Shown here: one piece after another, positions 1-64,000 of the stretch
How positions within the stretch are numbered: position 1 is the first letter of the stretch
How the letters are laid out: the number at the start of each line of letters is the position of its first letter
Source of the DNA: Candidatus Bathyarchaeota archaeon
GTDB lineage: Archaea > Thermoproteota > Bathyarchaeia > JAPDIZ01
Length of the DNA: 64,000 bases
NCBI GenBank assembly: GCA_029259355.1
Contig: JAPDIZ010000002.1
Coordinates: 372,001-436,000 of the forward strand
Direction of reading: 5' to 3'
The notes under the pieces: model-generated
What the model saw: the letters and a program-made list of their open reading frames with translations, nothing else
Told to the model about the DNA's origin: nothing
Database searches by the model: none
Program-made: the position numbers and the translations under genes

Positions 1-2362
1 ATAGATGTGTGGGCGCAATTTCAGTTAATGGCTTAATTGAATAGAATTTAACCCCCTCTCGAGACATACTTTTGCCACAATACCTCTTGATAAAAGCCTC
101 GTGATCAACCCCAAATCCGTAGCCTAAGAACCTCAAGTTGTCATACTCAGGCTCCCCGTAGACTACCCTAGCCAATAGGTACATGCCACTCCATGGATCT
201 AGACCAGCAGACACCATACGATCCAAGACAATGTGTGAAACAACGTCAGATGCGTACCTAAGAACATCTTCTATATCAACAGGCTTTCCCTCGATGGTAA
301 ATAGAGGCCACCACTTTCCTACTACGCCAAAGGCCGTTCCCATACCCATTAGAAGAGCATCAGCGTAGTTTAAACCATAACTAAGTACAGTATCTACGCT
401 TTCTTCAATAGCTTTCTTAACCTCAGCCATAAGTGCAGCATCCCAAACTCCTTTAGAAGCTTCTTCCCTAGGCTCTAGCGCAATCACTAAGAGAGTCTTT
501 ACAGCAGCCTTTCCAACAATGTGTATGGACCTAGGTTGTTCAGAGGCAAACCCCCAAACCGCGATTGGCTTAAAACCAGCCTCCAGAGCAGCATTCAGCA
601 TCACTCTTAAGCCACGGGTACTCCTATGAGCATACATAAACACCGCAAGACCATTTGGCTTCAAACAGCTTCGAACAAGCTCCAAAACCTCCTTAAGCTT
701 CTGCTCAAACCACTTTTCGTTTCGACCACGCGTTCTATTAACAACAATTTCTTCCTCTTTAGGCGTAAGCTCCGTCGAAAAAGCCTCAGGATATAGCTTA
801 CCAACGCTTCGTTTAAACCAAACGTAGAAGAAATCGCTCAATTCGCAGTACTGCACATTAGCATAGTACGGGGGATCCGTTATTACGTAGTCGAACTCAC
901 CGAGTTCTACATAAAGGCTGGGATCTGCTGCATCACCTAATACTACGCGAATACTTCCTTTAACATCCCTTAGTAACTCCACAATGCGTTCAAGAGCTTT
1001 AACGATTCCAGTATTACTAAAAAGCACCCAATCCAGCAATCCCGTTCCTTTGGTTAAAAGATCACCTTCTCCAAAATCTTGGCCAAATTCAAAAGCATGC
1101 CTACTGAAGGTATGATTTATCGAGCCCTTACCATAAGGATCCCAAGTAGTTATCGCTGAGTTGTAGTCCAGCAGCCTTCCATGTGCAAGAGCAAGGTATG
1201 TAACCACCGCTTTAGCATATTCATCATCATAACCTTCCCCAATCATTTTATCATATGCTTCTCGGATCAACGAAATTAAGGTTATATGTACCAGAAGCTG
1301 CCTTGCATTAAAGAGTTTGTAGAAGGAACCCATTTCACGTGATAGAATTTCTCTAGTTTTATCACCATGAGGTATTTTTTCTGTAGGCACTAAATCCTCC
1401 ATGAGTAGTAGATGCCATCGTTCTCGTAAATCTTTTTCAGCAGTTTCTATTGCTTTGAACATCTCTTCCGTTGGCTCTACAAACTTCCCTCCTTCCAGTT
1501 TGACAGCTGCTAGAATAGCTGGATGATAGCCATAGAGCTGTTGTTCTTCCCACAGAGCCATTGCTTTAGCATATTGTGCGTGCATAGCTTCAGAGCCTAT
1601 TACGTGTCCTTTGGGACAGGTTAGCTTGGCCTTGCTGTAGTTGCTAAGGGTTTCTTTATCAGTGATGTTTGTTTTCACTACCCTAATCTTGGGTTTGTCT
1701 CCCTCATATTCTAGCTTCATCACATAACCCTGTTTTTTGGAAAGAAAGGGGTTGGCTAATGCGGGTACTAATAGGCCGCAGCGGCATCGATAGGTTTTAA
1801 CCCAGATGTAGTTAGTAGGTCTACCCTCTGGGTGGGGTGGGTAGTACTTGGCTAGCCTCTCTTTGGCTTCTTGAAGAAGCCATGTAGCCCATTTCTTTAC
1901 GTCTTTCACTAGTTTTTCGCCGTATCGAAGCGGGTATTCCAGCGTAGCCTTTAACATTACATAGGCTATTGGGTTATACTCGACTGCTACTACCTCTTTA
2001 AATCCCATGCGAAGAGCTTCAAAAGGTATGGAACCTCCTCCAGCGAAGACGTCTAAAAGCCTAGCGTTCTCGATGTCTGAATATTTTTTAATCCAGCTTA
2101 AATCTACACTATAGTTATATGCGGGCTTTGGTGAGGATAAAATCTTTATAGATTGTAAAAATCCTTGAATGAACTCCCTAGAAGGCTTTTCGTTGACCTT
2201 GATAACAGAAGATGCTATAGCACATCTACATCCAGCAAGAGGTCTTCGAGCCCACCATAGGTGGAGGTAGAAGGGCGGGGGGAAACGGGCTCCACGTTCT
2301 CGTTGCGATTCCTCAGAAGCCTCTAAGGTTGGGAAGTAGTACTTCATTAAGGGCTCTGGCAC
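1..2362 (-). CDS. DUF1156 zinc-ribbon adenine-type DNA methylase (3' end beyond window)
   Basis: Open minus-strand frame of about 787 codons that runs off the left edge, so the C-terminus is missing. It begins GTG at 2362 (MPEPLMKYYFPTLEAS...) after a GTGAGGG ribosome site; an in-frame ATG lies at 2347. The N-terminal stretch with LHLWWARRPLAGCR and the SAM-binding motif I (LLDVFAGGGSIPFEALRMGF, near 2070-2000) are hallmarks of COG1743/DUF1156 methylases. A cysteine-rich RCRCG segment lies near 1780, and catalytic motif IV reads TDPPYYANVQYCELSDFFYV (near 890-830). The family methylates DNA, probably N6-adenine, and is recurrent in archaeal and bacterial defence islands. It is divergent from the nuclease-helicase pair with 83 bp between starts. 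The family call is firm; the target base and role are inferred. Confidence 0.88.
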   Translation of the reverse strand, partial: MPEPLMKYYFPTLEASEESQRERGARFPPPFYLHLWWARRPLAGCRCAIASSVIKVNEKPSREFIQGFLQSIKILSSPKPAYNYSVDLSWIKKYSDIENARLLDVFAGGGSIPFEALRMGFKEVVAVEYNPIAYVMLKATLEYPLRYGEKLVKDVKKWATWLLQEAKERLAKYYPPHPEGRPTNYIWVKTYRCRCGLLVPALANPFLSKKQGYVMKLEYEGDKPKIRVVKTNITDKETLSNYSKAKLTCPKGHVIGSEAMHAQYAKAMALWEEQQLYGYHPAILAAVKLEGGKFVEPTEEMFKAIETAEKDLRERWHLLLMEDLVPTEKIPHGDKTREILSREMGSFYKLFNARQLLVHITLISLIREAYDKMIGEGYDDEYAKAVVTYLALAHGRLLDYNSAITTWDPYGKGSINHTFSRHAFEFGQDFGEGDLLTKGTGLLDWVLFSNTGIVKALERIVELLRDVKGSIRVVLGDAADPSLYVELGEFDYVITDPPYYANVQYCELSDFFYVWFKRSVGKLYPEAFSTELTPKEEEIVVNRTRGRNEKWFEQKLKEVLELVRSCLKPNGLAVFMYAHRSTRGLRVMLNAALEAGFKPIAVWGFASEQPRSIHIVGKAAVKTLLVIALEPREEASKGVWDAALMAEVKKAIEESVDTVLSYGLNYADALLMGMGTAFGVVGKWWPLFTIEGKPVDIEDVLRYASDVVSHIVLDRMVSAGLDPWSGMYLLARVVYGEPEYDNLRFLGYGFGVDHEAFIKRYCGKSMSREGVKFYSIKPLTEIAPTHL

Positions 2363-2445
2363 TTGTAAACCCTCACTTAAACATAAGAGCTTTATTTTTA
2401 TGTGATTTATGCCAAATTTTTAAGACTAGTGGCGCGGTGTAGCTG
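2363..2445. promoter_or_regulatory. Divergent promoter between the DUF1156 methylase and the nuclease gene
   Basis: This AT-rich 83-bp gap separates two divergent starts. On the plus strand AAATTTTTAAGA (about 2413-2424) is a good archaeal TATA box 22-30 bp before the ATG at 2446, predicting a leaderless or very short-leader nuclease-helicase mRNA. On the minus strand TAAAAATAAAG near 2400 could serve the methylase. Shared control of methylase and nuclease would be expected for a modification-dependent system, but no operator repeat is evident. Confidence 0.5.
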
Positions 2446-4191
2446 ATGTTCATCGAGAGTTACATCGCAGAGATTACAGGGCAAAGGGCGTGTGGCGATA
2501 TAGCTAGCGAGGCGCTTAAAAGAACTGCGCACTTAGTTAAGGCTAGGAGCGTTGCTTATGGCGCTGCTTTTTGTATATTTGCTGCTCGTCTCGCGGAGGC
2601 TATGGGAGTTAGGGGCTTTTTCCAAAGCATTTTGCCTGGAAAGGGCAATCTTGTTCACCAGCTGCTGGCTATAGCGTTTCCGCAGATGTTCGTAGAGCAT
2701 AGGGGCGAGATCGCTTCTGGTGATTTTGGCGCAATAAAATGTAAAGAGTATGTGGATTACGCAGAGAATTTGCTGAAACAGCTAGGTGTTCCTGCTTTAG
2801 AGATGGCGGAGACGCGAACAATTCATCAAGCTAAAGATGAAGCTACTACAATGCTTCGAGAAGCCATTTCATTTCTTCACCACATCTCCGGTTCTTTGGG
2901 GATAGATCTCTGGGAAAGGGAGACGCGAGTATTCTCTGAGTTTCAACTTATGAGTTACCGTGTTCACGTATGGGGGATTATGGACGCATTAATCGAAGAT
3001 CCTGTTCATAGAAGAGCCGTTATCATCGATTGGAAGAGTACCACTGAAGATAGCCGTGCACCACAGATAGGGGGTTGGGAAATAGCGCAAGCGTATGTGT
3101 ACGCCCTTCTCGAGGCTGACAGACTTAACTTTGATGACATTCTCCACCCCGTTTTGGAAGGAAATATTCTTCCAGTCATTATTAGGCCGAGAGGCGATAT
3201 TAGAGTATACAGCATTAGCCCTAGTTATAGAACCTCATCCAGCAAAGTAGATCTAGGCGATCTTTTGAGGAAAATCATGCTATCTGCCGAACATCTCACT
3301 TTGACGGTAACTGATGTGGGAAAGCTCGTCGGTAGTAATTATGAACGAATCTGTAGAGTTCTTTCGTCTAGGAGTGGACGTTTAATTAGTGCATTTCGTC
3401 GAGTACCGCCTGATCTCCCTCGAGGAAACCCAATATCTAGACAAGATTCGTGGCCCTGTGTGGCTTGCTCAATGAGAGAAGAATGCAGGTTTTACATATA
3501 TAGCAGTGAACAACCTGAAGAAATCGATAGAATTGCTTGGAGAACGAGGTTTTCGATTTATTCTATTCGCGAAAACGCGCTACAACCCTATAAAGAACTT
3601 CATGATAGCATAGGTGTAAGAGGCTTTACAGAAGATATTTTTCGAGAAGGTAGGTTAAGAGTTCTAGAAGGAGGTAACCGCATAGATGTTTTCGACGAGG
3701 CTGAGGCTCCCGGGGATTCAATAATTCTTAAGAGAGATATCAGACCAGAGGAAAGGGCTCAAGAGAGAATTCTTACCGTACGAGATGGAAAGCCTGTCGC
3801 GCTTTTCTTCAACGAGCCAAGCATACCTGACCCGCTGTTAAGATTAGCGTTGATCGGCCGTGTTGAGGAAACTGGTATTGATGAGGAAGATAGGCGTGCC
3901 TTTGTTAGGGTTGAAGCTCCTAATGCGCCCTCGAGAATCCACCACGTGCTGTTTAAGCTGTATTTTAGGCAGTGGGGGTCTTTATCCGCTAGGGCGATTG
4001 CAGTTGAGACAAACGTCGACTTAACCCAATTAGAGCTTAGGGCAGTTGATGCTTATCAGAGAGCCACGAAATACGCGAGGAAACGAGGGTACACAGACTT
4101 AGCTGAAGAGCTTAATAAAAAAGGTAGGGACTTCGAGCAAGAATCTCTTGCTCAGCTTTTTGGCTCAAGTTTTTGGTGGCGGGTACCATGA
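2446..4191 (+). CDS. Cas4/Dna2-type PD-(D/E)XK nuclease with iron-sulfur cysteines
   Basis: This 581-residue protein reads as the nuclease half of a Dna2-like enzyme. The RecB/Cas4 signature is visible: H71, D180 in GIMDALIE, D195 and K197 in IIDWKST, and Q215/Y219 in QAYVYALLEA. Four cysteines, C303 and then C338, C341 and C347 (CxxC-x5-C), fit the iron-sulfur staple of Cas4, AddB and Dna2 nucleases. The last 200 residues are beta-rich and resemble the barrel/stalk region that precedes the helicase core in Dna2/UPF1 proteins. Its stop overlaps the helicase start in an ATGA, so the two are translationally coupled. No cas1 or cas2 is nearby, which argues against a CRISPR-adaptation Cas4. Nuclease assignment is good; the in vivo substrate is unknown. 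Confidence 0.75.
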   Translation: MFIESYIAEITGQRACGDIASEALKRTAHLVKARSVAYGAAFCIFAARLAEAMGVRGFFQSILPGKGNLVHQLLAIAFPQMFVEHRGEIASGDFGAIKCKEYVDYAENLLKQLGVPALEMAETRTIHQAKDEATTMLREAISFLHHISGSLGIDLWERETRVFSEFQLMSYRVHVWGIMDALIEDPVHRRAVIIDWKSTTEDSRAPQIGGWEIAQAYVYALLEADRLNFDDILHPVLEGNILPVIIRPRGDIRVYSISPSYRTSSSKVDLGDLLRKIMLSAEHLTLTVTDVGKLVGSNYERICRVLSSRSGRLISAFRRVPPDLPRGNPISRQDSWPCVACSMREECRFYIYSSEQPEEIDRIAWRTRFSIYSIRENALQPYKELHDSIGVRGFTEDIFREGRLRVLEGGNRIDVFDEAEAPGDSIILKRDIRPEERAQERILTVRDGKPVALFFNEPSIPDPLLRLALIGRVEETGIDEEDRRAFVRVEAPNAPSRIHHVLFKLYFRQWGSLSARAIAVETNVDLTQLELRAVDAYQRATKYARKRGYTDLAEELNKKGRDFEQESLAQLFGSSFWWRVP

Positions 4192-5777
4192 CAACATACT
4201 TTATTGACGAGGGAATTAACCAAGCTCAGCTCGAAGCTCAACGTGAAGTAAAGTATGCGTTTGTGGGAAATCAGCCTCAAGCAGTTGAGCTAATGGAAAA
4301 AAGCATTGAAGGAAATGTCACACTTGCTGCGGTGCAAGGACCTCCAGGAACTGGTAAGACGAGCGTTGTTGAGGCATTTGCGGAGCGAAAACTTGTCGAT
4401 CTTTTAGCTAGTAACGAGCGTGTATTGGTTGTATATGTTGCTCCTACCAATCATCTCGTGTTTGAAGCGTTTCAGCGTATTTCTAGACAGCTCATTAGAG
4501 CTGGCTATGACCCAATATCTATACTTAGATCGCTTAGGGTTTACGGCTCAAAAATAAGGCCTTTTCGATCACGAAGTAATCCTAGGATTAATGTCGATGT
4601 AGATCTGATTCAGAAGACTATGGGAGCTATAGAAGTTGATGAGGTTAGATTTGTTTTTACAACCGAATTTCAAAGGATTTCTTACAGATTGAGCGATGTA
4701 AACTTAGACCGTATTCACATAGTTGTTGATGAAGCGAGCAAATCTCCGTATTTCAGAGTCTTTCTGCCGCTTGCAGACATGCTTGTTCGGCATCCAGAGC
4801 AATATCCAAGTTCTATGCTTGTCCTTGGAGATCCGCAACAAGCTATAACAGTTTCTGAAGAATTTAGAGAGTACAACATTCCGTTACTCATGGAATATGT
4901 AAAGAGAGTTCTAAGAAGAAATAATTTGTTTGGGGAACGTTGGGTAATGCTTGATACGTCGTTTAGGCTTCCAAGGCCTTCGGAGGAGCCTATAAGTGAG
5001 GGATACTACGATGGTATGCTTAATGCTTATTATTCAGCTAGTGAAAGATTATCAAAGATAAGGGATTCAATAATCGACAATCGCAACAAAATCTTAAGAA
5101 TTTTGGATTCTTGCGGCATCAATGTAACCTCTGAAGAAACTAGGAAGATCATTGACAGCATCGAAACTGCTGCATCAGATCTGAAAAATGCGCCACTAGT
5201 TTTGGCGGAAACGAACCACTTCCTAGGTGGTGACACCTTCGATGACAAGAGAGTTAAACCTGCTTTGGTGGCTTCAGCCTATCTACAAGCCGCGTCAAAA
5301 CTTGGAGGTAACGCGTTTAGCGTGGCTGTAACCGCGCCCTATAGTGATTTGGTCAATGCTATATCGTTTAGATTTGATCATAAACGATTGAGTCCGCGAA
5401 TAGGCAAGCCTCGTTCGGTAACAGTACAATCAGTTATAGGCGGGGAAGCGGATGTCATAGTGACTATGCTTGGTAAAGAGTGGAGTTTCATGGATTCTCG
5501 TTTTATCCCTCCAAGCGCTTTAAGTAGCGAATACAGGGAGACCATCTATCCTAGGGAACCAGAGTTACTTAATGTTCAACTGAGTAGGCATAGGACGTTA
5601 ATGATCGTTATAGGAAACTTAGGACGTCTAAGGCGTTTACAAGCAGATCACCATTATCAATTTAGGGGTGTTGAGAGAATTAGGAAAACTATACACAAGA
5701 TGAGCGAATTGGTTGAGAAGGGATCTGCGGTATATTCAAAGCTTCATAACATCCATAGCGCTTATTCGTTGATCTAA
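4188..5777 (+). CDS. SF1 (Dna2/UPF1-like) helicase
   Basis: The ATG at 4188 overlaps the nuclease stop as ATGA; upstream TTG/GTG codons in frame are less likely starts. All core SF1 motifs can be read: Walker A QGPPGTGKTS near residue 52, Walker B IVVDEASKSP, motif III LGDPQQAI, a motif V-like TVQSVIGGEADVIV and a motif VI-like NVQLSRHRT. At about 530 residues it is a bare helicase core; the nuclease and barrel parts of a Dna2 protein are in the preceding gene. Together they should unwind and cut DNA ends or flaps. It converges with the methylase at 5787-6893, with only 9 bp between stops. Confidence 0.8.
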   Translation: MTTYFIDEGINQAQLEAQREVKYAFVGNQPQAVELMEKSIEGNVTLAAVQGPPGTGKTSVVEAFAERKLVDLLASNERVLVVYVAPTNHLVFEAFQRISRQLIRAGYDPISILRSLRVYGSKIRPFRSRSNPRINVDVDLIQKTMGAIEVDEVRFVFTTEFQRISYRLSDVNLDRIHIVVDEASKSPYFRVFLPLADMLVRHPEQYPSSMLVLGDPQQAITVSEEFREYNIPLLMEYVKRVLRRNNLFGERWVMLDTSFRLPRPSEEPISEGYYDGMLNAYYSASERLSKIRDSIIDNRNKILRILDSCGINVTSEETRKIIDSIETAASDLKNAPLVLAETNHFLGGDTFDDKRVKPALVASAYLQAASKLGGNAFSVAVTAPYSDLVNAISFRFDHKRLSPRIGKPRSVTVQSVIGGEADVIVTMLGKEWSFMDSRFIPPSALSSEYRETIYPREPELLNVQLSRHRTLMIVIGNLGRLRRLQADHHYQFRGVERIRKTIHKMSELVEKGSAVYSKLHNIHSAYSLI

Positions 5778-5786
5778 AAAGTTTCA

Positions 5787-6893
5787 CTAATTCTTTTTAC
5801 ACAACTTAACTAGATATAGTGATCGATTTGGTTTACATCTAACACCTATTTTCTCTATCTTCGTTTTGAATTCATGCTTCTGCGCTAGCTTTGCCATGAT
5901 TTCTTGCGTCTGAATTTCTGCTCCCCCCAGTTGGCTATTTCCCACCGTGTACCATGCTTCCCATTCGAGTCGTTCAGCTAGTACCTGTAAATGCTTATCA
6001 ATTGCATAGAAATACTGCGCCAAAAACCGTCTATATCCCTTTTTCCTTTTTCCTCCAACATTACTCAGAGCAGATTCGAACCAAGGTTGGTTTAGCTGTG
6101 GCTTTTGTCTACGCGCAGCTGCTTCACATGAAGGTATCTGCATGGTTCTTAGTCTCCCAAGTTCTCTGGAGTTTTTTGCGTATCCCGCCCATAGCAATGC
6201 CAGCTGGCTGTGTCTAATGTAATCTACGTTATTGGCAAATGGTGGGCTTGTGAGCACAGCATCTATTTTTTGTGGTAACCAGGTCGTTGAATCAGCCAAC
6301 ACTAACTCCGCATTATTTGTTGGAAGCTTGGCTAAGTCTTGAATAGCCTGCTCCACTCTTATGAGGAACTCTGTAAGTATTTGCGTCTCATCTTCTATTA
6401 ATGGGTTGTTTTTACTGTATTTGGGAGCTGGTGAGTATTTTATCAAGCTGTACTTCTCCGCTATCGCCACTAGCGCAACTAACGCGGGTGGTTTCTCTAT
6501 CTGTTGAAGTTTCTCTATGCCCCCTCTTATTTTTGCGAGTTGCCTCAGCTGCCTCTCGGTATGATATTTCTTCAGTCTATCGCTTGGTAAGTAGGGCTCT
6601 GCATTTTCTATAGTTTCTCTGAGGTTTTTGATATCTATCGTTATGGGATTAATTTTTGCTCGAGTCGTCGTTATGGCCCATGGGTTCACATCTATTCCTA
6701 TGGCATTGAATTCTTTTTGGATAGCCTCTACAATTACCGTGCCCGATCCTACAAAAGGGTCTACCACGGTTCTGCATCCCACTTCTTTTGCTTCTTCAAA
6801 AAATTGTTCAGTAATCTCCGGCGTCATACCATGCTCTGTGAAGACATATATTCGATGTACTGGTTTGTTTTTCCAAGGGTTTGTTCTGAGCAT
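5787..6893 (-). CDS. DNA methyltransferase with TSPPF catalytic motif
   Basis: This 368-residue protein has motif I first (VDPFVGSGTVIVEAI, near residue 45) and motif IV later (LTSPPFANNVDYIRHSQ, near 215). A TSPP(F/Y) tetrad is typical of N4-cytosine (and some N6-adenine) DNA methylases, and related folds methylate tRNA guanines (Trm11/TrmG10), so RNA cannot be excluded. There is no THUMP domain, which favours DNA. It starts at ATG 6893 and faces the helicase gene. Its position inside the nuclease/methylase island suggests self-DNA protection. No cognate restriction endonuclease of ordinary type is visible next to it. Confidence 0.7.
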   Translation of the reverse strand: MLRTNPWKNKPVHRIYVFTEHGMTPEITEQFFEEAKEVGCRTVVDPFVGSGTVIVEAIQKEFNAIGIDVNPWAITTTRAKINPITIDIKNLRETIENAEPYLPSDRLKKYHTERQLRQLAKIRGGIEKLQQIEKPPALVALVAIAEKYSLIKYSPAPKYSKNNPLIEDETQILTEFLIRVEQAIQDLAKLPTNNAELVLADSTTWLPQKIDAVLTSPPFANNVDYIRHSQLALLWAGYAKNSRELGRLRTMQIPSCEAAARRQKPQLNQPWFESALSNVGGKRKKGYRRFLAQYFYAIDKHLQVLAERLEWEAWYTVGNSQLGGAEIQTQEIMAKLAQKHEFKTKIEKIGVRCKPNRSLYLVKLCKKN

Positions 6894-7072
6894 AGCTCTT
6901 TAAAATTAAAATAAGGCGCGCATAAAGCTTTCCTATCGGTAAAAGACGAACGTAACCAATCTCGCTGTTAAATAGTTATGGTAGATATATCTATAGGGGG
7001 TGTGATATATTAAGTTTTTAGCGCAGTTTAATATCTTTGATTAAACTTGTATTATTATGGAGGGATGTAATT

Positions 7073-8194
7073 ATGCGTATAAAATATCCAAATTCTGATA
7101 ATGCTCTCAGAAATTTATGGAACATGATTTCGTTTATCAAAGACAGATTTACTAGGTGCACTCATCAACTACATAATTCTATTACAACACTTTATATCTC
7201 AAGTCTTATCATATCGCCCAGATTATCTTTTAGGGGATATCAGCTATTGAACGAAATCCACAATATCATTAGTTTATCTCCAAAAGATTTTGTATGTATA
7301 ATCAGAACTACAGACCCTTCATATTTCTCGAAACTAAGCTCGCTGAAACTACTACAAAAACAGACAATAGATTTCCTTAGAGATAAATGTTATGTAATAG
7401 TTTTCGGTCCTCACCGGGAGTTTTTGAATCATGCAAAATTCCTTATATTCTATCATGTGTGTTTTTCTGAAAAAATTATATACCATGGCAAGTATTATGG
7501 CTCAACAAATTTGACCATAGCTGGACTTGCTTTTGGTAAAAGCTCAGGTAATTACGAGGAGTTTTGGAAGAGTGGACCAATATCAAAACTAGACTTTAGC
7601 AAGGGAGACGAATTTTATTTAGATGAAATGTTAGCTCTCATAAATCACAAGATATCACTTTACAGTGATGATGATTATCTGAAAAAATACTTATCAGATC
7701 ATCTTAATTACATGCACTTTACCTTAATGCGTGGTAAAAGAGTGCTTAGAGGTACAACTATAGGAGAGTTATATGAAACATATGTAGATTTGTTGATTAT
7801 GTACAATAAGACATTCGCGCTCCTAGGCGAAATTCCTGGTAAGAAACTCACAGAAGAACTTAAGGAAGAGTTGATTGAAGTGAAATCTCCAACTAATCCC
7901 CTTGAGCTAGAAATGATGGTGCCAGTGGATGCGGAAAATGCCGAATTGTTGGCGGAAGATATAGGATTGGGCCGTAACAATCTTCGCTCACAGATTAGAG
8001 ATTATATTGCCGCTATGGAACAGGCATTTAAGCTCATTAAGCGAGGATATTTAGACATAATTTCATTGAATGAGATAAAAAAACATGCTGACGAAAAGGA
8101 AGTCGAATTTATAGAATTTATTAAGACAAACGGAACGTATCACAAAAGAAACTTAAAGAAAATTTTAGAAATGATGAGAGGGCATAAAAGATAA
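7073..8194 (+). CDS. Phospholipase D-fold (HKD) nuclease-like protein
   Basis: I place the start at ATG 7073 because GGAGGGATG lies just upstream; a TATA-like GATATATTAAG sits near 7001-7012. The 373-residue product contains one HKD-type motif, HAKFLIFYHV followed by GKYYGSTNLTIAG and then NYEEFW, matching H-x-K...G-S-x-N of the PLD superfamily. One-motif members such as Nuc and BfiI dimerise to form the active site. The C-terminal 150 residues are charged and helical. PLD-fold nucleases accompany methylases and helicases in several defence systems (for example DrmC of DISARM). The fold call is fairly sure; the role is inferred from neighbours. Confidence 0.62.
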   Translation: MRIKYPNSDNALRNLWNMISFIKDRFTRCTHQLHNSITTLYISSLIISPRLSFRGYQLLNEIHNIISLSPKDFVCIIRTTDPSYFSKLSSLKLLQKQTIDFLRDKCYVIVFGPHREFLNHAKFLIFYHVCFSEKIIYHGKYYGSTNLTIAGLAFGKSSGNYEEFWKSGPISKLDFSKGDEFYLDEMLALINHKISLYSDDDYLKKYLSDHLNYMHFTLMRGKRVLRGTTIGELYETYVDLLIMYNKTFALLGEIPGKKLTEELKEELIEVKSPTNPLELEMMVPVDAENAELLAEDIGLGRNNLRSQIRDYIAAMEQAFKLIKRGYLDIISLNEIKKHADEKEVEFIEFIKTNGTYHKRNLKKILEMMRGHKR

Positions 8195-8385
8195 AATTCT
8201 TCATAATGATGATCAATATCTTCAAAGAGATTACCGCTATAGGTGAATCTAAATTAGAGAGGTTGATTCCTAGACCTAAAGTTGTTATCAGACAATTGTC
8301 TGATTGGGGGGTGTTTGCGGCGCAAGATAGAAAGTTTGCATATAATCCGTTATGTTTTTCTTTGTATTGCTCAACAATGATATCT

Positions 8386-8835
8386 TTACGAAAAAATGCT
8401 TACTTCTCTCTTCAATTCTTTGGGGGAGATGAAGGATGTTGTTGCTACTACGCACTGAAAATCTGTATAGTCCGTTTGGAGAGCCTTTTTTGACGTTCTT
8501 TTTCGGGGAGGCGGGGAGTGTATTAGGGCTAGGAAGATGTTTTCGTCACCTATTCTGTTGGCTATTGATACTAGTGCTGACCACTTGATGTCTTCGTAGC
8601 GCAGGTATTTGTTGCTGAGGATAGGTGAACTTAAACTCTATGATTACGAGTTTGTCGCCCGCTCGAATCGATAGGTCGCGGCGAAGTTTTTGGTGGGGGA
8701 TTGCTGAGAAAGAATTGAATGAAGGTTGAGGAGGAGGTTTAGGATTCGACGTTCTTCAATTCTCTGAATGATGGCACCGATTGCGACGTTCTTATAAATA
8801 ATTTTGCGCATATCATCTGATGGATCTTTTGACAT
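8386..8835 (-). pseudogene. Decayed PD-(D/E)XK nuclease-like gene with two frameshifts
   Basis: Three frames must be joined. The first starts at ATG 8835 (MSKDPSDDMRKIIYKNVAIG...). The second carries DLSIRAGDKLVIIEFKF near 8695-8625, with the D...(D/E)xK spacing of a PD-(D/E)XK nuclease core (here IEFKF). The third reads SNKYLRYEDIKWSALVSIAN... and stops at 8386. Each piece looks coding, so this is a gene broken by at least two indels rather than noise. The family below the fold level is not recognisable. It lies head-to-head with the next gene, inside the defence island. Confidence 0.5.
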
Positions 8836-8972
8836 TATTTAAAAATCGCGTGAATTTTGTAACCTCTCCCTAATTAAGACGGGATCGTCCCTAATAGGCC
8901 TACTAATCAATTTTTCTACAAGGTCTTTGCATAAATTAAAGGGAGCGTAAAAGTTCTTAGAGGTGGTGTATT

Positions 8973-9779
8973 TTGCGCGGGTTTGGGAGGGAATTTATAA
9001 GAGATTTAGTAGATGATTTTGTCGCAATAGTATTTGACTTGATCTCATCTACACCACTTTACGAAAAATACATAGACTATTCGGAATTATATACAAGCAT
9101 TAAGGGATCTACTCTACAAATAATCATCAAACATCCCAAATATGGGAGAGTAGCTATTGAAGAAATTCCTCTAAATGCTATAAGTTCTCTAACTATTGCA
9201 GAGGATATCATTAGGAGAATTCTTTCAGAAAGGTTTTATGGTGAGTTGATAGAAGGATTTTTGCGCTTCAGGATTGTTTTGAGATTGTTTAATTCTACAG
9301 TATATGCCAGGGCGAAGCAGCTAAATGAGGAAAAAGCAAAGTTGCTTAAAGAGTGTTATTGGTATGCAGAGACATTAGCTGACAAAATTCTTGAGTCTTT
9401 TATAAGACTTGATATTCTTTCAGGGCTGGTATTATTTCGTTTATTCCTTGAGGAAATGGTTACTTTATGCTTAAGGTTTTTAGATTTAAAAGCTGGAGGG
9501 TTTCGTCAGAAGGTGAGAACATTGGTTGATAATGGATGTATGTCGATATCTAACGGAGAGACGTTGCTACGCATCTATAGTCAGCTATCTTCTATCATTC
9601 ATGGAAGTCATGAAAAAATAGGAGGTAGCAAAACTATTGGAAAAGTGAAGCTTTCATTTGATGTAAACTTGGCACATAATTGCTTAAATTTTATCAACAG
9701 TACTATGAGGCAAGCTTTACTCCTTTTAATGAATCTTATTAGGGTCATCAGTTTGAAGATAAAAGAATGTAATACTTAG
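8973..9779 (+). CDS. Uncharacterised helical protein, possibly HEPN-like
   Basis: This 268-residue protein starts at TTG 8973 with GAGGTGGTG a few bases upstream. No family is recognised with certainty. The N-terminal 90 residues look alpha/beta and the rest is strongly helical. A late segment, RIYSQLSSIIHGSHE, resembles the conserved helix of HEPN-type RNases, where a polar residue and histidine form the active site; the spacing does not match the classic R-x4-6-H exactly. The broken reading frame just downstream contains a similar segment (VYRELSKEVHVIPD), suggesting a paralogue. An abortive-infection RNase would suit the surroundings but is not demonstrated. Confidence 0.5.
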   Translation: MRGFGREFIRDLVDDFVAIVFDLISSTPLYEKYIDYSELYTSIKGSTLQIIIKHPKYGRVAIEEIPLNAISSLTIAEDIIRRILSERFYGELIEGFLRFRIVLRLFNSTVYARAKQLNEEKAKLLKECYWYAETLADKILESFIRLDILSGLVLFRLFLEEMVTLCLRFLDLKAGGFRQKVRTLVDNGCMSISNGETLLRIYSQLSSIIHGSHEKIGGSKTIGKVKLSFDVNLAHNCLNFINSTMRQALLLLMNLIRVISLKIKECNT

Positions 9780-9780
9780 C

Positions 9781-10121
9781 TCGTATGGATTTGAGGAGGT
9801 TTACGGTGTTTACCGAGAGTTGTCTAAGGAGGTCCACGTTATTCCTGACAGGATGGATGTGGTAGGCGTCTTATTCGCGAAAGAACAATTTTCAAAACCG
9901 AAGTAATTCCAGATGAATTAAACCAATATCTTAGGACTTTACATAAGGTTATGGATATTGCCGTTGTCATCGAGCTTAACGTCCTCTCTGATTGGGTCAA
10001 ACAACTCCGAGATCATACCGAGCTTGAGAATAGGCTTTCCGTTTTGAGGGAATTGGAGCTAAGCAATGGGTTTAGGAGACTTAATGAGATGCTAGGTGAT
10101 CGATCCTATCGGCTAGGGTGA
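9781..10121 (+). pseudogene. C-terminal gene remnant related to the preceding HEPN-like gene
   Basis: No intact gene lies here, but two frames join into a plausible protein tail. The first, YGFEEVYGVYRELSKEVHVI..., ends in a stop at about 9905. The second continues RLIRERTIFKTEVIPDELNQ... to a TGA at 10119-10121. The first part aligns by eye with the IYSQLSSIIHG region of the gene directly upstream. There is no start codon or N-terminus, so it is a fragment with a frameshift near 9870-9885. Confidence 0.5.
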
Positions 10122-10158
10122 CTTTTGGTTATTTTTCGCTACATATTTCTGTGGCTTG

Positions 10159-10171
10159 CACTTAGTAAGTG
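10159..10171. promoter_or_regulatory. 13-bp palindrome before the ATPase module
   Basis: CACTTAGTAAGTG is a perfect inverted repeat (6-bp arms, single central base) 40 bp upstream of the ATPase start at 10211. It could be an operator for this ATPase-TOPRIM pair. It occurs once here and has no matching partner that I saw, so chance is possible. Confidence 0.25.
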
Positions 10172-10210
10172 TGAGAAGTTGATTTAGCATTTAATCGGGG
10201 ATGTGTTGGT

Positions 10211-11172
10211 ATGGTGATTAGGGTCTTAAGGGTTAGGAATTTCAAGTCGGTTAGGGATTTAGTGTTGAGTTGTAGGAGGATTAATGTGTTTATTGGTGAG
10301 CCTGATGCTGGTAAATCCAATATTTTAGAGGTTATTGGTTTGTTGTCTCATGTGAGGTTTGGTCTTGGCAAAATAAAGGACTTTGTAAGAATGGATTATA
10401 TGTCTGATATATTTTACAACAAACAGACTGGTAGTGAGATAAGTATAGAAGTTGATAACAAAGTTCTAAAGGTTCGTCGGGAAGGAGATCTCTTCAGAGG
10501 TGAATTCGTAGGCGAAAAAAGAGGAAAAGATCCGCGATTTCGATTTCAACTGATGCTAAGGAGTTTTTTGAGTTGTTTAAGTTCTATAGGTTTGGGGTGA
10601 GGGAGGAGTTTCCTGGTGGTTTTGAGCCGTTTTTGTTGCCTCCTGATGGTGGTAATTTGACGACGCTCATAATTAGTTCTGAGAGGCTGCAGGAGGTTTT
10701 TGGCGATGTTCTTAGTGAGTTTGGGTATGAATTGGTTGTTAGGGAGTTTGAGAAGAAGATTGAGGTTCAGAAGAGGATTAGGGAGGGTATTTTGGTTTCT
10801 CTTCCTCTTTTCATGGTTTCGGAGAGTGTTTATCGGCTTCTTTTTCATTTGGCGGCTATTTTGACGAATAGAAATTCTGTGATTGCTTTTGAGGAGCCTG
10901 AGATACACACCCACCCATACTACACCAAGTATCTTGCGGAGAGGATTGCGAACGATCGCAACAACCAGTACTTTATTTCAACACATACGCTCTACATGCT
11001 TGTTCCGCTTATAGAGAAGACGAGTATTCACGACTTAGCGGTTAACATAACCTATGTCGATGAGGGTCGGACGAAGGTTTATACGCTTTCGGATGAGGAT
11101 TTGGAGAAGTTGTTGGATTTGGAGTTTGATGCTTTGCTGAATTTGGATAGGTTTCTCAAGGGGTTGAGATGA
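10211..11172 (+). pseudogene. OLD/AAA15-type ATPase, interrupted by one frameshift
   Basis: Two overlapping frames form one protein of about 320 residues. Frame 1 (10211 on) gives an SMC/RecF-like N-terminus, MVIRVLRVRNFKSVRDLVLS, with Walker A GEPDAGKSNILE. After a run of A and AG near 10515-10530 the correct sequence continues in another frame (SAISISTDAKEFFELFKFYR...) to 11172. It includes Walker B and D-loop VIAFEEPEIHTHP and the switch histidine in FISTHT. Only one indel is needed, so it may be an assembly error and the protein may be intact. The partner gene overlaps its stop by ATGA. The pair resembles ATPase-TOPRIM modules such as PARIS (AriA/AriB) and split OLD nucleases. Confidence 0.72.
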
Positions 11173-11516
11173 AGTTCGTTGTTGAGTGTAAGCCAGACGT
11201 GGTTTTTGCTGAGGTGTTGAAAGCGGAGGAGATTGATCATTCTTTCGGAGAGAGTGAAGTAGTTAAGAGGGGGCGAAGAGCAGCACGATGTCTATTAGGG
11301 GTTGTGGATGAGGATTCTGGAAAGCCTGCTTCTAAGAGGCTGAAGGAGTTTGTAGAAGTGGATCGGTTTGAAGGGCATGGCTTTGTGGTATTGGGGTATG
11401 GAAGCGTTGGCTTTCTTTTAGGTTTTCACACTTTTGTCGAACTCACTCTATTCTTAGCTACGCAACCGAAAGAGGTGTTTATCCACGTATCACGTGGCGC
11501 TATGAATAATGTCTAA
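11169..11516 (+). CDS. Small TOPRIM-like partner of the ATPase
   Basis: This 115-residue gene starts in an ATGA overlap with the ATPase, so it is co-translated. The N-terminus MKFVVECKPDVVFAEVL carries an acidic residue where TOPRIM nucleases have their first glutamate, and LLGVVDEDSGKP gives an acidic DED cluster like the TOPRIM DxD. Archaeal ATPases of the preceding type are often paired with such small proteins. It is shorter than the TOPRIM partner of the second module (220 residues). Nuclease activity is an inference from fold and pairing. Confidence 0.55.
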   Translation: MKFVVECKPDVVFAEVLKAEEIDHSFGESEVVKRGRRAARCLLGVVDEDSGKPASKRLKEFVEVDRFEGHGFVVLGYGSVGFLLGFHTFVELTLFLATQPKEVFIHVSRGAMNNV

Positions 11517-11591
11517 GAATGTGAAGCGGTCACCAAGATAGTTCTACTTGGTTACACGCATGCTACCTGAGACATAGACTCGTGACAAAAA

Positions 11592-12254
11592 TCATTTTAG
11601 GGCTGTTTGTTCTTGTATGAGTTTCAGTAAAGAAACTATTGGCTGAAATGCGCTTCTTATATTCTCTTCACAGGCTTTGTTTATCAGTGGAGCGATTTTT
11701 TGGTAGTTGTCGATTAATTGTTTTGAGGATTTTATGCCCTGTATACTCGTTAGATTGATGCTACCTTTTAGGGCCATTAGCTTGATCACGTGATCCTCTA
11801 TCGAATGTTTCTCTACGGGGATTTCCTCTAACCCCATGAGAGTGACTACGATATTGAAGGATTGTTCACCACGAGCAACGTTTGATGCAAATACTTTTTG
11901 GTTAAGGAGTTTTGGGTCTGTGATCTCTATGCTATGTGATCGAAGAGAGTTGATTAACGACTCTATTCTTTCACTTGCTTCTTTATCGTCTAGGTCAATC
12001 ACTATTGCTAGGGTAGATAAGCTTCTTGAGAGCTTTGCTAAGGAGCTGACAACTATGGGGATGTTGTCGATGCCTTCGCAATCTGTTATCGCAACATGGT
12101 TTCCAAGCTTGTATCCAAGCTTTTTTGCAACTTCCTTGATGATTTCGGTATCTGTTTGTCCTTCACAAACGACTATGGCTTTTAGCCTAGGAGCTTTTCG
12201 AGAGATTGCATAAAAGGACTCTCTGTGAGGCTTTAGCTGAATCATGTAGTGCAC
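11592..12254 (-). CDS. TOPRIM (DUF3226/OLD-like) nuclease partner
   Basis: This 220-residue protein starts at GTG 12254, two bases after the ATPase stop; an ATG at 12245 is an alternative. TOPRIM signatures are clear: AIVVCEGQTDTEIIKEVAKK gives the glutamate and LAIVIDLDDKEAS gives the DxD metal site. TOPRIM domains of this group cut nucleic acid or act as ATPase-gated effectors in OLD, Gabija and PARIS systems. It forms an operon with the ATPase at 12256-13386 and converges on the other ATPase-TOPRIM module. Fold is sure; system membership is inferred. Confidence 0.72.
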   Translation of the reverse strand: MHYMIQLKPHRESFYAISRKAPRLKAIVVCEGQTDTEIIKEVAKKLGYKLGNHVAITDCEGIDNIPIVVSSLAKLSRSLSTLAIVIDLDDKEASERIESLINSLRSHSIEITDPKLLNQKVFASNVARGEQSFNIVVTLMGLEEIPVEKHSIEDHVIKLMALKGSINLTSIQGIKSSKQLIDNYQKIAPLINKACEENIRSAFQPIVSLLKLIQEQTALK

Positions 12255-12255
12255 C

Positions 12256-13386
12256 TTAGATTATGTGGAGAAACCTTGGGTCAAGGCCAAGCTTCTGCAG
12301 AACGTCTAGGTCTACGGCTTCTAATGCTCTCGTATCAACTACTCCCTCCTCATCTCTTTCTATGAAAAAGGTTCTGAGGCCTAGCCCTAGCTCGGTTGTG
12401 ATTTTCTCTGCGATTTGGACGAGTTCGATGCTATGTGTTGTCATGAAGAGTTGAAGCGAGTTCTTCTTAGCAAGCTCAAAGACAAACCTAAGCAATTTGT
12501 CGAGCCCGCCTGGGTGTTGGTGGCTTTCCAAATCCTCGACTAGTACAAACGCGTTTTGGGTTACCGCAAGAATGGCTCCAAGTAACACGGCGACACGTGC
12601 TCCGTCGCCTAGATCATCTACTCTCACCGTGGTTTTGGATAGCTGAATGGCTAGGCAGAATTCCTTGCCTAAAGGCATATAGGTTAAGCCTTCAGCATCA
12701 GATTCGTAACCCGTTTTAATTAACTCAATGACCTCTTTATCTAGTCTTTTCGCTAATAGCTTTGGCCATACTGCTGTCTCAACCAATTTTGGGTTACGCA
12801 AAATCCTATCATCAACAAGCACAGTGTTTCTTAAAAAGTTCAGCTCATTTTCAAAAACTTTTGCGATTGTCTCAGCGATAGCATATGGTAATGGTTTGAT
12901 AATATTCATCGCCTTATCGTAGGAGTGTTTTTCTGCGTAGTTGACAAGCTCGTGTTCTCTGATCGAAATGTTGCTGAGATTGCTTACCGCATCTTTAAGG
13001 ATAGAAAGGTCTAACCACGCCCTTCCTCCAGAGTCTTTATTGAAAACCTTAAACGATAATGTTCTTTTTCTTTTATTCCCATTGGTAAATGTAAGTTCTA
13101 TCTCGATTGGTTTACTTACATCCATTCGAAACCAGAAGAGATCTCTAAAAGCTAACCAATCACCGCGTCCACACCTCCTGTATGCGATAACGTCTGCTTT
13201 GTTGTGTTTTTCTAAGGAATCTTTCAGTGATGCAAAAGTAGATGCTAGGTATATTGCTTCAAGTAGAGTTGATTTCCCACTTCCGTTTTTGCCTAAAAAC
13301 AGGTTTACATCAGTGAATCGAGAAACCTTTGCCTCCTTTATCCCCCTAAAGTTTTTGACGGAAAGCGAATCTAAGGCTATAACCAT
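12256..13386 (-). CDS. OLD/AAA15-type ABC ATPase
   Basis: This intact 376-residue ATPase belongs to the RecF/OLD group: Walker A FLGKNGSGKSTLLEAIYLAS near residue 35, an ABC-signature-like DDLGDGARVAVLLGA near 260, Walker B VLVEDLESHQHPGG and switch histidine in MTTHSIE. The coiled-coil insertion is short, as in AriA-type and OLD ATPases rather than SMC or Rad50. It is transcribed leftwards with the TOPRIM gene following after 1-2 bp. The two-gene unit is the intact counterpart of the frameshifted module at 10211-11516. Confidence 0.8.
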   Translation of the reverse strand: MVIALDSLSVKNFRGIKEAKVSRFTDVNLFLGKNGSGKSTLLEAIYLASTFASLKDSLEKHNKADVIAYRRCGRGDWLAFRDLFWFRMDVSKPIEIELTFTNGNKRKRTLSFKVFNKDSGGRAWLDLSILKDAVSNLSNISIREHELVNYAEKHSYDKAMNIIKPLPYAIAETIAKVFENELNFLRNTVLVDDRILRNPKLVETAVWPKLLAKRLDKEVIELIKTGYESDAEGLTYMPLGKEFCLAIQLSKTTVRVDDLGDGARVAVLLGAILAVTQNAFVLVEDLESHQHPGGLDKLLRFVFELAKKNSLQLFMTTHSIELVQIAEKITTELGLGLRTFFIERDEEGVVDTRALEAVDLDVLQKLGLDPRFLHII

Positions 13387-13525
13387 TTCTCAAACCCGAG
13401 GAGATAGTAGCTTCAGTTGCTAAAAAGCATTTTCAGAAAGCAGGTTTTAACAAATTACTAGGCATAACTTGTGTAGGATTTCTTGCGCTTTTTTATACTT
13501 GATTTGGGCTTGTTTTTGAGAGCTT

Positions 13526-13990
13526 GTGTTCTATCTATTACGCGGTTTTGGCGTCTTAGATGTTGGATGTGTAGCTGTTCTAGACATCGAGGACTGTAGC
13601 TCAGAGCTTCTATCCAAAGTTGGCTTAGAAGAAGAGGAGTGGCTCATCGAAAAGCTCATGGGTAGTTGGATGAGCTCGGACGAGGCTGAGGAGCTTTTTA
13701 GGGTTTTTGAGGAGTTTTTGTGTTGGTCTAATACGCGGGTGAAGCGAGAGGCTTTGCGTAGAGCTGGGAGGTATGTGGAGGTGTGTGAGGTTTTTAAAAA
13801 GCCGCCAGACAAAGACTTGGAGAAATACCTCGGAGAGGAGCATCCTCAGAGCTACTTGGCAGTGCGTTGTGAAAAACATCTCGTAGTAGTTGGGGAAATC
13901 GATGAGGTAGAGGGTGAAGAGATCACTAGGCTCTATCCTCCGGAGGATGTTCTAAATCATCTCTTCGTCTTAGCAAACCCCTATCTCTAG
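13526..13990 (+). CDS. Hypothetical acidic protein
   Basis: This 154-residue frame starts at GTG 13526. The product is acidic and rich in Glu, with VSSEAEELF-type helices, three to five scattered cysteines without a metal-binding pattern, and no transmembrane segment. I recognise no family. It lies between the ATPase module and the first VapBC pair, separated from both by about 60-140 bp, so it looks monocistronic. Codon use resembles its neighbours, and the antisense frames here look non-coding. Confidence 0.45.
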   Translation: MFYLLRGFGVLDVGCVAVLDIEDCSSELLSKVGLEEEEWLIEKLMGSWMSSDEAEELFRVFEEFLCWSNTRVKREALRRAGRYVEVCEVFKKPPDKDLEKYLGEEHPQSYLAVRCEKHLVVVGEIDEVEGEEITRLYPPEDVLNHLFVLANPYL

Positions 13991-14048
13991 GCTCGAAGGA
14001 TTTGTGGGCAAAACAATAATATTGATCCACGTGTTATTTGTATGTGCT

Positions 14049-14279
14049 ATGAGACACGTAAATTTGACAATTACGATTCCTGAAGAGCTTAGGGAGAGGA
14101 TGAAGAGGATTAGGATAAACTGGAGTGAGGTTGCTAGAAGAGCTTTTGAGGAGGAGGTTAAGAGGTTCGAGAGGTTGGAGGCTGTGAAGATCATGGATGG
14201 TTTGAGGACTAAGGTGGTGGGGTGGAGTGGGGTGGATGAGGTGAGGAGATGGAGAGATTCTCGCTCGACTCCTCGGTAG
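14049..14279 (+). CDS. vapB: VapB-type (RHH) antitoxin
   Basis: I start it at ATG 14049 (MRHVNLTITIPEELRERMKR) rather than at 14004, because the ribbon strand LTITIPEEL should be near the N-terminus. The 76-residue product has the ribbon-helix-helix start and charged C-terminal tail of VapB/CopG antitoxins, which bind DNA and cap a PIN toxin. It overlaps the vapC downstream by 31 bp, the usual arrangement for translational coupling. Autorepression by the complex is expected. Confidence 0.75.
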   Translation: MRHVNLTITIPEELRERMKRIRINWSEVARRAFEEEVKRFERLEAVKIMDGLRTKVVGWSGVDEVRRWRDSRSTPR

Positions 14280-14680
14280 TTGTTAAGTGGTTTAGCGAGG
14301 AGGAGTATACTGAGAAGGCGTTGGAGATTAGGGATAAGTTTGTTGAGGGAGGGGTTGAGCTTATCGCAACACCTTTGTTGTTTTGCGAAGTAGCTAATGC
14401 GCTGCGGTACAAGCCCGATTTAGATGTTGTCAAGCTGAAGCTGGCTATTGAGAGCTTGTTTAAGCTCCACATGAACGTTGTGGAGTTGACGGAAAACCTC
14501 CTCAAAAGAAGTGCGGAGATAGCGTTTGACGCAGGCGTCACCATCTACGACGCAGTCCCTGTCGCAGCTGCTGAAAAGCACAACGCCATGTGCGTAACCG
14601 CAGACGAGAAAACACAATACAATCGAATGAAGGGCAAGTACCCAGTGGTGTTGCTGAGGGATGTTAAGCTTATCGATTAA
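14249..14680 (+). CDS. vapC: VapC-type PIN-domain toxin
   Basis: This 143-residue PIN ribonuclease begins MERFSLDSSVVVKWFSEEEY, with the first catalytic Asp in LDSSVVVKW. Further acidic positions are visible: E in FCEVANAL, D in TIYDAVPVAAAE, and D in VTADEK. VapC toxins cleave tRNA or rRNA. It overlaps its antitoxin by 31 bp. Length and motif order are ordinary for the family and nothing suggests decay. Confidence 0.85.
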   Translation: MERFSLDSSVVVKWFSEEEYTEKALEIRDKFVEGGVELIATPLLFCEVANALRYKPDLDVVKLKLAIESLFKLHMNVVELTENLLKRSAEIAFDAGVTIYDAVPVAAAEKHNAMCVTADEKTQYNRMKGKYPVVLLRDVKLID

Positions 14681-14689
14681 ACGCTTTTG

Positions 14690-14870
14690 GTTGTGAAGTC
14701 GGCTGAGGAAGTGCTCTAGCAAAGTCCTTTCCCCAAACTTCTCAATAAGTTCCAAAACCTCCTTTCCTCTTAATCGGCTCCGTAGCCTCCTCTAACCCGA
14801 ACTCAATCAGTGCGTTGGGGAAAATATAGCTCCACCTTTCCTGAGGCTTCTTGGGATATCGCCTGTTTCG
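14690..14870 (-). pseudogene. Relic of a VapB-like antitoxin
   Basis: On the minus strand the sequence reads PNALIEFGLEEATEPIKRK, then after a frameshift near 14765 continues VLELIEKFGERTLLEHFL. This matches by eye the intact antitoxin at 15948-16226 (NILIKFGLERATELIERKKK, VLELVEKFSREG). The N-terminal strand and a start codon are missing and no toxin follows. It is a broken paralogue left in the toxin-antitoxin cluster. Confidence 0.55.
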
Positions 14871-14925
14871 GTCATCGAAATTTTTTCAAAAAGCTCTGCG
14901 AATAATTTCGTTGGAAATCTTTGGC

Positions 14926-14991
14926 TTGGCCGCGGAGTGGCTCCTGTGGTGAGGGAGGGATGAGCTACAGGTTTTGCCGTGACGCGGCCAA
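14926..14991. other. Long hairpin with perfect outer stem; possible structured RNA
   Basis: TTGGCCGCG at 14926-14934 is perfectly complementary to CGCGGCCAA at 14983-14991. Inside, CCTGTGG (14943-14949) pairs with CTACAGG (14965-14971, one G-U), leaving an internal loop with GAGTGG on one side and GCCGTGA on the other, and a purine-rich GAGGGAGGGATGA apical loop. GC content is high for this AT-rich area. It could be a small guide-type RNA, a terminator-like element or the relic of an inverted-repeat element. No protein frame explains it. The rest of 14871-15074 shows nothing recognisable. Confidence 0.4.
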
Positions 14992-15074
14992 TTACTTCAT
15001 CAAACCTTTTTAGTCCATGGAGAACTAAGGCCTTTCTTGACGTTCCTAGTGCATGATTAGTTCGGTGATTCTGA

Positions 15075-15548
15075 CTAGATACAAACTTCGTCTTTTTCTA
15101 GGAATCTTACTCCTAGTTCTCTCAGCGTGTTTTGTTTGGGCATCATTTCTTTTTCTATTTTCTTGAATAGCGGTGTCGCATGTAGTGCTTCTGCTGTTGC
15201 TATGACGTAGCAGTCTGGTAGTGCTATGTGTAGGAGTTTTCTTAGCTCACCTGCTCTCAGAGCTATGTCCTCGTCAATACCTACTACTTCGACTGTTTTC
15301 GTAAGCCACATGATGTAGTTTAGTGCTTCGCTGTTTGGATCAGGCAGGTTTGCTGTTTGGTATATTTTCGATGCTACGTATAGTGTTTCACTCAGCGTGA
15401 TGTAGCTTACGTACAGCCTCAGCTTTTCAGCAGCTGCTTCTCCGAACATGCCTTGGACTTTGTCTCTGTGTGGTGCTTTCTCCACTATGTACTCGATTAA
15501 GACGCTTGTGTCGAGAACTAGCTTAGTCTCCTTCGAGGATTTCGCCAT
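15075..15548 (-). CDS. vapC: VapC-type PIN-domain toxin
   Basis: I start it at ATG 15548 (MAKSSKETKLVLDTSVLIEY), overlapping the antitoxin stop by 26 bp. Catalytic acidic residues are visible in LVLDTSVLIEYI, LSETLYVA, DEDIALRAGEL and ALPDCYVIATAEA. The 157-residue length is normal for a VapC ribonuclease. It is the second gene of an AbrB-type antitoxin operon read leftwards. An upstream in-frame extension to 15614 lies wholly inside the antitoxin and is unlikely to be used. Confidence 0.85.
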   Translation of the reverse strand: MAKSSKETKLVLDTSVLIEYIVEKAPHRDKVQGMFGEAAAEKLRLYVSYITLSETLYVASKIYQTANLPDPNSEALNYIMWLTKTVEVVGIDEDIALRAGELRKLLHIALPDCYVIATAEALHATPLFKKIEKEMMPKQNTLRELGVRFLEKDEVCI

Positions 15549-15759
15549 ATTTTCTCCTCTCAAGCTCGTGTTCTTCGCTGAGAATTTTTTCGACAAGCTT
15601 TGGATCGACATCAACTACTGTGGGGGGCTTAAACGGCTTTACAACAAGCATATTTTGCTTAGCTTCTACCACCACCTCGCTATCTTCGTCTATGCCAGAG
15701 GCTTCTCTCAGCTTCTTGGGTAAAATCAAAACACCCTTCTTTCTTACTTTCAGAACCAT
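15523..15759 (-). CDS. SpoVT-AbrB-type antitoxin
   Basis: The start at ATG 15759 gives MVLKVRKKGVLILPKKLREA, the standard swapped-hairpin AbrB N-terminus (KGxxxxPKxLRE). The C-terminal half, rich in Lys and Glu, ends SEEHELERRKYGEILEGD and would wrap the toxin. It overlaps vapC by 26 bp. Three direct repeats 31-78 bp upstream are likely operator sites, and a CTTTTTATTC TATA-like box lies among them. Confidence 0.82.
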   Translation of the reverse strand: MVLKVRKKGVLILPKKLREASGIDEDSEVVVEAKQNMLVVKPFKPPTVVDVDPKLVEKILSEEHELERRKYGEILEGD

Positions 15760-15789
15760 TTTCAACGCACTTGCCCAAGACAAATAGTA

Positions 15790-15837
15790 GTTGAACCATG
15801 AATAAAAAGGTTGACCCATGCAAAAAAGTTAAACCAT
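15790..15837 (-). promoter_or_regulatory. Three direct repeats, likely AbrB antitoxin operators with promoter
   Basis: Three near-identical 10-11-mers occur on the plus strand: GTTGAACCATG at 15790, GTTGACCCATG at 15810 and GTTAAACCAT at 15828, spaced 20 and 18 bp. On the transcribed strand they read CATGGTTCAAC and CATGGGTCAAC. They flank a CCTTTTTATTC TATA-like sequence and end about 31 bp before the antitoxin ATG. Such spacing suits side-by-side binding of AbrB-type dimers that shut off their own promoter. Confidence 0.55.
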
Positions 15838-15951
15838 AGCTATAAAAGCCACAAACTCTGCATTTCCTGACAAATGATTCGCAGCAGCTTCGTGGTTTGG
15901 ATCTGAGGAGTTGATGAAAGCTACGAGCACGTTGGTGTCTAGGTAGATCAA
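15829..15951 (-). pseudogene. Truncated VapC toxin (N-terminal 41 codons)
   Basis: From TTG 15951 the minus strand reads LIYLDTNVLVAFINSSDPNH..., a textbook PIN-domain start with the first catalytic Asp. It reaches a TAA at 15829-15831 after 41 codons; a full VapC is about 130 residues. The start overlaps the stop of the antitoxin at 15948, so this was the toxin of that pair. The truncation point coincides with the third repeat in front of the neighbouring AbrB antitoxin, as if the neighbouring operon had replaced the toxin's 3' part. Confidence 0.65.
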
Positions 15952-16226
15952 CGACCCCTTCCCCTTTCTACATCGGCTGAGGTGGGGAGTCTATCGTATG
16001 GAAGCCCTTCTCTCGAAAATTTCTCAACGAGTTCCAAAACCTTCTTTTTTCTCTCGATTAGCTCCGTTGCCCTCTCTAGCCCGAACTTGATTAAAATGTT
16101 GAAGCCGTGGTTGCGGCTATTAGCTAATCCTAGCCTAACCATCTCCTCAACGAGCTTAAGCACGTCTTGGCTAACCTTAATCGTCACAGCCTTCGTAGGT
16201 ACCCCTAGAGTACACCCATAGTACAT
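15948..16226 (-). CDS. VapB-type antitoxin, partner toxin truncated
   Basis: This 92-residue protein has a ribbon strand (AVTIKVSQDVLKLVEEMVRL) followed by two helices and a basic C-terminus. ATG 16226 is used here; the in-frame GTG before TIKV is a plausible shorter start. It resembles small archaeal RHH antitoxins and is close to the relic at 14690-14870. Its toxin is cut short, so it may survive as a solitary regulator or anti-addiction protein. Confidence 0.65.
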   Translation of the reverse strand: MYYGCTLGVPTKAVTIKVSQDVLKLVEEMVRLGLANSRNHGFNILIKFGLERATELIERKKKVLELVEKFSREGLPYDRLPTSADVERGRGR

Positions 16227-16420
16227 ACTAATCAGCTTTTTGCTGAACCGCTTTCAAAGGCAAGATAAAGTACTCAGCGAGGGGTTTTCGAATATCTCAC
16301 CAGCTTGTTTGGTCTATGGTGAAAAAGAAATTCCGAGGAGAGGGGAAAGTCTTCTTAATTGATTTGCGTTCGACGTGGTTAGAATGCGTTGTACAACAGC
16401 CTTCCATGAAGTATCTCGAT

Positions 16421-17617
16421 CTACCGTTCCCTGAGCTTTAGACCTAGTAGAAGCGAGCACTCTCCCAAGACTGCTAAGGCGATCATCGATGGTAGGAACG
16501 ATCCAGTTATGTCTTTGATGTAGCCTACGACCACTGGCATCGTAAGTGATGCTAGGTTTCCTACGGAGGCTGCGAGGCCCAATACACTGCCTACCCTATC
16601 CCTCATCTCTGGGTGTTCTCCGGGTATCGTAAACACCATTGTCATTATCCCGAAGGTGCAGAACCCTAGCATGAGTGGTAGTGCCCAAATCAGCAAACCG
16701 CTTGCTAGGGCTGTAGCCACAACCAGAGGCCCCACCAACGAGCCCAGAACTAGTATCGGAAGCTTTCTCGACCTTATCTTATCTGATACAGCGCCCACCA
16801 CCAGCCCAGAAATCAAGAAGCCTAGAGGAAGCATGGATGAGGCAAGGCCAGAGGCTTCGCCCAACCCCTTAGCCTCGAGAATTGTTGGAAGCCACACCGA
16901 GAGCGTGTCTTGGCATCCAACAGCTGACATAAATATCCCGGTGAGCAGCCAAGCATCGCCCATCTTAAGCACCTCCCTATAGGAGATAGCTTCGCTGTGC
17001 TTAGCAACCTCTTTCCCGCTGCTCGGTGGCTTAGAGAGAATCCACCAAACTGCTGCGAAAGCCAATCCCATCGCTCCGTAGGCGCAGAAGACTCCTCTCC
17101 AACCACCCAGCAGTACTGAGGCAAATGAGGTTGTTCCCAGAGCCAACACCATGCCCACGGAGTATCCAGCTACGTAGACGCCTGTTGCTGACCCAAGCTC
17201 ATCCTCGCTAAACCACTCCGAAATAGCCTTGGGCGCAGATGGCATTAGGGCCGCGTATCCGATGCCAAACAGCAGCTGCAGCGCCAGCAAGGCTAGGTAG
17301 TCTGGGGCGAGCCCTCTGAGAAACCCGAATACCGACATGACAGTGGCTCCAAGCCCTATTGCCTTCTTGAAGCCCACGAGGTCGCAGAAAACCCCCCACG
17401 GGATTCGGGAAACCATTACCGCAACTACCAAAGCGGAGAAAACCAAGCCGGCTTGGGCATGCGTTATGCGTAGCTCCGACATCACTTCGGGGATTAGTAT
17501 CGAATAGGAGAAGATGAGGATCGATGAAACCAAGGCTAGGAGAAAGATTAGGCTAAGCACCACCCATCGGTAGCGAGAGGGCTTGGGAAATGCGGTCAAC
17601 CCCCGTGGACTAACCAC
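16421..17617 (-). CDS. Major facilitator superfamily transporter
   Basis: The 398-residue protein has about 12 hydrophobic helices in two halves. The MFS loop 2-3 signature appears as GVFCDLVGFKKAIGLGA, with a weaker equivalent in the second half (GAVSDKIRSRKLPILVLG). A basic N-terminal tail precedes TM1. The substrate cannot be told; the overall look is of the nitrate/oxalate/sugar-phosphate-type MFS families. It is monocistronic, transcribed leftwards from near 17640, and lies between toxin-antitoxin pairs. Confidence 0.85.
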   Translation of the reverse strand: MVSPRGLTAFPKPSRYRWVVLSLIFLLALVSSILIFSYSILIPEVMSELRITHAQAGLVFSALVVAVMVSRIPWGVFCDLVGFKKAIGLGATVMSVFGFLRGLAPDYLALLALQLLFGIGYAALMPSAPKAISEWFSEDELGSATGVYVAGYSVGMVLALGTTSFASVLLGGWRGVFCAYGAMGLAFAAVWWILSKPPSSGKEVAKHSEAISYREVLKMGDAWLLTGIFMSAVGCQDTLSVWLPTILEAKGLGEASGLASSMLPLGFLISGLVVGAVSDKIRSRKLPILVLGSLVGPLVVATALASGLLIWALPLMLGFCTFGIMTMVFTIPGEHPEMRDRVGSVLGLAASVGNLASLTMPVVVGYIKDITGSFLPSMIALAVLGECSLLLGLKLRER

Positions 17618-17761
17618 ATGGCTTGCTACACGGTTAAATAGCTTTTGACCAAGGCGAGTGTCCGTGGTGAGGTCGTACTTCTTCTTACTGAAATGGAATA
17701 TAGAGAGGCTGGTTCCAAAAGCTATTTTTGTTGGTAGTTATACTCATATTTGGGGCACATT

Positions 17762-17998
17762 ATGAAAGTAGTAGTTAAGGAAGTAGATAGGCAAGGAAGA
17801 ATTACTATTCCCAAAAGTTGGAGAGATAGGTACCTAAAAGAACCTAAGGTGGTTATGAAGATTGGCGATGGGTTCATCGAAATCGTTCCCAAGAAGGAGC
17901 CAGATCTAACGAGGTTTTTTGATTCTGTCGAAGTTGATGTTGAGTGTGATTTGTCGGATTGGCACGGGGTTAGGCGGGAGCTGAGGAAGATTGGCTAG
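17762..17998 (+). CDS. SpoVT-AbrB-type antitoxin
   Basis: The start at ATG 17762 gives MKVVVKEVDRQGRITIPKSW, the AbrB swapped-hairpin motif (D-x-QGRI-xIP). The acidic C-terminal tail, SVEVDVECDLSDWHGVRREL, would bind the toxin. It overlaps the following vapC by 8 bp. A TATA-like stretch, GTTATACTCATATTTG, lies about 15-30 bp upstream. Confidence 0.82.
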   Translation: MKVVVKEVDRQGRITIPKSWRDRYLKEPKVVMKIGDGFIEIVPKKEPDLTRFFDSVEVDVECDLSDWHGVRRELRKIG

Positions 17999-18410
17999 GT
18001 TTGTGGATGCCAACGTCTTCCTATACGCCTACTTGAAGCCTAGGAGGGCTTTGAAGCCTCACGAGATCGAAGCTAAGAACAAGGCGAAGGAAATCGTCCA
18101 GCGAATAGATCGGGGAGAAGAGGTGTTTTTATCGGCTTCTCACCTTAGCGAGGTGGCTAATGTGCTCGAGGATTTGATGCCTCTCGAACAAGCTTTGGAG
18201 ATTTTGGAGGCTTTGCTCCAAAAGGAGAATATTCGCATCATCGAGGTTAGTAAAAGCGATTACTTGAGCGCGCTGGAGGTCGCTAGAAGAAGGCTTGTTG
18301 GGCTAAACGATGCCCTAGCGTATGTTCTGATGAAAAAGCTGGGTGTTAGCGAGATCTACTCGTTTGACAAACACTTCGACCTATTTCCAGATGTAAGGAG
18401 GATATGCTAA
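17991..18410 (+). CDS. vapC: VapC-type PIN-domain toxin
   Basis: From TTG 17991 the protein reads MARFVDANVFLYAYLKPRRA; TTG is chosen because the catalytic Asp must sit near the N-terminus. Further acidic motif residues are in LSEVANVLED, GLNDALAYVLMKK and YSFDKHFD. The 139-residue length is complete. It is coupled to the AbrB-type antitoxin upstream and its last 4 bp overlap the end of the convergent antiporter gene. Confidence 0.86.
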   Translation: MARFVDANVFLYAYLKPRRALKPHEIEAKNKAKEIVQRIDRGEEVFLSASHLSEVANVLEDLMPLEQALEILEALLQKENIRIIEVSKSDYLSALEVARRRLVGLNDALAYVLMKKLGVSEIYSFDKHFDLFPDVRRIC

Positions 18411-19621
18411 CCGAGTGGTTGGTGGCTACTCAACCAATCTCTGCGAGACGATACGTAGATGCTTAGCAGCGTAGAGGCTGCTATAGTCAACCCCATTATC
18501 AGCAAAACGGTGAGAGAGTATAGCTTGGTGCTTAGAGCAGCGGCTTCGACAGCTAGTGAGAGCATGGCGAACTCCACGCCTCCCTTGGCAAGCTGTCCAT
18601 AGGCTATGGCGGGTGAGCGCCTCTTCGCTGGCAGCACCCACATGCTGAGGTAGCCTCCTACGAGCTTCCCCGCGGGAACCGTTAGAACTATGGTAGCTGC
18701 TGCCAGCGGATCTATCTCCAGAAAGTCGAGGGTTACGTAGAGCCCTGCGCCTGCGAAGAATATGGGGATGAATATGCCGTAAGCAACCCCCTTAAGCTCC
18801 TCAACGCTTTTGGCGACGATGGGGTCGTTCTTAGCTCTTGACAGCGTAAAGCCCAAAACCAGCGCGCCTATCGCTCCATGGAGCCCCACCAAGGTGGCGA
18901 AGTAGGAGAAGAGCAGTATGAGAGCTATGAGCGTCGCAAACGAAGCCTCCCTCACCCTAAAGGTTTTTCCTACGCCAGTGATGAGCCGAGGTACGAGAAA
19001 GTGTCCGACGAGAGCTGCTAGAGCGAAGAAAGCGACTATCTTGATAGGGAGCATAGCGAGCTCTTCTCCACCTGGCCTAACGAGCAGCTCAAGTGCTATA
19101 CCAGCTACGAGAAGCCCCATAAACTCGTTGAGGATGGTTGTGCTTAGGAGGCTCACGCCTTCTGGAGTTTTCGCTATCCCCAAATCGACTAGGCAGCGAA
19201 GCACTACGCTTAGGCTTGTGAGCGCGAACACGCTCGCAACTAACACGCTGGGAAGCAGCTCTATGCCAAGCCAGTGGTGCAGCACCACCAAGTAAAGCGA
19301 GAGAGGGACGAAGAGCGACACCACAGCAGCAAACAGCGTTCGAGGGCGCATAGCGGTAGCAAGGTATGAGAGGTCTATCTCCTCGTACCCCGCTAAGAAG
19401 AGCAGGAAGTATATCCCGAGTACTGTGAACAGCCAGATATCCATGGATACGCCCATCAGGTTGAGCACAGCTGGCCCGAGCAGAACCCCTGCAAGTATCT
19501 CGCCCACGATAGCCGACTGCCCCAACCTAGCGAAGACCTCGCCCAAACCCCTCGATGCAACGATGAGGATAGCGAGGTGGAGCAGAACCGCTTCAAGCGA
19601 TATAAGGCCCATATCCGACAT
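18407..19621 (-). CDS. CPA2-family cation/proton antiporter
   Basis: The 404-residue polytopic protein has about 12 hydrophobic segments and the Kef/NapA-type start, LGEVFARLGQSAIVGEILAGVLLGP. TM-embedded acidic and polar residues (STTILNEFMGLLVAGIALEL; FAGAGLYVTLDFLE) fit monovalent cation:proton-antiporter-2 proteins. It would exchange Na+ or K+ for protons. There is no C-terminal TrkA-N domain, so it is the transport module only. It is convergent with vapC. Confidence 0.85.
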   Translation of the reverse strand: MSDMGLISLEAVLLHLAILIVASRGLGEVFARLGQSAIVGEILAGVLLGPAVLNLMGVSMDIWLFTVLGIYFLLFLAGYEEIDLSYLATAMRPRTLFAAVVSLFVPLSLYLVVLHHWLGIELLPSVLVASVFALTSLSVVLRCLVDLGIAKTPEGVSLLSTTILNEFMGLLVAGIALELLVRPGGEELAMLPIKIVAFFALAALVGHFLVPRLITGVGKTFRVREASFATLIALILLFSYFATLVGLHGAIGALVLGFTLSRAKNDPIVAKSVEELKGVAYGIFIPIFFAGAGLYVTLDFLEIDPLAAATIVLTVPAGKLVGGYLSMWVLPAKRRSPAIAYGQLAKGGVEFAMLSLAVEAAALSTKLYSLTVLLIMGLTIAASTLLSIYVSSRRDWLSSHQPLG

Positions 19622-19764
19622 CGTACATTCGGAGCAGCTTTTGTTTCACAGACGTTTTTCTACCTCTTAAAGGTGGCTGTAGCTAGGGCAAAAGCCGTCC
19701 AAAGCTCAAGCTTGGGATAAGCAAATAGGAATCCTTCGCCATACTATGCTGCAAGGTGGCGTAG

Positions 19765-20181
19765 ATGCGGAGAAGAGCAGTTCTACCAGTAATAGCCGAG
19801 ATCTTTATAATAGCTGTCGTAGCAGCAGCTGCGATAATAACGTACTTCTGGCTTGCGGGGTACATGGGAACCACCATGGAGGCAAGTGAAGGAGCTCAGG
19901 GAGAGATTGTTGTGGAGAGCTGCACCATAGATGGCCCAAAGCAAGCCACGCTATACGTACGCAACATAGGCGTGGTTACAGTAAAAATAGATAGAGCATA
20001 TGTCGATAAAGAACTTGCACAATCCGTAACACAAGCCATGCTCTCCCCCGGAGAGGTAAAAACTATTACAGTGGTTGTTGACCCCGACAGCTCCACAGAC
20101 CTAGAAGATGGAGCAGCACACGCAATCAAGCTCGTCTGCATAGACGGAACGACTACTTCGACAACGGTCAGAAAAACTTAG
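19765..20181 (+). CDS. Archaeal type IV pilin/archaellin-like protein
   Basis: The 138-residue protein opens MRRRAVLPVIAEIFIIAVVA, the class III signal and hydrophobic N-helix of archaeal pilins (basic residues, then A-V-x-P-V-I-A). The remainder is a Thr/Val-rich beta domain, as in DUF1628-like pilins. It should be processed by a prepilin peptidase and assembled outside the membrane. AAGGTGG lies 8-14 bp upstream of the ATG. No secretion ATPase or platform gene is nearby, so it is an orphan pilin. Confidence 0.75.
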   Translation: MRRRAVLPVIAEIFIIAVVAAAAIITYFWLAGYMGTTMEASEGAQGEIVVESCTIDGPKQATLYVRNIGVVTVKIDRAYVDKELAQSVTQAMLSPGEVKTITVVVDPDSSTDLEDGAAHAIKLVCIDGTTTSTTVRKT

Positions 20182-20264
20182 GAAGCGGTTGCGAGCTAAG
20201 CCCAAAAACACAACACACAGCCTTCTCATAGACAAGTACTCGGTACAAGGAAAGGGATTAGTGG

Positions 20265-21614
20265 CTAAGACTCCCAGGGCCATGATTCTGCGTACTCGGT
20301 TCGGGGAGAAAACTCGTTGGTGATGTTGGTTCTAAGAAGCTTAACGACTTCCGCAGGCTCATCGGTTTGAGCAAGAGCCCAGCTCATCTTGACGTAAGCG
20401 GTTTCGGGAAGCATATCCTCGAGCGGGACGACGCCCATTCGTAGAAGATCTACGCCGGTGTCGTATACGTTCATGTTGACGCGGCCCCACAAGCACTGAG
20501 AGGTCATGGCAACCACAACGCCCTCGCGAACAGCTCTCCTAACCGAGTCAAATAGGTAGTTGCCCACATGCCCCAAGCCAGTGCCCTCCAAGACAATGCC
20601 GCGAAAACCGTCGTCCACCAAGTGGTCGATGATGCTTGAGCTCATACCGGGGTAGAACTTGATCAAAGCAGCTTTGTCGCTGAAGTCGGGCTTAGCCACC
20701 AATTTCCGAGACTTATCGCGTGAGCGGAAGCTGGAGTCAACGATTTCGATCTTACCATCGACGACGCGGCCGAGGATGCGGGCGTTTACGGATTTGAAGG
20801 TGTCGCGGCGGCTGGTGTGGCACTTCCTAACCTTAGTCCCCCTGTGAAGCGCGATGGAGGTGTCGGAGGAGGTTTCGTGCATAGCCACAACAACCTCGGC
20901 AAAGGGGGCGTAGGCAGCGGCCCTAACAGCTGAGATGAGGTTTAGCGCAGCGTCAGAGCTAGGCCTATCGGAGGAGCGCTGAGAACCCACCAAAACCACG
21001 GGAACTGGAAGGTTTTGGAGCGCAAAGCTAAGCGCAGCAGCGGTGTAGCCCATGGTGTCGGTGCCATGGCAAACAACAACCCCATCCACACCCCTCTCGA
21101 TGTGCTTAGCAACTGTTTTGGCGATCTCCGTCCACTGCTTAGGAGTCATGTTTTCGCTAAAGATGCTGAAGAGTATCTCAGCATCTATGGCAGCAACATC
21201 CGACAGCTCCGGCACAGTCGAGTACAGGTCTTCAGCCGATAGAGCAGGAAGCACCGCGCCAGTGCGGTAGTCTACTCTGCTTGCGATGGTTCCTCCTGTG
21301 CTTACTATGGCTACTTCGGGTAGTCCTGGTTTTTTGGGTGGTGTTGGTGGTTTTGCGAATACTGGTGGGTGTCCTTCGCCGATTTTGGTTACTTTGGTGT
21401 TTGGTGTTGCCCTCACGCCTATGTTGTATCCGTTTTTTAGCTTGATGACTATGGTTTGTTCGCTGCTTAGCTCGTATCTGGGCATTAGGTATCCTTCGTA
21501 GGTTTGTCCGTTGCGCTCTATTTTGATTAGGTCTCCGATTTTTGCGCCTGCTTTTTGCAGGAGCTCTAGTACGGCTCCTCTGTATCCCTTTAGGTCTTGG
21601 GACAAGTTGGGCAC
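20265..21614 (-). CDS. gatD: Glutamyl-tRNA(Gln) amidotransferase subunit D
   Basis: The 449-residue protein has a beta-barrel N-domain and an asparaginase-like domain. The asparaginase signature STGGTIASRVDYRTGAVLPA starts near residue 105, and the second, DGVVVCHGTDTMGYTAAALS, near 190. GatD releases ammonia that GatE uses to amidate Glu-tRNA(Gln), an archaea-specific route. The start is GTG 21614. gatE is not in the window, so the two genes are separated here. Confidence 0.95.
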   Translation of the reverse strand: MPNLSQDLKGYRGAVLELLQKAGAKIGDLIKIERNGQTYEGYLMPRYELSSEQTIVIKLKNGYNIGVRATPNTKVTKIGEGHPPVFAKPPTPPKKPGLPEVAIVSTGGTIASRVDYRTGAVLPALSAEDLYSTVPELSDVAAIDAEILFSIFSENMTPKQWTEIAKTVAKHIERGVDGVVVCHGTDTMGYTAAALSFALQNLPVPVVLVGSQRSSDRPSSDAALNLISAVRAAAYAPFAEVVVAMHETSSDTSIALHRGTKVRKCHTSRRDTFKSVNARILGRVVDGKIEIVDSSFRSRDKSRKLVAKPDFSDKAALIKFYPGMSSSIIDHLVDDGFRGIVLEGTGLGHVGNYLFDSVRRAVREGVVVAMTSQCLWGRVNMNVYDTGVDLLRMGVVPLEDMLPETAYVKMSWALAQTDEPAEVVKLLRTNITNEFSPRTEYAESWPWES

Positions 21615-21660
21615 CGCGCTATGTGTTGGTTTGTTTTGGTAAATGGGTTTTGCTGCCGAT

Positions 21661-21996
21661 CTACGCTGTTAATTTCTTCCTCTTTTTCAGCTCCTCTTCG
21701 AGCATCTTTAGGAAGTCTTCGATTTCCAGTGGTTCGATGGGGACGTGCTTCTCCTCTTCTCCGAAGGGGTGTAGGTGCCACCCTATGCGCATGTTGTTTG
21801 CTCCAAACACTCTTTTGCCTCCTTCAACATACGCGTATGAGATGCTTCCCGTTTTCTTCCTATAAAAGATGTCAACAAAGCTTTCGTTTAGCCAGAGCCT
21901 TATGCTTGCCCAAGCTGTTGTCGCTTCGACTTCTCGACGCTTTATCCACGAAAACTTGCTGGATGCTGACAAAACTTTCTCTACGAATTCCTCCAA
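21661..21996 (-). CDS. TumE/DUF6516-like putative toxin
   Basis: The 111-residue protein starts at ATG 21996. The central part (LWLNESFVDIFYRKKTGSIS, a predicted strand-rich core, then GWHLHPFGEEEKHVP) resembles small archaeal TumE/DUF6516 proteins that carry conserved Tyr and His residues. It is the downstream gene of a pair with the helical protein at 21872-22273. The pair assignment rests on pattern and order; I could not compare sequences in a database. Confidence 0.5.
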   Translation of the reverse strand: MEEFVEKVLSASSKFSWIKRREVEATTAWASIRLWLNESFVDIFYRKKTGSISYAYVEGGKRVFGANNMRIGWHLHPFGEEEKHVPIEPLEIEDFLKMLEEELKKRKKLTA

Positions 21997-22273
21997 GCTT
22001 CCTCTGCATCTTCTCTAGCTCCTCTATCTCATCCAGCAACGCGCCCCATCTCATGTAGTCTTTTTCGTGTTCGTATGTTAGGGGAATTTTTTCTCCTAAG
22101 AGCTTCTCGTACTGGCTGAAGCTCATGCCATACTTCAGCTCATACCTCCGCACTTCTTCTCTGCACTGGTCGATTCTGCGCTTTATGTGCTCAGCTAAGA
22201 GAGTTTTGACCGCTTCCTCACCCGTCTTCTTCATAGTAGCTTCTTTTGCCATTTCGATGAGCTCTTTCAACAT
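21872..22273 (-). CDS. Putative antitoxin partner, with run-on C-terminus
   Basis: Residues 1-92 form a charged helical protein (EHIKRRIDQCREEVRRYELK; YGMSFSQYEKLLGEK) typical of small antitoxins paired with TumE/DUF6516 toxins. The natural end should be near 21996, where the toxin starts. Instead the frame runs another 40 codons (IRRESFVSIQQVFVDKASRS...) inside the toxin gene. That gives a 125-bp overlap and a tail that looks non-coding, so a stop may have been lost or a base dropped near 22000. Confidence 0.5.
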   Translation of the reverse strand: MLKELIEMAKEATMKKTGEEAVKTLLAEHIKRRIDQCREEVRRYELKYGMSFSQYEKLLGEKIPLTYEHEKDYMRWGALLDEIEELEKMQRKLGGIRRESFVSIQQVFVDKASRSRSDNSLGKHKALAKRKLC

Positions 22274-22379
22274 CTCCCGGAAGCGGTTTTGAGGACGCCT
22301 AATTTAAAGGATTTGGCTCTGTGAAGCTGTTGAGGATTTTCCGTCGATTGGCTTGGGTGGTTGCTTCGTTTTTCGTAGG

Positions 22380-22766
22380 CTATGCTTCCTTTTTGGTTAT
22401 CTTGATGTTTTTGACGTTGCACTCTCTTCCTTTGATCACTTCTACGTCTGTTGAGCCGCATTTTGGGCATGCTACGGGTGGGAGCATGGGGTATAGGTGG
22501 AACTCGCCCTCTATGCGGGGTATTCCTCCTCTGTATCCGCAGGTGTTGCAGAGTATCTGTGCTTTTACGCGCCTTATCCTAAGCCGTGCCCCCTCTGCGA
22601 TGGTTCCTTCGGATAGGAGCTTGAAGCTGTAGCGGAGCTGGTGCGGGTTTATCACCGTTAGCTCCCCTATCTCGAGGTTTACCTCCACGACCTTCGTCGA
22701 GTGGTGTTGCTTAGCGGTTTCCAGCACCACCGCTAGTATCTGCTGCGCTACGCTGAACTCGTGCAT
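22380..22766 (-). CDS. hypA: Hydrogenase maturation nickel chaperone HypA
   Basis: The 128-residue protein begins MHEFSVAQQILAVVLETAKQ; the N-terminal Met-His-Glu is the nickel site. The zinc ribbon is visible as CNTCGYRG and CPKCGST (two CxxC pairs) with an insert between them. HypA delivers nickel to [NiFe] hydrogenase precursors. It is divergent from nikR (about 75 bp apart). hypE lies 29 kb away and other hyp genes are not in this window. Confidence 0.93.
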   Translation of the reverse strand: MHEFSVAQQILAVVLETAKQHHSTKVVEVNLEIGELTVINPHQLRYSFKLLSEGTIAEGARLRIRRVKAQILCNTCGYRGGIPRIEGEFHLYPMLPPVACPKCGSTDVEVIKGRECNVKNIKITKKEA

Positions 22767-22844
22767 CTCGGCATAAACGGCTTTTTAGGTGTGTGAAAAG
22801 CTTTTGGTTGGTTTGCGCATATCTGTTGGTAGAGGGTGGTTTGT

Positions 22845-23249
22845 TTGGGCGGTGTCACCAGGGTTGGGGTATCGTTTCCCCCCGAGCTTCTGAAGGAGTT
22901 TGACGAGATTATTTCGGCGATGAAGTACCCGAGCCGCTCCAAGGCGATACACGATGCAGTTAGGGAGTTCATACGAAACCATAGGTGGATGATTAGGCAG
23001 AAGGGAGAGGCTGCTGGCGCCATACTTGCTACCTACGACCACGAGGTCCACGGCATAACCGATGAGCTCACCGACATAGAGCACAGCTTCATCGACATCA
23101 TAAGCGCCTCGCTGCACATACACCTAGACCCCAAGCACTGCTTGGAGATAATCGCTGTGAGGGGGGATTGGGAGAGGATAAAGTCCCTTGCTCAATCGCT
23201 TCAGCGGCTTAGAGGGGTGCTAAACGTACAGGTGGTTTCGTCGTACTAG
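22845..23249 (+). CDS. nikR: Nickel-responsive regulator NikR
   Basis: I prefer TTG 22845, with GAGGGTGG 5-12 bp upstream; a GTG at 22836 is in frame. The RHH DNA-binding strand reads VTRVGVSFPPELLKEFDEI. The ACT-like nickel domain has the metal ligands H in DIEHSF and H-x-H-x5-C in LHIHLDPKHC, matching NikR's square-planar site. It likely represses or activates nickel uptake and hydrogenase genes; the divergent hypA is the obvious neighbour target. THEP1 and trm1 follow closely in the same direction. Confidence 0.92.
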   Translation: MGGVTRVGVSFPPELLKEFDEIISAMKYPSRSKAIHDAVREFIRNHRWMIRQKGEAAGAILATYDHEVHGITDELTDIEHSFIDIISASLHIHLDPKHCLEIIAVRGDWERIKSLAQSLQRLRGVLNVQVVSSY

Positions 23250-23260
23250 GTGCTGAGCCC

Positions 23261-23812
23261 ATGCCCCATGTGGTGTTCTTCACGGGTAGGCCGGGGATAG
23301 GCAAGACTACCGCTGTTCTGCGAGTGGTTGAGAAGCTTAGGGAAGCTGGGCTCAGAGTAGGTGGGATGGTCTCGCGAGAGATGCGGGTTGGCGGAAAGCG
23401 CGTGGGCTTCGAGATCGTAGACTTATCGACGGGTAGGCGCGGAACGCTGGCGCACATCAACCAGCCCCAAGGCCCGAGGGTGGGGAAGTACAGGGTTTGC
23501 TTGGAGGATTTGGACGAGGTAGGGGTTGGCTCGATCAGGAGAGCAATCGACGAAGCTGATGTAGTGGTGATCGACGAGGTTGGACCCATGGAGCTCTTCT
23601 CCCAGCGCTTCAAAGAAGTGGTTAGGGAAGCCGTGGGCTGCGGCAAGCACGTGGTTGGGACCATACACCAGAGAGCGAGCGACAAGCTAGTGGTTGAGCT
23701 TAAGAAGAGCCCGAGAGTTCGGGTTGTGGAGCTAACCGAGCTCAACAGAGACCACGTCCCCCAAGAGGTTGCGGAAGCCATAATCGCGTCTTGGAGCAAG
23801 AAAGAGCCTTGA
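23261..23812 (+). CDS. THEP1-type nucleoside-triphosphatase
   Basis: The 183-residue NTPase has Walker A VFFTGRPGIGKTTAVLRVVE near the N-terminus, Walker B VVVIDEVGPMELFS and the family's GGMVSREMRVGGKRVGFEIV region. THEP1 proteins hydrolyse NTPs; their biological role is still unclear. It starts 11 bp after nikR and its stop overlaps an in-frame TTG of trm1 (TTGA), so the three genes are probably one transcript. Confidence 0.9.
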   Translation: MPHVVFFTGRPGIGKTTAVLRVVEKLREAGLRVGGMVSREMRVGGKRVGFEIVDLSTGRRGTLAHINQPQGPRVGKYRVCLEDLDEVGVGSIRRAIDEADVVVIDEVGPMELFSQRFKEVVREAVGCGKHVVGTIHQRASDKLVVELKKSPRVRVVELTELNRDHVPQEVAEAIIASWSKKEP

Positions 23813-25032
23813 TCCCCACGCTTAGCCAGCTTGAGGAGGAACTCGGCTTCTCGCTTGAGCTAGTCTCTGAGGGAGGGGTTAAGCTAGTCGTTCCCAAGCT
23901 CTCGGATTATGCGGTGGATGGGAGCTACGTGCCGTCGAGGGCTCCCGTCTTCTACAATCCGCTCATGGCGCTCTGCAGAGACGTGGGCGTGGCTTTGGCA
24001 GAGGCTTTGAGCGCTTTTGGGCTTCAAAAGCTCTTGGTTTGTGAGCCACTGACTGGTGCTGGGGCGAGGGGCATCCGGTACTGTGTAGAGGCGGAAAACG
24101 TTGAGCAAGCCGTTTTGGGAGACATAAACCCGAGAGCGGTTAGGCTAGCTGAGGTGAACGCCTCCTTAAACAGCGCCTCAGCAACCGTTGTAAGGGAGGA
24201 GGCCAACTCGCTGATGGCTAGGATGCCCAAAGCCTTCGGCAGACCCCATCTCGTCGATGTAGACCCCTTTGGCTCCCCAGCCCCCTTCGTCGAAAACGCC
24301 ATCAGGTGCTTGAGCAACGGCGGAGTGATCGCGCTTACGGCAACAGACCTAGCGCCCCTCTGCGGGGTGTACCCCAAGGCTTGTAGGAGGAAGTACGGTG
24401 CTTGGCCACTTAGGACGAAGTACTGCCACGAACTCGCCATAAGGATACTCATGGGCTTCGTCTGCCAAGCAGCTGCTAGGCTTGAGAGAGGGGTTGTGGC
24501 CCTCTACTGCCACTCAACCGCTCACTACGCAAGAGTCTATATGAGGGTGTTTAGAGGGGCTAGGAAAGCTGACTCGAGCTTAGAGAATCTGGCGTACATC
24601 CTACACTGCTTCAAATGCCTCCACAGAGAGGTCTCTAAGGAGCTTCATCCCCCATTGACCTGCTCAAGCTGCGGAAGCCGGGTAGGGGTTGCTGGACCCC
24701 TCTGGGTTGGACCTCTTTTCGAGAAAAAGCTCTGCGAAAAGCTGGTGGAAGTGGGGGAAAAGCTTCCTTTAGCCAAGAAGCAGGAGTTTGAGGCGCTCAC
24801 GAAGCTGATTCTGGAGGAGGTAGAGGGACCTCCAACCTTCTTTGCTCTCGACCACTTATGCGACCACTTCAGCCTCCCAACGCCTAAGCGAGACGCGGTG
24901 ATACTCAGGCTTAAAGAGATGGGTTTCTTCGCCTCCAAAACCCACTTCACGCCCACGGGGATTAGGACAGACGCTCCAACACGCGTCGTCGTTGAGGTTG
25001 TGGAGGAGCTTACGCGCCGACGAAGCCCCTAG
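23791..25032 (+). CDS. trm1: tRNA (guanine26-N2)-dimethyltransferase
   Basis: The 413-residue Trm1 makes m2,2G26 in tRNA. The SAM site region reads VCEPLTGAGARGIRYCVEAE and the catalytic tetrad lies in LVDVDPFGSPAPFVENAI (DPFG). A zinc site is given by CFKC and CSSC pairs near residues 270-290. The N-terminus could start at TTG 23791 or at TTG 23809, the latter making a TTGA overlap with THEP1. The 3' end overlaps the convergent rlmE by 23 bp. Confidence 0.93.
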   Translation: MEQERALIPTLSQLEEELGFSLELVSEGGVKLVVPKLSDYAVDGSYVPSRAPVFYNPLMALCRDVGVALAEALSAFGLQKLLVCEPLTGAGARGIRYCVEAENVEQAVLGDINPRAVRLAEVNASLNSASATVVREEANSLMARMPKAFGRPHLVDVDPFGSPAPFVENAIRCLSNGGVIALTATDLAPLCGVYPKACRRKYGAWPLRTKYCHELAIRILMGFVCQAAARLERGVVALYCHSTAHYARVYMRVFRGARKADSSLENLAYILHCFKCLHREVSKELHPPLTCSSCGSRVGVAGPLWVGPLFEKKLCEKLVEVGEKLPLAKKQEFEALTKLILEEVEGPPTFFALDHLCDHFSLPTPKRDAVILRLKEMGFFASKTHFTPTGIRTDAPTRVVVEVVEELTRRRSP

Positions 25033-25621
25033 CCAAGACGTACATCTCTGCGCTGTGCTTCCTACTGGCTTTAGGCTTGATGAGCTTCACGCTTCTGAAG
25101 CACGCCTTAACCTCTCTCACGAAGTCGCTGAGCATATCTCCCTCAAAGACTTTGGTGAAGAAGCTTCCTCCCCTCCTCAAAACCTCCTTCGCTACCTCTA
25201 GGGATGCATGAGCTAGCTCCATCTGCCTCGCGTGGTCTACTTCCCAAACCCCCGATATCTTGGGCGAGACATCAGAGATCACTACGTCAGCTCTTCTCGG
25301 GAGAGAGCTCTTTATGGCCTCTATAACGTCTCCAGACGTTATGTCAGCTACTATGAATGCCGCGCTGGGGTGGTCGAAGGGCTTTATGGGCACTAGATCG
25401 ACCCCCAGCACAAAGCCTTTGGGGCCAACGGCCTCTAGCGCCGCCACCATCCACCCGCCAGGTGCTGCGCCCAAATCCACTACAACGTCTCCGCTCTTGA
25501 TGAGCTTGTGCTTGTCGATGACCTCCTTTAGCTTGAAGTAGGCTCTGCTCCTCAAGCCCCTTTCTCTAGCCATTCGGTGGTATACGTCTCTCTTTCTCCG
25601 CTCCTTCCAGTAGCTGCTCAT
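25010..25621 (-). CDS. rlmE: 23S rRNA 2'-O-ribose methyltransferase (FtsJ/RlmE)
   Basis: The 203-residue protein has the FtsJ signatures: RSRAYFKLKEVIDKHKLIKS, SAM motif VVDLGAAPGGWMVAALEAVG, and the K-D-K-E tetrad with D in VISDVSPKISG and K in GGSFFTKVFEG. It methylates the A-loop uridine of 23S rRNA or a tRNA position. I use ATG 25621; a TTG immediately before is also in frame. It follows the TFE-beta gene by 10 bp. Confidence 0.93.
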   Translation of the reverse strand: MSSYWKERRKRDVYHRMARERGLRSRAYFKLKEVIDKHKLIKSGDVVVDLGAAPGGWMVAALEAVGPKGFVLGVDLVPIKPFDHPSAAFIVADITSGDVIEAIKSSLPRRADVVISDVSPKISGVWEVDHARQMELAHASLEVAKEVLRRGGSFFTKVFEGDMLSDFVREVKACFRSVKLIKPKASRKHSAEMYVLARGFVGA

Positions 25622-25631
25622 CAAGCTCTAC

Positions 25632-26024
25632 CTACTGCTCAGCCACTTCCTCCCCCGGGTTCTTCGACGCAGCCTTTGCCGCGTTTTGGAGAAGCCACTT
25701 CTCCAGCCGCTCACACCGCTCTGGCGAGATCATCCCTCCTGGGTAGCACTTGTCGCTGTCGGGGCAAGCTATGCACGGCACACCAACAAGGGAGTCAAAA
25801 GTCGGTGGCTGGTGCTTAGCGATCAGCCTATAGGTCCAGCGCCCCTCGTAGAGCTCCTGCTCTCTGTAGATGAGGCCCTTTCTCTCAAGCCTCAGCGCAA
25901 GTCTAGATCCCTCTCGGCTGCTCGCGCCCAAAGCTCTCCAGAGATCTCGCTGCCTAATCCCCTCCTTGCCGTGGCTTGCGATGATCTGCAGCGCCTGCTG
26001 CTCTAAGTCGTTCTTCCTAGGCAT
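25632..26024 (-). CDS. TFE-beta-like transcription factor (RPC34/39 homologue, Fe-S)
   Basis: The 130-residue protein has a winged-helix region (ALQIIASHGKEGIRQRDLWR; ALGASSREGSRLALRLERKG) and then four cysteines, GVPCIACPDSDKC and C in ISPERCERL (C-x2-C-x5-C-x10-C), ending in a short helix. This layout is that of archaeal TFE-beta, homologue of RNA polymerase III subunit hRPC39, whose cysteines hold a [4Fe-4S] cluster. With TFE-alpha it helps open promoters. It starts at ATG 26024 and is the first gene before rlmE. Confidence 0.7.
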   Translation of the reverse strand: MPRKNDLEQQALQIIASHGKEGIRQRDLWRALGASSREGSRLALRLERKGLIYREQELYEGRWTYRLIAKHQPPTFDSLVGVPCIACPDSDKCYPGGMISPERCERLEKWLLQNAAKAASKNPGEEVAEQ

Positions 26025-26114
26025 CTCCGAGTTCTTCCTAGTGCGCGAGCTCGTTGGTGTTGGAGAGGATGTGCTTCATGAGAGAATTGGTCAAATGACA
26101 ATATTAATCTTCGG

Positions 26115-26426
26115 TTACTGCCTATCCACCTCAAACTCTATGATGGTGACTATGTCGTCGTCTCCCAGCTTTGGGTAGAACCTCCTCAGCTCGCGCTTTA
26201 GCCTCTGAACGCTTCGGTAGCCATCTTTCCGAGCATCTGCGTTGGTAAGCTCCGAAACGCGCTTGAGAGATACGCGGACGATCTGTGCTGTGGCAAAGGG
26301 CTTGTTGTCAGCGGTTAGCACCACCACGTCGCCGGGCTTTACCTGCCGAATCCCCCTCCTTATGGTGGCCCTCTTCTTGCCCGAGAGTATCTTCTGCACG
26401 TACTTGGGGTCGAAGTCAATCCTCAC
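26115..26426 (-). CDS. ASCH/PUA-like domain protein
   Basis: The start is placed at GTG 26426 (MRIDFDPKYVQKILSGKKRA), with GAGGAGGG just upstream inside the tmcA 3' end. The 103-residue product shows the ASCH pattern: Lys-rich TIRRG after the first helix, KPGDVVVLTADNKPFATAQI strands and a conserved basic face. ASCH domains bind RNA or modified nucleotides. Overlap with tmcA is 11 bp, suggesting co-transcription and possibly a tRNA-linked role. Confidence 0.75.
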   Translation of the reverse strand: MRIDFDPKYVQKILSGKKRATIRRGIRQVKPGDVVVLTADNKPFATAQIVRVSLKRVSELTNADARKDGYRSVQRLKRELRRFYPKLGDDDIVTIIEFEVDRQ

Positions 26427-28728
26427 CCTCCACAGCCCTCCTCGCGAGGTCGAGCAGCGTCGAGTCCATGAGCGTGAAGAACTCCTTTTCATCCATCCGA
26501 AGGTCCTTCATCGCCTTGCTCCACCGCTTCTTCTTCAAAACCTTCTCCACCAGTATCCTCTTGGCGTCGAGGGAGTACTCCCCTCCTCCTCTTACGAAGA
26601 ACTGAGTCACTAGTTTGTACAGAACCTCGGAGACAGCTGGGTAGGAGAGCTTGCCTTTCATGTAGCTCTGAAGCTTCCTCTTCTCCAGCTCCGAAATCGG
26701 CAGCGAGTAGGTGTGCTTTGAGGCTTCGAAGATCTCAACCGCAACCTCTGGGTCCATGTGGAGGTAGAAGTTGTCCATCTCGATGGCTAGTCTCTCCTTG
26801 GCAAGCCTGGCTATGTCATCTACGATTCTCTCCAAGCTTGGATCGAAGGGCTTTATCACGAAAACCGTGTACTCGCCTGTTTGCTTGTTGCGGTGTGGGG
26901 ATACGTGGAAGGGCTTGTAGCCGTTTTTGAGCCAAAACCTCATCAGCTCAGGGTTTGCGCCAAAGCCAGCCCCCACCCAGCTGAAGCCGTTTTCGAGCGC
27001 ATAGCGCTCAAGCATCTTAAGCGCATAAGTGCCTATTCCTTGGCGCATAACCGATGGGTGTGTGGCTATCCTCACGACGCGAAGCCCCCTCTGCATAGCG
27101 AACTCGGAGAAGCTGTAGTACCCCACCATGGTGGTTGGGAAGATGTTGCCCGGCATAGAGGGGTGCTCCTCGATCACCCTGATCTGGTCCTCAGCCAACC
27201 CGCCCTCCATGGCGACGTGGAGAGCGCCCACGATGCTGTGGTCGGAGGCGGTTCTTATGGCAAAGGCCAGCTGGTTGGGTATGTCAGCTAGGAGCAGGAG
27301 GTCTCTGGGGTTGTTTCTGTAGTGGGCGAAGGTGTAGATGCCCATAAAGCCCCTAAGGTCTTCGTCATCACCCAAGAACAGCTTCTCCAAATCAAGCTTT
27401 TCAAAAACCAAGTTGCTGCGCTCCACGTCCTCTAGGTCTCGCTGGCTCAGCTTGGCTGGCTCAGCGTCTAGCACAAAGGTTTCGTAGAGCCACTGCTCAA
27501 CAGGGTCGCCTACGCCATATCTTATGGGGGTTTCCATGCGGACGATGTGTGTTTCGAACATCTGCTGAAGCTTTGGCAAGAGCCTAACCTGAAAGCTCCT
27601 ACCCGTTCCCTCGTAGCCGTGGGTGGTTGTGGCGTATATCAGGTGGTTGAACTCCTCGAGGTATTCGAGGAGTATGGGGACGTATATGCCAGCTGCTTCG
27701 TCCATCACCAAATAATCGCAGCGCTCTCCAAAGACATCTACTGGCGACAAGTACTCAATTCTGCACATCCTTGAGTCGATGAAGCCTTCCTTGAACTCGT
27801 GCTTAACCCCGAGCGTGCTCAGAGCCTTTGAGGCGAACTTGAAGAGCTCAGAAGCGTTTTCGTAAGACGGGGCGGTGACTGCCACCTTGACCGGCTTGCC
27901 CTTTGTGTTGTAGTTTACGAAAGAGAGCCCAGCTATCCCTATGCCCAGAGCAGCTGACTTGCCCCTGCCTCTGTCAGCGATTATGGCGAACGCTTTCCTC
28001 CCCTTCCTCTCTATCATCGCTTGGAGCTTTTCGAGTACTTCGACCTGATCCTGAGTAAGCGCCATCCTGAACAGCGACTTGGGAAACTTAGCTGATTTAG
28101 GGGGCTTCGGCTTGGGCCTCGCCCTAATCTTTGGAGGCTCGGGCTCGCTGGGCTCTACCAAAACCCTCTGCGAATCCGCGTCGTAGACGTATACGCTTGG
28201 GTTGGAGAGGAGCTTGGTCACCACTCTCCTCAGGTAGATGTTCCTAACCTCCTCGAGGGAGTAGGGAGGGGTGAGCAGAAGCTCGTGCGAAACAAGCTTC
28301 GCATTTCTCCACTCCTCGAGGGGTGGGCAGGCGATCACCACAAACCCAAGTCCCCGAACGGTCTCTACACAGATCCCCACCTCGTTGGGCGGGAAGTCCG
28401 CGTGTGCGTCTATTATCAAGTTGTCGAAGGTTCTCCCCATCATCTCCCTAACCTTGGGTATGGGGAAAACCTCTACCTCGAAGTCCATGTTCAGCGACTC
28501 TACGAGGAAGTTCTTCGTAGCCTCTACCTCCTCCCCATCAACGCTCCCAACGTAGGCAACCTCGTTTCCAACACCGAAGTCGCGGGAGAAGACGCATATT
28601 TCAGTTGCAGCTCTCAAGCTGTTTTCACGGCTTCCACAAACCACGAACAGCCTACGATGGGAAAACGCCTTTGCATACCTAGCAGCTTTTTCCACCAGTT
28701 GATACAGCACACGCTCCATAGCGACCAC
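26416..28728 (-). CDS. tmcA: tRNA(Met) cytidine acetyltransferase TmcA
   Basis: The 770-residue protein has the family order: DUF1726-type N-domain, RecD-like helicase with Walker A IIADRGRGKSAALGIGIAGL near 250, GNAT acetyltransferase with LRVVRIATHPSVMRQGIGTY near 565, and a helical C-tail. TmcA/Nat10/Kre33 enzymes acetylate cytidine to ac4C in tRNA and, in archaea, rRNA, which matters at high temperature. GTG 28728 or ATG 28719 is the start. The ASCH gene follows with an overlap. Confidence 0.95.
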   Translation of the reverse strand: MVAMERVLYQLVEKAARYAKAFSHRRLFVVCGSRENSLRAATEICVFSRDFGVGNEVAYVGSVDGEEVEATKNFLVESLNMDFEVEVFPIPKVREMMGRTFDNLIIDAHADFPPNEVGICVETVRGLGFVVIACPPLEEWRNAKLVSHELLLTPPYSLEEVRNIYLRRVVTKLLSNPSVYVYDADSQRVLVEPSEPEPPKIRARPKPKPPKSAKFPKSLFRMALTQDQVEVLEKLQAMIERKGRKAFAIIADRGRGKSAALGIGIAGLSFVNYNTKGKPVKVAVTAPSYENASELFKFASKALSTLGVKHEFKEGFIDSRMCRIEYLSPVDVFGERCDYLVMDEAAGIYVPILLEYLEEFNHLIYATTTHGYEGTGRSFQVRLLPKLQQMFETHIVRMETPIRYGVGDPVEQWLYETFVLDAEPAKLSQRDLEDVERSNLVFEKLDLEKLFLGDDEDLRGFMGIYTFAHYRNNPRDLLLLADIPNQLAFAIRTASDHSIVGALHVAMEGGLAEDQIRVIEEHPSMPGNIFPTTMVGYYSFSEFAMQRGLRVVRIATHPSVMRQGIGTYALKMLERYALENGFSWVGAGFGANPELMRFWLKNGYKPFHVSPHRNKQTGEYTVFVIKPFDPSLERIVDDIARLAKERLAIEMDNFYLHMDPEVAVEIFEASKHTYSLPISELEKRKLQSYMKGKLSYPAVSEVLYKLVTQFFVRGGGEYSLDAKRILVEKVLKKKRWSKAMKDLRMDEKEFFTLMDSTLLDLARRAVEGED

Positions 28729-28742
28729 AGCCGCGCAAACCT

Positions 28743-29660
28743 TTAGCGCTGAGAGGCTTGCTCCATCCTCTCGTAGTAGTGGAAGTATCCGCTCACGTTT
28801 AGCTCGGTCTCAGCTCGCAGATCCCAGCTAGACCTGTATTCGTTTACTCTCTCAGACTCGCTGCTGTAGTGAGACATGACCACATCCACAGCCTTCTCCA
28901 AGCTTTGTGTAGACTCCCACACCGGCTTGATTAAGTCATCCCACTCCCTCAAAACCTCTTTGAAACGCCTAAGCATTTCGTCAGCATCTCGCGAAAAGCC
29001 GTAGTGCGTGTAGCAGATGATCTCGGGGTTAAGCGAGGCGATGCGCCCAGCAGTGGATACGCTTTTTTCAAGGTCGAAGTCGGGCGGCGGAGTGCTCGGT
29101 ATGAGGACGTCTGCTTCAGGGGTGTACATCCCCACAGCATCGCCTGCGAAGAGCGCTCGAAGCCTATTTTTGTACAGCACTATGTGATGCCTAGCGTGCC
29201 CAAGAGACTCCAAAATCGTGAGCGCGCTTCTCCCCAGCTCTATTCGAAGCCCATTGGTAGCCTCCACTAGCCTGCTGCGATCAACAGGGATCATCTCGCC
29301 AAACTCCTCAAGCGATTCTGGCACAGCTTTCCTAGCGTTCTCCATCAACCTAGAGGAATCGGCTAGGTGCTTCAGCCCGCGGGGGTGGACGTACACCCTT
29401 GCATTGGGGAGCTCCCTCACCAAATAGCCCGTAGCGCCAGCGTGGTCTAGGTAAATATGCGTAACCGCGACGCAGATTATCTGATCGAGGTTAGCTCCAA
29501 CTTGCTTAAGCTCGTATAACACGTTTTTGTAGGATTTTGCCGAGCCTGTCTCGATAAGCGCACTCTTGCCCTCGCCAACGAGGTAGGCTGCTACGCCTAT
29601 TGTCCAAAATCTCGTGTCGATTAGGTACACCGAGTCCTCTATCATTGCGGTTTTGCTCAT
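28743..29660 (-). CDS. Metallo-beta-lactamase-fold hydrolase
   Basis: The 305-residue MBL-fold protein has AVTHIYLDHAGATGYL, in which the usual HxHxDH is HxYxDH: the second His is replaced by Tyr. Other ligands are visible: H in GHARHHIVLY and D in FAGDAVGMY. This variant occurs in archaeal and bacterial MBL hydrolases of unknown substrate. A helical C-terminal region of about 90 residues follows. It starts at ATG 29660, is divergent from the phosphatase gene, and precedes tmcA by 14 bp. Confidence 0.82.
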   Translation of the reverse strand: MSKTAMIEDSVYLIDTRFWTIGVAAYLVGEGKSALIETGSAKSYKNVLYELKQVGANLDQIICVAVTHIYLDHAGATGYLVRELPNARVYVHPRGLKHLADSSRLMENARKAVPESLEEFGEMIPVDRSRLVEATNGLRIELGRSALTILESLGHARHHIVLYKNRLRALFAGDAVGMYTPEADVLIPSTPPPDFDLEKSVSTAGRIASLNPEIICYTHYGFSRDADEMLRRFKEVLREWDDLIKPVWESTQSLEKAVDVVMSHYSSESERVNEYRSSWDLRAETELNVSGYFHYYERMEQASQR

Positions 29661-29737
29661 GCCCAGCCCCTTCCGAGGCGGCTTCGCTTTATATTCGATG
29701 CAATAGCTTTAACCATTGCCTCGATGGGGCGGAGAGC

Positions 29738-30208
29738 TTGTGGAGGGGAGGAAGGCCCCCAAACTTCAGCTGGCTAATCCCCCGCGAGGTAGCGGGGAGT
29801 GGATTGCCCAACGAAGGAAGCATGGAGTGGCTCTTCAACAAGGGCGTCAGAGCCATCCTGACTCTGCGCGAGCACCCACTCCCAACCCACTGGGTAGAGA
29901 AATACGGCTTTGACTACCTCTTCCTATACGTCGAGGACTTCCACGCCCCTACTCAAGAGCAGCTAGACCAAGCAATATCCTTCATGCACCGATGCATAAG
30001 CCAGGGAAAGCCCGTGCTAGCCCACTGCCTAGGCGGGTACGGAAGAACGGGTACTGTGTTGGCCGCATACCTCGTCAGCATCGGCTACTCCGCGAAGCAA
30101 GCTATTGCGGAGGTGAGGAGGAAGAGGCCCGGTTCTATAGAAGCTGGTGAGCAGGAAAACGCGGTTTACGTGTTTGAGAAGAGGCTCAGAGAGCGCCAGC
30201 TTCCCTGA
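29738..30208 (+). CDS. Dual-specificity-type protein phosphatase
   Basis: I start it at TTG 29738 (MWRGGRPPNFSWLIPREVAG) because GGGGCGGAG lies just upstream and the family begins with P-x-NF-W-I-x-x-x-x-AG. The 156-residue enzyme has the Cys-loop LAHCLGGYGRTGTVLAAYLV (HCx5R-T) and a general-acid region, YVEDFHAPTQEQL. It removes phosphate from proteins or small molecules. An upstream in-frame region would overlap the divergent MBL gene and looks non-coding. Confidence 0.85.
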   Translation: MWRGGRPPNFSWLIPREVAGSGLPNEGSMEWLFNKGVRAILTLREHPLPTHWVEKYGFDYLFLYVEDFHAPTQEQLDQAISFMHRCISQGKPVLAHCLGGYGRTGTVLAAYLVSIGYSAKQAIAEVRRKRPGSIEAGEQENAVYVFEKRLRERQLP

Positions 30209-30872
30209 GCGCTCGCTCCACCTCGCTCATGGTTATGTGAGCAGAGATATGCATTAGGCTATCGCCTATCAAGCGGTCGATTTCTGCTGACGCAAGGCAG
30301 GGGTAGTACTGGTGCTCTAACCCAGCTACTCTCACAGCTTCTTCCACGGAGACGCCGATGAGGTTTTGAGCGACGTAGTATGAGGACCCGCAGGGAGCGC
30401 TTCTGACAACCTCGACGGAGGCTATTCTACCCGAGTCTACGCGGATTTTGAAGGATGGCCGCCCAAACCTAGAGGCAAATTGATCTACAATGGGGTGGCC
30501 TACCTCAGTAAGCGAGCAAAAAGGCCTCGGAAACACTGCAAAAATGCCTTTCTCCTTCAGCATCTCCTCTACTTGATTCTTTAGCCCAAGCCTTATCCGC
30601 GAGGTGTCTATAGGAGCTACCACAGCCCCCGTACCAGTTTTTTCGCACACAAGGGGCAGCGTGAACAGGAGGTCTGGGTGAGTGAGTAGCCCTAAGACGA
30701 GGTCTGCCTTCGGCACCTCTCTAGGGGCATAGGGGGAGGGGTCCTCGACATATTCGGGGAGGTTTTGAGGAAACTGATGGACCCCAACGATCCAGTTTGA
30801 AAAGCCTCTTCTTATGATGTTGTCTACGATCCTCCTTCCATACTCTCCATCTACGAGTGCGTATATCCTCAA
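30186..30872 (-). CDS. DUF166 family protein
   Basis: The 228-residue archaeal protein matches DUF166 by its start (MRIYALVDGEYGRRIVDNII), mid-region FAVFPRPFCSLTE and the conserved SAPCGSSYYVAQNLIG with a Cys. The function is not established. The start is TTG 30872 in a TTGA overlap with the stop of the upstream gene, so the two are coupled. It is convergent with the phosphatase gene (23-bp overlap). Confidence 0.75.
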   Translation of the reverse strand: MRIYALVDGEYGRRIVDNIIRRGFSNWIVGVHQFPQNLPEYVEDPSPYAPREVPKADLVLGLLTHPDLLFTLPLVCEKTGTGAVVAPIDTSRIRLGLKNQVEEMLKEKGIFAVFPRPFCSLTEVGHPIVDQFASRFGRPSFKIRVDSGRIASVEVVRSAPCGSSYYVAQNLIGVSVEEAVRVAGLEHQYYPCLASAEIDRLIGDSLMHISAHITMSEVERALREAGAL

Positions 30873-31294
30873 CTCTCAGCTCCCTGCTGGGCTTGGTGTT
30901 GAGCCCTAACCTCGTCTATAAAGGATTCGCTGAGTATGCCGGATGCAAAGAGGTTTACCAACGAGTTGGTGCTCGCCTCTCCTGTCAACCTGCCCATGTC
31001 GCCCTCCAAATGCCTCCACTTAAGCTTAGTCCTCCCGCTCTTTGAGTTGTAGATTATTCCGAGGACATTTCTGGCTCTGACAAACTGTACGTCACGTATC
31101 TGGCTAATGTACTCCTTTTGCTCAGCTTCTACGTAAAGAGAGCCCGATTCCCCAAACCTCTCGGGAAAGATGTTGGGGTCCTTCAGAAACTTCTTGGGGA
31201 TGAAGGTTTGGCAGGTGTTGTAGATTAGGAACGTTCTGAACTTGCGCAGGGGGCAGACCACGTCGATGTGCACCATGCCGAGGCGCTCCCCCAA
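30869..31294 (-). CDS. Uncharacterised archaeal protein
   Basis: This protein of 135-141 residues is soluble and alpha/beta, with VDVVCPLRKFRTFLIYNTCQ at the N-end and a Gln-rich tail. Two cysteines near the N-terminus lack a metal motif. I recognise no family. ATG 31276 is the better start: a TATATA box at 31305-31310 would start RNA near 31280, leaving TTG 31294 outside or at the edge of the message. It is followed by DUF166 in a TTGA overlap. Confidence 0.6.
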   Translation of the reverse strand: MGERLGMVHIDVVCPLRKFRTFLIYNTCQTFIPKKFLKDPNIFPERFGESGSLYVEAEQKEYISQIRDVQFVRARNVLGIIYNSKSGRTKLKWRHLEGDMGRLTGEASTNSLVNLFASGILSESFIDEVRAQHQAQQGAES

Positions 31295-31302
31295 CCCCTA
31301 TG

Positions 31303-31310
31303 GATATATA
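31303..31310. promoter_or_regulatory. Palindromic TATA box shared by divergent genes
   Basis: GATATATA (core TATATA, self-complementary) sits 28-40 bp from both flanking starts (31276 on the minus strand and 31349 on the plus strand). A symmetric TATA could bind TBP in either orientation, with direction then set by flanking BRE sequences. Confidence 0.45.
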
Positions 31311-31348
31311 GGTTGGTCTTATCTCTTGCCGCGTAGGCGAGGAGAGAG

Positions 31349-31684
31349 ATGGCTGAGCGCATTATCAGGTGTAAGGTGATTTCGATACATCCAGCCCACG
31401 ACATCTTCGGAAACGAGTACGTTTGCATAGAGTTTGGAGTGGAGTCTCAGCCACCCCCAGCCTTCGCTGTGATGCCTAGGGATGTTCCTCAAGAGATAAG
31501 CGCCATAATGCCCATCATCAGCCAAATCCCAAAGATGTTTGGGCAGGCGAGAGCGTACGCGAAGAGGTTTGTGCTGTTTTTGACGCAGGATGAGTGGGGT
31601 TGGCTTGAGAAGAGGCCGCAGTATGGCGACGAGGTCGAGCTGGTGCTTAGGAGCGATGGAAGCTTTTCAATCCGCCTAATTTAA
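31349..31684 (+). CDS. Uncharacterised small archaeal protein
   Basis: The 111-residue soluble protein starts at ATG 31349 after GGAGAGAG. The N-terminal half is beta (IIRCKVISIHPAHDIFGNEY...) and the centre is a helix with PRDVPQEISAIMPIISQIPK. The pattern 'strand pair - Pro-rich AVMPRDVP - long helix - strands' is reminiscent of arcadin-1-like proteins, but I cannot confirm that. It is not followed by a crenactin gene; the branched-chain amino acid operon begins 213 bp later. Confidence 0.6.
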   Translation: MAERIIRCKVISIHPAHDIFGNEYVCIEFGVESQPPPAFAVMPRDVPQEISAIMPIISQIPKMFGQARAYAKRFVLFLTQDEWGWLEKRPQYGDEVELVLRSDGSFSIRLI

Positions 31685-31699
31685 GCAACTATTTTTGCA

Positions 31700-31714
31700 A
31701 AAAATTTTTAAACC
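31700..31714 (+). promoter_or_regulatory. TATA box of the ilv-leu operon
   Basis: AAAAATTTTTAAACC is a strong archaeal TATA element. RNA should begin about 25 bp downstream, near 31735, giving a leader of about 160 bases before the first codon of ilvB. That is unusually long for this genome, where many starts are leaderless. Confidence 0.55.
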
Positions 31715-31737
31715 CACTACCCGTCATCTATGGGCAT

Positions 31738-31847
31738 CTCCCATGGGGGAGCAGCGTAGGTGAGGTGTTGGGGGTTACTCTTAGAGGGGGTTTACCCCTT
31801 AATCGTGTAAACCCCTAGACTTCTCCATATCCTCGCGCCCCAACACC
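31738..31847 (+). promoter_or_regulatory. Structured leader RNA candidate of the ilv-leu operon
   Basis: Three pairings can be read in the leader. A small stem pairs CTCCC (31738-31742) with GGGAG (31747-31751). A perfect 10-bp outer stem pairs GGTGTTGGGG (31764-31773) with CCCCAACACC (31838-31847). A perfect 9-bp inner stem pairs GGGGTTTAC (31787-31795) with GTAAACCCC (31807-31815) around an 11-base loop. About 13 bases separate the two left arms and 22 the right arms, so this is a nested two-stem domain with internal loops. It lies wholly in the 5' leader, consistent with a riboswitch, an attenuator or a protein-binding RNA. No known class is recognised. Confidence 0.55.
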
Positions 31848-31897
31848 CTGACTCCGCCCCTACTTCTCCGCGCAAAACCTCTGTCGGGGGTTCTCTT

Positions 31898-33586
31898 TTG
31901 GTCGTTATGTCGGGCGCAAAAGCTTTGGTCGAAGCTCTGCGGCGGGAAAAGGTAGAGGTGATCTTCGGCCTACCAGGCGGAGCCATAATGCCCGTATACG
32001 ATGTGCTCTACGATTCCGACATCCGCCACGTATTGGTTAGGCACGAGCAGTGCGCTGCCCACGCTGCTGAGGGCTACGCAAGGGCTTCTGGGAGACCAGG
32101 TATCTGCATGGCCACCTCAGGACCGGGAGCGACCAACTTGGTTACGGGGATAACCGACGCCTACATGGATTCGGTGCCCGTAGTAGCCTTCACCGGGCAG
32201 GTACCGACGTTTATGGTGGGTAGAGACGCCTTCCAAGAAGCAGACATCATAGGCATAACCGCTCCCATAACCAAGCACAACTACCAGGTTCGGAGACCCG
32301 AAGACATCCCCTACGTGGTTAAGGAGGCGTTCTACATAGCCACCACGGGAAGGCCGGGGCCTGTATTGGTGGATCTGCCTAGGGATACGCAGGTGGGCGA
32401 AGCAGACATCGAGTTCCCCGAAAAAGTTAGCATAAGGGGCTACAAGCCCCAAACCACCCCCCACCCGCTTCAGGTGAAGAAAGCTGCTGAGATGCTGGTG
32501 AGGGCTGAGAAGCCCCTGATACTTGCTGGGGGAGGAGTGATCATCTCTGGCGCATCCAAGGAGCTCGTTGAGCTCGCCGAGTACTTGCTCATTCCGGTGT
32601 CGACGACGCTCATGGGCAAGGGGTGCTTCCCCGAAAACCACCCGCTTTCATTGGGCATGATGGGGATGCACGGAACCACAGCGTCCAACAAGGCAGTACT
32701 TGAAGCAGACCTCATCCTAGCGGTGGGCGTAAGGTTCTCCGACAGAACCACTGGCAAGTTCGACGAGTTCGCCCCAAAGGCTAAGATCATCCACGTAGAC
32801 ATAGACCCAGCCGAGATAGGCAAGAACATCCCCGTAGACGTGCCGATAGTGGGCGACGCAAAGACCACCCTCAGGAAGATACTGGATGCCGTCAAGTCGC
32901 TGAAGGAGGATAGGGTTAAGGAGACGCCTTGGGCTCAGAGGGTGGCTGAGCTCAAGAGAGAGTTTGAGGAATACGCTGAGAAGATGTGCCAAGGAGAGGG
33001 GCTCAAACCTCCCAAGCTGATGAAGCTGATGCGAGAGCTCCTCCCGCCCAAAGCAATAGTCACCACAGAGGTTGGGCAGAATCAGATGTGGGCTGCGCTG
33101 TACTTCAAGGCCTACCACCCAAGAACCTTCATCTCCTCTGGCGGCCTAGGAACCATGGGCTTCGGCTTTCCAGCCTCGATAGGAGCGAAAGCCGCTGCCC
33201 CCGACGTGCCGGTGGTGGACATCGCTGGAGACGGAAGCTTCCTCATGACTCAGCAAGAGCTCGCTTGCTCGGTTTCCGAGAACATACCAGTTACGGTAGT
33301 GATCCTCAACAACTCGATGCTTGGTATGGTTGCTCAGTGGCAGAGGCTGTTTTTCGACAGGAGATACGCCTCAACCAACTTGGGAGAGATACCCAACTTC
33401 GTCCAGCTAGCCAAGTCCTATGGAGCGGAGGGATACAGAGTCGATGATTACGACGAGTTCACCTCCGCTTTCAGAGATTCGATGAAGAACGAAGTGACGA
33501 CGGTGATAGACGTGCCCATTTCGCCAGAGGAGAACGTGTTTCCCATGGTCCCCGCTGGGAGAAGCTTTCGAGAGATGATCGTGTAG
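31898..33586 (+). CDS. ilvB: Acetolactate synthase large subunit
   Basis: The 562-residue ThDP enzyme condenses pyruvate with pyruvate or 2-oxobutyrate, the first common step to Val, Leu and Ile. The N-terminal VIFGLPGGAIMPVYDVLYD and VRHEQCAAHAAEGYARASGR contain the cofactor-activating Glu; the ThDP motif GDGSFLMTQQELACSVSENI carries Asp and the following Asn. TTG 31898 fits a GGGGGT site upstream; ATG 31907 is also possible. ilvN follows 7 bp later. Confidence 0.95.
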   Translation: MVVMSGAKALVEALRREKVEVIFGLPGGAIMPVYDVLYDSDIRHVLVRHEQCAAHAAEGYARASGRPGICMATSGPGATNLVTGITDAYMDSVPVVAFTGQVPTFMVGRDAFQEADIIGITAPITKHNYQVRRPEDIPYVVKEAFYIATTGRPGPVLVDLPRDTQVGEADIEFPEKVSIRGYKPQTTPHPLQVKKAAEMLVRAEKPLILAGGGVIISGASKELVELAEYLLIPVSTTLMGKGCFPENHPLSLGMMGMHGTTASNKAVLEADLILAVGVRFSDRTTGKFDEFAPKAKIIHVDIDPAEIGKNIPVDVPIVGDAKTTLRKILDAVKSLKEDRVKETPWAQRVAELKREFEEYAEKMCQGEGLKPPKLMKLMRELLPPKAIVTTEVGQNQMWAALYFKAYHPRTFISSGGLGTMGFGFPASIGAKAAAPDVPVVDIAGDGSFLMTQQELACSVSENIPVTVVILNNSMLGMVAQWQRLFFDRRYASTNLGEIPNFVQLAKSYGAEGYRVDDYDEFTSAFRDSMKNEVTTVIDVPISPEENVFPMVPAGRSFREMIV

Positions 33587-33593
33587 GAGGTGC

Positions 33594-34118
33594 TTGGTCT
33601 TGGCTGGAGTCAGATCGAGCAACGAGCAGAGTTACGTAATCACCGCTTTAGTCGAGCATAGACCGGGCGTGCTGTTCCGCGTCTCCAACCTGTTTAGGAG
33701 GAGAAATTTCAACATAGAAAACATCACCGTCGGCACTGTAGACCCCACAACCGCTAGGATGACCATAGTGATCAAGGGAGATGAGAAGGTTGTGGAGCAG
33801 GTGGTTAAGCAGCTGAACAAGCTCGTCGATGTCGTTAGGGTCAGCACGCTAGACCCCGAAAACTCCGTCATCAGAGAGCTTGCGCTCGTCAAAGTACATG
33901 CACCAAACTCTACAGCGAGAGGAGACATAGTGCAGTTTGCTGAGGTGTTTAGGGGTAGGGTGGTTGACGCCTCGAGGGAGTCGCTGATAGTTGAGGTTAC
34001 GGGAACCCCCGACAAGATAGACGCGTTCATTGACTTGATGAAGACCTATGGGGTAAAAGAGCTTGCTCGAACCGGGATAACCGCCATGGTGCGCGGCCCC
34101 AAGACAGTTCCCGGCTGA
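33594..34118 (+). CDS. ilvN: Acetolactate synthase small (regulatory) subunit
   Basis: The 174-residue protein has an N-terminal ACT domain ([36 protein letters not shown]) that binds the feedback inhibitor valine, and a C-terminal domain that activates IlvB. It starts at TTG 33594 with GGAGGTG upstream. Length matches the short IlvN/IlvH form. Confidence 0.94.
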
Positions 34119-34134
34119 TAGGAGGTGTTTTCTG

Positions 34135-35124
34135 TTGGTTAAGGTGTACTATGACCAAGACGTGGACATGGGGGTGCTGCGAGACAAGACCATAGCTGTC
34201 ATAGGGTATGGGAGCCAAGGCCACGCACAAGCCCAAAACATGAGGGATTCTGGCTTAGACGTGATAATTGGCGTAAGGCCGGGTGGGCCTTCTTGGAACA
34301 AGGCGAAGCAGGACGGCTTTGAGGTCTTCTCCATCGAGGAGGCTTCGAAGAGAGCAGACATCATCCACATCCTCATACCCGACATGGCTCAGCCAGAAGT
34401 CTACGAAAAGAGCATTGCACCAAACCTCTCTGAGGGAAAAGCTTTGGGCTTTGCCCACGGCTTCAACATACACTTCAAAACCATAGTTCCCCCACCCTAC
34501 GTCGACGTCATAATGGTAGCGCCCAAGGCGCCGGGCGTGAAGGTGAGGGAGAGCTACGTAGCTGGCTTTGGAACGCCTGCGCTGGTAGCGGTCTACCAAG
34601 ACTACACGGGAGAGGCTTTGGCAAAGGCTTTGGCTATGGCTAAGGCCATCGGAGCGACTAGAGCTGGCGTCATCGAGACCACCTTCAAAGACGAAACCGA
34701 GAGCGACTTGATCGGCGAGCAGACGGTTTTGGTGGGGGGGCTCATCGAGCTGATCAAAGCGGGGTTCGAGATACTCGTCGAAGCAGGCTACCCACCAGAG
34801 CTCGCCTACTTCGAAGCCTGCAACGAAGCCAAGCTGATCATGGACTTGATCTACGAGAGAGGGTTTACCGGCATGCTCCAAGCGGTATCGGACACCGCCA
34901 AATATGGCGGCCTAACCGTTGGCCCAAGAGTGATCGACGAGCACGTGAAGGAGAACATGCGCAAAGCGGTTGAGCGGGTGAAGAACGGGGAGTTTGCCGA
35001 GGAGTGGATAGAGGAGTACAGGAGTGGGGCAAAGACGCTCAAGCGCTTGATGGAGGAGATCAGCAACCACGAGATCGAGAGAGTTGGGCGGGTAATACGG
35101 AGGATGGCTGGTATAGAGAAGTAG
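34135..35124 (+). CDS. ilvC: Ketol-acid reductoisomerase
   Basis: The 329-residue class I KARI has the Rossmann motif [20 protein letters not shown], the cofactor loop VRPGGPSW, and metal-binding residues in [19 protein letters not shown] and [17 protein letters not shown]. It rearranges and reduces acetolactate or acetohydroxybutyrate. Start TTG 34135 follows a GGAGGTG site, 16 bp after ilvN. Confidence 0.96.
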
Positions 35125-35133
35125 GAGGAGGTA

Positions 35134-36408
35134 GTGCTGCCGGGCTTTACCATGGCTGAGAAGATCTTGGCTAAGAAAGCTGGGCGAGAAAGGGTAGAGC
35201 CTGGCGAGATCGTGGAGGCTGAGGTAGACCTCGCAATGGTCCATGACCTCACAGGCCCTCTGACGGTGGAGGTCTTTGAGAAGATAGGTGCTGAGAGGGT
35301 TTGGGATCCCAACAAGATCGTGGTGGTGTTTGATCACCAAGTACCCGCAGACTCCACGAGGTCGGCTGAGCTCCAGAAGAAGATGAGAAGGTTTGTAGCG
35401 GATCAGGGAATCAAGCACTTCTTCGACGTGGGGAGGGGAGGGATATGTCATCAAGTCCTCCCTGAAAGCGGCTTGGTTAGGCCAGGGATGCTCGTGGTTG
35501 GAGCCGACTCACATACCTGCACCTACGGCGCTTTGGGAGCTTTCTCCACGGGAATAGGAGCTACCGACATGGCCTACGTATTCGCAACTGGGAAGCTATG
35601 GTTCAAGGTGCCCCCCACCACGCGCGTGGAAGTGGTTGGGGAGCTGCCTCGAGGGGTATACGCCAAGGATGTCATCCTCGCAGTAGCTGGGGAAATTGGG
35701 TCTGATGGAGCTAACTACATGGCGATAGAGTTCTGCGGAGAGGTGGTGAAGCGCTTCTCGGTAGATGAGAGGCTAACCCTGTGTAACATGGCGGTTGAGC
35801 TTGGAGCGAAGACAGGGCTTGTGGAGCCCGATGAAAAGACCGCATCCTACCTTGGTGCAAACCCCTCCTCTATGGGTGAGGTGGTGAGGAGCGACGAGGA
35901 TGCGGAGTACGCAGATCAGCGCGTGCTTGACGCGAGCGGCTTGGAGCCCATGGTGGCATGCCCACACTCCGTAGACAACGTAAAGCCTGTGTCGGAGGTT
36001 GTGGGGACCTCCATAGACCAAGCGTTCATAGGCTCATGCACTAATGGTAGGATACCCGATCTGAGAGAAGCGGCTCGCATCCTCAGGGAAAGAACCGTCA
36101 GCGATGGGGTTAGGCTTGTGGTGATACCTGCGTCGCAGAGGGTGTATGAGCAAGCGGTGAGGGAGGGCTTGGTGGAGGTGTTTGTGAAGGCAGGTGCGGT
36201 GGTGTGCCCCCCGACGTGCGGGCCATGCCTTGGGGGGCACATGGGTGTTTTGGCCTCAGGTGAGCGGTGCATAAGCTCTTCGAACCGAAACTTTGTTGGG
36301 CGTATGGGAAGCCGCGAATCCGAGGTTTTTCTTGCTTCTCCCGCAACTGTCGCGGCTTCTGCCGTAGCTGGCGAGATCGCTGATCCACGCGACTTTTTGG
36401 GGGATTAG
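35134..36408 (+). CDS. leuC: 3-isopropylmalate dehydratase large subunit
   Basis: The 424-residue aconitase-family subunit has iron-sulfur ligands in GADSHTCTYGAL and in the distal GAVVCPPTCGPCLGGHMGVL (Cys-x2-Cys), and the GSCTNGRIPDLREAA motif. Archaeal LeuC proteins can overlap functionally with homoaconitase, but leuD, leuB and leuA adjacent fix the pathway. GTG 35134 has GGAGGAGG upstream; ATG 35152 is an alternative. Confidence 0.94.
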   Translation: MLPGFTMAEKILAKKAGRERVEPGEIVEAEVDLAMVHDLTGPLTVEVFEKIGAERVWDPNKIVVVFDHQVPADSTRSAELQKKMRRFVADQGIKHFFDVGRGGICHQVLPESGLVRPGMLVVGADSHTCTYGALGAFSTGIGATDMAYVFATGKLWFKVPPTTRVEVVGELPRGVYAKDVILAVAGEIGSDGANYMAIEFCGEVVKRFSVDERLTLCNMAVELGAKTGLVEPDEKTASYLGANPSSMGEVVRSDEDAEYADQRVLDASGLEPMVACPHSVDNVKPVSEVVGTSIDQAFIGSCTNGRIPDLREAARILRERTVSDGVRLVVIPASQRVYEQAVREGLVEVFVKAGAVVCPPTCGPCLGGHMGVLASGERCISSSNRNFVGRMGSRESEVFLASPATVAASAVAGEIADPRDFLGD

Positions 36409-36411
36409 CTG

Positions 36412-36906
36412 TTGAGGGTTGAGGGCAAGGCTGTCAAATTTGGCGACAACATCGACACCGATGTGATCATTCCCGGAAAGTACTTGGTGTACACTGAGCC
36501 AGAGGTTTTGGCTCAACACGCGATGGAAGGCGTAGACCCCGACTTCTCCAAGAGGGCTAGGGAGGGCGTGGTGATAGTTGCTGGCAAAAACTTTGGCTGT
36601 GGCTCAAGCCGCGAGCAAGCACCTATAGCGCTCAAGCACGCAGGCGTGAGGTGCGTGGTGGCTAAGTCGTTTGCGAGGATCTTCCTTAGAAACGCCATAA
36701 ACGTTGGGCTCCCCGTGGTGGAGGCGGATATCCTCAACGAGGTAGACGAGGGGGACGTAATCGCCGTAGACCTCTCGTCTGGAGCTGTGGCAGACCTCAG
36801 CAAAGGCTTTTTCAAGCCCATCAAGCCGTTTCCTGACTTTTTGCTCGAGATACTAAGGGATGGGGGCTTGGTCGAGCACCTTAAGAAGAGGGGGTTTGGG
36901 AAGTGA
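36412..36906 (+). CDS. leuD: 3-isopropylmalate dehydratase small subunit
   Basis: The 164-residue swivel domain partner of LeuC has [20 protein letters not shown] and the substrate-recognition motif [20 protein letters not shown]. It starts at TTG 36412, 3 bp after the leuC stop, and overlaps leuB by GTGA. A full-length archaeal small subunit with nothing missing. Confidence 0.95.
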
Positions 36907-37934
36907 GCAGGTATAGGATCGCTGTGATACCGGGGGATGGAATTGGTCCCGAGATAACCGAAGCAACCCTTAGAGTATTGACCGCAGTCGCTGACCGCTA
37001 CGGAATCGGGCTGGATCTGGTGGAGGTCGAGGCTGGAGATAGGTGTTTTGAGAAGCGTGGAGTAGCCCTCCCCGAAGACACAGTAGAAGCCATAAGATCT
37101 AGCGATGCCTGCCTAAAGGGGCCTGTGGGCGAAACCGCGTTCGACGTGGTGGTTAGGCTTAGGCTGATGTTCGACCTCTACGCCAACGTACGCCCCATAA
37201 AGGCGTATCCAAACGTCCCAGCGCTTAGGCCAGACATAGACTTCGTGTTTGTCAGGGAAAACACCGAGGACGTGTACAAGGGGCTGGAGCACATGATCGA
37301 CGACAACACAGCAGTGTGTCTGAGGGTGATCACGCGAAGAGGATGCGAGCGCATTGCTCGCTTCGCTTTTGAGCTAGCTAGGCAGAGGGGGCGTAGAAAG
37401 CTCGTCACCGCCATACACAAGGCTAACGTGATGAGGGTTACGTGCGGGCTCTTCGCCAGCGTATGCAGAGAGGTGGCTAAGGAGTACTCAGATGTGGAGC
37501 TTCAAGAGCTCTACGTAGATGCAGCCGCCATGCACCTGATCAAGCGACCCCACGAGTTCGACGTCCTAGTCACCACCAACATGTTTGGAGACATACTCTC
37601 CGACGAAGCTGCTCAGCTCATAGGAGGATTGGGCATGGCGCCCGGAGCCAACATAGGCGACAACTTCGGGCTCTTCGAGCCAATACACGGCTCCGCCCCC
37701 AAGTACGCGGGAAAGGGTGTGGCAAACCCCTGCGCCATGATACTAGCTGCCAAGATGATGCTGGAGTGGCTTGGAGCAAAGCGCCGAGACGAGAGGTGTA
37801 GAGAGGCTGCTCGAGAAGTGGATGAAGTGGTGGCGAAGGCGTTTGGGGAGGGCGTGATGACCCCCGACCTAGGGGGGAGCTACAGAACACACGAAGTTGG
37901 TGAGTATATCGCCTCAAAAATTGTTGGGAGGTGA
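36903..37934 (+). CDS. leuB: 3-isopropylmalate dehydrogenase
   Basis: The 343-residue NAD-dependent decarboxylating dehydrogenase has [20 protein letters not shown], the metal and substrate site [15 protein letters not shown] and [20 protein letters not shown], and [20 protein letters not shown] for NAD. The same family includes homoisocitrate and isocitrate enzymes; position in the leu operon decides for LeuB. GTG 36903 overlaps the leuD stop by 4 bp. Confidence 0.93.
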
Positions 37935-37938
37935 GAGG

Positions 37939-39456
37939 ATGAGCCTACCTAGTCCGGATTACGTCAGGATATTCGACACGACCTTGAGAGATGGAGAGCA
38001 GATGCCGGGAGTTTCGCTAACTCCTCAAGACAAGCTCGAGATAGCTAGGCAGCTAGCAAAGCTTGGAGTAGACACCATAGAGGCTGGTTTTCCGCAAGTC
38101 TCTAAGGGAGAGGAGGAGGCGGTCAAGCTAATAGCTCGCGAGGGCTTGGATGTGGAGATCTGTGCTCTCGCAAGAGCTGACAAAAAAGACATCGACATCG
38201 CGATAGGGTGTGATGTTAACTGCGTCCACACCTTCATAGCCACCTCCGAGCTCCACATGAAGTACAAGCTCCAGATGACCCCAGAGGAGGTTCTCGAGCG
38301 AGCTGTCGAAAGCGTTGAGTACATAAAGGCGCATGGGCTCATCTGCGAATTCTCAGCTGAAGACGCCACCAGATCCAACAGAGACTTTTTGAGAAGAGTC
38401 TACGTAGCAGCTGCTGAGGCTGGAGCTGATAGGCTCAACATACCAGATACCGTGGGCGTCATGATACCCAAGAAGATGTACGAGCTGGTGAAGGACATAG
38501 CTGAGGCAACGGGCAAGCTCATAAGCGTACACTGCCACGACGACTTCGGCATGGCAGTAGCCAACTCGCTAGCCGGCGTAGAGGCGGGAGCAAGGCAGGT
38601 TCACGCAACCGTCAACGGAATAGGCGAACGCGCTGGAAACGCTGCGCTTGAGGAGGTCGTGGTAGCGCTCCACCTCCTATACGAGATGGAGACTGGGGTA
38701 AACACCCAGCTGATAAGCGAGACATCTCAGCTCGTGTCTAGGCTAACAGGAGTTTACGTCCAGCCCAACAAGGCTGTGGTGGGTGCAAACGCTTTTGCCC
38801 ACGAGTCGGGGATACATACCCACGGCGTGATCTCCCACCCACTAACCTACGAGCCCATTCCGCCTGAGTACGTGGGGAGGAGACGTAGGCTTGTAGCTGG
38901 AAAGCACGCAGGAGCTCATGGGCTCAAGGCAGAGCTTGAGGCTATGGGCATATACCCCACTGACGAGCAGCTCAGGGTTATCTTGGAGAGGGTTAAGGAG
39001 CTTGGTGACAAGGGCAAGACCATCACCGATGCCGACCTCTTGGCGATCGCCAGATCGGTGGTGGGAGGTGTTCAGCTAGAGGAGAGGGTGGTTTCGCTAG
39101 CTGACCTAGTCGTCACCACAGGCACCAACATAATGCCCACAGCCTCGGTCAAGCTGATCATGGGCGATACTGAGCGACAAGCCGCTGAGATAGGCGTTGG
39201 CCCGGTAGACGCTGCTATGAAAGCTGTTCAGAAAATAACCAAGGACTTGGTGGATGCTAGGCTTAGGGAGTTTAGGCTCGAAGCCGTTACGGGAGGCTCC
39301 GACGCGCTAGCTGAGGTAACTGTTAGGGTAGAGGACGATGAAGGCAACGTAGTCTCCGCTACCGCAGCTAGAGAGGACATAGTACTCGCTGGCGTAGAAG
39401 CGTACATTGAGGGAATAAACAAGCTGTTGGTGAGGAAAAAGGTAGGTGGAGGCTAA
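37939..39456 (+). CDS. leuA: 2-isopropylmalate synthase (or citramalate synthase)
   Basis: From ATG 37939 (GAGAGG upstream) the 505-residue enzyme has the DRE-TIM catalytic start RIFDTTLRDGEQMPGVSLTP, a metal site HCHDDFGMAVANSLAGVEAG, the GIGERAGNAALEEVVVAL motif and a C-terminal LeuA allosteric domain ending IEGINKLL. It condenses 2-oxoisovalerate and acetyl-CoA. Archaeal citramalate synthase (CimA) is very similar and cannot be excluded from the sequence alone. It ends the seven-gene operon and overlaps the convergent macro-domain gene by 4 bp. Confidence 0.9.
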   Translation: MSLPSPDYVRIFDTTLRDGEQMPGVSLTPQDKLEIARQLAKLGVDTIEAGFPQVSKGEEEAVKLIAREGLDVEICALARADKKDIDIAIGCDVNCVHTFIATSELHMKYKLQMTPEEVLERAVESVEYIKAHGLICEFSAEDATRSNRDFLRRVYVAAAEAGADRLNIPDTVGVMIPKKMYELVKDIAEATGKLISVHCHDDFGMAVANSLAGVEAGARQVHATVNGIGERAGNAALEEVVVALHLLYEMETGVNTQLISETSQLVSRLTGVYVQPNKAVVGANAFAHESGIHTHGVISHPLTYEPIPPEYVGRRRRLVAGKHAGAHGLKAELEAMGIYPTDEQLRVILERVKELGDKGKTITDADLLAIARSVVGGVQLEERVVSLADLVVTTGTNIMPTASVKLIMGDTERQAAEIGVGPVDAAMKAVQKITKDLVDARLREFRLEAVTGGSDALAEVTVRVEDDEGNVVSATAAREDIVLAGVEAYIEGINKLLVRKKVGGG

Positions 39457-39995
39457 GCTCCAAACACCTTTTTCATCGCTTCCTCAAACTTCTTCGTCAT
39501 ATCGTCTGAGATGCTCACCAGCCTAATCTCAGAGACCCCGGTGCCCTCGTCTATCTTTTTCTTCAGCTCCTCGCACATAACCTCGGTAACGACCTCCGCG
39601 GGTACGCCCCCAACGCCAGCGCCCAAAGCAGGTATGGCTATGGTCTTCGCCCCCACCTCATCGGCGCATTCTAGCGCAGCTCTGGTAGCTGCCCTAACGT
39701 TTTCCGCACCGATCCTCATTGCTGGCCTCTCCATGGTGGGGGCGTGGATCACCCACTTAGCCCTCAGCCTACCAGCGGTGGTGGCTATAGCCTTCCCCAC
39801 TGGAACGGGAGCGTGCTTCATGGCCTCTCTCTCGATTTCCTCCCCACCTGCTCTCTTGATCGCTCCAGCAACCCCTCCTCCCATGATCATCTGGCTATTG
39901 GCTGCGTTTACGATGGCGTCAACCTCTTGCTGGGTTATGTCACCCGTTGCAGCTCGTATCTTCACGCCCTTGTAGGAAACCTCCACCAAAACCAC
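39453..39995 (-). CDS. Macro-domain (ADP-ribose-binding) protein
   Basis: The 180-residue single macro domain has VDAIVNAANSQMIMGGGVAG (the NAAN and GGGVAG loops that hold ADP-ribose), WVIHAPTMERP and IAIPALGAGVGGVPAE. Such proteins remove or bind ADP-ribose and its acetyl ester. It is convergent with leuA and divergent from the membrane protein at 40058. Confidence 0.92.
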   Translation of the reverse strand: MVLVEVSYKGVKIRAATGDITQQEVDAIVNAANSQMIMGGGVAGAIKRAGGEEIEREAMKHAPVPVGKAIATTAGRLRAKWVIHAPTMERPAMRIGAENVRAATRAALECADEVGAKTIAIPALGAGVGGVPAEVVTEVMCEELKKKIDEGTGVSEIRLVSISDDMTKKFEEAMKKVFGA

Positions 39996-40057
39996 CCACT
40001 ATCACATGTCTGTAAATGGGCAAAATCTTTTACTGATACCCACTGGTTGGTTGGCGG

Positions 40058-41758
40058 TTGCTGGTGAGCGTATTGGGGAGAAGGGAAAAAGCCCTCCTCG
40101 CCTTATGCTGCCTCTCGGGGGTTCTCTGCAGAGAGCTTCCAGCCGTGAGATTTGGCCTTCCCTACAGCTTCGACCCCTGGGAAGCAGCTACCCACGTTCG
40201 GATAGCTGCTGAACTCGGTAGATTTGTTAAGACGCCGCAGGGGCCGCTATTCTACTGCTTGATGCTCTCAGCAAAGCATCTGCTCAGCGTTGACGTAGTC
40301 GTCGTGTTCACCTACCTCACCCCCTTATTCTCCTTTGCTTGCATTCTCTCGGTGTTCTGCACCACCAAAAGGGTGTTTGGCAGCGAGGTAGCTGGGCTGT
40401 ACGTAGCAGCTCTAGCCGCTTTTGCGGGGATACTTGTCCACCAGACCTCTATAGCGGTCCCGGAATCCCTCGGGCTTGTGCAGGCCTCCATGGCGCTACT
40501 CGCGCTTTCGGTGGCGATTAGGAGGTGGTCTCCAAGAGCCTTTTCGTTATTCACGCTGTTTTGGCTTTTTACCCTGCTCTCCCACCACCTCACTTTTTCG
40601 CTGATGCTGTTGGGGGCGTGGATATTTTGCGCAGGAGCGCTCTATCACGGAGCTGGAGGCAAGGTCGTAAGGGCTGTCTTGGCTCTCTCAGCAGTTACCG
40701 CAGCGGTAGGCCTTCTGGTATGGCTTCTCCTAATCCCCGAGTACACATATGGCTTCCTCTGGCTGGTGCTTCAGTACACGGGCGTGTTTCGCCTAGCAAT
40801 CTCGGCTCTGCTTTCCGCGACGTTTGCTGCTCTAGCTCTACTGCTTATGAAGCACCTAAGGCCTGAGGATTTGGAGCGCTACAAAGCAGCTCCTCTACTG
40901 GCTTCGCTAGTCCTCTTCCTCATGTTCTCATCGATCATGATGGTAGCTGTTCCCGCCGTTAGCCGAATACCTATCTCAGCGGACCTCCTGATCTTCCACC
41001 TAACCCCCACGGTTCTGCTGGTGGTGTTTCCCGCAACGATAGGGCTGCTCTCCCCATCTTCGCTCAAGGAGTGGGTGCCTAAGCTCTTTCCCCTCTCGTG
41101 GTCTCTGTCCCCAATCTGCGCAGCTATCGCGCTGGTGCTGTCTCCTTGGCTCGTAGTGAGCTATAGGTTTTCCACACTACTCCTGATATCCGCTCTTCCG
41201 TACGCTGGAGTCGGCTACCAGAGGCTGATGGCGGGGCTGAAGCCAAAGTATAGGGTTGTCGCTGCTGTGTACTTGGCGTACGCTGTGCTAGCTATGGTGT
41301 ACCTCGCCTACCCCCCGCCTGAGCAGATACTGGGCTACAACGAGGCATACTTCCCCCCTGAGATACACTCGTGCGCATGGGCTATGGCTAGGTGTAGCCC
41401 CAGCTACTCCTTCGACTCTGACCACAGGCTCGGAGTCGCTCTTCGGTACTACACCAAGAGATGGGTTTGGCTAGGAAATGAGACTTCGTGGCTTGGCGTC
41501 GTCAGCCAGAAAGGAGATGTGATTCCACTCTACCAAGAGATAGGGTATGTCGTAATGTCTGAGTCTATGACCAAGTACGTCGTGCTGGGGTCTATACTAA
41601 GGTACGATAAGCCCCTTCCACCAGAAGCCTTAGACTTTTTGAACTCCAACTCCGTAGTGCTCAGGCTATACGACTCGAGAGAAGCTCAGGTGTTCTTCAA
41701 CTCCCGTGCAGCTCCCGTGGGAGAGCCTCTTCCCTATCTAAGAGGCTTGGAGACGTAG
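40058..41758 (+). CDS. Polytopic membrane protein, GT-C-like
   Basis: The 566-residue protein has about 12 hydrophobic helices followed by an extracellular C-terminal domain of about 140 residues. A short SFDPWEAATHVRIAAELGRF segment after TM1 places acidic and His residues where GT-C glycosyltransferases have their first-loop catalytic acid. TM segments include LLVWLLLIPEYTYGFLWLVL. I see no firm family signature, so substrate and reaction are unknown; transport is an alternative. TTG 40058 is the start. The end overlaps elp3 by 25 bp. Confidence 0.65.
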   Translation: MLVSVLGRREKALLALCCLSGVLCRELPAVRFGLPYSFDPWEAATHVRIAAELGRFVKTPQGPLFYCLMLSAKHLLSVDVVVVFTYLTPLFSFACILSVFCTTKRVFGSEVAGLYVAALAAFAGILVHQTSIAVPESLGLVQASMALLALSVAIRRWSPRAFSLFTLFWLFTLLSHHLTFSLMLLGAWIFCAGALYHGAGGKVVRAVLALSAVTAAVGLLVWLLLIPEYTYGFLWLVLQYTGVFRLAISALLSATFAALALLLMKHLRPEDLERYKAAPLLASLVLFLMFSSIMMVAVPAVSRIPISADLLIFHLTPTVLLVVFPATIGLLSPSSLKEWVPKLFPLSWSLSPICAAIALVLSPWLVVSYRFSTLLLISALPYAGVGYQRLMAGLKPKYRVVAAVYLAYAVLAMVYLAYPPPEQILGYNEAYFPPEIHSCAWAMARCSPSYSFDSDHRLGVALRYYTKRWVWLGNETSWLGVVSQKGDVIPLYQEIGYVVMSESMTKYVVLGSILRYDKPLPPEALDFLNSNSVVLRLYDSREAQVFFNSRAAPVGEPLPYLRGLET

Positions 41759-43362
41759 GGGCCGTCGGGGGAGTAGCCCAGCTTATAGTAGTAAGGCTTA
41801 ACCCCTAACCCACTCGTCACCAAGATCTTCTTAGCGTCAAACTCCTCCCTAGCTATTCGCTCAGCCTCTTTTAGTAAAAGCTCTCCTAAGCCAGCGTGCT
41901 GCCAAGACGTGGGGGAGGAGCTGCCTACGGGGACCATCTGGCCGTAGACGTGAAGCTCCCTCACGATGGCTGAGGGCTTCTCCACCACCTCTGGCCGATG
42001 AGCTCTCTCCGAGGGAATCCTCAGCCTCAGATAAGCAATCAAAACATCTCTCTCCACATCCTCAACCGAGAGGAACACGTCAAAGCCTCCGCAGGAGCTT
42101 TCCCGGATAACCCTAGTCTCGACGCTGTCTCTAGATGGCCTATAGCCCTCCTTAAGCTCCACCAGCCCCACTTCCCTACACCTTATGCACCTACACCTAT
42201 ACCCCATCTCCCTCAGCCTCTTCAGCACCAGCTCCCGCAAGTTGCTCGCCTTTACCCCAGCCACTATCTCGTGAGCGGGGATGTCCCTCATAACGCGCAT
42301 TATCCTAACCCAAGGCGGAACAAGCTTCTTAGCCTCAGCAATTAGCTCAACAGCTTCCTCGGTTTCGAGGGGCTTATACTCCCCCCTTAGGTACATCTCG
42401 TAGAGCTTAGTTCCCTCTATGACCAAGCAGGGGTATATCTTGAGCATATCAGGCTTGAACCAGTCTTCTTGGAAGATTGCGCGAAAAGCCGCTAGGTCTC
42501 TCTCGAAGCTGGATCCCGGAAGTCCAGGCATCATGTGGTAGCAGACCTTTAGCCCAGCATCCTTCAGCACCTGCGTAGCCTTTTCAACATCTTCCACAGA
42601 GTGGCCTCTATCAACCAGCTCGTAGATGTCGTCGTAGATGGTCTGAACCCCAACTTCTACGCGAGTTGCCCCAAGCTCAAGCATCCTATCCACGTCGCTC
42701 TCCCTACACCAATCCGGCCTAGTCTCGACGGTTATCCCCGAGTTCCTTATAGGAGCAGTTTCAGCCAGCTTCTTAGCCTCCTCAAGCGAAGAGGTTTTTC
42801 TACCGATTAGCGCATCCAAGCAACCCTTCACAAACCACCTCTGATACTCCTCGGGCGTAGCGGGAAAAGTCCCACCCATCAGGATCAGCTCAACCTTGTC
42901 CACTTCGTGCCCAATCGCCCTCAGCTGCGCTATCCTAGAAACCACTTGCTTGTAAGGATCGTAGCTGTGCTGAGCTCCTCTCATAGCCGCTGGTTCCTTG
43001 CCCGTATAGCTCTGTGGAGAGCGAGGTGGCCCTCCGGGGCAGTAGATGCAGGGAGAAGGCTTTGGACACGGGTAGGGTTTGGACATCACTGCGATGACCG
43101 TTACGCCCGATAGCGTCCTCGTCCTCTTCCTACGCAAAACCGGGAGTAGCTTATTCCTCTCTTCCTCAGTCAAACAAGCTATGATCTCGGAGTTGCTGGG
43201 GATGCGAGCAGCCGAAAACCTCCGGCAAACCCTTACCTTAACCCTGTTTACGTCTTCGGGGCTGGGAGAATCGAGTTTGAGGAGCTCTTCAGCAATAACT
43301 CTACATACTTGAAAAGCATCAGGGGAGAGCGTGGGCGAAAAACCAGCTGTTTGATAGGCCAT
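41734..43362 (-). CDS. elp3: Elp3 radical-SAM tRNA wobble-uridine acetyltransferase
   Basis: The 542-residue archaeal Elp3 has the radical-SAM cluster motif in CPKPSPCIYCPGGPPRSPQS and its downstream TFPATPEEYQRWFVKGCLDA, ETRPDWCRESDVDRMLELG, and a GNAT domain at the C-end (GLGELLLKEAERIAREEF). It installs carboxymethyl at wobble U34 of tRNA. It is downstream of eS30 (21 bp), probably co-transcribed. Confidence 0.95.
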   Translation of the reverse strand: MAYQTAGFSPTLSPDAFQVCRVIAEELLKLDSPSPEDVNRVKVRVCRRFSAARIPSNSEIIACLTEEERNKLLPVLRRKRTRTLSGVTVIAVMSKPYPCPKPSPCIYCPGGPPRSPQSYTGKEPAAMRGAQHSYDPYKQVVSRIAQLRAIGHEVDKVELILMGGTFPATPEEYQRWFVKGCLDALIGRKTSSLEEAKKLAETAPIRNSGITVETRPDWCRESDVDRMLELGATRVEVGVQTIYDDIYELVDRGHSVEDVEKATQVLKDAGLKVCYHMMPGLPGSSFERDLAAFRAIFQEDWFKPDMLKIYPCLVIEGTKLYEMYLRGEYKPLETEEAVELIAEAKKLVPPWVRIMRVMRDIPAHEIVAGVKASNLRELVLKRLREMGYRCRCIRCREVGLVELKEGYRPSRDSVETRVIRESSCGGFDVFLSVEDVERDVLIAYLRLRIPSERAHRPEVVEKPSAIVRELHVYGQMVPVGSSSPTSWQHAGLGELLLKEAERIAREEFDAKKILVTSGLGVKPYYYKLGYSPDGPYVSKPLR

Positions 43363-43382
43363 CTCCCGAGAAATGGTCTAAG

Positions 43383-43553
43383 CTACACAAGCACCCAGTT
43401 CTGGCCAGGCTTTCTCCCCAAGATAAACCTCTTCTCGTAGTTTCGGAGGTTGCGATACCTTGGGAAGGGCTTAGTCTTTGGCCTAGCCGGAATCTTGGGA
43501 GTTTGAGACCTAACCTTACCAGCTTTTGTAAGGCTTCCGTGAGAGCCAGGCAT
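43383..43553 (-). CDS. rps30e: Ribosomal protein eS30
   Basis: This 56-residue gene is easy to overlook: ATG 43553 to TAG 43383. It reads [20 protein letters not shown], then [20 protein letters not shown], ending PGQNWVLV, the conserved eS30 pattern ([16 protein letters not shown]) of archaeal small subunits. A CTTTTTATTC TATA-like box near 43595 and AGAGGTGA before the start suggest its own promoter, separate from pyrK. elp3 follows. Confidence 0.94.
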
Positions 43554-43610
43554 ACCTCATTCACCTCTGCAGATGAGTAGAAGAGCACGCGCTGAATAAA
43601 AAGCATTCGC

Positions 43611-44438
43611 TTAGCCGAGACTCTTCTTCTCGCCAGACGGCCCCCTACAGGCTTTGCCGAAGTCTGTGATGCTCAGCAGCTGCTGACCCGAAAAAACGGG
43701 TCCATCTCGGCACACGAGGAGTCCAGCGTTGTCTAGCACGCAGTGGCCGCAAATCCCCATTCCGCACTTCATCCACCTCTCCAAGCTAGCCTCCACCCAA
43801 ACCCCCCTCTCCAAGCACGTACAGACCACCTTATACATCATCTCCTCTGGCCCACAGGTGTAAACTGCATCGGGCTTGTGCTCATCCAACGCTTGGCTTA
43901 GGAAGTCGGTGACCAAGCCTCTTCTACCAGCCGAGCCATCCTCCGTCACTAGCTCGACGCAGCTACGCCCAAGCTCCTCAACGAGCTCATCAGCCAACAC
44001 GAGGTCTTGCGCAGTCTTTGCTCCATAGAGCAACACAACCTTCTCGGAACTTCTCTTCAGAGCTCGGGCTAAGGGGGCTAAGCAGGCTATGCCTACGCCC
44101 CCAGCCACGAGCAGAGCAGATTTGGCGGAGGTTGAGAAGCCCCTTCCAAACGGTCCTTTTATCCCCAGCAGAGAGCCACGCTTGAGCTGTAGGAGCGCGG
44201 AGGTAGCATCCCCCACAGCCTTGACTGTCACCCCACAGAGCTCTCCTATGTGTGATAGGGATAGGGGGATTTCGTCAACCCCTGGCACCCAGACCATAAC
44301 GAACTGACCAGGAACCGCTTCAGAGCTAAGCTCATCCCTGAAGAAGAGGGTAGCTACCTTCTCCGACCTCTTCACGATCTCAGCCACTTCTACAGCCCTA
44401 TGTGCTCCTATGCGCAATTCCCACCAACTCCTCAACAC
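43611..44438 (-). CDS. pyrK: Dihydroorotate dehydrogenase electron-transfer subunit PyrK
   Basis: The 275-residue protein has an FAD domain (PGQFVMVWVPGVDEIPLSLS), an NAD-binding domain (LLVAGGVGIACLAPLARALK) and a C-terminal [2Fe-2S] site in KCGMGICGHCVLDNAGLLVC (C-x4-C-x2-C...C). It passes electrons from PyrD to NAD. The true start may be TTG 44417, which follows a GGTGGGA site; either start overlaps pyrD. Confidence 0.92.
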   Translation of the reverse strand: MLRSWWELRIGAHRAVEVAEIVKRSEKVATLFFRDELSSEAVPGQFVMVWVPGVDEIPLSLSHIGELCGVTVKAVGDATSALLQLKRGSLLGIKGPFGRGFSTSAKSALLVAGGVGIACLAPLARALKRSSEKVVLLYGAKTAQDLVLADELVEELGRSCVELVTEDGSAGRRGLVTDFLSQALDEHKPDAVYTCGPEEMMYKVVCTCLERGVWVEASLERWMKCGMGICGHCVLDNAGLLVCRDGPVFSGQQLLSITDFGKACRGPSGEKKSLG

Positions 44439-45309
44439 TTGAGAACTCAGAGGAGTTTAGGAACTCCGCCAATCCCCGAGAGATCTCGGAGAAAACGCTC
44501 ACGCCTCTGTAGTAGACGGCGCTTCCGATCTGGACAGCAGAGGCGCCAGCCATCAAGAACTCGACAGCGTCTCGCCAAGTCGATACTCCGCCACACCCCA
44601 CCACGGGTATGTTGACGCGTTGGTAGATCTCGTAGACACACCTCAGCGCGATGGGCTTTATCGCAGGACCCGATAAGCCGCCGAAGACCGCTGAGAGCTC
44701 AGGCCTCCTCAGCTCTGGGTTTATGGCAAGCCCTCTCACCGTGTTTATAGCGACGACAGCGTCAGCTCCCGCGTCTTCAGCGATAACCGCCATCTCCGCG
44801 ATGTTGGTGACGTTTGGCGTAAGCTTTACGAAAACAGGCTTCCTTATTGCGCTTCTGACGGCCTCAACTACCTCTCTGAGAAGCTCAGGGCTCTGCCCAA
44901 ACTGTACACCCACCTTCTCCACGTGGGGACACGACACGTTCAGCTCCACCGCGTCTACGTACCTCTCCGCGTAGGCAGCAGCCTCCACATACTCTTCGAC
45001 GCTAAACCCATAGATGCTAGCTACTACTGGAACCCCTATCTCCCCAAACTCCTCCAGCTCTCTGCAGAACTCTCTTACGCCCGGGTTTGGCAAGCCCATA
45101 GCGTTCAAAAGCCCGTAGCCGAGGTCTACGAGCACAGGGCCGCTGAAGCCCTCCCTTTGCTCGACGCCCAGCGACTTGGTGACGACCGCTCCAGCACCCG
45201 CGTCGGCAACTCTCTTCAGAAGGCTTGGGGAGATTCCTAAAACTCCTGCCGCCAGCATCAAGGGGTTTTTCATGCGGATTCCGCAGAGCTCAACCTCAAG
45301 CTTCTTCAA
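44398..45309 (-). CDS. pyrD: Dihydroorotate dehydrogenase, class 1B catalytic subunit
   Basis: The 303-residue FMN enzyme oxidises dihydroorotate in pyrimidine synthesis. Diagnostic parts are AAGVLGISPSLLKRVADAGA, the catalytic-loop Cys in VELNVSCPHVEKVGVQFGQS, and FMN binding in VVGCGGVSTWRDAVEFLMAG. It starts at TTG 45309; a CATATAAGTAG TATA box 20-30 bp upstream implies a leaderless mRNA. pyrK overlaps its end. Confidence 0.94.
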   Translation of the reverse strand: MKKLEVELCGIRMKNPLMLAAGVLGISPSLLKRVADAGAGAVVTKSLGVEQREGFSGPVLVDLGYGLLNAMGLPNPGVREFCRELEEFGEIGVPVVASIYGFSVEEYVEAAAYAERYVDAVELNVSCPHVEKVGVQFGQSPELLREVVEAVRSAIRKPVFVKLTPNVTNIAEMAVIAEDAGADAVVAINTVRGLAINPELRRPELSAVFGGLSGPAIKPIALRCVYEIYQRVNIPVVGCGGVSTWRDAVEFLMAGASAVQIGSAVYYRGVSVFSEISRGLAEFLNSSEFSSVEELVGIAHRST

Positions 45310-45324
45310 CGGCTAAACCCTCGG

Positions 45325-45340
45325 TCTACTTATATGTATG
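45325..45340. promoter_or_regulatory. TATA region between pyrD and nop5
   Basis: TCTACTTATATGTATG contains a TATA-like CATATAAG on the minus strand, 16-30 bp before the pyrD TTG at 45309. On the plus strand CTTATATG lies about 55 bp before nop5's GTG, so both divergent genes may use it. Confidence 0.5.
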
Positions 45341-45389
45341 GGTGTGACTCATATTAGCGCGGTGGTTTGGTAACGAGATAATTCGTTGG

Positions 45390-46604
45390 GTGGTGTTTTT
45401 GAAGGCGTTTGTGGCTGATTCGGTTATGGGGCTGATAGCCCTAGATGACGAGGGAAGGGTTGTATCCTACCAGCTGTTCCCAAAAGACCCAGAGGAGGTT
45501 GCGAAAAAGCTCTCCCGCTTTCAGCAAGGAGAGGTTATCGGAGAGTTAGAGGCTCTTTTGAAAGCGCTTAGCCAAAGAGGGTATACGGAGTTCGTTTTCG
45601 ACAATGAAGCTGCTGCTGAAGCAGTTCGCAAAAGCCTAGGGGTTAACGCGTCATACGAGCCCTCCCATCCTGCGAGAACTAAGCTGCTCAGCGACCTAGA
45701 GCAGCTGGCTGTGGAGATGGGCTTTGCCTCCTCTCCCGAGGAGCTGGCGAGCTTCATGAGGGAAGTATCCATAGCCTCTTCGCGGCTTTTGGTGCGCGTA
45801 GAGTCTGAAAGGCGAGACCTCCTCATCGCTCAAGCCATCCAAGCCATAGATGACTTGGACAAAACCACCAACCTATTCTCCAACCGCATCAGGGAGTGGT
45901 ATGGGCTACACTTCCCAGAACTCAACAAGCTTGTTGAGCGCCACGAAACATACCTAAGGCTCGTAGAAGCTCTAGGCTCTCGAGCAAACTTCACCGTCGA
46001 AAACCTGTTGGAGGCGGGTATGCCTGAGAAGAGGGCTAAAGCCATAGCTGAAGCAGCTCAGTCCTCCGTAGGCGCTCACCTAGAGGATGAGGACATAATA
46101 CCGATTCAGATGCTTTGCTCAGAGGTTCTGAAGCTCTACGAGCTTAGAGAAGAGCTAGCTAAGTATATAGAGGCTTCTGTGGAGGAGGTTGCCCCTAACA
46201 TCACCGCCCTCGTTGGACCGCTTTTGGGCGCTAGGCTCATAGCCCTAGCTGGTGGGATAGAGAAGCTTGCGAGAATGCCCTCCAGCACCATACAGGTGCT
46301 CGGAGCTGAAAAAGCCCTCTTCAGAGCGCTGAGGACGGGGACGAAGCCGCCTAAGCATGGCATAATCTTTCAGTTCCCCATCATTCACCAAGCCCCTAGG
46401 TGGAGAAGGGGTAAGATCGCTCGCGCTCTAGCGGGCAAGTTAGCGATTGCAGCGAGAGTCGACGCCTTTACGAGGGAGAGGGTGGGGGAGAGACTTAGAG
46501 AGGAGTTTATGGAGAGGGTTAAAGAGATCAACGAGAAGTACAAGACTCCTCCGCCAAGAGCAAAGCCTAAGAAGGGGATGAGGCGTGGCCGTAGAAGTCG
46601 TTGA
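45390..46604 (+). CDS. nop5: Nop5/Nop56-58 C/D RNP core protein
   Basis: The 404-residue protein has the N-terminal domain, a coiled coil and the NOP domain: GAGMPEKRAKAIAEA-like linker, VAPNITALVGPLLGARLIAL and KALFRALRTGTKPPKHGIIF, ending in a Lys/Arg tail (KKGMRRGRRSR). It scaffolds box C/D guide RNPs for 2'-O-methylation with fibrillarin, whose gene overlaps its end by 20 bp. The start is GTG 45390 or 45393. Confidence 0.96.
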   Translation: MVFLKAFVADSVMGLIALDDEGRVVSYQLFPKDPEEVAKKLSRFQQGEVIGELEALLKALSQRGYTEFVFDNEAAAEAVRKSLGVNASYEPSHPARTKLLSDLEQLAVEMGFASSPEELASFMREVSIASSRLLVRVESERRDLLIAQAIQAIDDLDKTTNLFSNRIREWYGLHFPELNKLVERHETYLRLVEALGSRANFTVENLLEAGMPEKRAKAIAEAAQSSVGAHLEDEDIIPIQMLCSEVLKLYELREELAKYIEASVEEVAPNITALVGPLLGARLIALAGGIEKLARMPSSTIQVLGAEKALFRALRTGTKPPKHGIIFQFPIIHQAPRWRRGKIARALAGKLAIAARVDAFTRERVGERLREEFMERVKEINEKYKTPPPRAKPKKGMRRGRRSR

Positions 46605-47292
46605 GCACGAGAGGTTTAGAGGAGTTTACTGGGCTAAGCTAGAGGATGGATCTAGGAGGCTGGCTACCGAGAACTTAGCCCCAGGCAAAACCGTCTACAG
46701 GGAGAAGCTGGTTAGGTTTGGGGGAAAAGAATACAGGCTGTGGGATAGCTATAGGAGTAAACTAGCAGCCTCCATAGTCAAGGACATCTCCAACATCTAC
46801 ATAGAGCCTAGGCACAGAGTCCTCTACCTAGGAGCAGCTACCGGAACCACCGCCAGCCACGTCTCCGATATAGTTGGCAAGGAGGGGAAGGTGTTCTGCG
46901 TAGAGTTTGCGCCACGCGTCTTCAGAGAGCTCTTGAACAACGTCTGCGCTTTCCGCCAAAACATGTTCCCCATCCTCGCAGACGCTAGGTTTCCCGAAAG
47001 ATACAGGCACCTCGTTACCATGGTCGACGACATATACTGCGACATAGCTCAGCCTGAGCAAGCCAAGGTGGTGATAGCCAACGCGAGGATGTTCCTCAGG
47101 CTAGGCGGTGGCCTGCTCCTCGCGGTGAAAGCGAGGAGCATAGACGTGACCAAAACCCCCACCGAAGTATTCAGGCGCGAGATAGAGATTTTGGAGAGCG
47201 GAGGGTTTGAGGTGGAGGACGTAGCGCACCTAGAACCCTTCGACAGAGATCACGTTATGGTGGCTGCTAGGTATAGAGGTGGGGGAAGCTGA
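46585..47292 (+). CDS. flpA: Fibrillarin-like rRNA/tRNA 2'-O-methyltransferase
   Basis: The 235-residue enzyme has the SAM site VLYLGAATGTTASHVSDIVG, VFCVEFAPRVFRELL, and DDIYCDIAQPEQAKVVIANA. It is the catalytic subunit of archaeal C/D RNPs. GTG 46585 lies inside nop5, so the two subunits are translated together. Its stop overlaps the proposed CTG start of the DUF61 gene. Confidence 0.96.
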   Translation: MAVEVVEHERFRGVYWAKLEDGSRRLATENLAPGKTVYREKLVRFGGKEYRLWDSYRSKLAASIVKDISNIYIEPRHRVLYLGAATGTTASHVSDIVGKEGKVFCVEFAPRVFRELLNNVCAFRQNMFPILADARFPERYRHLVTMVDDIYCDIAQPEQAKVVIANARMFLRLGGGLLLAVKARSIDVTKTPTEVFRREIEILESGGFEVEDVAHLEPFDRDHVMVAARYRGGGS

Positions 47293-47735
47293 GGGAGAAG
47301 GTTTGGCGCAAGTTTCTTCGCGAAGAGATAAGGAAGCTCAACCAGCACCTACCAAAGCGGCGAGAATCGCTGCAAAGCGCTTTGAGCAAGGGGGATGTGG
47401 AGCTCGAAGCCGTGGATGGCTCGCAGATAGTGCTTGAGGAGAAAGACGTCAAGAAGTTAGCTGAGGAGGTTCCCAAGAGGCTCTGGAGTTCTGTCCACCT
47501 CCCGTTCATATTTCTGAGAGACCTCAGGCTCGGCCCCGGAACCTTCTACATAGTGGGTAGCGAAGCGGAAAGATTCGTGATCCACAAGCTTGTAGGAGAT
47601 GTTGAGGAAGACTTCGAGAAAGGGGTTGAGGCAAGCCCCTACATATACCGACCACAGGTACAGGAGCTTCTGAATAGGTTTAGGAGCTTAGTGGTTATCG
47701 GTTTCGGAACCGAGAACCTCGAAGCAGAGCTTTAG
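47289..47735 (+). CDS. DUF61/UPF0216 protein with apparent CTG start
   Basis: The conserved UPF0216 N-terminus (FLREEIRKLNQHLPKRRESL) is encoded upstream of the first usable TTG at 47382, and no ATG, GTG or TTG lies in frame before it. The frame is closed by TAG at 47274. The only sensible initiator is CTG 47289, forming CTGA with the fibrillarin stop and preceded by GGTGGGGG. The core continues SVHLPFIFLRDLRLGPGTFY and SEAERFVIHKLVG. About 148 residues. The function is unknown. If CTG is not used, the alternative is a truncated 117-residue product from 47382. Confidence 0.75.
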   Translation: MREKVWRKFLREEIRKLNQHLPKRRESLQSALSKGDVELEAVDGSQIVLEEKDVKKLAEEVPKRLWSSVHLPFIFLRDLRLGPGTFYIVGSEAERFVIHKLVGDVEEDFEKGVEASPYIYRPQVQELLNRFRSLVVIGFGTENLEAEL

Positions 47736-47809
47736 CAGGGCTTAAACCCTAAAAGCGAGGAACTTTTAAGCTTCTTTCGAGATTCTTTGCATAAAGCCCT
47801 CAGCGCGCG

Positions 47810-48796
47810 GTGAGCGCCTTCGTGAGGTCGGGTAGCCAGGCAGAGCGGTTGAGGCTCATGAACTCTGTGCGAGAGTCGCTCGAGCGAGGGGGTTTCATCG
47901 TCTCCGAGTACTGCGACATAAGGCCGAGCTGCTTCGACCTCGCTGCGCGTAGAGAAAAAATCAAGGTCTTGGTGAAGGTGGTGCTCACCCTCGGAAGCAT
48001 CTCGCACAAAACAGCTAGTGAGCTTAAGCACATCGCAGTTCAGCTCAGAGCCACACCCCTCTTAGTCAGCCTCTACACAGCGAAGGAGGCTATGGAGGAT
48101 GATGCGGTGTACACGAGATACGACATCTACGCGGTAACGCCTAACACCTTGGTGAATGCCGTGGAGAAGGACGTATACCCCCTCGTGGAGGCTAGGCCTG
48201 GGGGGTACTTCAGCCACCTAGACGGGGAGGCGATTAGAGAGCGAAGGCTTGAACTTAGGATGTCGATAGGGGAGCTTGCCAAGATGATCAACGCCTCTAG
48301 GAGGACTGTGTATAACTACGAGAGGAGCGGTGCTATGGCTAGCGTAGACGTAGCCATAAAGCTCGCTGAGGTTCTCGAGATCCCCGTCGCTAAGCAGATA
48401 CGGTTCTTAGAGAAGCCTCCCTTTGAGGAGGGAGAGGCCCCCCCTGCACAATCAGAGAGAGTTGCTGGGCTTTTAGCCAAGGTCGTCGAGAAGCTTGGAA
48501 AAATGGGTTTCTTCACAAGCGTGACCGAGAAAGCCCCCTTTGACTTCATAGCCTCAAACGAGGAGATCTCTGAGGAGAGGATAATCGGGGGTGTGGCCGA
48601 GAAAGCGGACAGAAACGCTGGCGAGAGGATTAGGGAAACCTCGAGCGTAGCTGAGGTTACGGAGTCAAACACCGTCTTCGTAATAGAGGACGCCAAGCTC
48701 TTAAAGGATATTGACGCCCCAGCCATCGAGTGGAAGGAGTTTAAGCACATAGAGAAGCCTGAGGAGCTTATAGAGAACATACACTCCTACAAATAA
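47810..48796 (+). CDS. Archaeal HTH-type transcriptional regulator (MJ0164/TK0539-like)
   Basis: The 328-residue protein has a nuclease-like N-domain without obvious catalytic residues and an HTH in RRLELRMSIGELAKMINASR, RTVYNYERSGAMASVDVAIK near residue 160, followed by a C-terminal regulatory half. This layout is a conserved archaeal putative regulator family. Start GTG 47810 follows a TTTTAAG-type sequence about 45 bp upstream. Confidence 0.85.
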   Translation: MSAFVRSGSQAERLRLMNSVRESLERGGFIVSEYCDIRPSCFDLAARREKIKVLVKVVLTLGSISHKTASELKHIAVQLRATPLLVSLYTAKEAMEDDAVYTRYDIYAVTPNTLVNAVEKDVYPLVEARPGGYFSHLDGEAIRERRLELRMSIGELAKMINASRRTVYNYERSGAMASVDVAIKLAEVLEIPVAKQIRFLEKPPFEEGEAPPAQSERVAGLLAKVVEKLGKMGFFTSVTEKAPFDFIASNEEISEERIIGGVAEKADRNAGERIRETSSVAEVTESNTVFVIEDAKLLKDIDAPAIEWKEFKHIEKPEELIENIHSYK

Positions 48797-49452
48797 TCCG
48801 TTAGCGCAGCGCAGCGAGTCCTTGAACCCATCCTACGCACCACAACCCAAGAGCGGCGGACTATTGGTGGGAACTCCCCCCTGCTTCTCAGCCAATCCTC
48901 CAAAAACCTAAGGGTTTTTGGATCGTGAGGGTAGCCTGAGCCAAAGTCGCCGTACTCCCTCCTAAGTCCGTCCACCAACTCATCCCTCCTCACCTTGGCA
49001 GCAATCGACGCAGCAGAAACCACTGGGTACTTAGCATCTGCTTCGTGCTCAGCCACCACCTCCACAAACGACCCCACGAGACCAGCGACCAAGCGTGCGA
49101 ATCTCTCGGTGTCTACGTCTGGGCAGTCTACGTAAGCGACATCTGGCGAAAGCCTCCTAATCACCTCAGCCATAGCCTTAGCCTCTAAGTAGTTCAGCTT
49201 CCTAAGCCGCCTACCGCTCAAGACTACACGATCTATCTCCCGTGGCCAAAGTTCCACGTACTCGATGCGGTCGGCTATGCTCTCGATCTTCTCTAAAATC
49301 TCCTCTCTCTTAGCTGGGCTTAGCTGTTTAGAGTCTCTTACGCCAGCCTCAGCAAGCTCCTCCACTCGGCTGGAGTCGATGACAACGCCTGCTACGACGA
49401 GGGGCCCTATAACTGGCCCTCTACCTGCTTCGTCTACTCCGCACACCCTCAA
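48787..49452 (-). CDS. rnhB: Ribonuclease HII
   Basis: The 221-residue RNase HII removes RNA from RNA-DNA hybrids and single ribonucleotides. Catalytic acids are in VCGVDEAGRGPVIGPLVVAG (D, E), in VAYVDCPDVDTERFARL and in EHEADAKYPVVSAASIAAKV. It starts at ATG 49452 within the end of the small gene before it, and its 3' end overlaps the convergent HTH regulator by 10 bp. Confidence 0.95.
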   Translation of the reverse strand: MRVCGVDEAGRGPVIGPLVVAGVVIDSSRVEELAEAGVRDSKQLSPAKREEILEKIESIADRIEYVELWPREIDRVVLSGRRLRKLNYLEAKAMAEVIRRLSPDVAYVDCPDVDTERFARLVAGLVGSFVEVVAEHEADAKYPVVSAASIAAKVRRDELVDGLRREYGDFGSGYPHDPKTLRFLEDWLRSRGEFPPIVRRSWVVVRRMGSRTRCAALTDYL

Positions 49453-49675
49453 GCCTTAGCAACCATCCGAGAAGCCCTATGCTCGCGTAATACGTCTCCT
49501 CGCTCTTCTCCCAAAAGAAACTGGGGGGGATGTTTCCCAAAAGTCCCAGAGGTCTGCAGCTGCTGGGGAGTAGTCTGCGAGGGGTTTTGGCCATCTCTCT
49601 CCACAGCTTGGGCACCGACTCCACATATCTGAGTACTCTCGCCCACATCTCGGACACTTCGGCGTACGACACCAC
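49421..49675 (-). CDS. Small hypothetical protein between tfb and rnhB
   Basis: The 84-residue frame starts at GTG 49675, 3 bp after the TFB stop and preceded by GGAGGTG, and overlaps rnhB by 32 bp. It is basic and Trp/Leu-rich, with no motif. The operon position and strong ribosome site favour a real gene; lack of a recognised family and the run-on into rnhB are against. Confidence 0.5.
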   Translation of the reverse strand: MVSYAEVSEMWARVLRYVESVPKLWREMAKTPRRLLPSSCRPLGLLGNIPPSFFWEKSEETYYASIGLLGWLLRLEGVRSRRSR

Positions 49676-49678
49676 CTC

Positions 49679-50656
49679 CTAAAGCTTTACGACTATGTCA
49701 AGCCTTTCCAGAAGCTCCTTGTAGCGGTTCCGGATGGTTACCTCGGTTACGCTAGCAGTTTCCGCGATCTCCCTCTGAGTCCTTCTCTCGTTAGCTATTA
49801 CGGAGGCTATGTAAGTAGCTGCTGCGGCTATTCCCGTTGGCCCCCTACCCGAGGTAAGCCTGATCGACATTGCCACCTGAAGGATCTTCTGCGCAATCGT
49901 CTCAACCTTTCCGGCTAGCCCAAGCTGGTTGGCGAACCTACTTACGTACGTCGATGGGGAAGTGGGGGGTACGAACATCTCAAGTTCTTTGACCATGAAC
50001 CTATAGCTTCTCCCGATCTCCTTCTTGGGGATCGACGATACGGATGCGATCTCGTCCAGCGTCCGGTTTACGCCACACCGCCTACACGCCATGTAGAGAG
50101 CTGCAGCGGTTACTCCTTGAATAGACCTTCCCCGTATGAGCCTTTTCTTAACAGCCTTTCTATAGATGACGCTAGCAGTCTCCAAGACGTTCTTGGGCAG
50201 GTTTAGCGCGCTGCTCATCTTCGAAAGCTCTGAGAGCGCGTAGGCGAGGTTTCTCTCCATAGCATCCGATACCCTTATCCTCCGCTGCCACTTCCTAAGC
50301 TTGAACACCTGCATCCTCTTGTCTGGGCTTAGGTTTTTGCCGTAGGTGTCGCGGTTATGCCAGTCGATCATGGTAGACAATCCCTTGTCGTGTATGGTGA
50401 AGGTTGTGGGTGCGCCGACGCGGGTTCGCTTCGCGCGCTGCTCGTCGTCGAAAGCCCTCCACTCAGGCCCCGTATCAGCTATCTTGTCGTCTACTACGTA
50501 GCCACAAGCCATGCAGACGATCTCGCCTTGGTTGTAGTCCCTGATTAAGCGAGTGCTCCCACACTCTGGGCACCTTCTCGCTCGCTCAACCACTCGGCTT
50601 AGCGCTGGCCTACTCAGCGGCTCCTCCGATACGCCCTCGTGGGCGGCATCATCCAT
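49679..50656 (-). CDS. tfb: Transcription initiation factor IIB
   Basis: TFB recruits RNA polymerase to TBP-bound promoters. The zinc ribbon [20 protein letters not shown] ... CGYV, the B-finger region, and two cyclin folds ([40 protein letters not shown]) are present. I use ATG 50656; an in-frame start at 50674 adds six residues and increases overlap with gar1. Length of 325-331 residues is normal. Confidence 0.95.
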
Positions 50657-50918
50657 AAACTGAGCCTCTCCCAAAACCCGACCTCCTCTTCCTCGGAGGA
50701 ATTACGTAGAGGGGTTTCCCCACCAAGGATTCGGGGTTCGATACTGAGGGCTTCACAGCGATGTAGGGCCTCTTTACGGGCCCAAAAACGTCTGATACCT
50801 TGCCTACTGGTCGAAGCTTAGAGTCAACGACTTCTTGGCCAAACCTCGGTATGCTCTCAGCCCGCAGAATCAGCGACTTGGATCGAGACACGTGCAGAAC
50901 CATGCCTATGCGCCGCAA
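50649..50918 (-). CDS. gar1: H/ACA RNP protein GAR1
   Basis: The start is set at TTG 50918 ([20 protein letters not shown]) because a TATA box (CCCATATAAGTTTTT, about 50932-50946) places the RNA start there. The 89-residue product has [20 protein letters not shown] and [13 protein letters not shown], the GAR1 beta-barrel core. Its basic glycine-rich tail ([14 protein letters not shown]) resembles eukaryotic GAR1 ends. It loads and releases substrate RNA in pseudouridylation. It overlaps tfb. Confidence 0.9.
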
Positions 50919-51002
50919 TAAACCGCCTCGCGAAAAACTTATATGGGAAATTGTAGGGGATGCCATCCTCAACTCTAATAAACTTTGCGTTTAAGCTCGC
51001 AG

Positions 51003-51299
51003 CTATTTCTTGCCCTTTTTTCTCATCTCAACGATTTTCTTGGCGATAGCCTTCATCGCCTCCGACTTTTTGACGCTCTTTTTCACCAGAACATAGCCCT
51101 TTCTCCCCCACCAGCTTCTCGGATAAGCCGCGTCTTCGACCGCCTCTGGCTCAAGCCCAAGCTTTTCTGCTGCGCGAACAAGCTCTTGGATAGTGGGGAA
51201 ATCAACACACAAACTCTTTGGAAGCCTCCTACCCTCTTTTCTAGTTCTCCTCCTATCGATGTAGGCGATCCAGATGACGTGCTTGTCTTTGATCAACAA
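51003..51299 (-). CDS. srp19: Signal recognition particle 19 kDa protein
   Basis: The 98-residue protein has the SRP19 landmarks HVIWIAYIDRRRTRKEGRRL and AYPRSWWGRKGYVLVKKSVK. It binds 7S RNA and prepares it for SRP54. It starts at ATG 51299, 5 bp after eS8, and ends in a Lys-rich tail. Confidence 0.95.
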   Translation of the reverse strand: MLIKDKHVIWIAYIDRRRTRKEGRRLPKSLCVDFPTIQELVRAAEKLGLEPEAVEDAAYPRSWWGRKGYVLVKKSVKKSEAMKAIAKKIVEMRKKGKK

Positions 51300-51304
51300 G
51301 GGAG

Positions 51305-51691
51305 CTACTCCTTGATCAAAACCGCGTTCAAAACTCCGTTTTGGCCTGGGCGAGACGTAACCCTAGCCAAGCCGAGCTCAGTTTCGATTATCGCACCCTT
51401 GGATATGACGCCCCTTCTGTCGTAGACGACGTTGGCGGGGTTCTTCACCACCCTCAGTATCTTGGCTGGGCGCGTCTGGCTGGTCTTGGGGTCGGTTACG
51501 TTTGCTACGTCGATGCGCATCAGCCTTATCTTGAAGCTTCCTCCCCTAACCCTGTCTATCCTGATCTGCCTAGGGCCGAGCTGAGTTTCGACGAACTCAC
51601 CGCCCGCTTCGTAAGCCCTCTTCTTCCTGTAAGGCCTCGACTTACCACCTGTTCGCTTACGCTTATGTAAGTCCCAGTGCCACTGAGTCAA
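51305..51691 (-). CDS. rps8e: Ribosomal protein eS8
   Basis: The 128-residue small-subunit protein has WHWDLHKRKRTGGKSRPYRK, GGSFKIRLMRIDVANVTDPK and KNPANVVYDRRGVISKGAII, all conserved in eS8. It heads the eS8-SRP19 pair. A symmetric TTATAA near 51735, shared with hypE, is a plausible promoter. Confidence 0.96.
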   Translation of the reverse strand: MTQWHWDLHKRKRTGGKSRPYRKKRAYEAGGEFVETQLGPRQIRIDRVRGGSFKIRLMRIDVANVTDPKTSQTRPAKILRVVKNPANVVYDRRGVISKGAIIETELGLARVTSRPGQNGVLNAVLIKE

Positions 51692-51757
51692 GCCACACCA
51701 CCCGAGGCTTTGAGAAAATCCGATACTCCAAAATTATAAGCATTGCCTTGTTTTGTC

Positions 51758-52807
51758 ATGGCTGGGGATTTGGCCGTGTCCAGCGAGGAGGAGTTTGTTA
51801 CGCTGCTCCACGGAGGCGGCGGAGAGCTCATGGAGAAGCTAGTGAAGGAAGTTATCGTCTCAGCCATCTCGCGGAGGAGGGTTGGGAGAGGCGTTGGTTT
51901 AGATGAGCTCTGCGACGGAGCCACCATCAGAGTGGGCAACAGCCACTTGGTAGTCTCGATCGATGGACACACCATTGACCCTCCATTCTTCCCCGGAGGG
52001 GACATCGGCAGGCTAGCCGTCGCGGGCACCGTAAACGACGTAGCAGTTATGGGAGCTAGGCCACTGGCCATCTTGGATGCGATAATCGTGGAGGAGGGGT
52101 TTCCCATATCCGATCTGCGGAAAATCGTGGAGTCGATGAACGCTACAGCCGAGGAGGCGGAGGTAGCTATCGTAGCTGGCGACTTCAAGGTGATGCCTCA
52201 CGGCAAGGTAGACCGCATCACCATATCCACCTGTGGAGTGGGCATCGTCGAGGAGGGTTCGCCCGTACTGGACAGCGGAGCGAAGCCTGGGGACAAGGTC
52301 ATCGTATCAGGTCCCGTAGGCGATCACGGCATCGCGCTCCTAGCTGCGCGAGAGGGCTTGTCCTTCCAAACAGACTTGGTCTCGGACGTAGCCCCCATTT
52401 GGCAAACCATCGAGGCAGCGCTACGCGTTGGAGGAGTACACGCAATGAAAGACCCCACCCGGGGAGGGCTTGCCTACGCGCTCAACGAGATAGCGGAGAA
52501 GTCTGGCGTCAGCATCTGGCTGGATGAGGAGCGCATCCCGATTAGGGAAGCGGTTAGAGCAGCTTCGGAGATGCTGGGCCTAGACCCGCTAGAGGTTACC
52601 TGCGAGGGAAGGGTGGTGATGTGTGTTGATGCAGAGGTTGCGGAAGAAGTTCTCAAAGCCGTTAGGAGAACCAAGTACGGAGCTGAAGCAGAGATCGTGG
52701 GAGAAGTGCGAGAGGAGAGACCTAGCTACGTCCTGCTTAGGACTTCCGTAGGTGGTACGAGGATTGTGGAAAAACCACTCGGCGAGCCGATACCCAGAGT
52801 CTGCTAA
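51758..52807 (+). CDS. hypE: Hydrogenase maturation protein HypE
   Basis: ATG 51758 is preferred; an upstream ATG at 51743 would add MPCFV. The 349-residue AIR-synthase-like protein dehydrates a carbamoyl group on its own C-terminal cysteine to make the cyanide ligand of [NiFe] hydrogenase. The C-terminus ends EPIPRVC, the required P-R-(I/V)-C. ATP-binding parts are VVSIDGHTIDPPFFPGGDIG and MKDPTRGGLAYALNEIAEKS. An AAATTATAAG TATA box lies 20-28 bp upstream. HypA and NikR sit 29 kb away. Confidence 0.94.
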   Translation: MAGDLAVSSEEEFVTLLHGGGGELMEKLVKEVIVSAISRRRVGRGVGLDELCDGATIRVGNSHLVVSIDGHTIDPPFFPGGDIGRLAVAGTVNDVAVMGARPLAILDAIIVEEGFPISDLRKIVESMNATAEEAEVAIVAGDFKVMPHGKVDRITISTCGVGIVEEGSPVLDSGAKPGDKVIVSGPVGDHGIALLAAREGLSFQTDLVSDVAPIWQTIEAALRVGGVHAMKDPTRGGLAYALNEIAEKSGVSIWLDEERIPIREAVRAASEMLGLDPLEVTCEGRVVMCVDAEVAEEVLKAVRRTKYGAEAEIVGEVREERPSYVLLRTSVGGTRIVEKPLGEPIPRVC

Positions 52808-54105
52808 GCAGACTTTATGGCTCGGCTAACTACTTCGGGGAAGTCTCGAGGATCGCTTACTTCGATAACCGAGCAATCAGCTTCTCTAAGCGCTCTTACG
52901 CAGCTTGGGTACCACATCCTTCCCTCGCCAACCTGAGGAATTATCGCGAAGACTTTTACCCCCATTTGCTGAAGCTTCTGTATCTCCTTAAGCGACTGGA
53001 GCATGTCAAAGAACCCGGCGTCGGTGAAAATAAAGCAGAACTTTTCCCTAGCTTTTGAGCTAAGCAGCTGCTCACGGCTCCATTCCAAAGCGCGGGAAGC
53101 CATGGTGCCGTTCATGGGCCAAACCGACATGAAGTCGTCGACTATGTCCTCGACATGCCTCTGTTCGTGTAACTCCTTAACCACGTAGGTGTTACCTTCG
53201 AAGAACGCTATCCCTATCTCGTCCCTCGGCAAGCCGTATAGAAGCATAACGGCGCAGAGCACGGAGTTCCAAAGCGGGCTGCCAATCATGCTTCCGCTTA
53301 TGTCTTGGAGAAGGACTATGGCCCTCTGTTTTCCGCGGTTTTCCCTTATTATGAAGTCGTCGTGACGAATGTAATTGAGGGGCTTTGACTGAGTGAGGAC
53401 GTGCATAATGGTTTCCTCAAAGTCTATTAGCTCTGGGTCATCGCCGGGAGAGTATGGTCGGAGGACATCACCCTCTCTGTGCATCGTTATCTCGTCGGCG
53501 AAGTACCTCCTCGCGTACTTGGAGCCTAGCTCGAATATAAGCTCCTTCGCCCTCTGCCTCATCCGCTGCCTGCTGGTGTAGGGCAAGTAGTACTTCCTCC
53601 ACTCAGACCATCGCCTAAGCTTGTTCTCCCCAGGCCCAGACCTTATCTGCAGAAGCCTCATAGAATCTGTTGCTTGCTCCTCAGCCTCCCTCTGCATCTG
53701 CTGCTTCTTAAGAGCTTCTTCAAGCGAGTCCCCCCTCATCTGTTGCTCTTGATCGCCCTGCTGAAACTGCTGGGGCAGCTGCTCTTGGCTGCCCTCTCCT
53801 TCGCCTCCCCCCTCTCCCTCCCGCCTCTGCTGTTGTTGGTCCATCATCTGTCTAGGCATGATCTGGAGAAGTATCTCTAGCGCGACCTTTCTAGCGATTT
53901 CCTGTATCTCTGGGTATGAGGTAACCACAGCTGCGTCAACCATATCCTCTATGGTTATGAAGCCCTTCCTCATCCTCGTTGTGAGGAGAAGCTGGCTTAT
54001 GGAGATAGCCTGCCTAGAACTCGGCCTCAGGTTGGGAGGGACGTTGGGGTGAACCCTCATCCTCTGGACAAACTCGCAAGCGAAGACCGTGTCCCTATCG
54101 CTCAC
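52804..54105 (-). CDS. CoxE-like VWA-domain protein
   Basis: The 433-residue protein has a Gln/Glu-rich low-complexity middle (residues 95-145) and a C-terminal VWA domain whose MIDAS starts VLLQDISGSMIGSP (DxSGS). With the MoxR ATPase just upstream it forms the widespread MoxR-VWA chaperone pair that assembles or inserts cofactors into protein complexes. GTG 54105 overlaps the moxR stop by 11 bp; its 3' end overlaps hypE by 4 bp. The client is unknown. Confidence 0.88.
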   Translation of the reverse strand: MSDRDTVFACEFVQRMRVHPNVPPNLRPSSRQAISISQLLLTTRMRKGFITIEDMVDAAVVTSYPEIQEIARKVALEILLQIMPRQMMDQQQQRREGEGGGEGEGSQEQLPQQFQQGDQEQQMRGDSLEEALKKQQMQREAEEQATDSMRLLQIRSGPGENKLRRWSEWRKYYLPYTSRQRMRQRAKELIFELGSKYARRYFADEITMHREGDVLRPYSPGDDPELIDFEETIMHVLTQSKPLNYIRHDDFIIRENRGKQRAIVLLQDISGSMIGSPLWNSVLCAVMLLYGLPRDEIGIAFFEGNTYVVKELHEQRHVEDIVDDFMSVWPMNGTMASRALEWSREQLLSSKAREKFCFIFTDAGFFDMLQSLKEIQKLQQMGVKVFAIIPQVGEGRMWYPSCVRALREADCSVIEVSDPRDFPEVVSRAIKSA

Positions 54106-55108
54106 CTACCCCAGAACCTCCCTCCCTAAGAGCTACCTTAAGCACACCCTCTATAATGGTTTCCGTATCCATTAGCGCTCTAGCCTTGATGGCGCCCCTG
54201 AGGACGTGCCTAGCGCAGTCAGCAATCAGCTCATCGGTTATCTCGTATCCCGCAGCTGCGTGCTGAGCGACCAAGCGGGAGATGGAGATGCCCGCTCGTA
54301 TGGAGGCTGGCTGCTCGATGTACTGGTTGTTTCTGGTTAGCCTAACGATGTTGCAGATCTTGTGGAGTATGTCCTCGCTTAGGGGGTAGCCTCCCAAGTT
54401 CACCTTGATGATTTCAAGCTCGGTCTCTCTATCGGGGTAGACGAGCTGTATCCAGACCCTAAGCCTATCCCTCAGCGCCTCTGAGAGGCGGTGGGTTCCC
54501 GCAAGCTCTGCAGGATTAGCGGTAGCGATCAAGACGAAGTTGTCGTGGGCCTTTATCCTGCCAAGCCTGGGTACGTAGTACGTCCTCTCCTCGAGAGGCT
54601 CCAGCAAGCTGTTTTGGCAAAACTCCGACGCTCTGTTGAGCTCTTGAGCGACGAAGACTCCTCCCTCAATCATAGCTCTTAGGAGAGGCCCTGGTTCAAA
54701 GGCTTCTAGGCAGTAGCCCTTCTGAAGCACTATGGCTGGGTCGAAAGTGCCTATGAGGTAAGCAGGCCTCATGAGCTCATCGAAGAAGACCTCGTAGAAG
54801 GTTCTTCCCGTATCCTTTGCAAAAGCCCTCGCCAAGAGGCTCTTGCCAACGCCTGGAGGCCCAACCAGTATAGGCGTCAACCCAGCAGCAACGGCGTTCT
54901 CCAGCAACTCGTAGGCGCGCGCATACTGCCCCTTGAGGACTATGTTGAGTTCCATCGATCTCTCGTCGATTAGAGCGCGGTTGAAGGCTTCTGCGAACTT
55001 CTTATCCTCTGGAGATAGCCTGAATTCCTGAGAGAGCTGCGTTCTTCGGTCTTTCCTTCCCTTGAATATCCCGAACACGGTCGTCTTCCCACTTTTGTTC
55101 ACAGACAC
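54095..55108 (-). CDS. MoxR-type AAA+ ATPase
   Basis: The 337-residue protein has Walker A ILVGPPGVGKSLLARAFAKD, Walker B GGVFVAQELNRASEFCQNSL (QELN in place of DEIN, so the first acidic residue is Gln), sensor ATANPAELAGTHRLSEALRD with the Arg finger, and a C-terminal lid. It starts at GTG 55108; a CTTTTATATG box near 55130 suggests a leaderless mRNA. It partners the VWA protein. The Gln substitution in Walker B is noted without functional interpretation. Confidence 0.88.
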   Translation of the reverse strand: MSVNKSGKTTVFGIFKGRKDRRTQLSQEFRLSPEDKKFAEAFNRALIDERSMELNIVLKGQYARAYELLENAVAAGLTPILVGPPGVGKSLLARAFAKDTGRTFYEVFFDELMRPAYLIGTFDPAIVLQKGYCLEAFEPGPLLRAMIEGGVFVAQELNRASEFCQNSLLEPLEERTYYVPRLGRIKAHDNFVLIATANPAELAGTHRLSEALRDRLRVWIQLVYPDRETELEIIKVNLGGYPLSEDILHKICNIVRLTRNNQYIEQPASIRAGISISRLVAQHAAAGYEITDELIADCARHVLRGAIKARALMDTETIIEGVLKVALREGGSGVGER

Positions 55109-55270
55109 TCATTCGAGGTAGCCTCGGCTCATATAAAAGTTCTTCCCGCAGGAGCTAGAGTTTCCGTGAGCTTTGAAAATTGCTACATGCGAACAAACGC
55201 ATTTTAAGTGAGCTGGAAAATATTCAGAACTCAGCATTTGCGTAGGATTGTGGTGGGGAGAAGTTTGGAA

Positions 55271-55509
55271 GTGAAGAGGGTGCCGCTCGTACACACGGCG
55301 GCGCGTCGAGTAAACCTAGGAGGAGTCCCTGAACGCGTCTCCGCGTTAACAGAGAGGTTAACAAGCACTTGCAGAGCCTACAGGAAAGAGGAGCCAGAGT
55401 CGTAGACATAAAGGTTCAGGCAGCTCCTGAACACTACCCCTCTACGAGGGGTGTGAACACCTACCTCATCATCTACGAGGCAGAGCCTTCTTTACCCTTT
55501 AAGGAGTGA
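55271..55509 (+). pseudogene. Small conserved-looking gene with one frameshift
   Basis: From GTG 55271 the frame reads MKRVPLVHTAARRVNLGGVP, ERVSALTERL. A continuing protein (NKHLQSLQERGARVVDIKVQ, AAPEHYPSTRGVNTYLIIYE) then appears in a different frame and ends at TGA 55507-55509. Loss of one A in GTTAACAAG near 55355-55362 explains the break, so this is either an assembly error or a recent mutation. The joined product is about 79 residues of unknown family. Its 3' end overlaps the convergent scpB by 37 bp. Confidence 0.5.
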
Positions 55510-56045
55510 GCCTCCCTAAAAAGCGCTTCCAGCTGCTTCCTCATTTTCGCTGGGTCTTTGCTTAGGTTGAAGTAGCTAGCGAAGAGATCAGTAGTCCTTA
55601 GCAGCTTGGTTCTACCAAGTTTCTCCCAAGACACAAGACCCATCTCAACTAGTTGCTTTATGTGCGCATATGCTTGGTGCCCCCTAACCTCAACGACTTC
55701 TGCTTGGGTAATGGGCTGTTTGTAGGCGATGTAGCTGAGAGTCTTAAGAGGCCCTGTCGTGAGCATGGGCTTTGCCGAAAGCCTCCACACCTTAGCCGCA
55801 TACTCTGGCTTAAGCTGCATAACGAAGCGCCCGTCCTCTAGCTCTAAGATCTCCAGCGCGCTCTCATCTACCCTGTACCTCGCAGCAAGGGTTTTAACGA
55901 GCTTTCTAAGCCTTTTCTCTGACCTTATCCCAGTAACTGAACTTAGCTCCTCGAGCGAAAGAGGCCTACCTGACACGTAGAGCGCAGCCTCGATCAACTG
56001 GAGAGCGTGCTTAGCAGAACCCTTGCTAGCCATTAAGCTGCTCAC
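55473..56045 (-). CDS. scpB: Segregation and condensation protein ScpB
   Basis: The 190-residue protein has two winged-helix repeats: ALQLIEAALYVSGRPLSLEE (first) and LKTLSYIAYKQPITQAEVVE, VRGHQAYAHIKQLVEMGLVS (second). It binds ScpA on the SMC ring. The start is ATG 56045 or 56033; both overlap scpA's end. Length is typical. Confidence 0.92.
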   Translation of the reverse strand: MSSLMASKGSAKHALQLIEAALYVSGRPLSLEELSSVTGIRSEKRLRKLVKTLAARYRVDESALEILELEDGRFVMQLKPEYAAKVWRLSAKPMLTTGPLKTLSYIAYKQPITQAEVVEVRGHQAYAHIKQLVEMGLVSWEKLGRTKLLRTTDLFASYFNLSKDPAKMRKQLEALFREAHSLKGKEGSAS

Positions 56046-56718
56046 CAGTACCTACGACCACGTAAACCTCGCCATACTCGCGCTCCTGCCACAGAGCTAC
56101 GTCGCCTCTTGTGGCGAGGAATAGCAGGAGAAGAAATACCCTAGCCAACTCCTTCCTGGAGGAAGCTTCCACAAGCTTCGAAAGAGCGATGATTCCCTTT
56201 CCTCCAAGCATCAGCTTGATCTTTTGCAAGAGCTCCTCCATCCTATCCTCTAGGTGTACGAAGAACTCGTCCGGCGGAGGAACAGCCTCGACAGGCTCTG
56301 GCAAAACAGGCTTCGGCGCTCTGCTTCGAGCAAGCTCCTCCTCAGCCTTAAGAACCTCGACTAAAGCGCTTATGAGCTCGTCTATGGAGGTGACGAGGGG
56401 TTGTTTGCGGAAGGGAAGCCTAATTGGGGGAGGGGTAATAGGCTTTTCCGCAGAAGCTCTCTGAAAAACTCTCTTCTCCTTAGCATACGACCTAAACAAG
56501 CTCTCTGCCTGCATCCTGTAGATGACTGAGGAGGTGAGCAGCGCGATCCCCGAGGCTACGAAGTCTACGTATCCCCTTCGCCTAATTTCACTGAGAAGCA
56601 GCTTGAGCAGAAGGGCAACGTTTACGTCCCACGGACGCACATGCTTTAGCTTCGACAAGTTAAACAAGATGTCTACGGGAGGCCTTAGCCAGATGGGCTT
56701 CTCAGCGTTTTCTGACAT
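56026..56718 (-). CDS. scpA: Segregation and condensation protein ScpA
   Basis: The 230-residue kleisin has an N-terminal domain (PVDILFNLSKLKHVRPWDVN; VNVALLLKLLLSEIRRRGYV) that grips the SMC neck and a C-terminal winged helix (LSKLVEASSRKELARVFLLL; FLATRGDVALWQEREYGEVY) that binds the other SMC head. It lies directly between smc and scpB, the classic operon order. Confidence 0.9.
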   Translation of the reverse strand: MSENAEKPIWLRPPVDILFNLSKLKHVRPWDVNVALLLKLLLSEIRRRGYVDFVASGIALLTSSVIYRMQAESLFRSYAKEKRVFQRASAEKPITPPPIRLPFRKQPLVTSIDELISALVEVLKAEEELARSRAPKPVLPEPVEAVPPPDEFFVHLEDRMEELLQKIKLMLGGKGIIALSKLVEASSRKELARVFLLLLFLATRGDVALWQEREYGEVYVVVGTGEQLNG

Positions 56719-56721
56719 CTT

Positions 56722-59700
56722 CTAAGCAACCACCTCGCCTATGCTCAGAGTCACCACATTGGAGACACCGTTCCTTAGGTAGACCCCAACCACGCGATCT
56801 GCGCGAGCGATCATAGCATCCTTAAGCGTAATGACTATGAACTGAGAGTCTTTTGAGAGCTCTCGGAGGAGCTCTGCAAGCCTCTCAGCGTTTCTAGCAT
56901 CTAGGTGGGCGTCGATTTCGTCGAAGATGTAGAACGGAAGCGGAGACATGCTCTGCATAGCTAGCAAGAAGGCCACGGCAGCCACCGACTTTTCTCCGCC
57001 GCTAGCGCCTGAGATGAGCCTAGGAGACTTCCCCGGAAACTGCGCTATGAGGTCTACTCCACCCGAGAACGGGTCTTCCTCGTTTTCGAGCTGTAGCCAA
57101 GCTTTTCCACCCGTTATCCTGTGGAAGTACTCGGCAAACTTTTCCTTGATGGCTCGATAAGCCTTCAAGAAGACTTCCCTCTTCTTAGCCTCTATCTCCC
57201 TCATGAACTCGATGATGGCTCTCTTCTCCTCCTCGAGCTGGTTGATCCTCTCCGAAAGCGACATGTAGTCTTGCTTCAGCGCATCGTACTGCTCCTCAGC
57301 CAAGAAGTTTATGTAGCCCAGCGATGCCAACTCACCCTCCAAGCGGTCGAGGATCTTCTCGTACTCGGAGATGGTTAGCGCAAGATCTCTAACGGGCTCG
57401 TGGTAGCCCAAGGAGCTAAGCTCGCTTAGCAACCCCTCCTCCTCAGCCTCAAGCCTCTGAATCTTCAGCTCGAGCACGTGCATGTCAGAGGTTAGCCGCT
57501 TCAGCTCGCTCTCGACAGCGCTTAGCTCGCTCCTTATTTCGCGAATCCGCTGCTCAACCACCCCCCTAACCTCTCTTCTGCTAGCGGCTTTGCTCTGAGC
57601 TTCAGCTCTCTCGTGCTCAAGCTTGGAGAGAGCCACTCTAGCATCATTCAGCCTCTGCTCGACTTGGCGTAACTCCTCCTCGACGTGGTGGGAAGCCTCC
57701 TCAAGCTCTCTCCTCCTCGCACAAAGCTCATCACGTTTTGCAGAGACATCCGGTATCTTGACCTCGGAGATTACCCTAATCTCTGCGTCAAGCGACGAAA
57801 GCTCCTTTTCCAGCTTAGAGAGCTCAGCTCTCCACCTAGAGAGTGCGCTGAGCAAAGCGCTTCTGCTCGGAGGCTGGCGAAGAGTTCTAAGCTTCTCAAC
57901 CTCCTCGCTTAGCTTTGACAGCAAGCTTTGGCTACGCTCAAGCTCTTCTTTGGTGCTTCTTAGCTCCTCCCTAAGAGCTTCTGACCGCTTGCGTAGTTGC
58001 TCAAGCTTCTGCTGGCTTTCGCCAATGCTTTCCTCAAGCGCATGTATCTGATCCTCAAGCGCATTCAACCGCTTCTCAAGCCTAGACGCTTCGCTTAAGA
58101 TCTGCTCCTTCTGAGCTATGGAGCGCTCCACTCTCCTCCTAAGCTCTCTAGCTAGAGCTTCATGCCTCTCAGCAGCTTCTGCAAGCGAGGAGAGCAAGGA
58201 TCGAATCTGATCAACCTCCTCGGAGCTTTGGAGGGTGCTGAGCATAGCCACTGGAGGCAGCGCCCCGCCCTCTACGAACATGGGTGAAAAAAGCTCTCCA
58301 GAGGGGGATATGGCGCGAAAACCTTCCAAAGCAGCGAGCATGGCATCCCTACTCGACTCGGATACGAGAACGTCCGAGAAGACGGCGTCTACCACCCGCC
58401 GAATATCATCTGAGCACTCGATTACGTCGCTCGCAAAAACTCTATATCCCTCACGCTTGTGCAGAGGAGGTATTGCAGACAAGGGTATTACCCTCGCCCT
58501 ACCCAAACCCTTCTCCTTAATCACTTTAAGGCACTCTATAGCAGACTCCCAATTCTCCACCAAGATAGCGTCTAGCCACTCTCTCGCAGCAGCTTCCAGC
58601 CGCGGCCTAAACCGCTTCGGAATCCTTACAAGCGAGCCAAGCCTACCCACGTATCCCTTGATAGCTCCCTCCCTCGCAAGCTTCTCAAGCTCCTCCTCAA
58701 GCCTAACCCCAGGAAACACCTCCTCGGCTACGGCTCGCTTAGCCTCATACTCCGAGAGGGTGTTTCTAGCTTTCTCGATGAGGCTCTTGACGCTTTGCAG
58801 CGTCTCCTCCACCACTTGGGTTTTCCTGCTCAGCTCTTCAACGAGGTTAGACAATCGCACCTCCTTTTCTCTGCTGAGCTGCTTTTGTCGAAAAAGCTCT
58901 TCTAGCTCCGCCCTGAGCTCGCTCAAGCGCCTTGCGTCTTGAGCAGCTCGCTTCTCGAGGAGCTGAGCGGTATCTTCGATGGCGGAGAGCTCAGCCATTA
59001 TAGCTTGCTTCTTGTGCCTAAGCTCGCTAACCCTATCGGCTAGGGCTCTCTCTTCAGAAAGCGCTTTCTCAAGCGTTTCATCGTATCCGCTTACACGCTT
59101 ATCTAACCACTGGAGCTTGCTACTGATACGCTCAACCGCTTTCCTAGCCCTGTCAGCTTTTGCCTGAAGCAGCTCCCTCTTTCTACTTAGCCTCTCAAGT
59201 TCCTCCTTAAGCTTCGCCCTTTCCTCAACAAGCTCCTTATCCTTCGAGGCGGCTTTAGCGAGCTCAGCGCGTATAGCGAGGAACTCTCTTTCCTTAGCAG
59301 AAGCTTCCGCCTCCAGCTTCGCTACTAGGGAAGATGCCCCCCCAATTTGCTTCTCGAGCTCTACGAGCTCTCTAGCCTCATCCTCAATACTCCTAACGAC
59401 CTGGTTAAACTCTTGCTCAGCTTCTGAGAGCTTTCTGAGGATCTCGTCTCTTTCTCTCTCTTTATTTTGGTAGAGTTGAGTGAGCTCCTCGTGCTCTATG
59501 CGAAGAACTTGTAGTCTCTGCTCAAGCGAGGCAAGCTTTGCTGATATAAGCTTCGCCTTAATAGACCTTATCTCCTCTTGAAGTACTCTGTGCCTGATGG
59601 CTTTGTTTCTCTCACGCTCAAGCTCTGAGATACGCTTCTCGACATCCTCCACCTTGGCTAGCGCAATCCTTAGGCTTACCTCAGCCTCCTCAAGCTCTCG

Positions 59701-60237
59701 CTGAGCTTGAGCCTTTTTCTCGTCATACTCCTCTATCCCCACGAGCTTCTCAATGATCTTCCTCCTCTCCTCTGAGCTCACCTCTGCGAGCCTCATCACC
59801 GTACCCTGCATTACTATGTTGTAGCCGTCGGGGCTGATCCCCGCCATAGCTAGGGTGTCGACGAGAGCTGTTCGCGAAATGCGCTTGCCGTTCAAGCGGT
59901 ATACGCTCTCGCCGCTGACGTCCACCTCTCTAGAAACGGTTACGGTGTCCGCATCTACAGGGATCTTCCTGTCGGAGTTGTCTAACTGTACAGAGACCCA
60001 AGCTCTCTGCGCTCTCCTACCTCCTCCGCCATCGAATATTATCTCGGAAAAACGGCTTGCTCTCAGCGATTTCGCGCTCAGCTCACCCAGCGCAAGCTTA
60101 ACCGCGTCAGCTATGTTGCTCTTTCCGCTGCCGTTTGGTCCGGTGATGGCGGTTAGGCCCCTGCCTAAGAGAATGGAAACCTTTTGGTTTCCGAAGGACT
60201 TGAAGCCACGCATCTCAATGCGCTTGATGTAGACCAG
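56722..60237 (-). CDS. smc: Chromosome segregation ATPase SMC, apparent CTG start
   Basis: The full SMC has N-terminal Walker A AITGPNGSGKSNIADAVKLA, two coiled-coil arms, a hinge near residues 510-640, and the C-terminal signature LISGASGGEKSVAAVAFLLA and Walker B FYIFDEIDAHLDARN. From the first ATG (60213) it would lack the conserved lead-in. Eight more codons from CTG 60237 give the canonical VYIKRIEMRGFKSFG with AGGAGGAGG six bases upstream. It organises chromosomes with ScpA and ScpB, encoded next. TATA-like AACTTATATG lies near 60290. Confidence 0.95.
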   Translation of the reverse strand: MVYIKRIEMRGFKSFGNQKVSILLGRGLTAITGPNGSGKSNIADAVKLALGELSAKSLRASRFSEIIFDGGGGRRAQRAWVSVQLDNSDRKIPVDADTVTVSREVDVSGESVYRLNGKRISRTALVDTLAMAGISPDGYNIVMQGTVMRLAEVSSEERRKIIEKLVGIEEYDEKKAQAQRELEEAEVSLRIALAKVEDVEKRISELERERNKAIRHRVLQEEIRSIKAKLISAKLASLEQRLQVLRIEHEELTQLYQNKERERDEILRKLSEAEQEFNQVVRSIEDEARELVELEKQIGGASSLVAKLEAEASAKEREFLAIRAELAKAASKDKELVEERAKLKEELERLSRKRELLQAKADRARKAVERISSKLQWLDKRVSGYDETLEKALSEERALADRVSELRHKKQAIMAELSAIEDTAQLLEKRAAQDARRLSELRAELEELFRQKQLSREKEVRLSNLVEELSRKTQVVEETLQSVKSLIEKARNTLSEYEAKRAVAEEVFPGVRLEEELEKLAREGAIKGYVGRLGSLVRIPKRFRPRLEAAAREWLDAILVENWESAIECLKVIKEKGLGRARVIPLSAIPPLHKREGYRVFASDVIECSDDIRRVVDAVFSDVLVSESSRDAMLAALEGFRAISPSGELFSPMFVEGGALPPVAMLSTLQSSEEVDQIRSLLSSLAEAAERHEALARELRRRVERSIAQKEQILSEASRLEKRLNALEDQIHALEESIGESQQKLEQLRKRSEALREELRSTKEELERSQSLLSKLSEEVEKLRTLRQPPSRSALLSALSRWRAELSKLEKELSSLDAEIRVISEVKIPDVSAKRDELCARRRELEEASHHVEEELRQVEQRLNDARVALSKLEHERAEAQSKAASRREVRGVVEQRIREIRSELSAVESELKRLTSDMHVLELKIQRLEAEEEGLLSELSSLGYHEPVRDLALTISEYEKILDRLEGELASLGYINFLAEEQYDALKQDYMSLSERINQLEEEKRAIIEFMREIEAKKREVFLKAYRAIKEKFAEYFHRITGGKAWLQLENEEDPFSGGVDLIAQFPGKSPRLISGASGGEKSVAAVAFLLAMQSMSPLPFYIFDEIDAHLDARNAERLAELLRELSKDSQFIVITLKDAMIARADRVVGVYLRNGVSNVVTLSIGEVVA

Positions 60238-60358
60238 CTCTTTCCTCCTCCTTGGGTGCGGAGGCTGGGAAAAGCCATCCGTTGGCTACGCATATAAGTT
60301 TAATACAAATACGTTGACTAAAATATGTAGCTCTGTGCACAAAGTTTAAAACAACAAG

Positions 60359-60909
60359 TCAGCTCCGCCGCAAACGGTACAGGCATGGGTTTACTCTTGG
60401 TATGAGAGCGGCTACGACAGCCATCTTAGTTATCTCAAAGCGAGTATAATGCTTCTTGGTGAGAAAGCCTATCGCCCCAAACTTCTCGCCGATCTGCTGC
60501 ACACCGCTTATCCTCTCCATAACCTCCTCAACCTCCACTCCCTTGAAGAAGACTTCCTCCACCACCTCGGGCGGGTATTCGAAGAGCGGGCTCCCCCCAG
60601 CGTAATCAAGCCATCCCTATCGGCTATAGCAGCTAGTTGTGCGTCAAAGTACCCAGACACCGTCTTTGGGAAGGGAACTATTCCAGCCTCGATTCCCACT
60701 CCAAAAACGCTTCTCTCAACCTTTTCCAGCGCCCCAACCGCTCGTTTTACCGCTCCCTCCAGTATCTGATCCCATCCAACTGGTTGAGGAGGTATTCCAG
60801 TCTCAACGCTGACTCCAACAACCCTCGAGCTTGGGAAAAAAGCCCTGAAAGCGCTTCTCGTTGCCCTAACCTTGACGGGGTTTTTCGAGCCCACCGCGAC
60901 TAGCAGCAT
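60359..60909 (-). pseudogene. DUF84 inosine/xanthosine triphosphatase with one frameshift
   Basis: The N-terminal frame (MLLVAVGSKNPVKVRATRSA; AGIVPFPKTVSGYFDAQLAA) loses sense after DGLITLGG. The rest continues in another frame: FEYPPEVVEEVFFKGVEVEE, RISGVQQIGEKFGAIGFLTK, ending ALIPRVNP. Both parts are conserved pieces of the YjjX/DUF84 family (about 180 residues), so one indel at the C-run near 60592-60598 is the likely cause. The protein would cleanse ITP/XTP. It follows the PP-loop gene by 2 bp in the same operon. Confidence 0.8.
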
Positions 60910-60911
60910 CG

Positions 60912-61922
60912 TTACCCCATTATGCTCCTTATGTAGCGAAGTGATTGGCTTGGAGTGAGCACACCTGCATAAGTCTTTCTAAGGATTCTCTGTATCGACG
61001 TATAGCGAGTGTGCGGATGCGCTCGGTGTATCTGCTTGAGCATGGGACAGCCGTAGGTGTAGGGGCTCCACCTGTAGCCAGCTTCCTCAGCTATGTGTAT
61101 GCAGTCCTGCTTGTCTAGGGCTAGAGCAGCGGGTAGGCGGACCACCAAGATTTCGCTGCGTAGAGATACGGATTCCGAGGCTATGGGTAGGAGGTCTCCG
61201 TAGACCAAGACTTCAGCCCCCGTTTCCCTAGCGTTACGAAGCAACACCTCCTCCATCAGGGTCTTGCACCTTCCACAGGGATGTACAGCCTTCTCCAGAC
61301 ACTCTGCGAAGAGATTCCAAAACCTCGTAGCTGAGCTCTCTAGGTACTCGTGGCGCACCCCCAGCGAAGAGGTTATGCTTTCTATCCTCTTTCTTACACC
61401 TTTGGGAATCATGTAAGGTCCTGGAGCGATGGTCAGCGCTTTCACCTCGACGAACCTACTCAGAAGTACTAGAGCGGCTGTGCTGTCAACGCCTCCCGAA
61501 TACGCCAGCGCTACAGCGCAGCTCACTCTCCTCTTCGGAAGATTGCCCATTAGTAGGGGAGACAGCACCTCGTCAGCAAACAGTCGCTGATTGTGAGATA
61601 GCTCCATCTTAAGGCCTTTGATAGCTTCAAAGGCTAGCCTCCTCTTCAGGTCTCTGAAAAACACCTGCGGCTCGGTGACTACCTTAATCCTGTCGATTCC
61701 TAGCTTCTTTTTCACGACGTGCCTGATTCTTCCAGAAGGCCCAATCGCTCTAGAGAGATTGACACGATCGCTGACAACTACGAAGAGGGTTTGTGAAATG
61801 GGGTCCCGGAAGACGCTTTCGACCCGTAGCGCTCCAAGCATCCCACGACCTATTTCTGCGTAGGCTTCCTTGATTATGCGCGTAACCTGTTCTAGGGAGG
61901 GGGTTTTGGGGCTATGCTCCAA
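60912..61922 (-). CDS. KH-domain PP-loop ATPase
   Basis: The 336-residue protein has an N-terminal NusA-like KH domain (RVNLSRAIGPSGRIRHVVKK) and then a PP-loop pyrophosphatase core, AVALAYSGGVDSTAALVLLS near residue 140, with CGRCK and YGDLL segments downstream. This architecture suggests an ATP-dependent tRNA or cofactor modification enzyme like tRNA thiolases, recognising RNA via KH. The exact product is unknown. It overlaps uppS by 11 bp. Confidence 0.8.
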   Translation of the reverse strand: MEHSPKTPSLEQVTRIIKEAYAEIGRGMLGALRVESVFRDPISQTLFVVVSDRVNLSRAIGPSGRIRHVVKKKLGIDRIKVVTEPQVFFRDLKRRLAFEAIKGLKMELSHNQRLFADEVLSPLLMGNLPKRRVSCAVALAYSGGVDSTAALVLLSRFVEVKALTIAPGPYMIPKGVRKRIESITSSLGVRHEYLESSATRFWNLFAECLEKAVHPCGRCKTLMEEVLLRNARETGAEVLVYGDLLPIASESVSLRSEILVVRLPAALALDKQDCIHIAEEAGYRWSPYTYGCPMLKQIHRAHPHTRYTSIQRILRKTYAGVLTPSQSLRYIRSIMG

Positions 61923-62736
61923 ATCGCCTAACCCTTTGCTGATAGGTCCTTATAGCTCTCCAAAGGTCGATCTTCCTAAAGTCTGGCCAGTAGACATCCA
62001 AGAAAACGAGCTCACTGTAGGCGCACTGCCACAGGAGGAAGTTGCTCAAGCGCTCCTCTCCTGAAGTTCGGATGACCAAGTCTAGCTCGGGCTTGGGGAG
62101 ATGCGACGTGTAGAGGTACTCCTCGATAACTCCTTCGTCCACGTCCTCAGGCGCGATCTCTCCCGCTCTAGCCTTTTCGACGATCTTCCTAACAGCATCC
62201 ACTATCTCGGCTCTTCCCCCATAGGCTATGGCTATGTTGAGGTAATGGCTGTCGTAGTCCTTGGTAGCCTCCTCAAGCTCTCTGAGAACCTCTCTAACGC
62301 TCTCAGGTAAAAACTCGAGCCTACCTATGGCCTTAACCCTAACCCTTACCTCATGTACCCTGTCGCTTTGTAACATCTTCCTTAGCTTGTTTTCCACTAT
62401 TTCCATGATCTTTTCTACCTCTTCTCTACTCCTCTGGAAGTTCTCGGTTGAGAAGACGTACAGGGTTACTGCCTTGATCCCCAGCTCCCAGCACCACTCC
62501 AAAACCTCCTCGACTCTGTCTGCGCCTATCTCGTGACCAGCCCAAGGCGGGAGGCCCCTCTCTCTAGCCCACCTCCGGTTCCCATCGAGGATTATGCCGA
62601 TGTGCTCAGGTAGGTTGCCGTTGGATATCTGGCGCCTAAGCCTCCCCTCGTACACCTTGTACACTAAGGAGTTGGTGGATAGGAAGTCAATTAGCTTGTA
62701 GAGAGTTTTGGCTAACTTACCACTTGGCAACTTCAC
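61912..62736 (-). CDS. uppS: cis-Polyprenyl diphosphate synthase (UppS family)
   Basis: The 274-residue protein has the family's HIGIILDGNRRWARERGLPP with catalytic Asp, a conserved VTLYVFSTENFQRS and the C-terminal PELDLVIRTSGEERLSNFLL. It makes the long cis-polyprenyl diphosphate from which archaeal dolichol-type sugar carriers derive. A 35-residue N-terminal extension precedes the core. It overlaps the DUF373 gene by 4 bp. Confidence 0.94.
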   Translation of the reverse strand: MKLPSGKLAKTLYKLIDFLSTNSLVYKVYEGRLRRQISNGNLPEHIGIILDGNRRWARERGLPPWAGHEIGADRVEEVLEWCWELGIKAVTLYVFSTENFQRSREEVEKIMEIVENKLRKMLQSDRVHEVRVRVKAIGRLEFLPESVREVLRELEEATKDYDSHYLNIAIAYGGRAEIVDAVRKIVEKARAGEIAPEDVDEGVIEEYLYTSHLPKPELDLVIRTSGEERLSNFLLWQCAYSELVFLDVYWPDFRKIDLWRAIRTYQQRVRRFGA

Positions 62737-63907
62737 CCCTTCCCCGTGAAGTATCGAGTAGTCTTCCTATAGAGCACGTACACAAGGAGTATTAAGGTTA
62801 TGAAGAGCACCAAGCCCGTATAGACGGTTGCGATCAAAGACTCGATGGGGGCATATGCCGGGCTGGGGGCGAGGAGAACAGCAGAGACATCATAGGCTAC
62901 GTATCTGAGCCAGATGACGGCTGCGAAAACCACTATAGCCCCCCAAAACCTCGGGTTTTTGGTGAAGAAGTAGTGAACCATCCACCCAATCAGCGCTATG
63001 GACGCTGCTACAACAGCTAGGTCTACGGTGTAGCGGCTTAGGAAGACGCCGACTATGGTTGGAAGCACACCCATCCAAAACGATGGGTTGTCCCAGAAGG
63101 GAGGACCCCTTATGTTGGTGACTACATAGTTGTAAGTGTATAGCCCACCGACGTATAAGCCGACGAGAAGAACAATCACTCCAACGATGTTGGCTAGCAA
63201 CACTATTGGGCCCGTAGGTCCAGGCAAAGCGATGGATTCTACGAACGCCCGCACCCTCTCGTCTATTCCAAAACCTCTTACAGCAAATACTAGCCCAAGA
63301 ACTAGAACGAGCGCAATAGCCACGTACGTCAAGAGGCCTAGAGCCCAGAAGACACCGACTATTAGAAGGAGAAGTCCTGGGACGCCTAGGAACCACTTAG
63401 AGTAAAGCGGGTCTTCCCACACCTTCTTCGCATAGCGCCAGAAGACAGCCCAGGTCTCCTCTATGGACCTGCTGTGCCTTATCACGATCCTCCTTACAGA
63501 CAAGATGGGTATCCTCGACTGAATTATCGGAATGACCACTTCGTCGTCGTAGCCGTCGGTCACCAGTATAGCGCCATCTGCCTTGATCTTGGATAAAACC
63601 TCTGAGAGGCGCTCAGCGACAGCTCTGTCAGCGAAGATGCCTCCGCTGCTTGAGCCTGCTATGGTTACGACCTCGTATTGCTCTCCCTTAGAAGAAGTGG
63701 AGAGCTCGTCGTAGAGCCTAACCGCTTCGAAGATGGCGTTGGCATCCGCCTCCTCAGGATCCTTTAACGCGTCTTAACCGCTACCTCGAGGTTTTGCTCC
63801 CTACCGATGATGGGGGTTTCGACGCCAACCTTTTGGCCAATGTCATCGTCTCTGTCTACGCAGAGTATGATTACGGTGTGATCTTCAGGCTTCTTCGCAT
63901 CCTTCAA
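62733..63907 (-). pseudogene. DUF373 membrane protein with one frameshift
   Basis: An N-terminal cytosolic domain and about seven transmembrane helices form an archaeal DUF373 protein. The start segment is [20 protein letters not shown] and [17 protein letters not shown], but it then hits a stop (TAA). The continuation [20 protein letters not shown]... is in another frame, so one base is missing near 63768-63776. Beyond it the frame is intact to 62733 (GFGIDERVRAFVESIALPGP region in the middle). TTG 63907 is the likeliest start; the frame is open further right to the window end, where an upstream coding region (residues [20 protein letters not shown]) may belong to another gene. Confidence 0.75.
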
Positions 63908-64000
63908 GGAACTTTGCTCCAGCACTCCTTTGCTAAGAATAGATGAAGTCTTTCCATCGATAAAATACGTTTTGCATGCAGAGAGCTTAACTTTCGAGCA

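Follow-up and report, generated by a model that had tools for sequence, protein, structure and literature searches.

The systems closest to the locus described here are those named BREX-related (BR) Type 1 (Rakesh & Krishnan 2026, PMC12839542), Hma (Payne 2021, PMC8565338) or the COG1743-DUF499-SWI2/SNF2 operon (PMC7641849, PMC3710099), which are one and the same. They combine adjoining genes for a DUF499 AAA+ ATPase (HmaC) and a DUF1156 N6-methyltransferase (HmaB) with the SWI2/SNF2 helicase HmaA and a PD-(D/E)XK nuclease, and follow a restriction-modification (RM)-like logic. DUF499 is related to the BrxC/ORC-Cdc6 ATPases (PMC12839542, PMC7641849).

The locus analysed here lies at the left end of a 64,000-nt stretch of a Candidatus Bathyarchaeota genome (the window). 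It resembles BR Type 1/Hma in the DUF499-DUF1156 pair, in the presence of a PD-(D/E)XK nuclease and in its presumed RM-like logic. On the other hand, it lacks HmaA and has instead an SF1B Dna2-like helicase, a separate iron-sulfur (Fe-S) nuclease and an extra methylase with a TSPPF motif. We interpreted the locus as probably an RM-like antivirus system, centred on DUF499 and related to Hma and BREX, in which the SWI2/SNF2 helicase-nuclease was replaced by a split Dna2-like pair.

Organization of the locus

The genes named in a preliminary description of the window were all present at their positions, with no housekeeping gene between the members of the cluster. The first, on the minus strand, encodes the HmaB-like DUF1156 methylase (1 to 2362). 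It is cut by the window edge and ends 289 bases to the left of position 1 (at -289), giving 883 aa for the whole protein. The preliminary description had guessed that a DUF499 partner lay left of position 1. Extension to the left uncovered it there, on the plus strand at about -3303 to -286 in window coordinates (L003:4697-7714), abutting the methylase gene. The two genes are convergent and overlap by 4 bases. This HmaC-like protein of 1005 aa constitutes the fifth core gene.

The nuclease (2446 to 4191) and the helicase (4188 to 5777) are encoded on the plus strand, the helicase ATG overlapping the nuclease stop codon by 4 bases. They are followed on the minus strand by the second methylase, MT2 (5787 to 6893). 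The locus forms a low-GC island, at 0.39-0.45 versus 0.51-0.56 elsewhere in the window, and defence genes of the OLD/TOPRIM type lie close to it. No RNA family was found in the window (Rfam).

An open reading frame at 7037 to 8194 had been counted as a PLD nuclease of the system. Only one H-x-K...GSTN motif could be read in it by eye, and it matched nothing in Pfam, PADLOC or NCBIfam. Its homologues in three genomes (G184, G236 and G143) stand alone, near neither DUF499 nor the nuclease-helicase pair, and the gene is missing from all nine related loci. It was therefore rejected as a component.

The DUF499 ATPase and the two methylases

The DUF1156 methylase matched Pfam DUF1156 (1.7e-10) and PADLOC HmaB (1.5e-53), and its DPPY motif is invariant. 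The ATPase matched Pfam DUF499 (1.7e-33) and PADLOC HmaC (1.5e-65), with a conserved Walker A motif (GGGK) and DE. It fell far under the NCBIfam equivalog cut-off and is therefore divergent. The source genome contains only this one DUF499 locus. The cluster is of a defence type, as had been proposed.

MT2 carries the motifs DPFVGSGT and TSPPF, the latter invariant in seven homologues, and its sequence-profile search against the PDB gave no match. It was taken as an amino-methylase of uncertain base; N4-cytosine is a guess. Full-length MT2 homologues occurred only in loci with DUF499, DUF1156, the nuclease and the helicase, and in the class of G020 all seven close homologues of full or nearly full length were in such loci. 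MT2 was missing from locus L055, and none was seen in L032, the contig of which stops 1.3 kb past the helicase. MT2 may therefore be accessory.

The nuclease and the helicase resemble a split Dna2

The nuclease, which has a C-terminal beta domain, matched Pfam PDDEXK_1 (2.5e-7). The RecB/Dna2 residues (E165, D180, [ED]195-x-K197 and Q215xxxY219) and the Fe-S cysteines (C43 and C338-x2-C341-x5-C347) are conserved in 18 homologues. A sequence-profile search against the PDB gave no match, and fold comparison was required. The top PDB fold for its AlphaFold model (pLDDT 84.8) was Dna2 (5eax, E 8.9e-7), followed by AddB. The helicase is a member of the Dna2/UPF1-like group; all its SF1B motifs vary little or not at all among 18 homologues, and the top fold for its model (pLDDT 87.1) was again Dna2 (5eaw, E 1.5e-16). 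The Fe-S RecB-type nuclease and the SF1B motor of Dna2 were thus both found at the level of fold, on two chains instead of one.

These models suggested that the two genes encode the nuclease half and the motor half of a split Dna2, which would form a physical complex. The pair differs from eukaryotic Dna2 in being encoded by two genes, in its defence-type context and in a nuclease sequence too dissimilar to give a profile match in the PDB. The modelled folds are also compatible with a role in repair.

Fusions of UvrD with a Cas4-like nuclease (pfam12705) in RM loci (PMC5704561) also join a RecB/Cas4-family nuclease to an SF1 helicase in DNA-methylase contexts, and the window nuclease matches PF12705. 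Those fusions, however, are single proteins with a UvrD-type SF1A motor and are associated with Type III RM or with Dcm, whereas the present pair has a UPF1/Dna2-type SF1B motor, occupies two genes and is tied to DUF499/DUF1156 or DndC.

Absence of the SNF2 helicase

No SWI2/SNF2 helicase (HmaA) was present at the locus, and none exceeded the Pfam cut-off in the genome, the assembly of which is 95% complete. This argued against a canonical Hma system with its helicase encoded elsewhere. Eight canonical DUF499/DUF1156 loci in the class of G020 encode an SF2 helicase of about 1000 aa and lack the nuclease-helicase pair; SNF2 with NOV_C was confirmed by Pfam in six of them. PADLOC HmaA matched the three canonical loci tested, at 2.4e-61 to 1.5e-93, and did not match the window helicase.

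The other BR types did not fit either. The helicase has no HKD fusion and the neighbours scanned gave no DUF3780 match, as opposed to BR Type 2, in which an HKD nuclease is fused to the helicase and accompanied by DUF3780. BR Type 3/BREX was rejected on the lack of PglZ in the genome.

The preliminary description had seen a resemblance to DISARM, in that a methylase, a helicase and nominally a PLD protein lie within one stretch. This did not hold: the cluster proteins and eight PADLOC-scanned neighbours gave no match to DrmA, DrmB or DrmC, the helicase is SF1 and not SNF2, and the PLD gene, itself without a PADLOC match, is unlinked. Mokosh consists of the kinase-helicase MkoA with the PLD protein MkoB, or of the fusion MkoC. 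Only the helicase motor aligned with MkoA (2.3e-18, C-terminal part); no Pfam kinase domain was found and the PLD frame was unmatched, so Mokosh was also rejected.

The preliminary description had called the combination unnamed. We found no published description of a DUF499/DUF1156 cluster combined with a Dna2-like nuclease-helicase, but DUF499 and DUF1156 place the locus within the Hma/BREX-related family.

Recurrence of the gene set

DUF499, DUF1156, nuclease and helicase genes occurred in one block in 10 genomes, in several orders, a linkage far above chance expectation. The TSPPF methylase was also present in eight of these, one of the eight copies being broken. Seven other Thermoproteota genomes contained the five-gene set in shuffled orders, and two more had four of the five genes. 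No relatives were found in viral contigs or plasmids, and a virus- or plasmid-borne origin was not adopted; the scan of viral contigs relied on just one peptide pattern and is weak evidence.

The nuclease tree agreed with the helicase tree. Mapping the pair on the DUF1156 and DUF499 trees required two separate origins. The number of independent associations on this side, two, is small.

The pair itself was found in 19 genomes, adjoining a DNA-marking enzyme in every one. The preliminary description had set as a test against its reading that the pair be found mostly without methylases. The DUF1156 methylase was present in 10 of the blocks; the other nine lack it, and all nine have a DndC-like PAPS reductase. 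This modifies the original idea and does not refute it. DndC is missing from the window locus, the PAPS-reductase matches of the genome being located elsewhere.

The nine loci recall Dnd/phosphorothioate systems. Pyrobaculum sp. WP30 is a carrier of the DndC type. Archaeal Pbe modules (DndCDEA-PbeABCD) are likewise accompanied by phosphorothioation genes in some cases and by methylases in others, but their effectors are an HKD-SF2 helicase and a CxC ABC ATPase, and not Dna2-like (PMC6459918, PMC10853773).

Proposed mechanism and alternatives

We propose the following order of events, with a division of labour in recognition and defence. The DUF1156 methylase would mark host DNA, probably at N6-adenine, and the TSPPF methylase would place a further mark, differing in site, strand or base. 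The DUF499 ATPase, which is ORC/Cdc6-like, would scan the DNA, assemble at unmarked sites and recruit or license the nuclease-helicase, which would work like a Dna2 of two subunits. Starting at an end, a nick or a replication fork, the SF1B motor would move along the DNA and unwind it; the exposed strand would be cut by the Fe-S nuclease, leaving unmarked invader DNA degraded or unable to replicate.

Dna2 acts on flaps and forks, and in BREX restriction proceeds without visible DNA cleavage. The complex might instead block replication of unmarked DNA at forks, with the Dna2-like pair processing stalled forks or flaps and no outright degradation of the invader. The kinship of DUF499 with the BrxC/ORC-Cdc6 ATPases (PMC12839542, PMC7641849) and archaeal Pbe, which stops viral replication with no detectable cleavage (PMC6459918), point in this direction. 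We consider it unlikely, however: every homologue strictly retains the active-site residues of the nuclease and its Fe-S cysteines, as would be expected if the enzyme works.

It is also rather improbable that two neighbours were taken for one system, that is, that the nuclease, helicase and MT2 form a self-contained RM module next to DUF499 and DUF1156 genes whose helicase was lost or which function by themselves. MT2 does stay with the nuclease-helicase in L020 and L021 even though the DUF499/DUF1156 genes of these loci are of another lineage, and the pair is complete without DUF499 in the DndC loci. On the other hand, the trio was not found without DUF499/DUF1156 in the genomes surveyed, and L055 and L032 keep the pair with DUF499/DUF1156 and no visible MT2. 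The pair loci consistently lack the SNF2 helicase of ordinary DUF499 loci, which looks like substitution.

A housekeeping archaeal Dna2 that resects ends or processes Okazaki flaps, and lies in a defence island by chance, would agree with the fold of both subunits but is very improbable given the low-GC island, the marking enzyme beside every pair and a distribution that is very patchy: of 300 genomes in the phylum, 11 gave a match, one of these weak; one class gave 13 confident cases among 229 genomes, and the window's own class (257 genomes) a single case in addition to the window.

Implications

In these heat-loving archaea, the usual SNF2 motor of an Hma/BREX-related system appears to have been exchanged for a two-gene Dna2. 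The motor-nuclease of DUF499-centred immunity would then be exchangeable for a Dna2-type machine, with a probable second DNA mark added. Hma searches that require HmaA would miss these loci, and archaeal defence is therefore probably undercounted.

The pairing of the same genes with a DndC-like PAPS reductase in nine further genomes suggests that the nuclease-helicase is a portable effector, serving systems that mark DNA by methylation and, probably, others that do so by phosphorothioation. Since DUF499 is absent there, the pair need not depend on it. More tentatively, the split Dna2 pair could be a mark-agnostic defence effector of Thermoproteota, a single module that recognizes 'unmarked DNA' by way of interchangeable marking partners. 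These would be DUF499/DUF1156 with the TSPPF methylase in some loci and, in others, a minimal sulfur system of the DndC-like kind, down to DndC, nuclease and helicase, in which DUF499 is replaced or unnecessary. If true, methylation- and phosphorothioate-based immunity would share a new class of effector.

A single effector pair with two DNA-marking chemistries offers a natural experiment in which self/non-self discrimination is testable. It also gives a defence context to two-subunit relatives of Dna2, a central repair enzyme of eukaryotes.

Gene content of the locus

The five ORFs named in the preliminary description were all present in the assembly (archaeal, 1.74 Mb), in which the window spans positions 372001–436000 of contig C1. 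Extension into the genome also bore out its guess of a DUF499 partner left of the window: a 1005-aa DUF499 ATPase adjoined the DUF1156 methylase. This methylase (883 aa at full length) crosses the left window edge, and its gene end overlaps that of the convergent ATPase by 4 bases. The gene order was DUF499 (+), DUF1156 (−), nuclease (2446–4191, +), helicase (4188–5777, +) and a second methylase, MT2 (5787–6893, −), with a 4-base overlap between nuclease and helicase and a 9-base gap between helicase and MT2. The ATPase matched Pfam DUF499 (1.7e-33) and PADLOC HmaC (1.5e-65), and the first methylase Pfam DUF1156 (1.7e-10) and PADLOC HmaB (1.5e-53). The others matched PDDEXK_1 (nuclease, 2.5e-7), AAA_11 of SF1 (helicase, 1.7e-9) and D12/N6_N4 methylase (MT2, 4.5e-7).

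The ORF at 7037–8194 has a very low GC (0.34) and may encode a PLD-type nuclease with a single motif. It gave no family match in Pfam, PADLOC or NCBIfam. It had been counted as a part of the system and was dropped, since its homologues in three genomes (G184, G236 and G143) were unlinked to the system.

GC was 0.39–0.45 over the first 16 kb versus 0.51–0.56 across the remainder of the window, as in an acquired island. This low-GC island contained a candidate second defence pair at 11592–13386, an OLD-like ABC ATPase (AbiLi 1.2e-33, PDC-M38A 3.6e-29) beside a TOPRIM/DUF3226 protein (PDC-M38B 7.6e-6). An AAA_15/OLD-type ATPase spread over two overlapping frames (10211–10600 and 10573–11172) is a broken gene or a frameshift. 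Further defence-type genes lay left of the system, about 6–9 kb from the window (region L002, 11224–14012): an AAA_15 ATPase with a PD-T4-4_A match (1.1e-35) and a UPF0175/PDC-M19A protein.

Nuclease, helicase and MT2

The RecB/Dna2 catalytic residues and four Fe-S cysteines were retained in an alignment of 18 nuclease homologues. The AlphaFold model of the nuclease (pLDDT 84.8) matched Dna2 (5eax, E 8.9e-7) over most of its length, the sole PDB match below 1e-3, followed by AddB. The helicase retained every SF1B motif, and its model (pLDDT 87.1) gave Dna2 as the top PDB match (5eaw, E 1.5e-16), with UPF1, IGHMBP2 and Sen1 just behind. Since both models match the Dna2 fold, a split Dna2 is supported at the fold level for both genes. 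We infer that the two subunits bind each other.

DPF-x-G-x-G and TSPPFANN were retained in seven MT2 homologues. The SPPF suggested an amino-methylase; N4-cytosine as its target base would be a guess from the motif.

Apparent replacement of the SNF2 helicase

The sampled genomes comprised a phylum sample, one whole class (that of genome G020), the window's own class and named genomes. Nuclease and helicase were both present in 19, and in 10 of these they shared one block with DUF499 and DUF1156 (the window and L020–L023, L032–L034, L036 and L055). Carriers included MAGs of Aeropyrum, Acidilobaceae and Pyrodictiaceae. The arrangement of the genes varied; the gene set was constant. An AAA_5 protein with a weak McrB match and a partner of ~433 aa, a possible McrBC-like accessory, stand immediately behind DUF499 in both L020/L021-type loci (L094:7868–10799 and L095:8260–11269).

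MT2 was also in the block in 8/10 DUF499/DUF1156-linked loci (over two ORFs in L021). In the class of G020 (229 genomes), DUF499 occurred in 52 and a confident nuclease match in 13, sharing a block with DUF499/DUF1156 in 9 of the 13. Close MT2 homologues of full or nearly full length were in such blocks (7/7). Three more copies were partial and solitary (L143:9763–10092, L145:504–968 and L146:2984–3334), with the rest of the system absent, and are likely remnants of lost systems; the one in genome G226 bears a stop codon.

Eight ordinary DUF499/DUF1156 loci of this class (L101 and L107–L113) carried an SF2 helicase of ~1000 aa and lacked the pair. This helicase was SNF2 + Helicase_C + NOV_C in all six loci scanned with Pfam, and matched HmaA in all three scanned with PADLOC (2.4e-61, 1.1e-66 and 1.5e-93). 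The window helicase did not match PADLOC HmaA, and no SNF2 above the Pfam cut-off was found in the window genome. The pair looks like a substitute for the SNF2 helicase, not an addition.

On the trees of DUF1156 and of DUF499 (the latter built by a quick search that raised a long-branch warning), the nuclease-helicase label required two changes each, forced by well-supported branches. The two pair-bearing groups were the window clade (n = 8) and L020/L021, nested among SNF2-type loci. The nuclease and helicase trees were mutually congruent, and one branch of moderate support (92/93 and 89/93) split the DUF1156-linked from the DndC-linked members.

The DndC-like loci

In the remaining 9/19 genomes, which include Vulcanisaeta, Pyrobaculum sp. 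WP30 and Ca. Wolframiiraptor, the pair adjoined a DndC-like PAPS reductase of ~400 aa (L024–L029, L056, L057 and L096). The L024 member matched PADLOC DndC (6e-36), TIGR03183 (2e-31) and Pfam PAPS_reduct (6.5e-19), and SGGKDST and a GCW-C motif were invariant in 9/9. Judged from the enzyme family, these loci would perform phosphorothioation. The L056 trio was surrounded by housekeeping genes, which suggested that DndC-like protein, nuclease and helicase may suffice as a system. We propose the combination as a candidate sulfur-marking defence in nine Thermoproteota genomes.

An additional Methyltransf_11-type protein with a ~170-aa partner was present in L024, L025 and L096; L024 and L025 also had a P-loop protein, next to a ~390-aa protein without a family match. 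In a Sulfolobaceae-like genome, a short PIWI/Argonaute-like protein, judged by eye (L057:16222–17598), lay ~5 kb from that genome's own trio of DndC-like gene, nuclease and helicase.

Proposed working and relation to known systems

On the model of the DUF499 systems described in PMC12839542 and PMC7641849, the methylases would mark self DNA and the DUF499 ATPase would scan and assemble. Restriction would fall to the effector, here a Dna2 in two subunits, unwinding and cutting DNA that lacks the marks. The main mechanistic rival is a non-degradative block at replication forks, for which Pbe is a precedent (PMC6459918). The main organisational rival is that nuclease, helicase and MT2 form a self-contained module.

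In the papers found on DUF499 systems, the helicase named is of the SWI2/SNF2 type (PMC12839542, PMC7641849, PMC3710099); Dna2 is not mentioned in PMC12839542. PADLOC composes Hma of helicase, methylase and ATPase (PMC8565338). Tested against Hma/BR as defined by the helicase, the window locus fell outside; it very likely works like them. The open-licence literature yielded no paper that joins Dna2, DndC, helicase and archaea, and with this scope the novelty is to be read as not found, rather than proved absent.

Precedents are UvrD-Cas4 fusions at RM loci (PMC5704561) and modules that pair with phosphorothioation or with methylation (PMC6459918, PMC10853773). On the boldest reading, the pair may be a mark-agnostic Dna2-type effector. 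The five genes themselves constitute a real and conserved RM-like system built around DUF499, in which the effector has been substituted.

Follow-up and report, generated by a model that had tools for sequence, protein, structure and literature searches.

The window, that is, the whole stretch of 64,000 nucleotides that was analysed, carries on its minus strand an smc gene followed by genes for ScpA and ScpB. The features considered around the start of smc are as follows.

56722..60237, minus strand: smc coding sequence of 1171 codons and a stop (SMC_N, SMC_hinge), matching TIGR02169 positions 1-1164 of 1165
60235..60237, minus strand: CTG, proposed start codon of smc (sequence, orthologue column, family models, solved chains)
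60244..60252, minus strand: Shine-Dalgarno-like AGGAGGAGG, 6 nt before the CTG (16S 3' end ...CACCTCCTTA)
60211..60213, minus strand: first in-frame ATG, rejected as smc start, since its use would cost conserved N-terminal residues
60276..60278, minus strand: out-of-frame ATG upstream of smc, in frame only if the assembly misses one base (frame worked out by hand)
56026..56718, minus strand: scpA-like gene just downstream of smc (PF02616, 26.9 bits with a cut-off of 24.6, and PF04824)
55473..56045, minus strand: scpB gene (PF04079)

The gene product is a full-length SMC, with the SMC_N domain at residues 3-1159 and SMC_hinge at residues 527-632. Its score with TIGR02169 is just below the cut-off of that model (694.6 and 729.4, respectively), and its score with TIGR02168 (611.3) is above the cut-off of 567.35. 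The ScpA/ScpB neighbours are present, as for canonical prokaryotic SMC.

The stop-to-stop frame of smc (56722-60285, minus strand) contains none of the usual starts (ATG, GTG or TTG) in the 16 codons from the upstream stop to the CTG, and the first usual start, ATG 60213-60211, is located 8 codons downstream of it. On the minus strand, AGGAGGAGG (60252-60244) is followed by a 6-nt spacer, AAAGAG, by the CTG (60237-60235) and by the segment encoding VYIKRIEMRGFKSFG; the codons 3' of the CTG are GTC TAC ATC AAG CGC ATT GAG ATG CGT GGC TTC AAG TCC TTC GGA. The original prediction, that the SMC lead-in is encoded upstream of the first ATG, from CTG 60237, with a ribosome site six bases before it, is therefore confirmed in the sequence. 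The motif is frequent in this genome: AGGAGGAGG occurs 83 times on both strands of the 864 kb sampled, and 4 of the 83 copies, including that of smc, have CTG at exactly the same spacing, so that the motif alone is no proof of a CTG start. The smc case stands above chance because homology reaches the N-terminus. Position 1 of TIGR02169 corresponds to the second residue after the CTG, and in the three best solved SMC chains residue 2 is aligned with the residue after the CTG, which places residue 1 at the CTG itself.

ATG 60213 is the first usual start in frame, and a protein started there would lack the first eight residues of SMC. It was rejected because part of the conserved N-terminal block would be lost: the missing stretch is recognisable in 50 orthologues and matches the N-terminus of the three best solved chains. 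Besides, the Shine-Dalgarno element ends 30 nt before this ATG, and in two orthologues with CTG at the same place (G030 and G020) the first usual start occurs 23 codons after the CTG. A start at ATG 60213 is thus hardly credible.

SMC proteins with E below 1e-49 numbered 57, that of this genome included, and 50 of them were inspected at the start column (G009, G015, G021, G031, G036, G054 and G058 were left out of the count). Among these 50 class-level orthologues, again with the gene studied here, the column holds ATG in 23, TTG in 19, CTG in 5, GTG in 2 and TTA in 1, the latter being directly followed by ATG. No usual start was found from the upstream stop to the column in 43 of the 50 (the exceptions are L015, L025, L026, L037, L042, L050 and L052), so that a longer N-terminus of SMC is not expected. 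The five genes with CTG in the column belong to G000 (this genome), G002, G030, G020 and G057, and the first four have no usual start upstream of the CTG as far as the stop. In G030 and G020 a single codon separates the stop from the CTG, and the next usual start is 23 codons on; in G002 the next usual start is 6 codons on; and G057 is ambiguous, having a TTG two codons upstream of its CTG. Within smc of this genome, CTG accounts for 18 of 124 CTN leucine codons. A CTG start of smc, as had been proposed, is thus supported by the N-terminal homology and by CTG in the same column of four other genomes. In a tree of the 50 SMC fragments the CTG label requires 4 changes, of which at least 2 are forced by well-supported branches, and it is not clustered beyond chance (71 of 500 shuffles were as low). 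The tree cannot separate gain from loss, and CTG in SMC may either have been gained more than once or have been gained and lost.

The apparent CTG might also result from a sequencing error, the true codon at 60237-60235 being ATG, GTG or TTG, or a base having been lost from the assembly between 60278 and 60237, which would make ATG 60278 the start of a protein with a short N-terminal extension. AAA and GGAGGAGG runs are indeed present between this ATG and the CTG, and two genes near smc in this 9-contig assembly are each split by a frameshift.

60511..60909, minus strand: DUF84 (NTPase) gene just upstream of smc, with a frameshift near a GGGGGG run; its C-terminal half goes on in another frame, to about 60360
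62733..64000, minus strand: DUF373 gene, split, with the N-terminal part in another frame; a 345-aa piece matches from model position 37

The split of the DUF84 gene reflects either an assembly indel or a pseudogene. The two frameshifts imply that indel errors or pseudogenes exist near smc, and that base errors are possible. However, the frameshifts seen are indels and not substitutions, and three separate genomes (G002, G030 and G020) have CTG in this column, likewise with no usual start upstream; the contexts TAA-CTA-CTG and TAG-CGG-CTG leave no space for one. The lack of an upstream usual start in 43 of 50 orthologues and the prominence of CTG in the genome-wide sample (see below) also argue against an error, which is regarded as very unlikely.

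That CTG initiation is a habit of this organism was assessed with 800 kb of its genome beside the window (864 kb in all) and 1.6 Mb from six relatives. In 117 genes of this genome with start columns shared with relatives, the usual starts were ATG in 46 (39%), TTG in 40 (34%) and GTG in 31 (26%). A 5-nt Shine-Dalgarno match preceded 35-48% of the genes with usual starts, depending on the codon, compared with 16% of random coding positions. The codon test used non-shadow ORFs with a minimum length of 120 codons, and for each codon of their 5' zones without a usual start the presence of a Shine-Dalgarno 5-mer at -15..-4 was recorded. This survey of ribosome sites followed by CTG, which had been suggested as a check, placed CTG first of 58 codons in the 864 kb, with 14 of 81 occurrences (350 of 5721 for the other codons, p 0.0004, or about 0.025 after correction for 58 codons). 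With SMC and DUF61, which had prompted the idea, removed, the count was 12 of 79 (p 0.003). The link is confined to -15..-4, as CTG ranked only 9th to 31st of codons in five shifted distance windows in the same genome. In four sets of relatives CTG was non-significant in this test (p 0.14 in G049, and too few CTG to list in the other three).

In the column test, the start position of a relative was taken as the reference, and a usual start was absent between 25 codons upstream and 6 codons downstream of it in 73 of 801 genes from seven genomes. CTG was found in 9 of these, CTT in 3, CTC in 1 and CTA in 1 (binomial p 0.0004 at a share of 20%, the approximate proportion of CTG among the CTN codons of the sampled genes; one gene may count under several codons). 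The nine are not independent of the finding itself, since SMC of two genomes (G000 and G030) and DUF61 of this genome are among them; weak members are G030_5851, counted under CTT and ATC as well, and the ABC-like protein G049_10924. A Shine-Dalgarno count with no gene filter did not single out CTG (CTG 12, CTC 10, CTT 10, CTA 6, AAG 13, AGG 12, GAG 12), and when only cases were counted in which the 8 codons that follow contain no usual start, the numbers were CTG 5, CTC 6, CTT 4 and CTA 4. Nor was CTG singled out when in-register Shine-Dalgarno hexamers were counted against the following codon; this count was dropped as uninformative, because purine-rich coding sequence swamps it. Among the matches listed for a plain search for alignments extending past the first usual start, antisense shadow ORFs and frameshifts were numerous, and this search was replaced by the non-shadow, column-based tests.

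The second CTG case named in the original prediction, a DUF61 gene, is located in the same window on the opposite strand.

47289..47735, plus strand: DUF61 gene from CTG 47289-47291, with a family match; the next usual start is 31 codons later
47276..47281, plus strand: GAGGTG, Shine-Dalgarno-like element, 7 nt before the DUF61 CTG

Its 5' context reads TAG-AGG-TGG-GGG-AAG-CTG, and the case was found as described. The N-termini of DUF61 orthologues are too variable for a common start column, and only G002 was seen to have ATG opposite the CTG. In a looser list of 16 ORFs with a Shine-Dalgarno element and CTG, 10 have a best-scoring family match that reaches upstream of the first usual start (9 by Pfam and uS3 by NCBIfam). 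Besides SMC and DUF61, the ten comprise the following loci of this genome.

L100: ribosomal protein uS3; NF003219 position 3 at residue 12, which puts position 1 on the CTG, residue 10
L176: TatD; PRK10812 position 1 coincides with the CTG, and two further models are no more than two residues off
L183: TrmY; PRK02135 within one residue of the CTG
L105: MinD-like ATPase; CTG directly after a stop, TIGR01968 position 1 on the CTG
L181: enoyl-CoA hydratase; best family match before the first usual start
L106: PIN-domain protein; best family match before the first usual start
L180: CxxCxxCC protein; best family match before the first usual start
L094: flippase-like membrane protein; best family match before the first usual start

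For uS3, residue 1 falls at the CTG in 7 of the 8 solved chains ranked 2 to 9, and one residue off in the eighth. The solved chains do not settle the start position of TrmY, and the CbiA match of the MinD-like ATPase precedes the first usual start by just one residue. For L089, a glycosyltransferase, and L187, an iron-sulfur protein, only lower-scoring matches extend before the first usual start, in a nucleotidyltransferase (L179) family matches begin later than it, and no family was found for the candidates L093 and L182. In L107 an ATG located eight codons downstream of the CTG seems to be the correct start.

In a stricter list, 5 of 12 CTG ORFs (SMC, DUF61, flippase, MinD-like ATPase and TrmY) and none of 24 controls have a best Pfam family match that reaches upstream of the first usual start (p 0.002); any Pfam match is present in 9 of these 24. 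The controls, CTC, CTT or CTA ORFs from which one also present in the CTG list and one listed twice were removed, apply to the stricter list only. Inclusion of NCBIfam adds uS3 and gives 6 of 12 (p 0.0005); of the 24 controls, 9 were compared with NCBIfam, at a stricter E-value threshold than that applied to the CTG ORFs. An ACT-domain protein (L094:8971) was left uncounted, its NCBIfam match starting even before its CTG. In one control, an ABC protein (L178), a lower-ranking NCBIfam match, with the central part of a fused ABC protein, started two residues before the usual start.

The CTG excess in this genome corresponds to about nine genes. Because fewer than half of the usual starts carry a detectable Shine-Dalgarno element, the share of genes starting at CTG may be put at 1-3%, which is the authors' estimate. 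CTG initiation as a habit of the organism thus holds as a minor share, to which the codon test and eight further genes point, but not as the dominant mode.

The 3' end of the 16S rRNA on contig C6, also suggested as a check, reads ...ATCACCTCCTTA and contains CACCTCCTTA, which is complementary to AGGAGGAGG (the complement to the Shine-Dalgarno element was read by eye). This 16S perhaps belongs to another organism: since contig C7 carries a second, different 16S fragment, that of C6 is not surely from the same organism as the window. Both are archaeal and 87.6% identical over 776 bases, and they represent either contamination or divergent copies. The whole genome has 36 Rfam tRNA matches, only 2 of them on the 652-kb C1, the matches being concentrated on C2, C3, C6 and C7. 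ARAGORN found 3 tRNA genes in 40 fetched stretches of this genome, the same as the 3 Rfam matches located there. The tRNA genes of the scanned stretches and the window are for Cys, Gly and Val only, with no initiator tRNA among them.

The position of the CTG, the N-terminal homology, the recurrence of the codon and its specific association with a Shine-Dalgarno element are best explained if smc is translated from CTG 60237 by means of this element and initiator Met-tRNA, CTG being a rare fourth NTG start of perhaps 1-3% of genes. This explanation is considered highly probable. The Shine-Dalgarno element would pair with the 3' end of 16S rRNA and position the 30S subunit so that the CTG occupies the P site. 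Initiation at CTG would then be carried out by the ordinary initiator Met-tRNA, with the anticodon CAU, despite a first-position C-U mismatch, and SMC would most likely begin with Met, followed by VYIKRIEMRGFKSFG. A first-position U-U pair is apparently accepted already in about a third of starts (TTG), and CTG would be the fourth and rarer member of the NTG series.

Initiation at CTG should be weaker than at ATG, and this codon might therefore serve as a deliberately weak start that holds SMC scarce or controlled, rather than as one of several tolerated codons; the occurrence of CTG in SMC of several lineages is in keeping with this. However, the Shine-Dalgarno element of smc is near perfect, and uS3, which is required in large amounts, apparently begins at CTG as well. 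There is also no sign that SMC is special in its start codon, since ATG makes up 23 of 50 in its column, within the range of 39% to 68% in the seven sampled genomes. A weak start of this kind is judged improbable, and any effect of the CTG on SMC dosage would be hypothetical. CTG as a tolerated fourth start codon is the preferred reading.

It may also be supposed, with slightly less confidence than in the opposite, that initiation in this lineage is relaxed more generally, the first codon position being hardly checked. In this case all four NTG codons would start genes, CTG routinely (uS3, SMC), and ACG (an ABC-transporter gene in L180 on C2) and ATA (a uL15-like gene of G035) now and then, and standard tools would misplace the starts of some percent of the genes.

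CTG is on the NCBI list of allowed prokaryotic starts. Its use here would extend a known mechanism and would not represent a new one. A review (PMC7531240) names AUG, GUG and UUG as archaeal starts, CUG being absent from its main text. The initiation outlined above resembles that of the systems it covers in being Shine-Dalgarno-led, in using GUG and UUG beside AUG and in a presumed Met-initiator tRNA, but differs in that CUG is recurrent in this genome. For HVO_1510 of Haloferax (PMC8305020) an in-frame CTG was proposed as an atypical start, and peptides upstream of the next start were seen. The two cases are alike in that an in-frame CTG is proposed for a conserved gene; in HVO_1510, however, an out-of-frame ATG with slippage is still possible, whereas here several unrelated genes and the SMC orthologues point to CTG. 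Mass spectrometry of Haloferax volcanii (PMC12482152) lists CTG starts for the small proteins of sRNA_7, sRNA_23 and sRNA_81, which are small ORFs of sRNAs, in contrast to the conserved housekeeping genes of this archaeon. In a mycobacterial reporter selection behind a Shine-Dalgarno element (PMC4633059), TTG was enriched (28.7%) and CTG was not (0.03%); thus, mycobacteria reject CTG in this position, while this archaeon seems to accept it. No account of CTG starts recurring among the conserved genes of a single archaeal genome came up in the literature search, which mostly did not extend to subscription journals.

If conserved genes, including one for a ribosomal protein, start at CTG, the N-termini of such proteins would be mis-annotated in this lineage: Prodigal considers only ATG, GTG and TTG (PMC2848648), and standard gene finders would therefore mis-start these genes. 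A genome with CTG starts may also be a natural system for start-codon stringency in archaea (aIF1, aIF2 and initiator tRNA).

Codons other than the usual ones were also noted at start columns elsewhere. CTG stands opposite usual starts of relatives in an Alba-like gene (G038), in a PurP-like gene and one further gene (G035) and in an SRP19-like gene (G049), the latter having also a usual start 14 codons upstream of the CTG; these names were given by eye, with no family search. An ABC-transporter ATPase gene on C2 (L180:440-1447, plus strand) has no usual start near its N-terminus and carries ACG in the column, where 3 of the 5 relatives shown have ATG, ATG and GTG; an ACG start or an indel is possible. 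An ACG start for HisH (L175) was rejected, the start of its relative being six codons further up, past a stop present here. In a gene of G035 (L207, minus strand, strand coordinate 6139), uL15-like as named by eye, a TAG stop is followed by AGG TGG ATA ACG ATA, with no usual start within 25 codons. The last ATA is opposite the TTG starts of two relatives, and an ATA start of this gene is possible.
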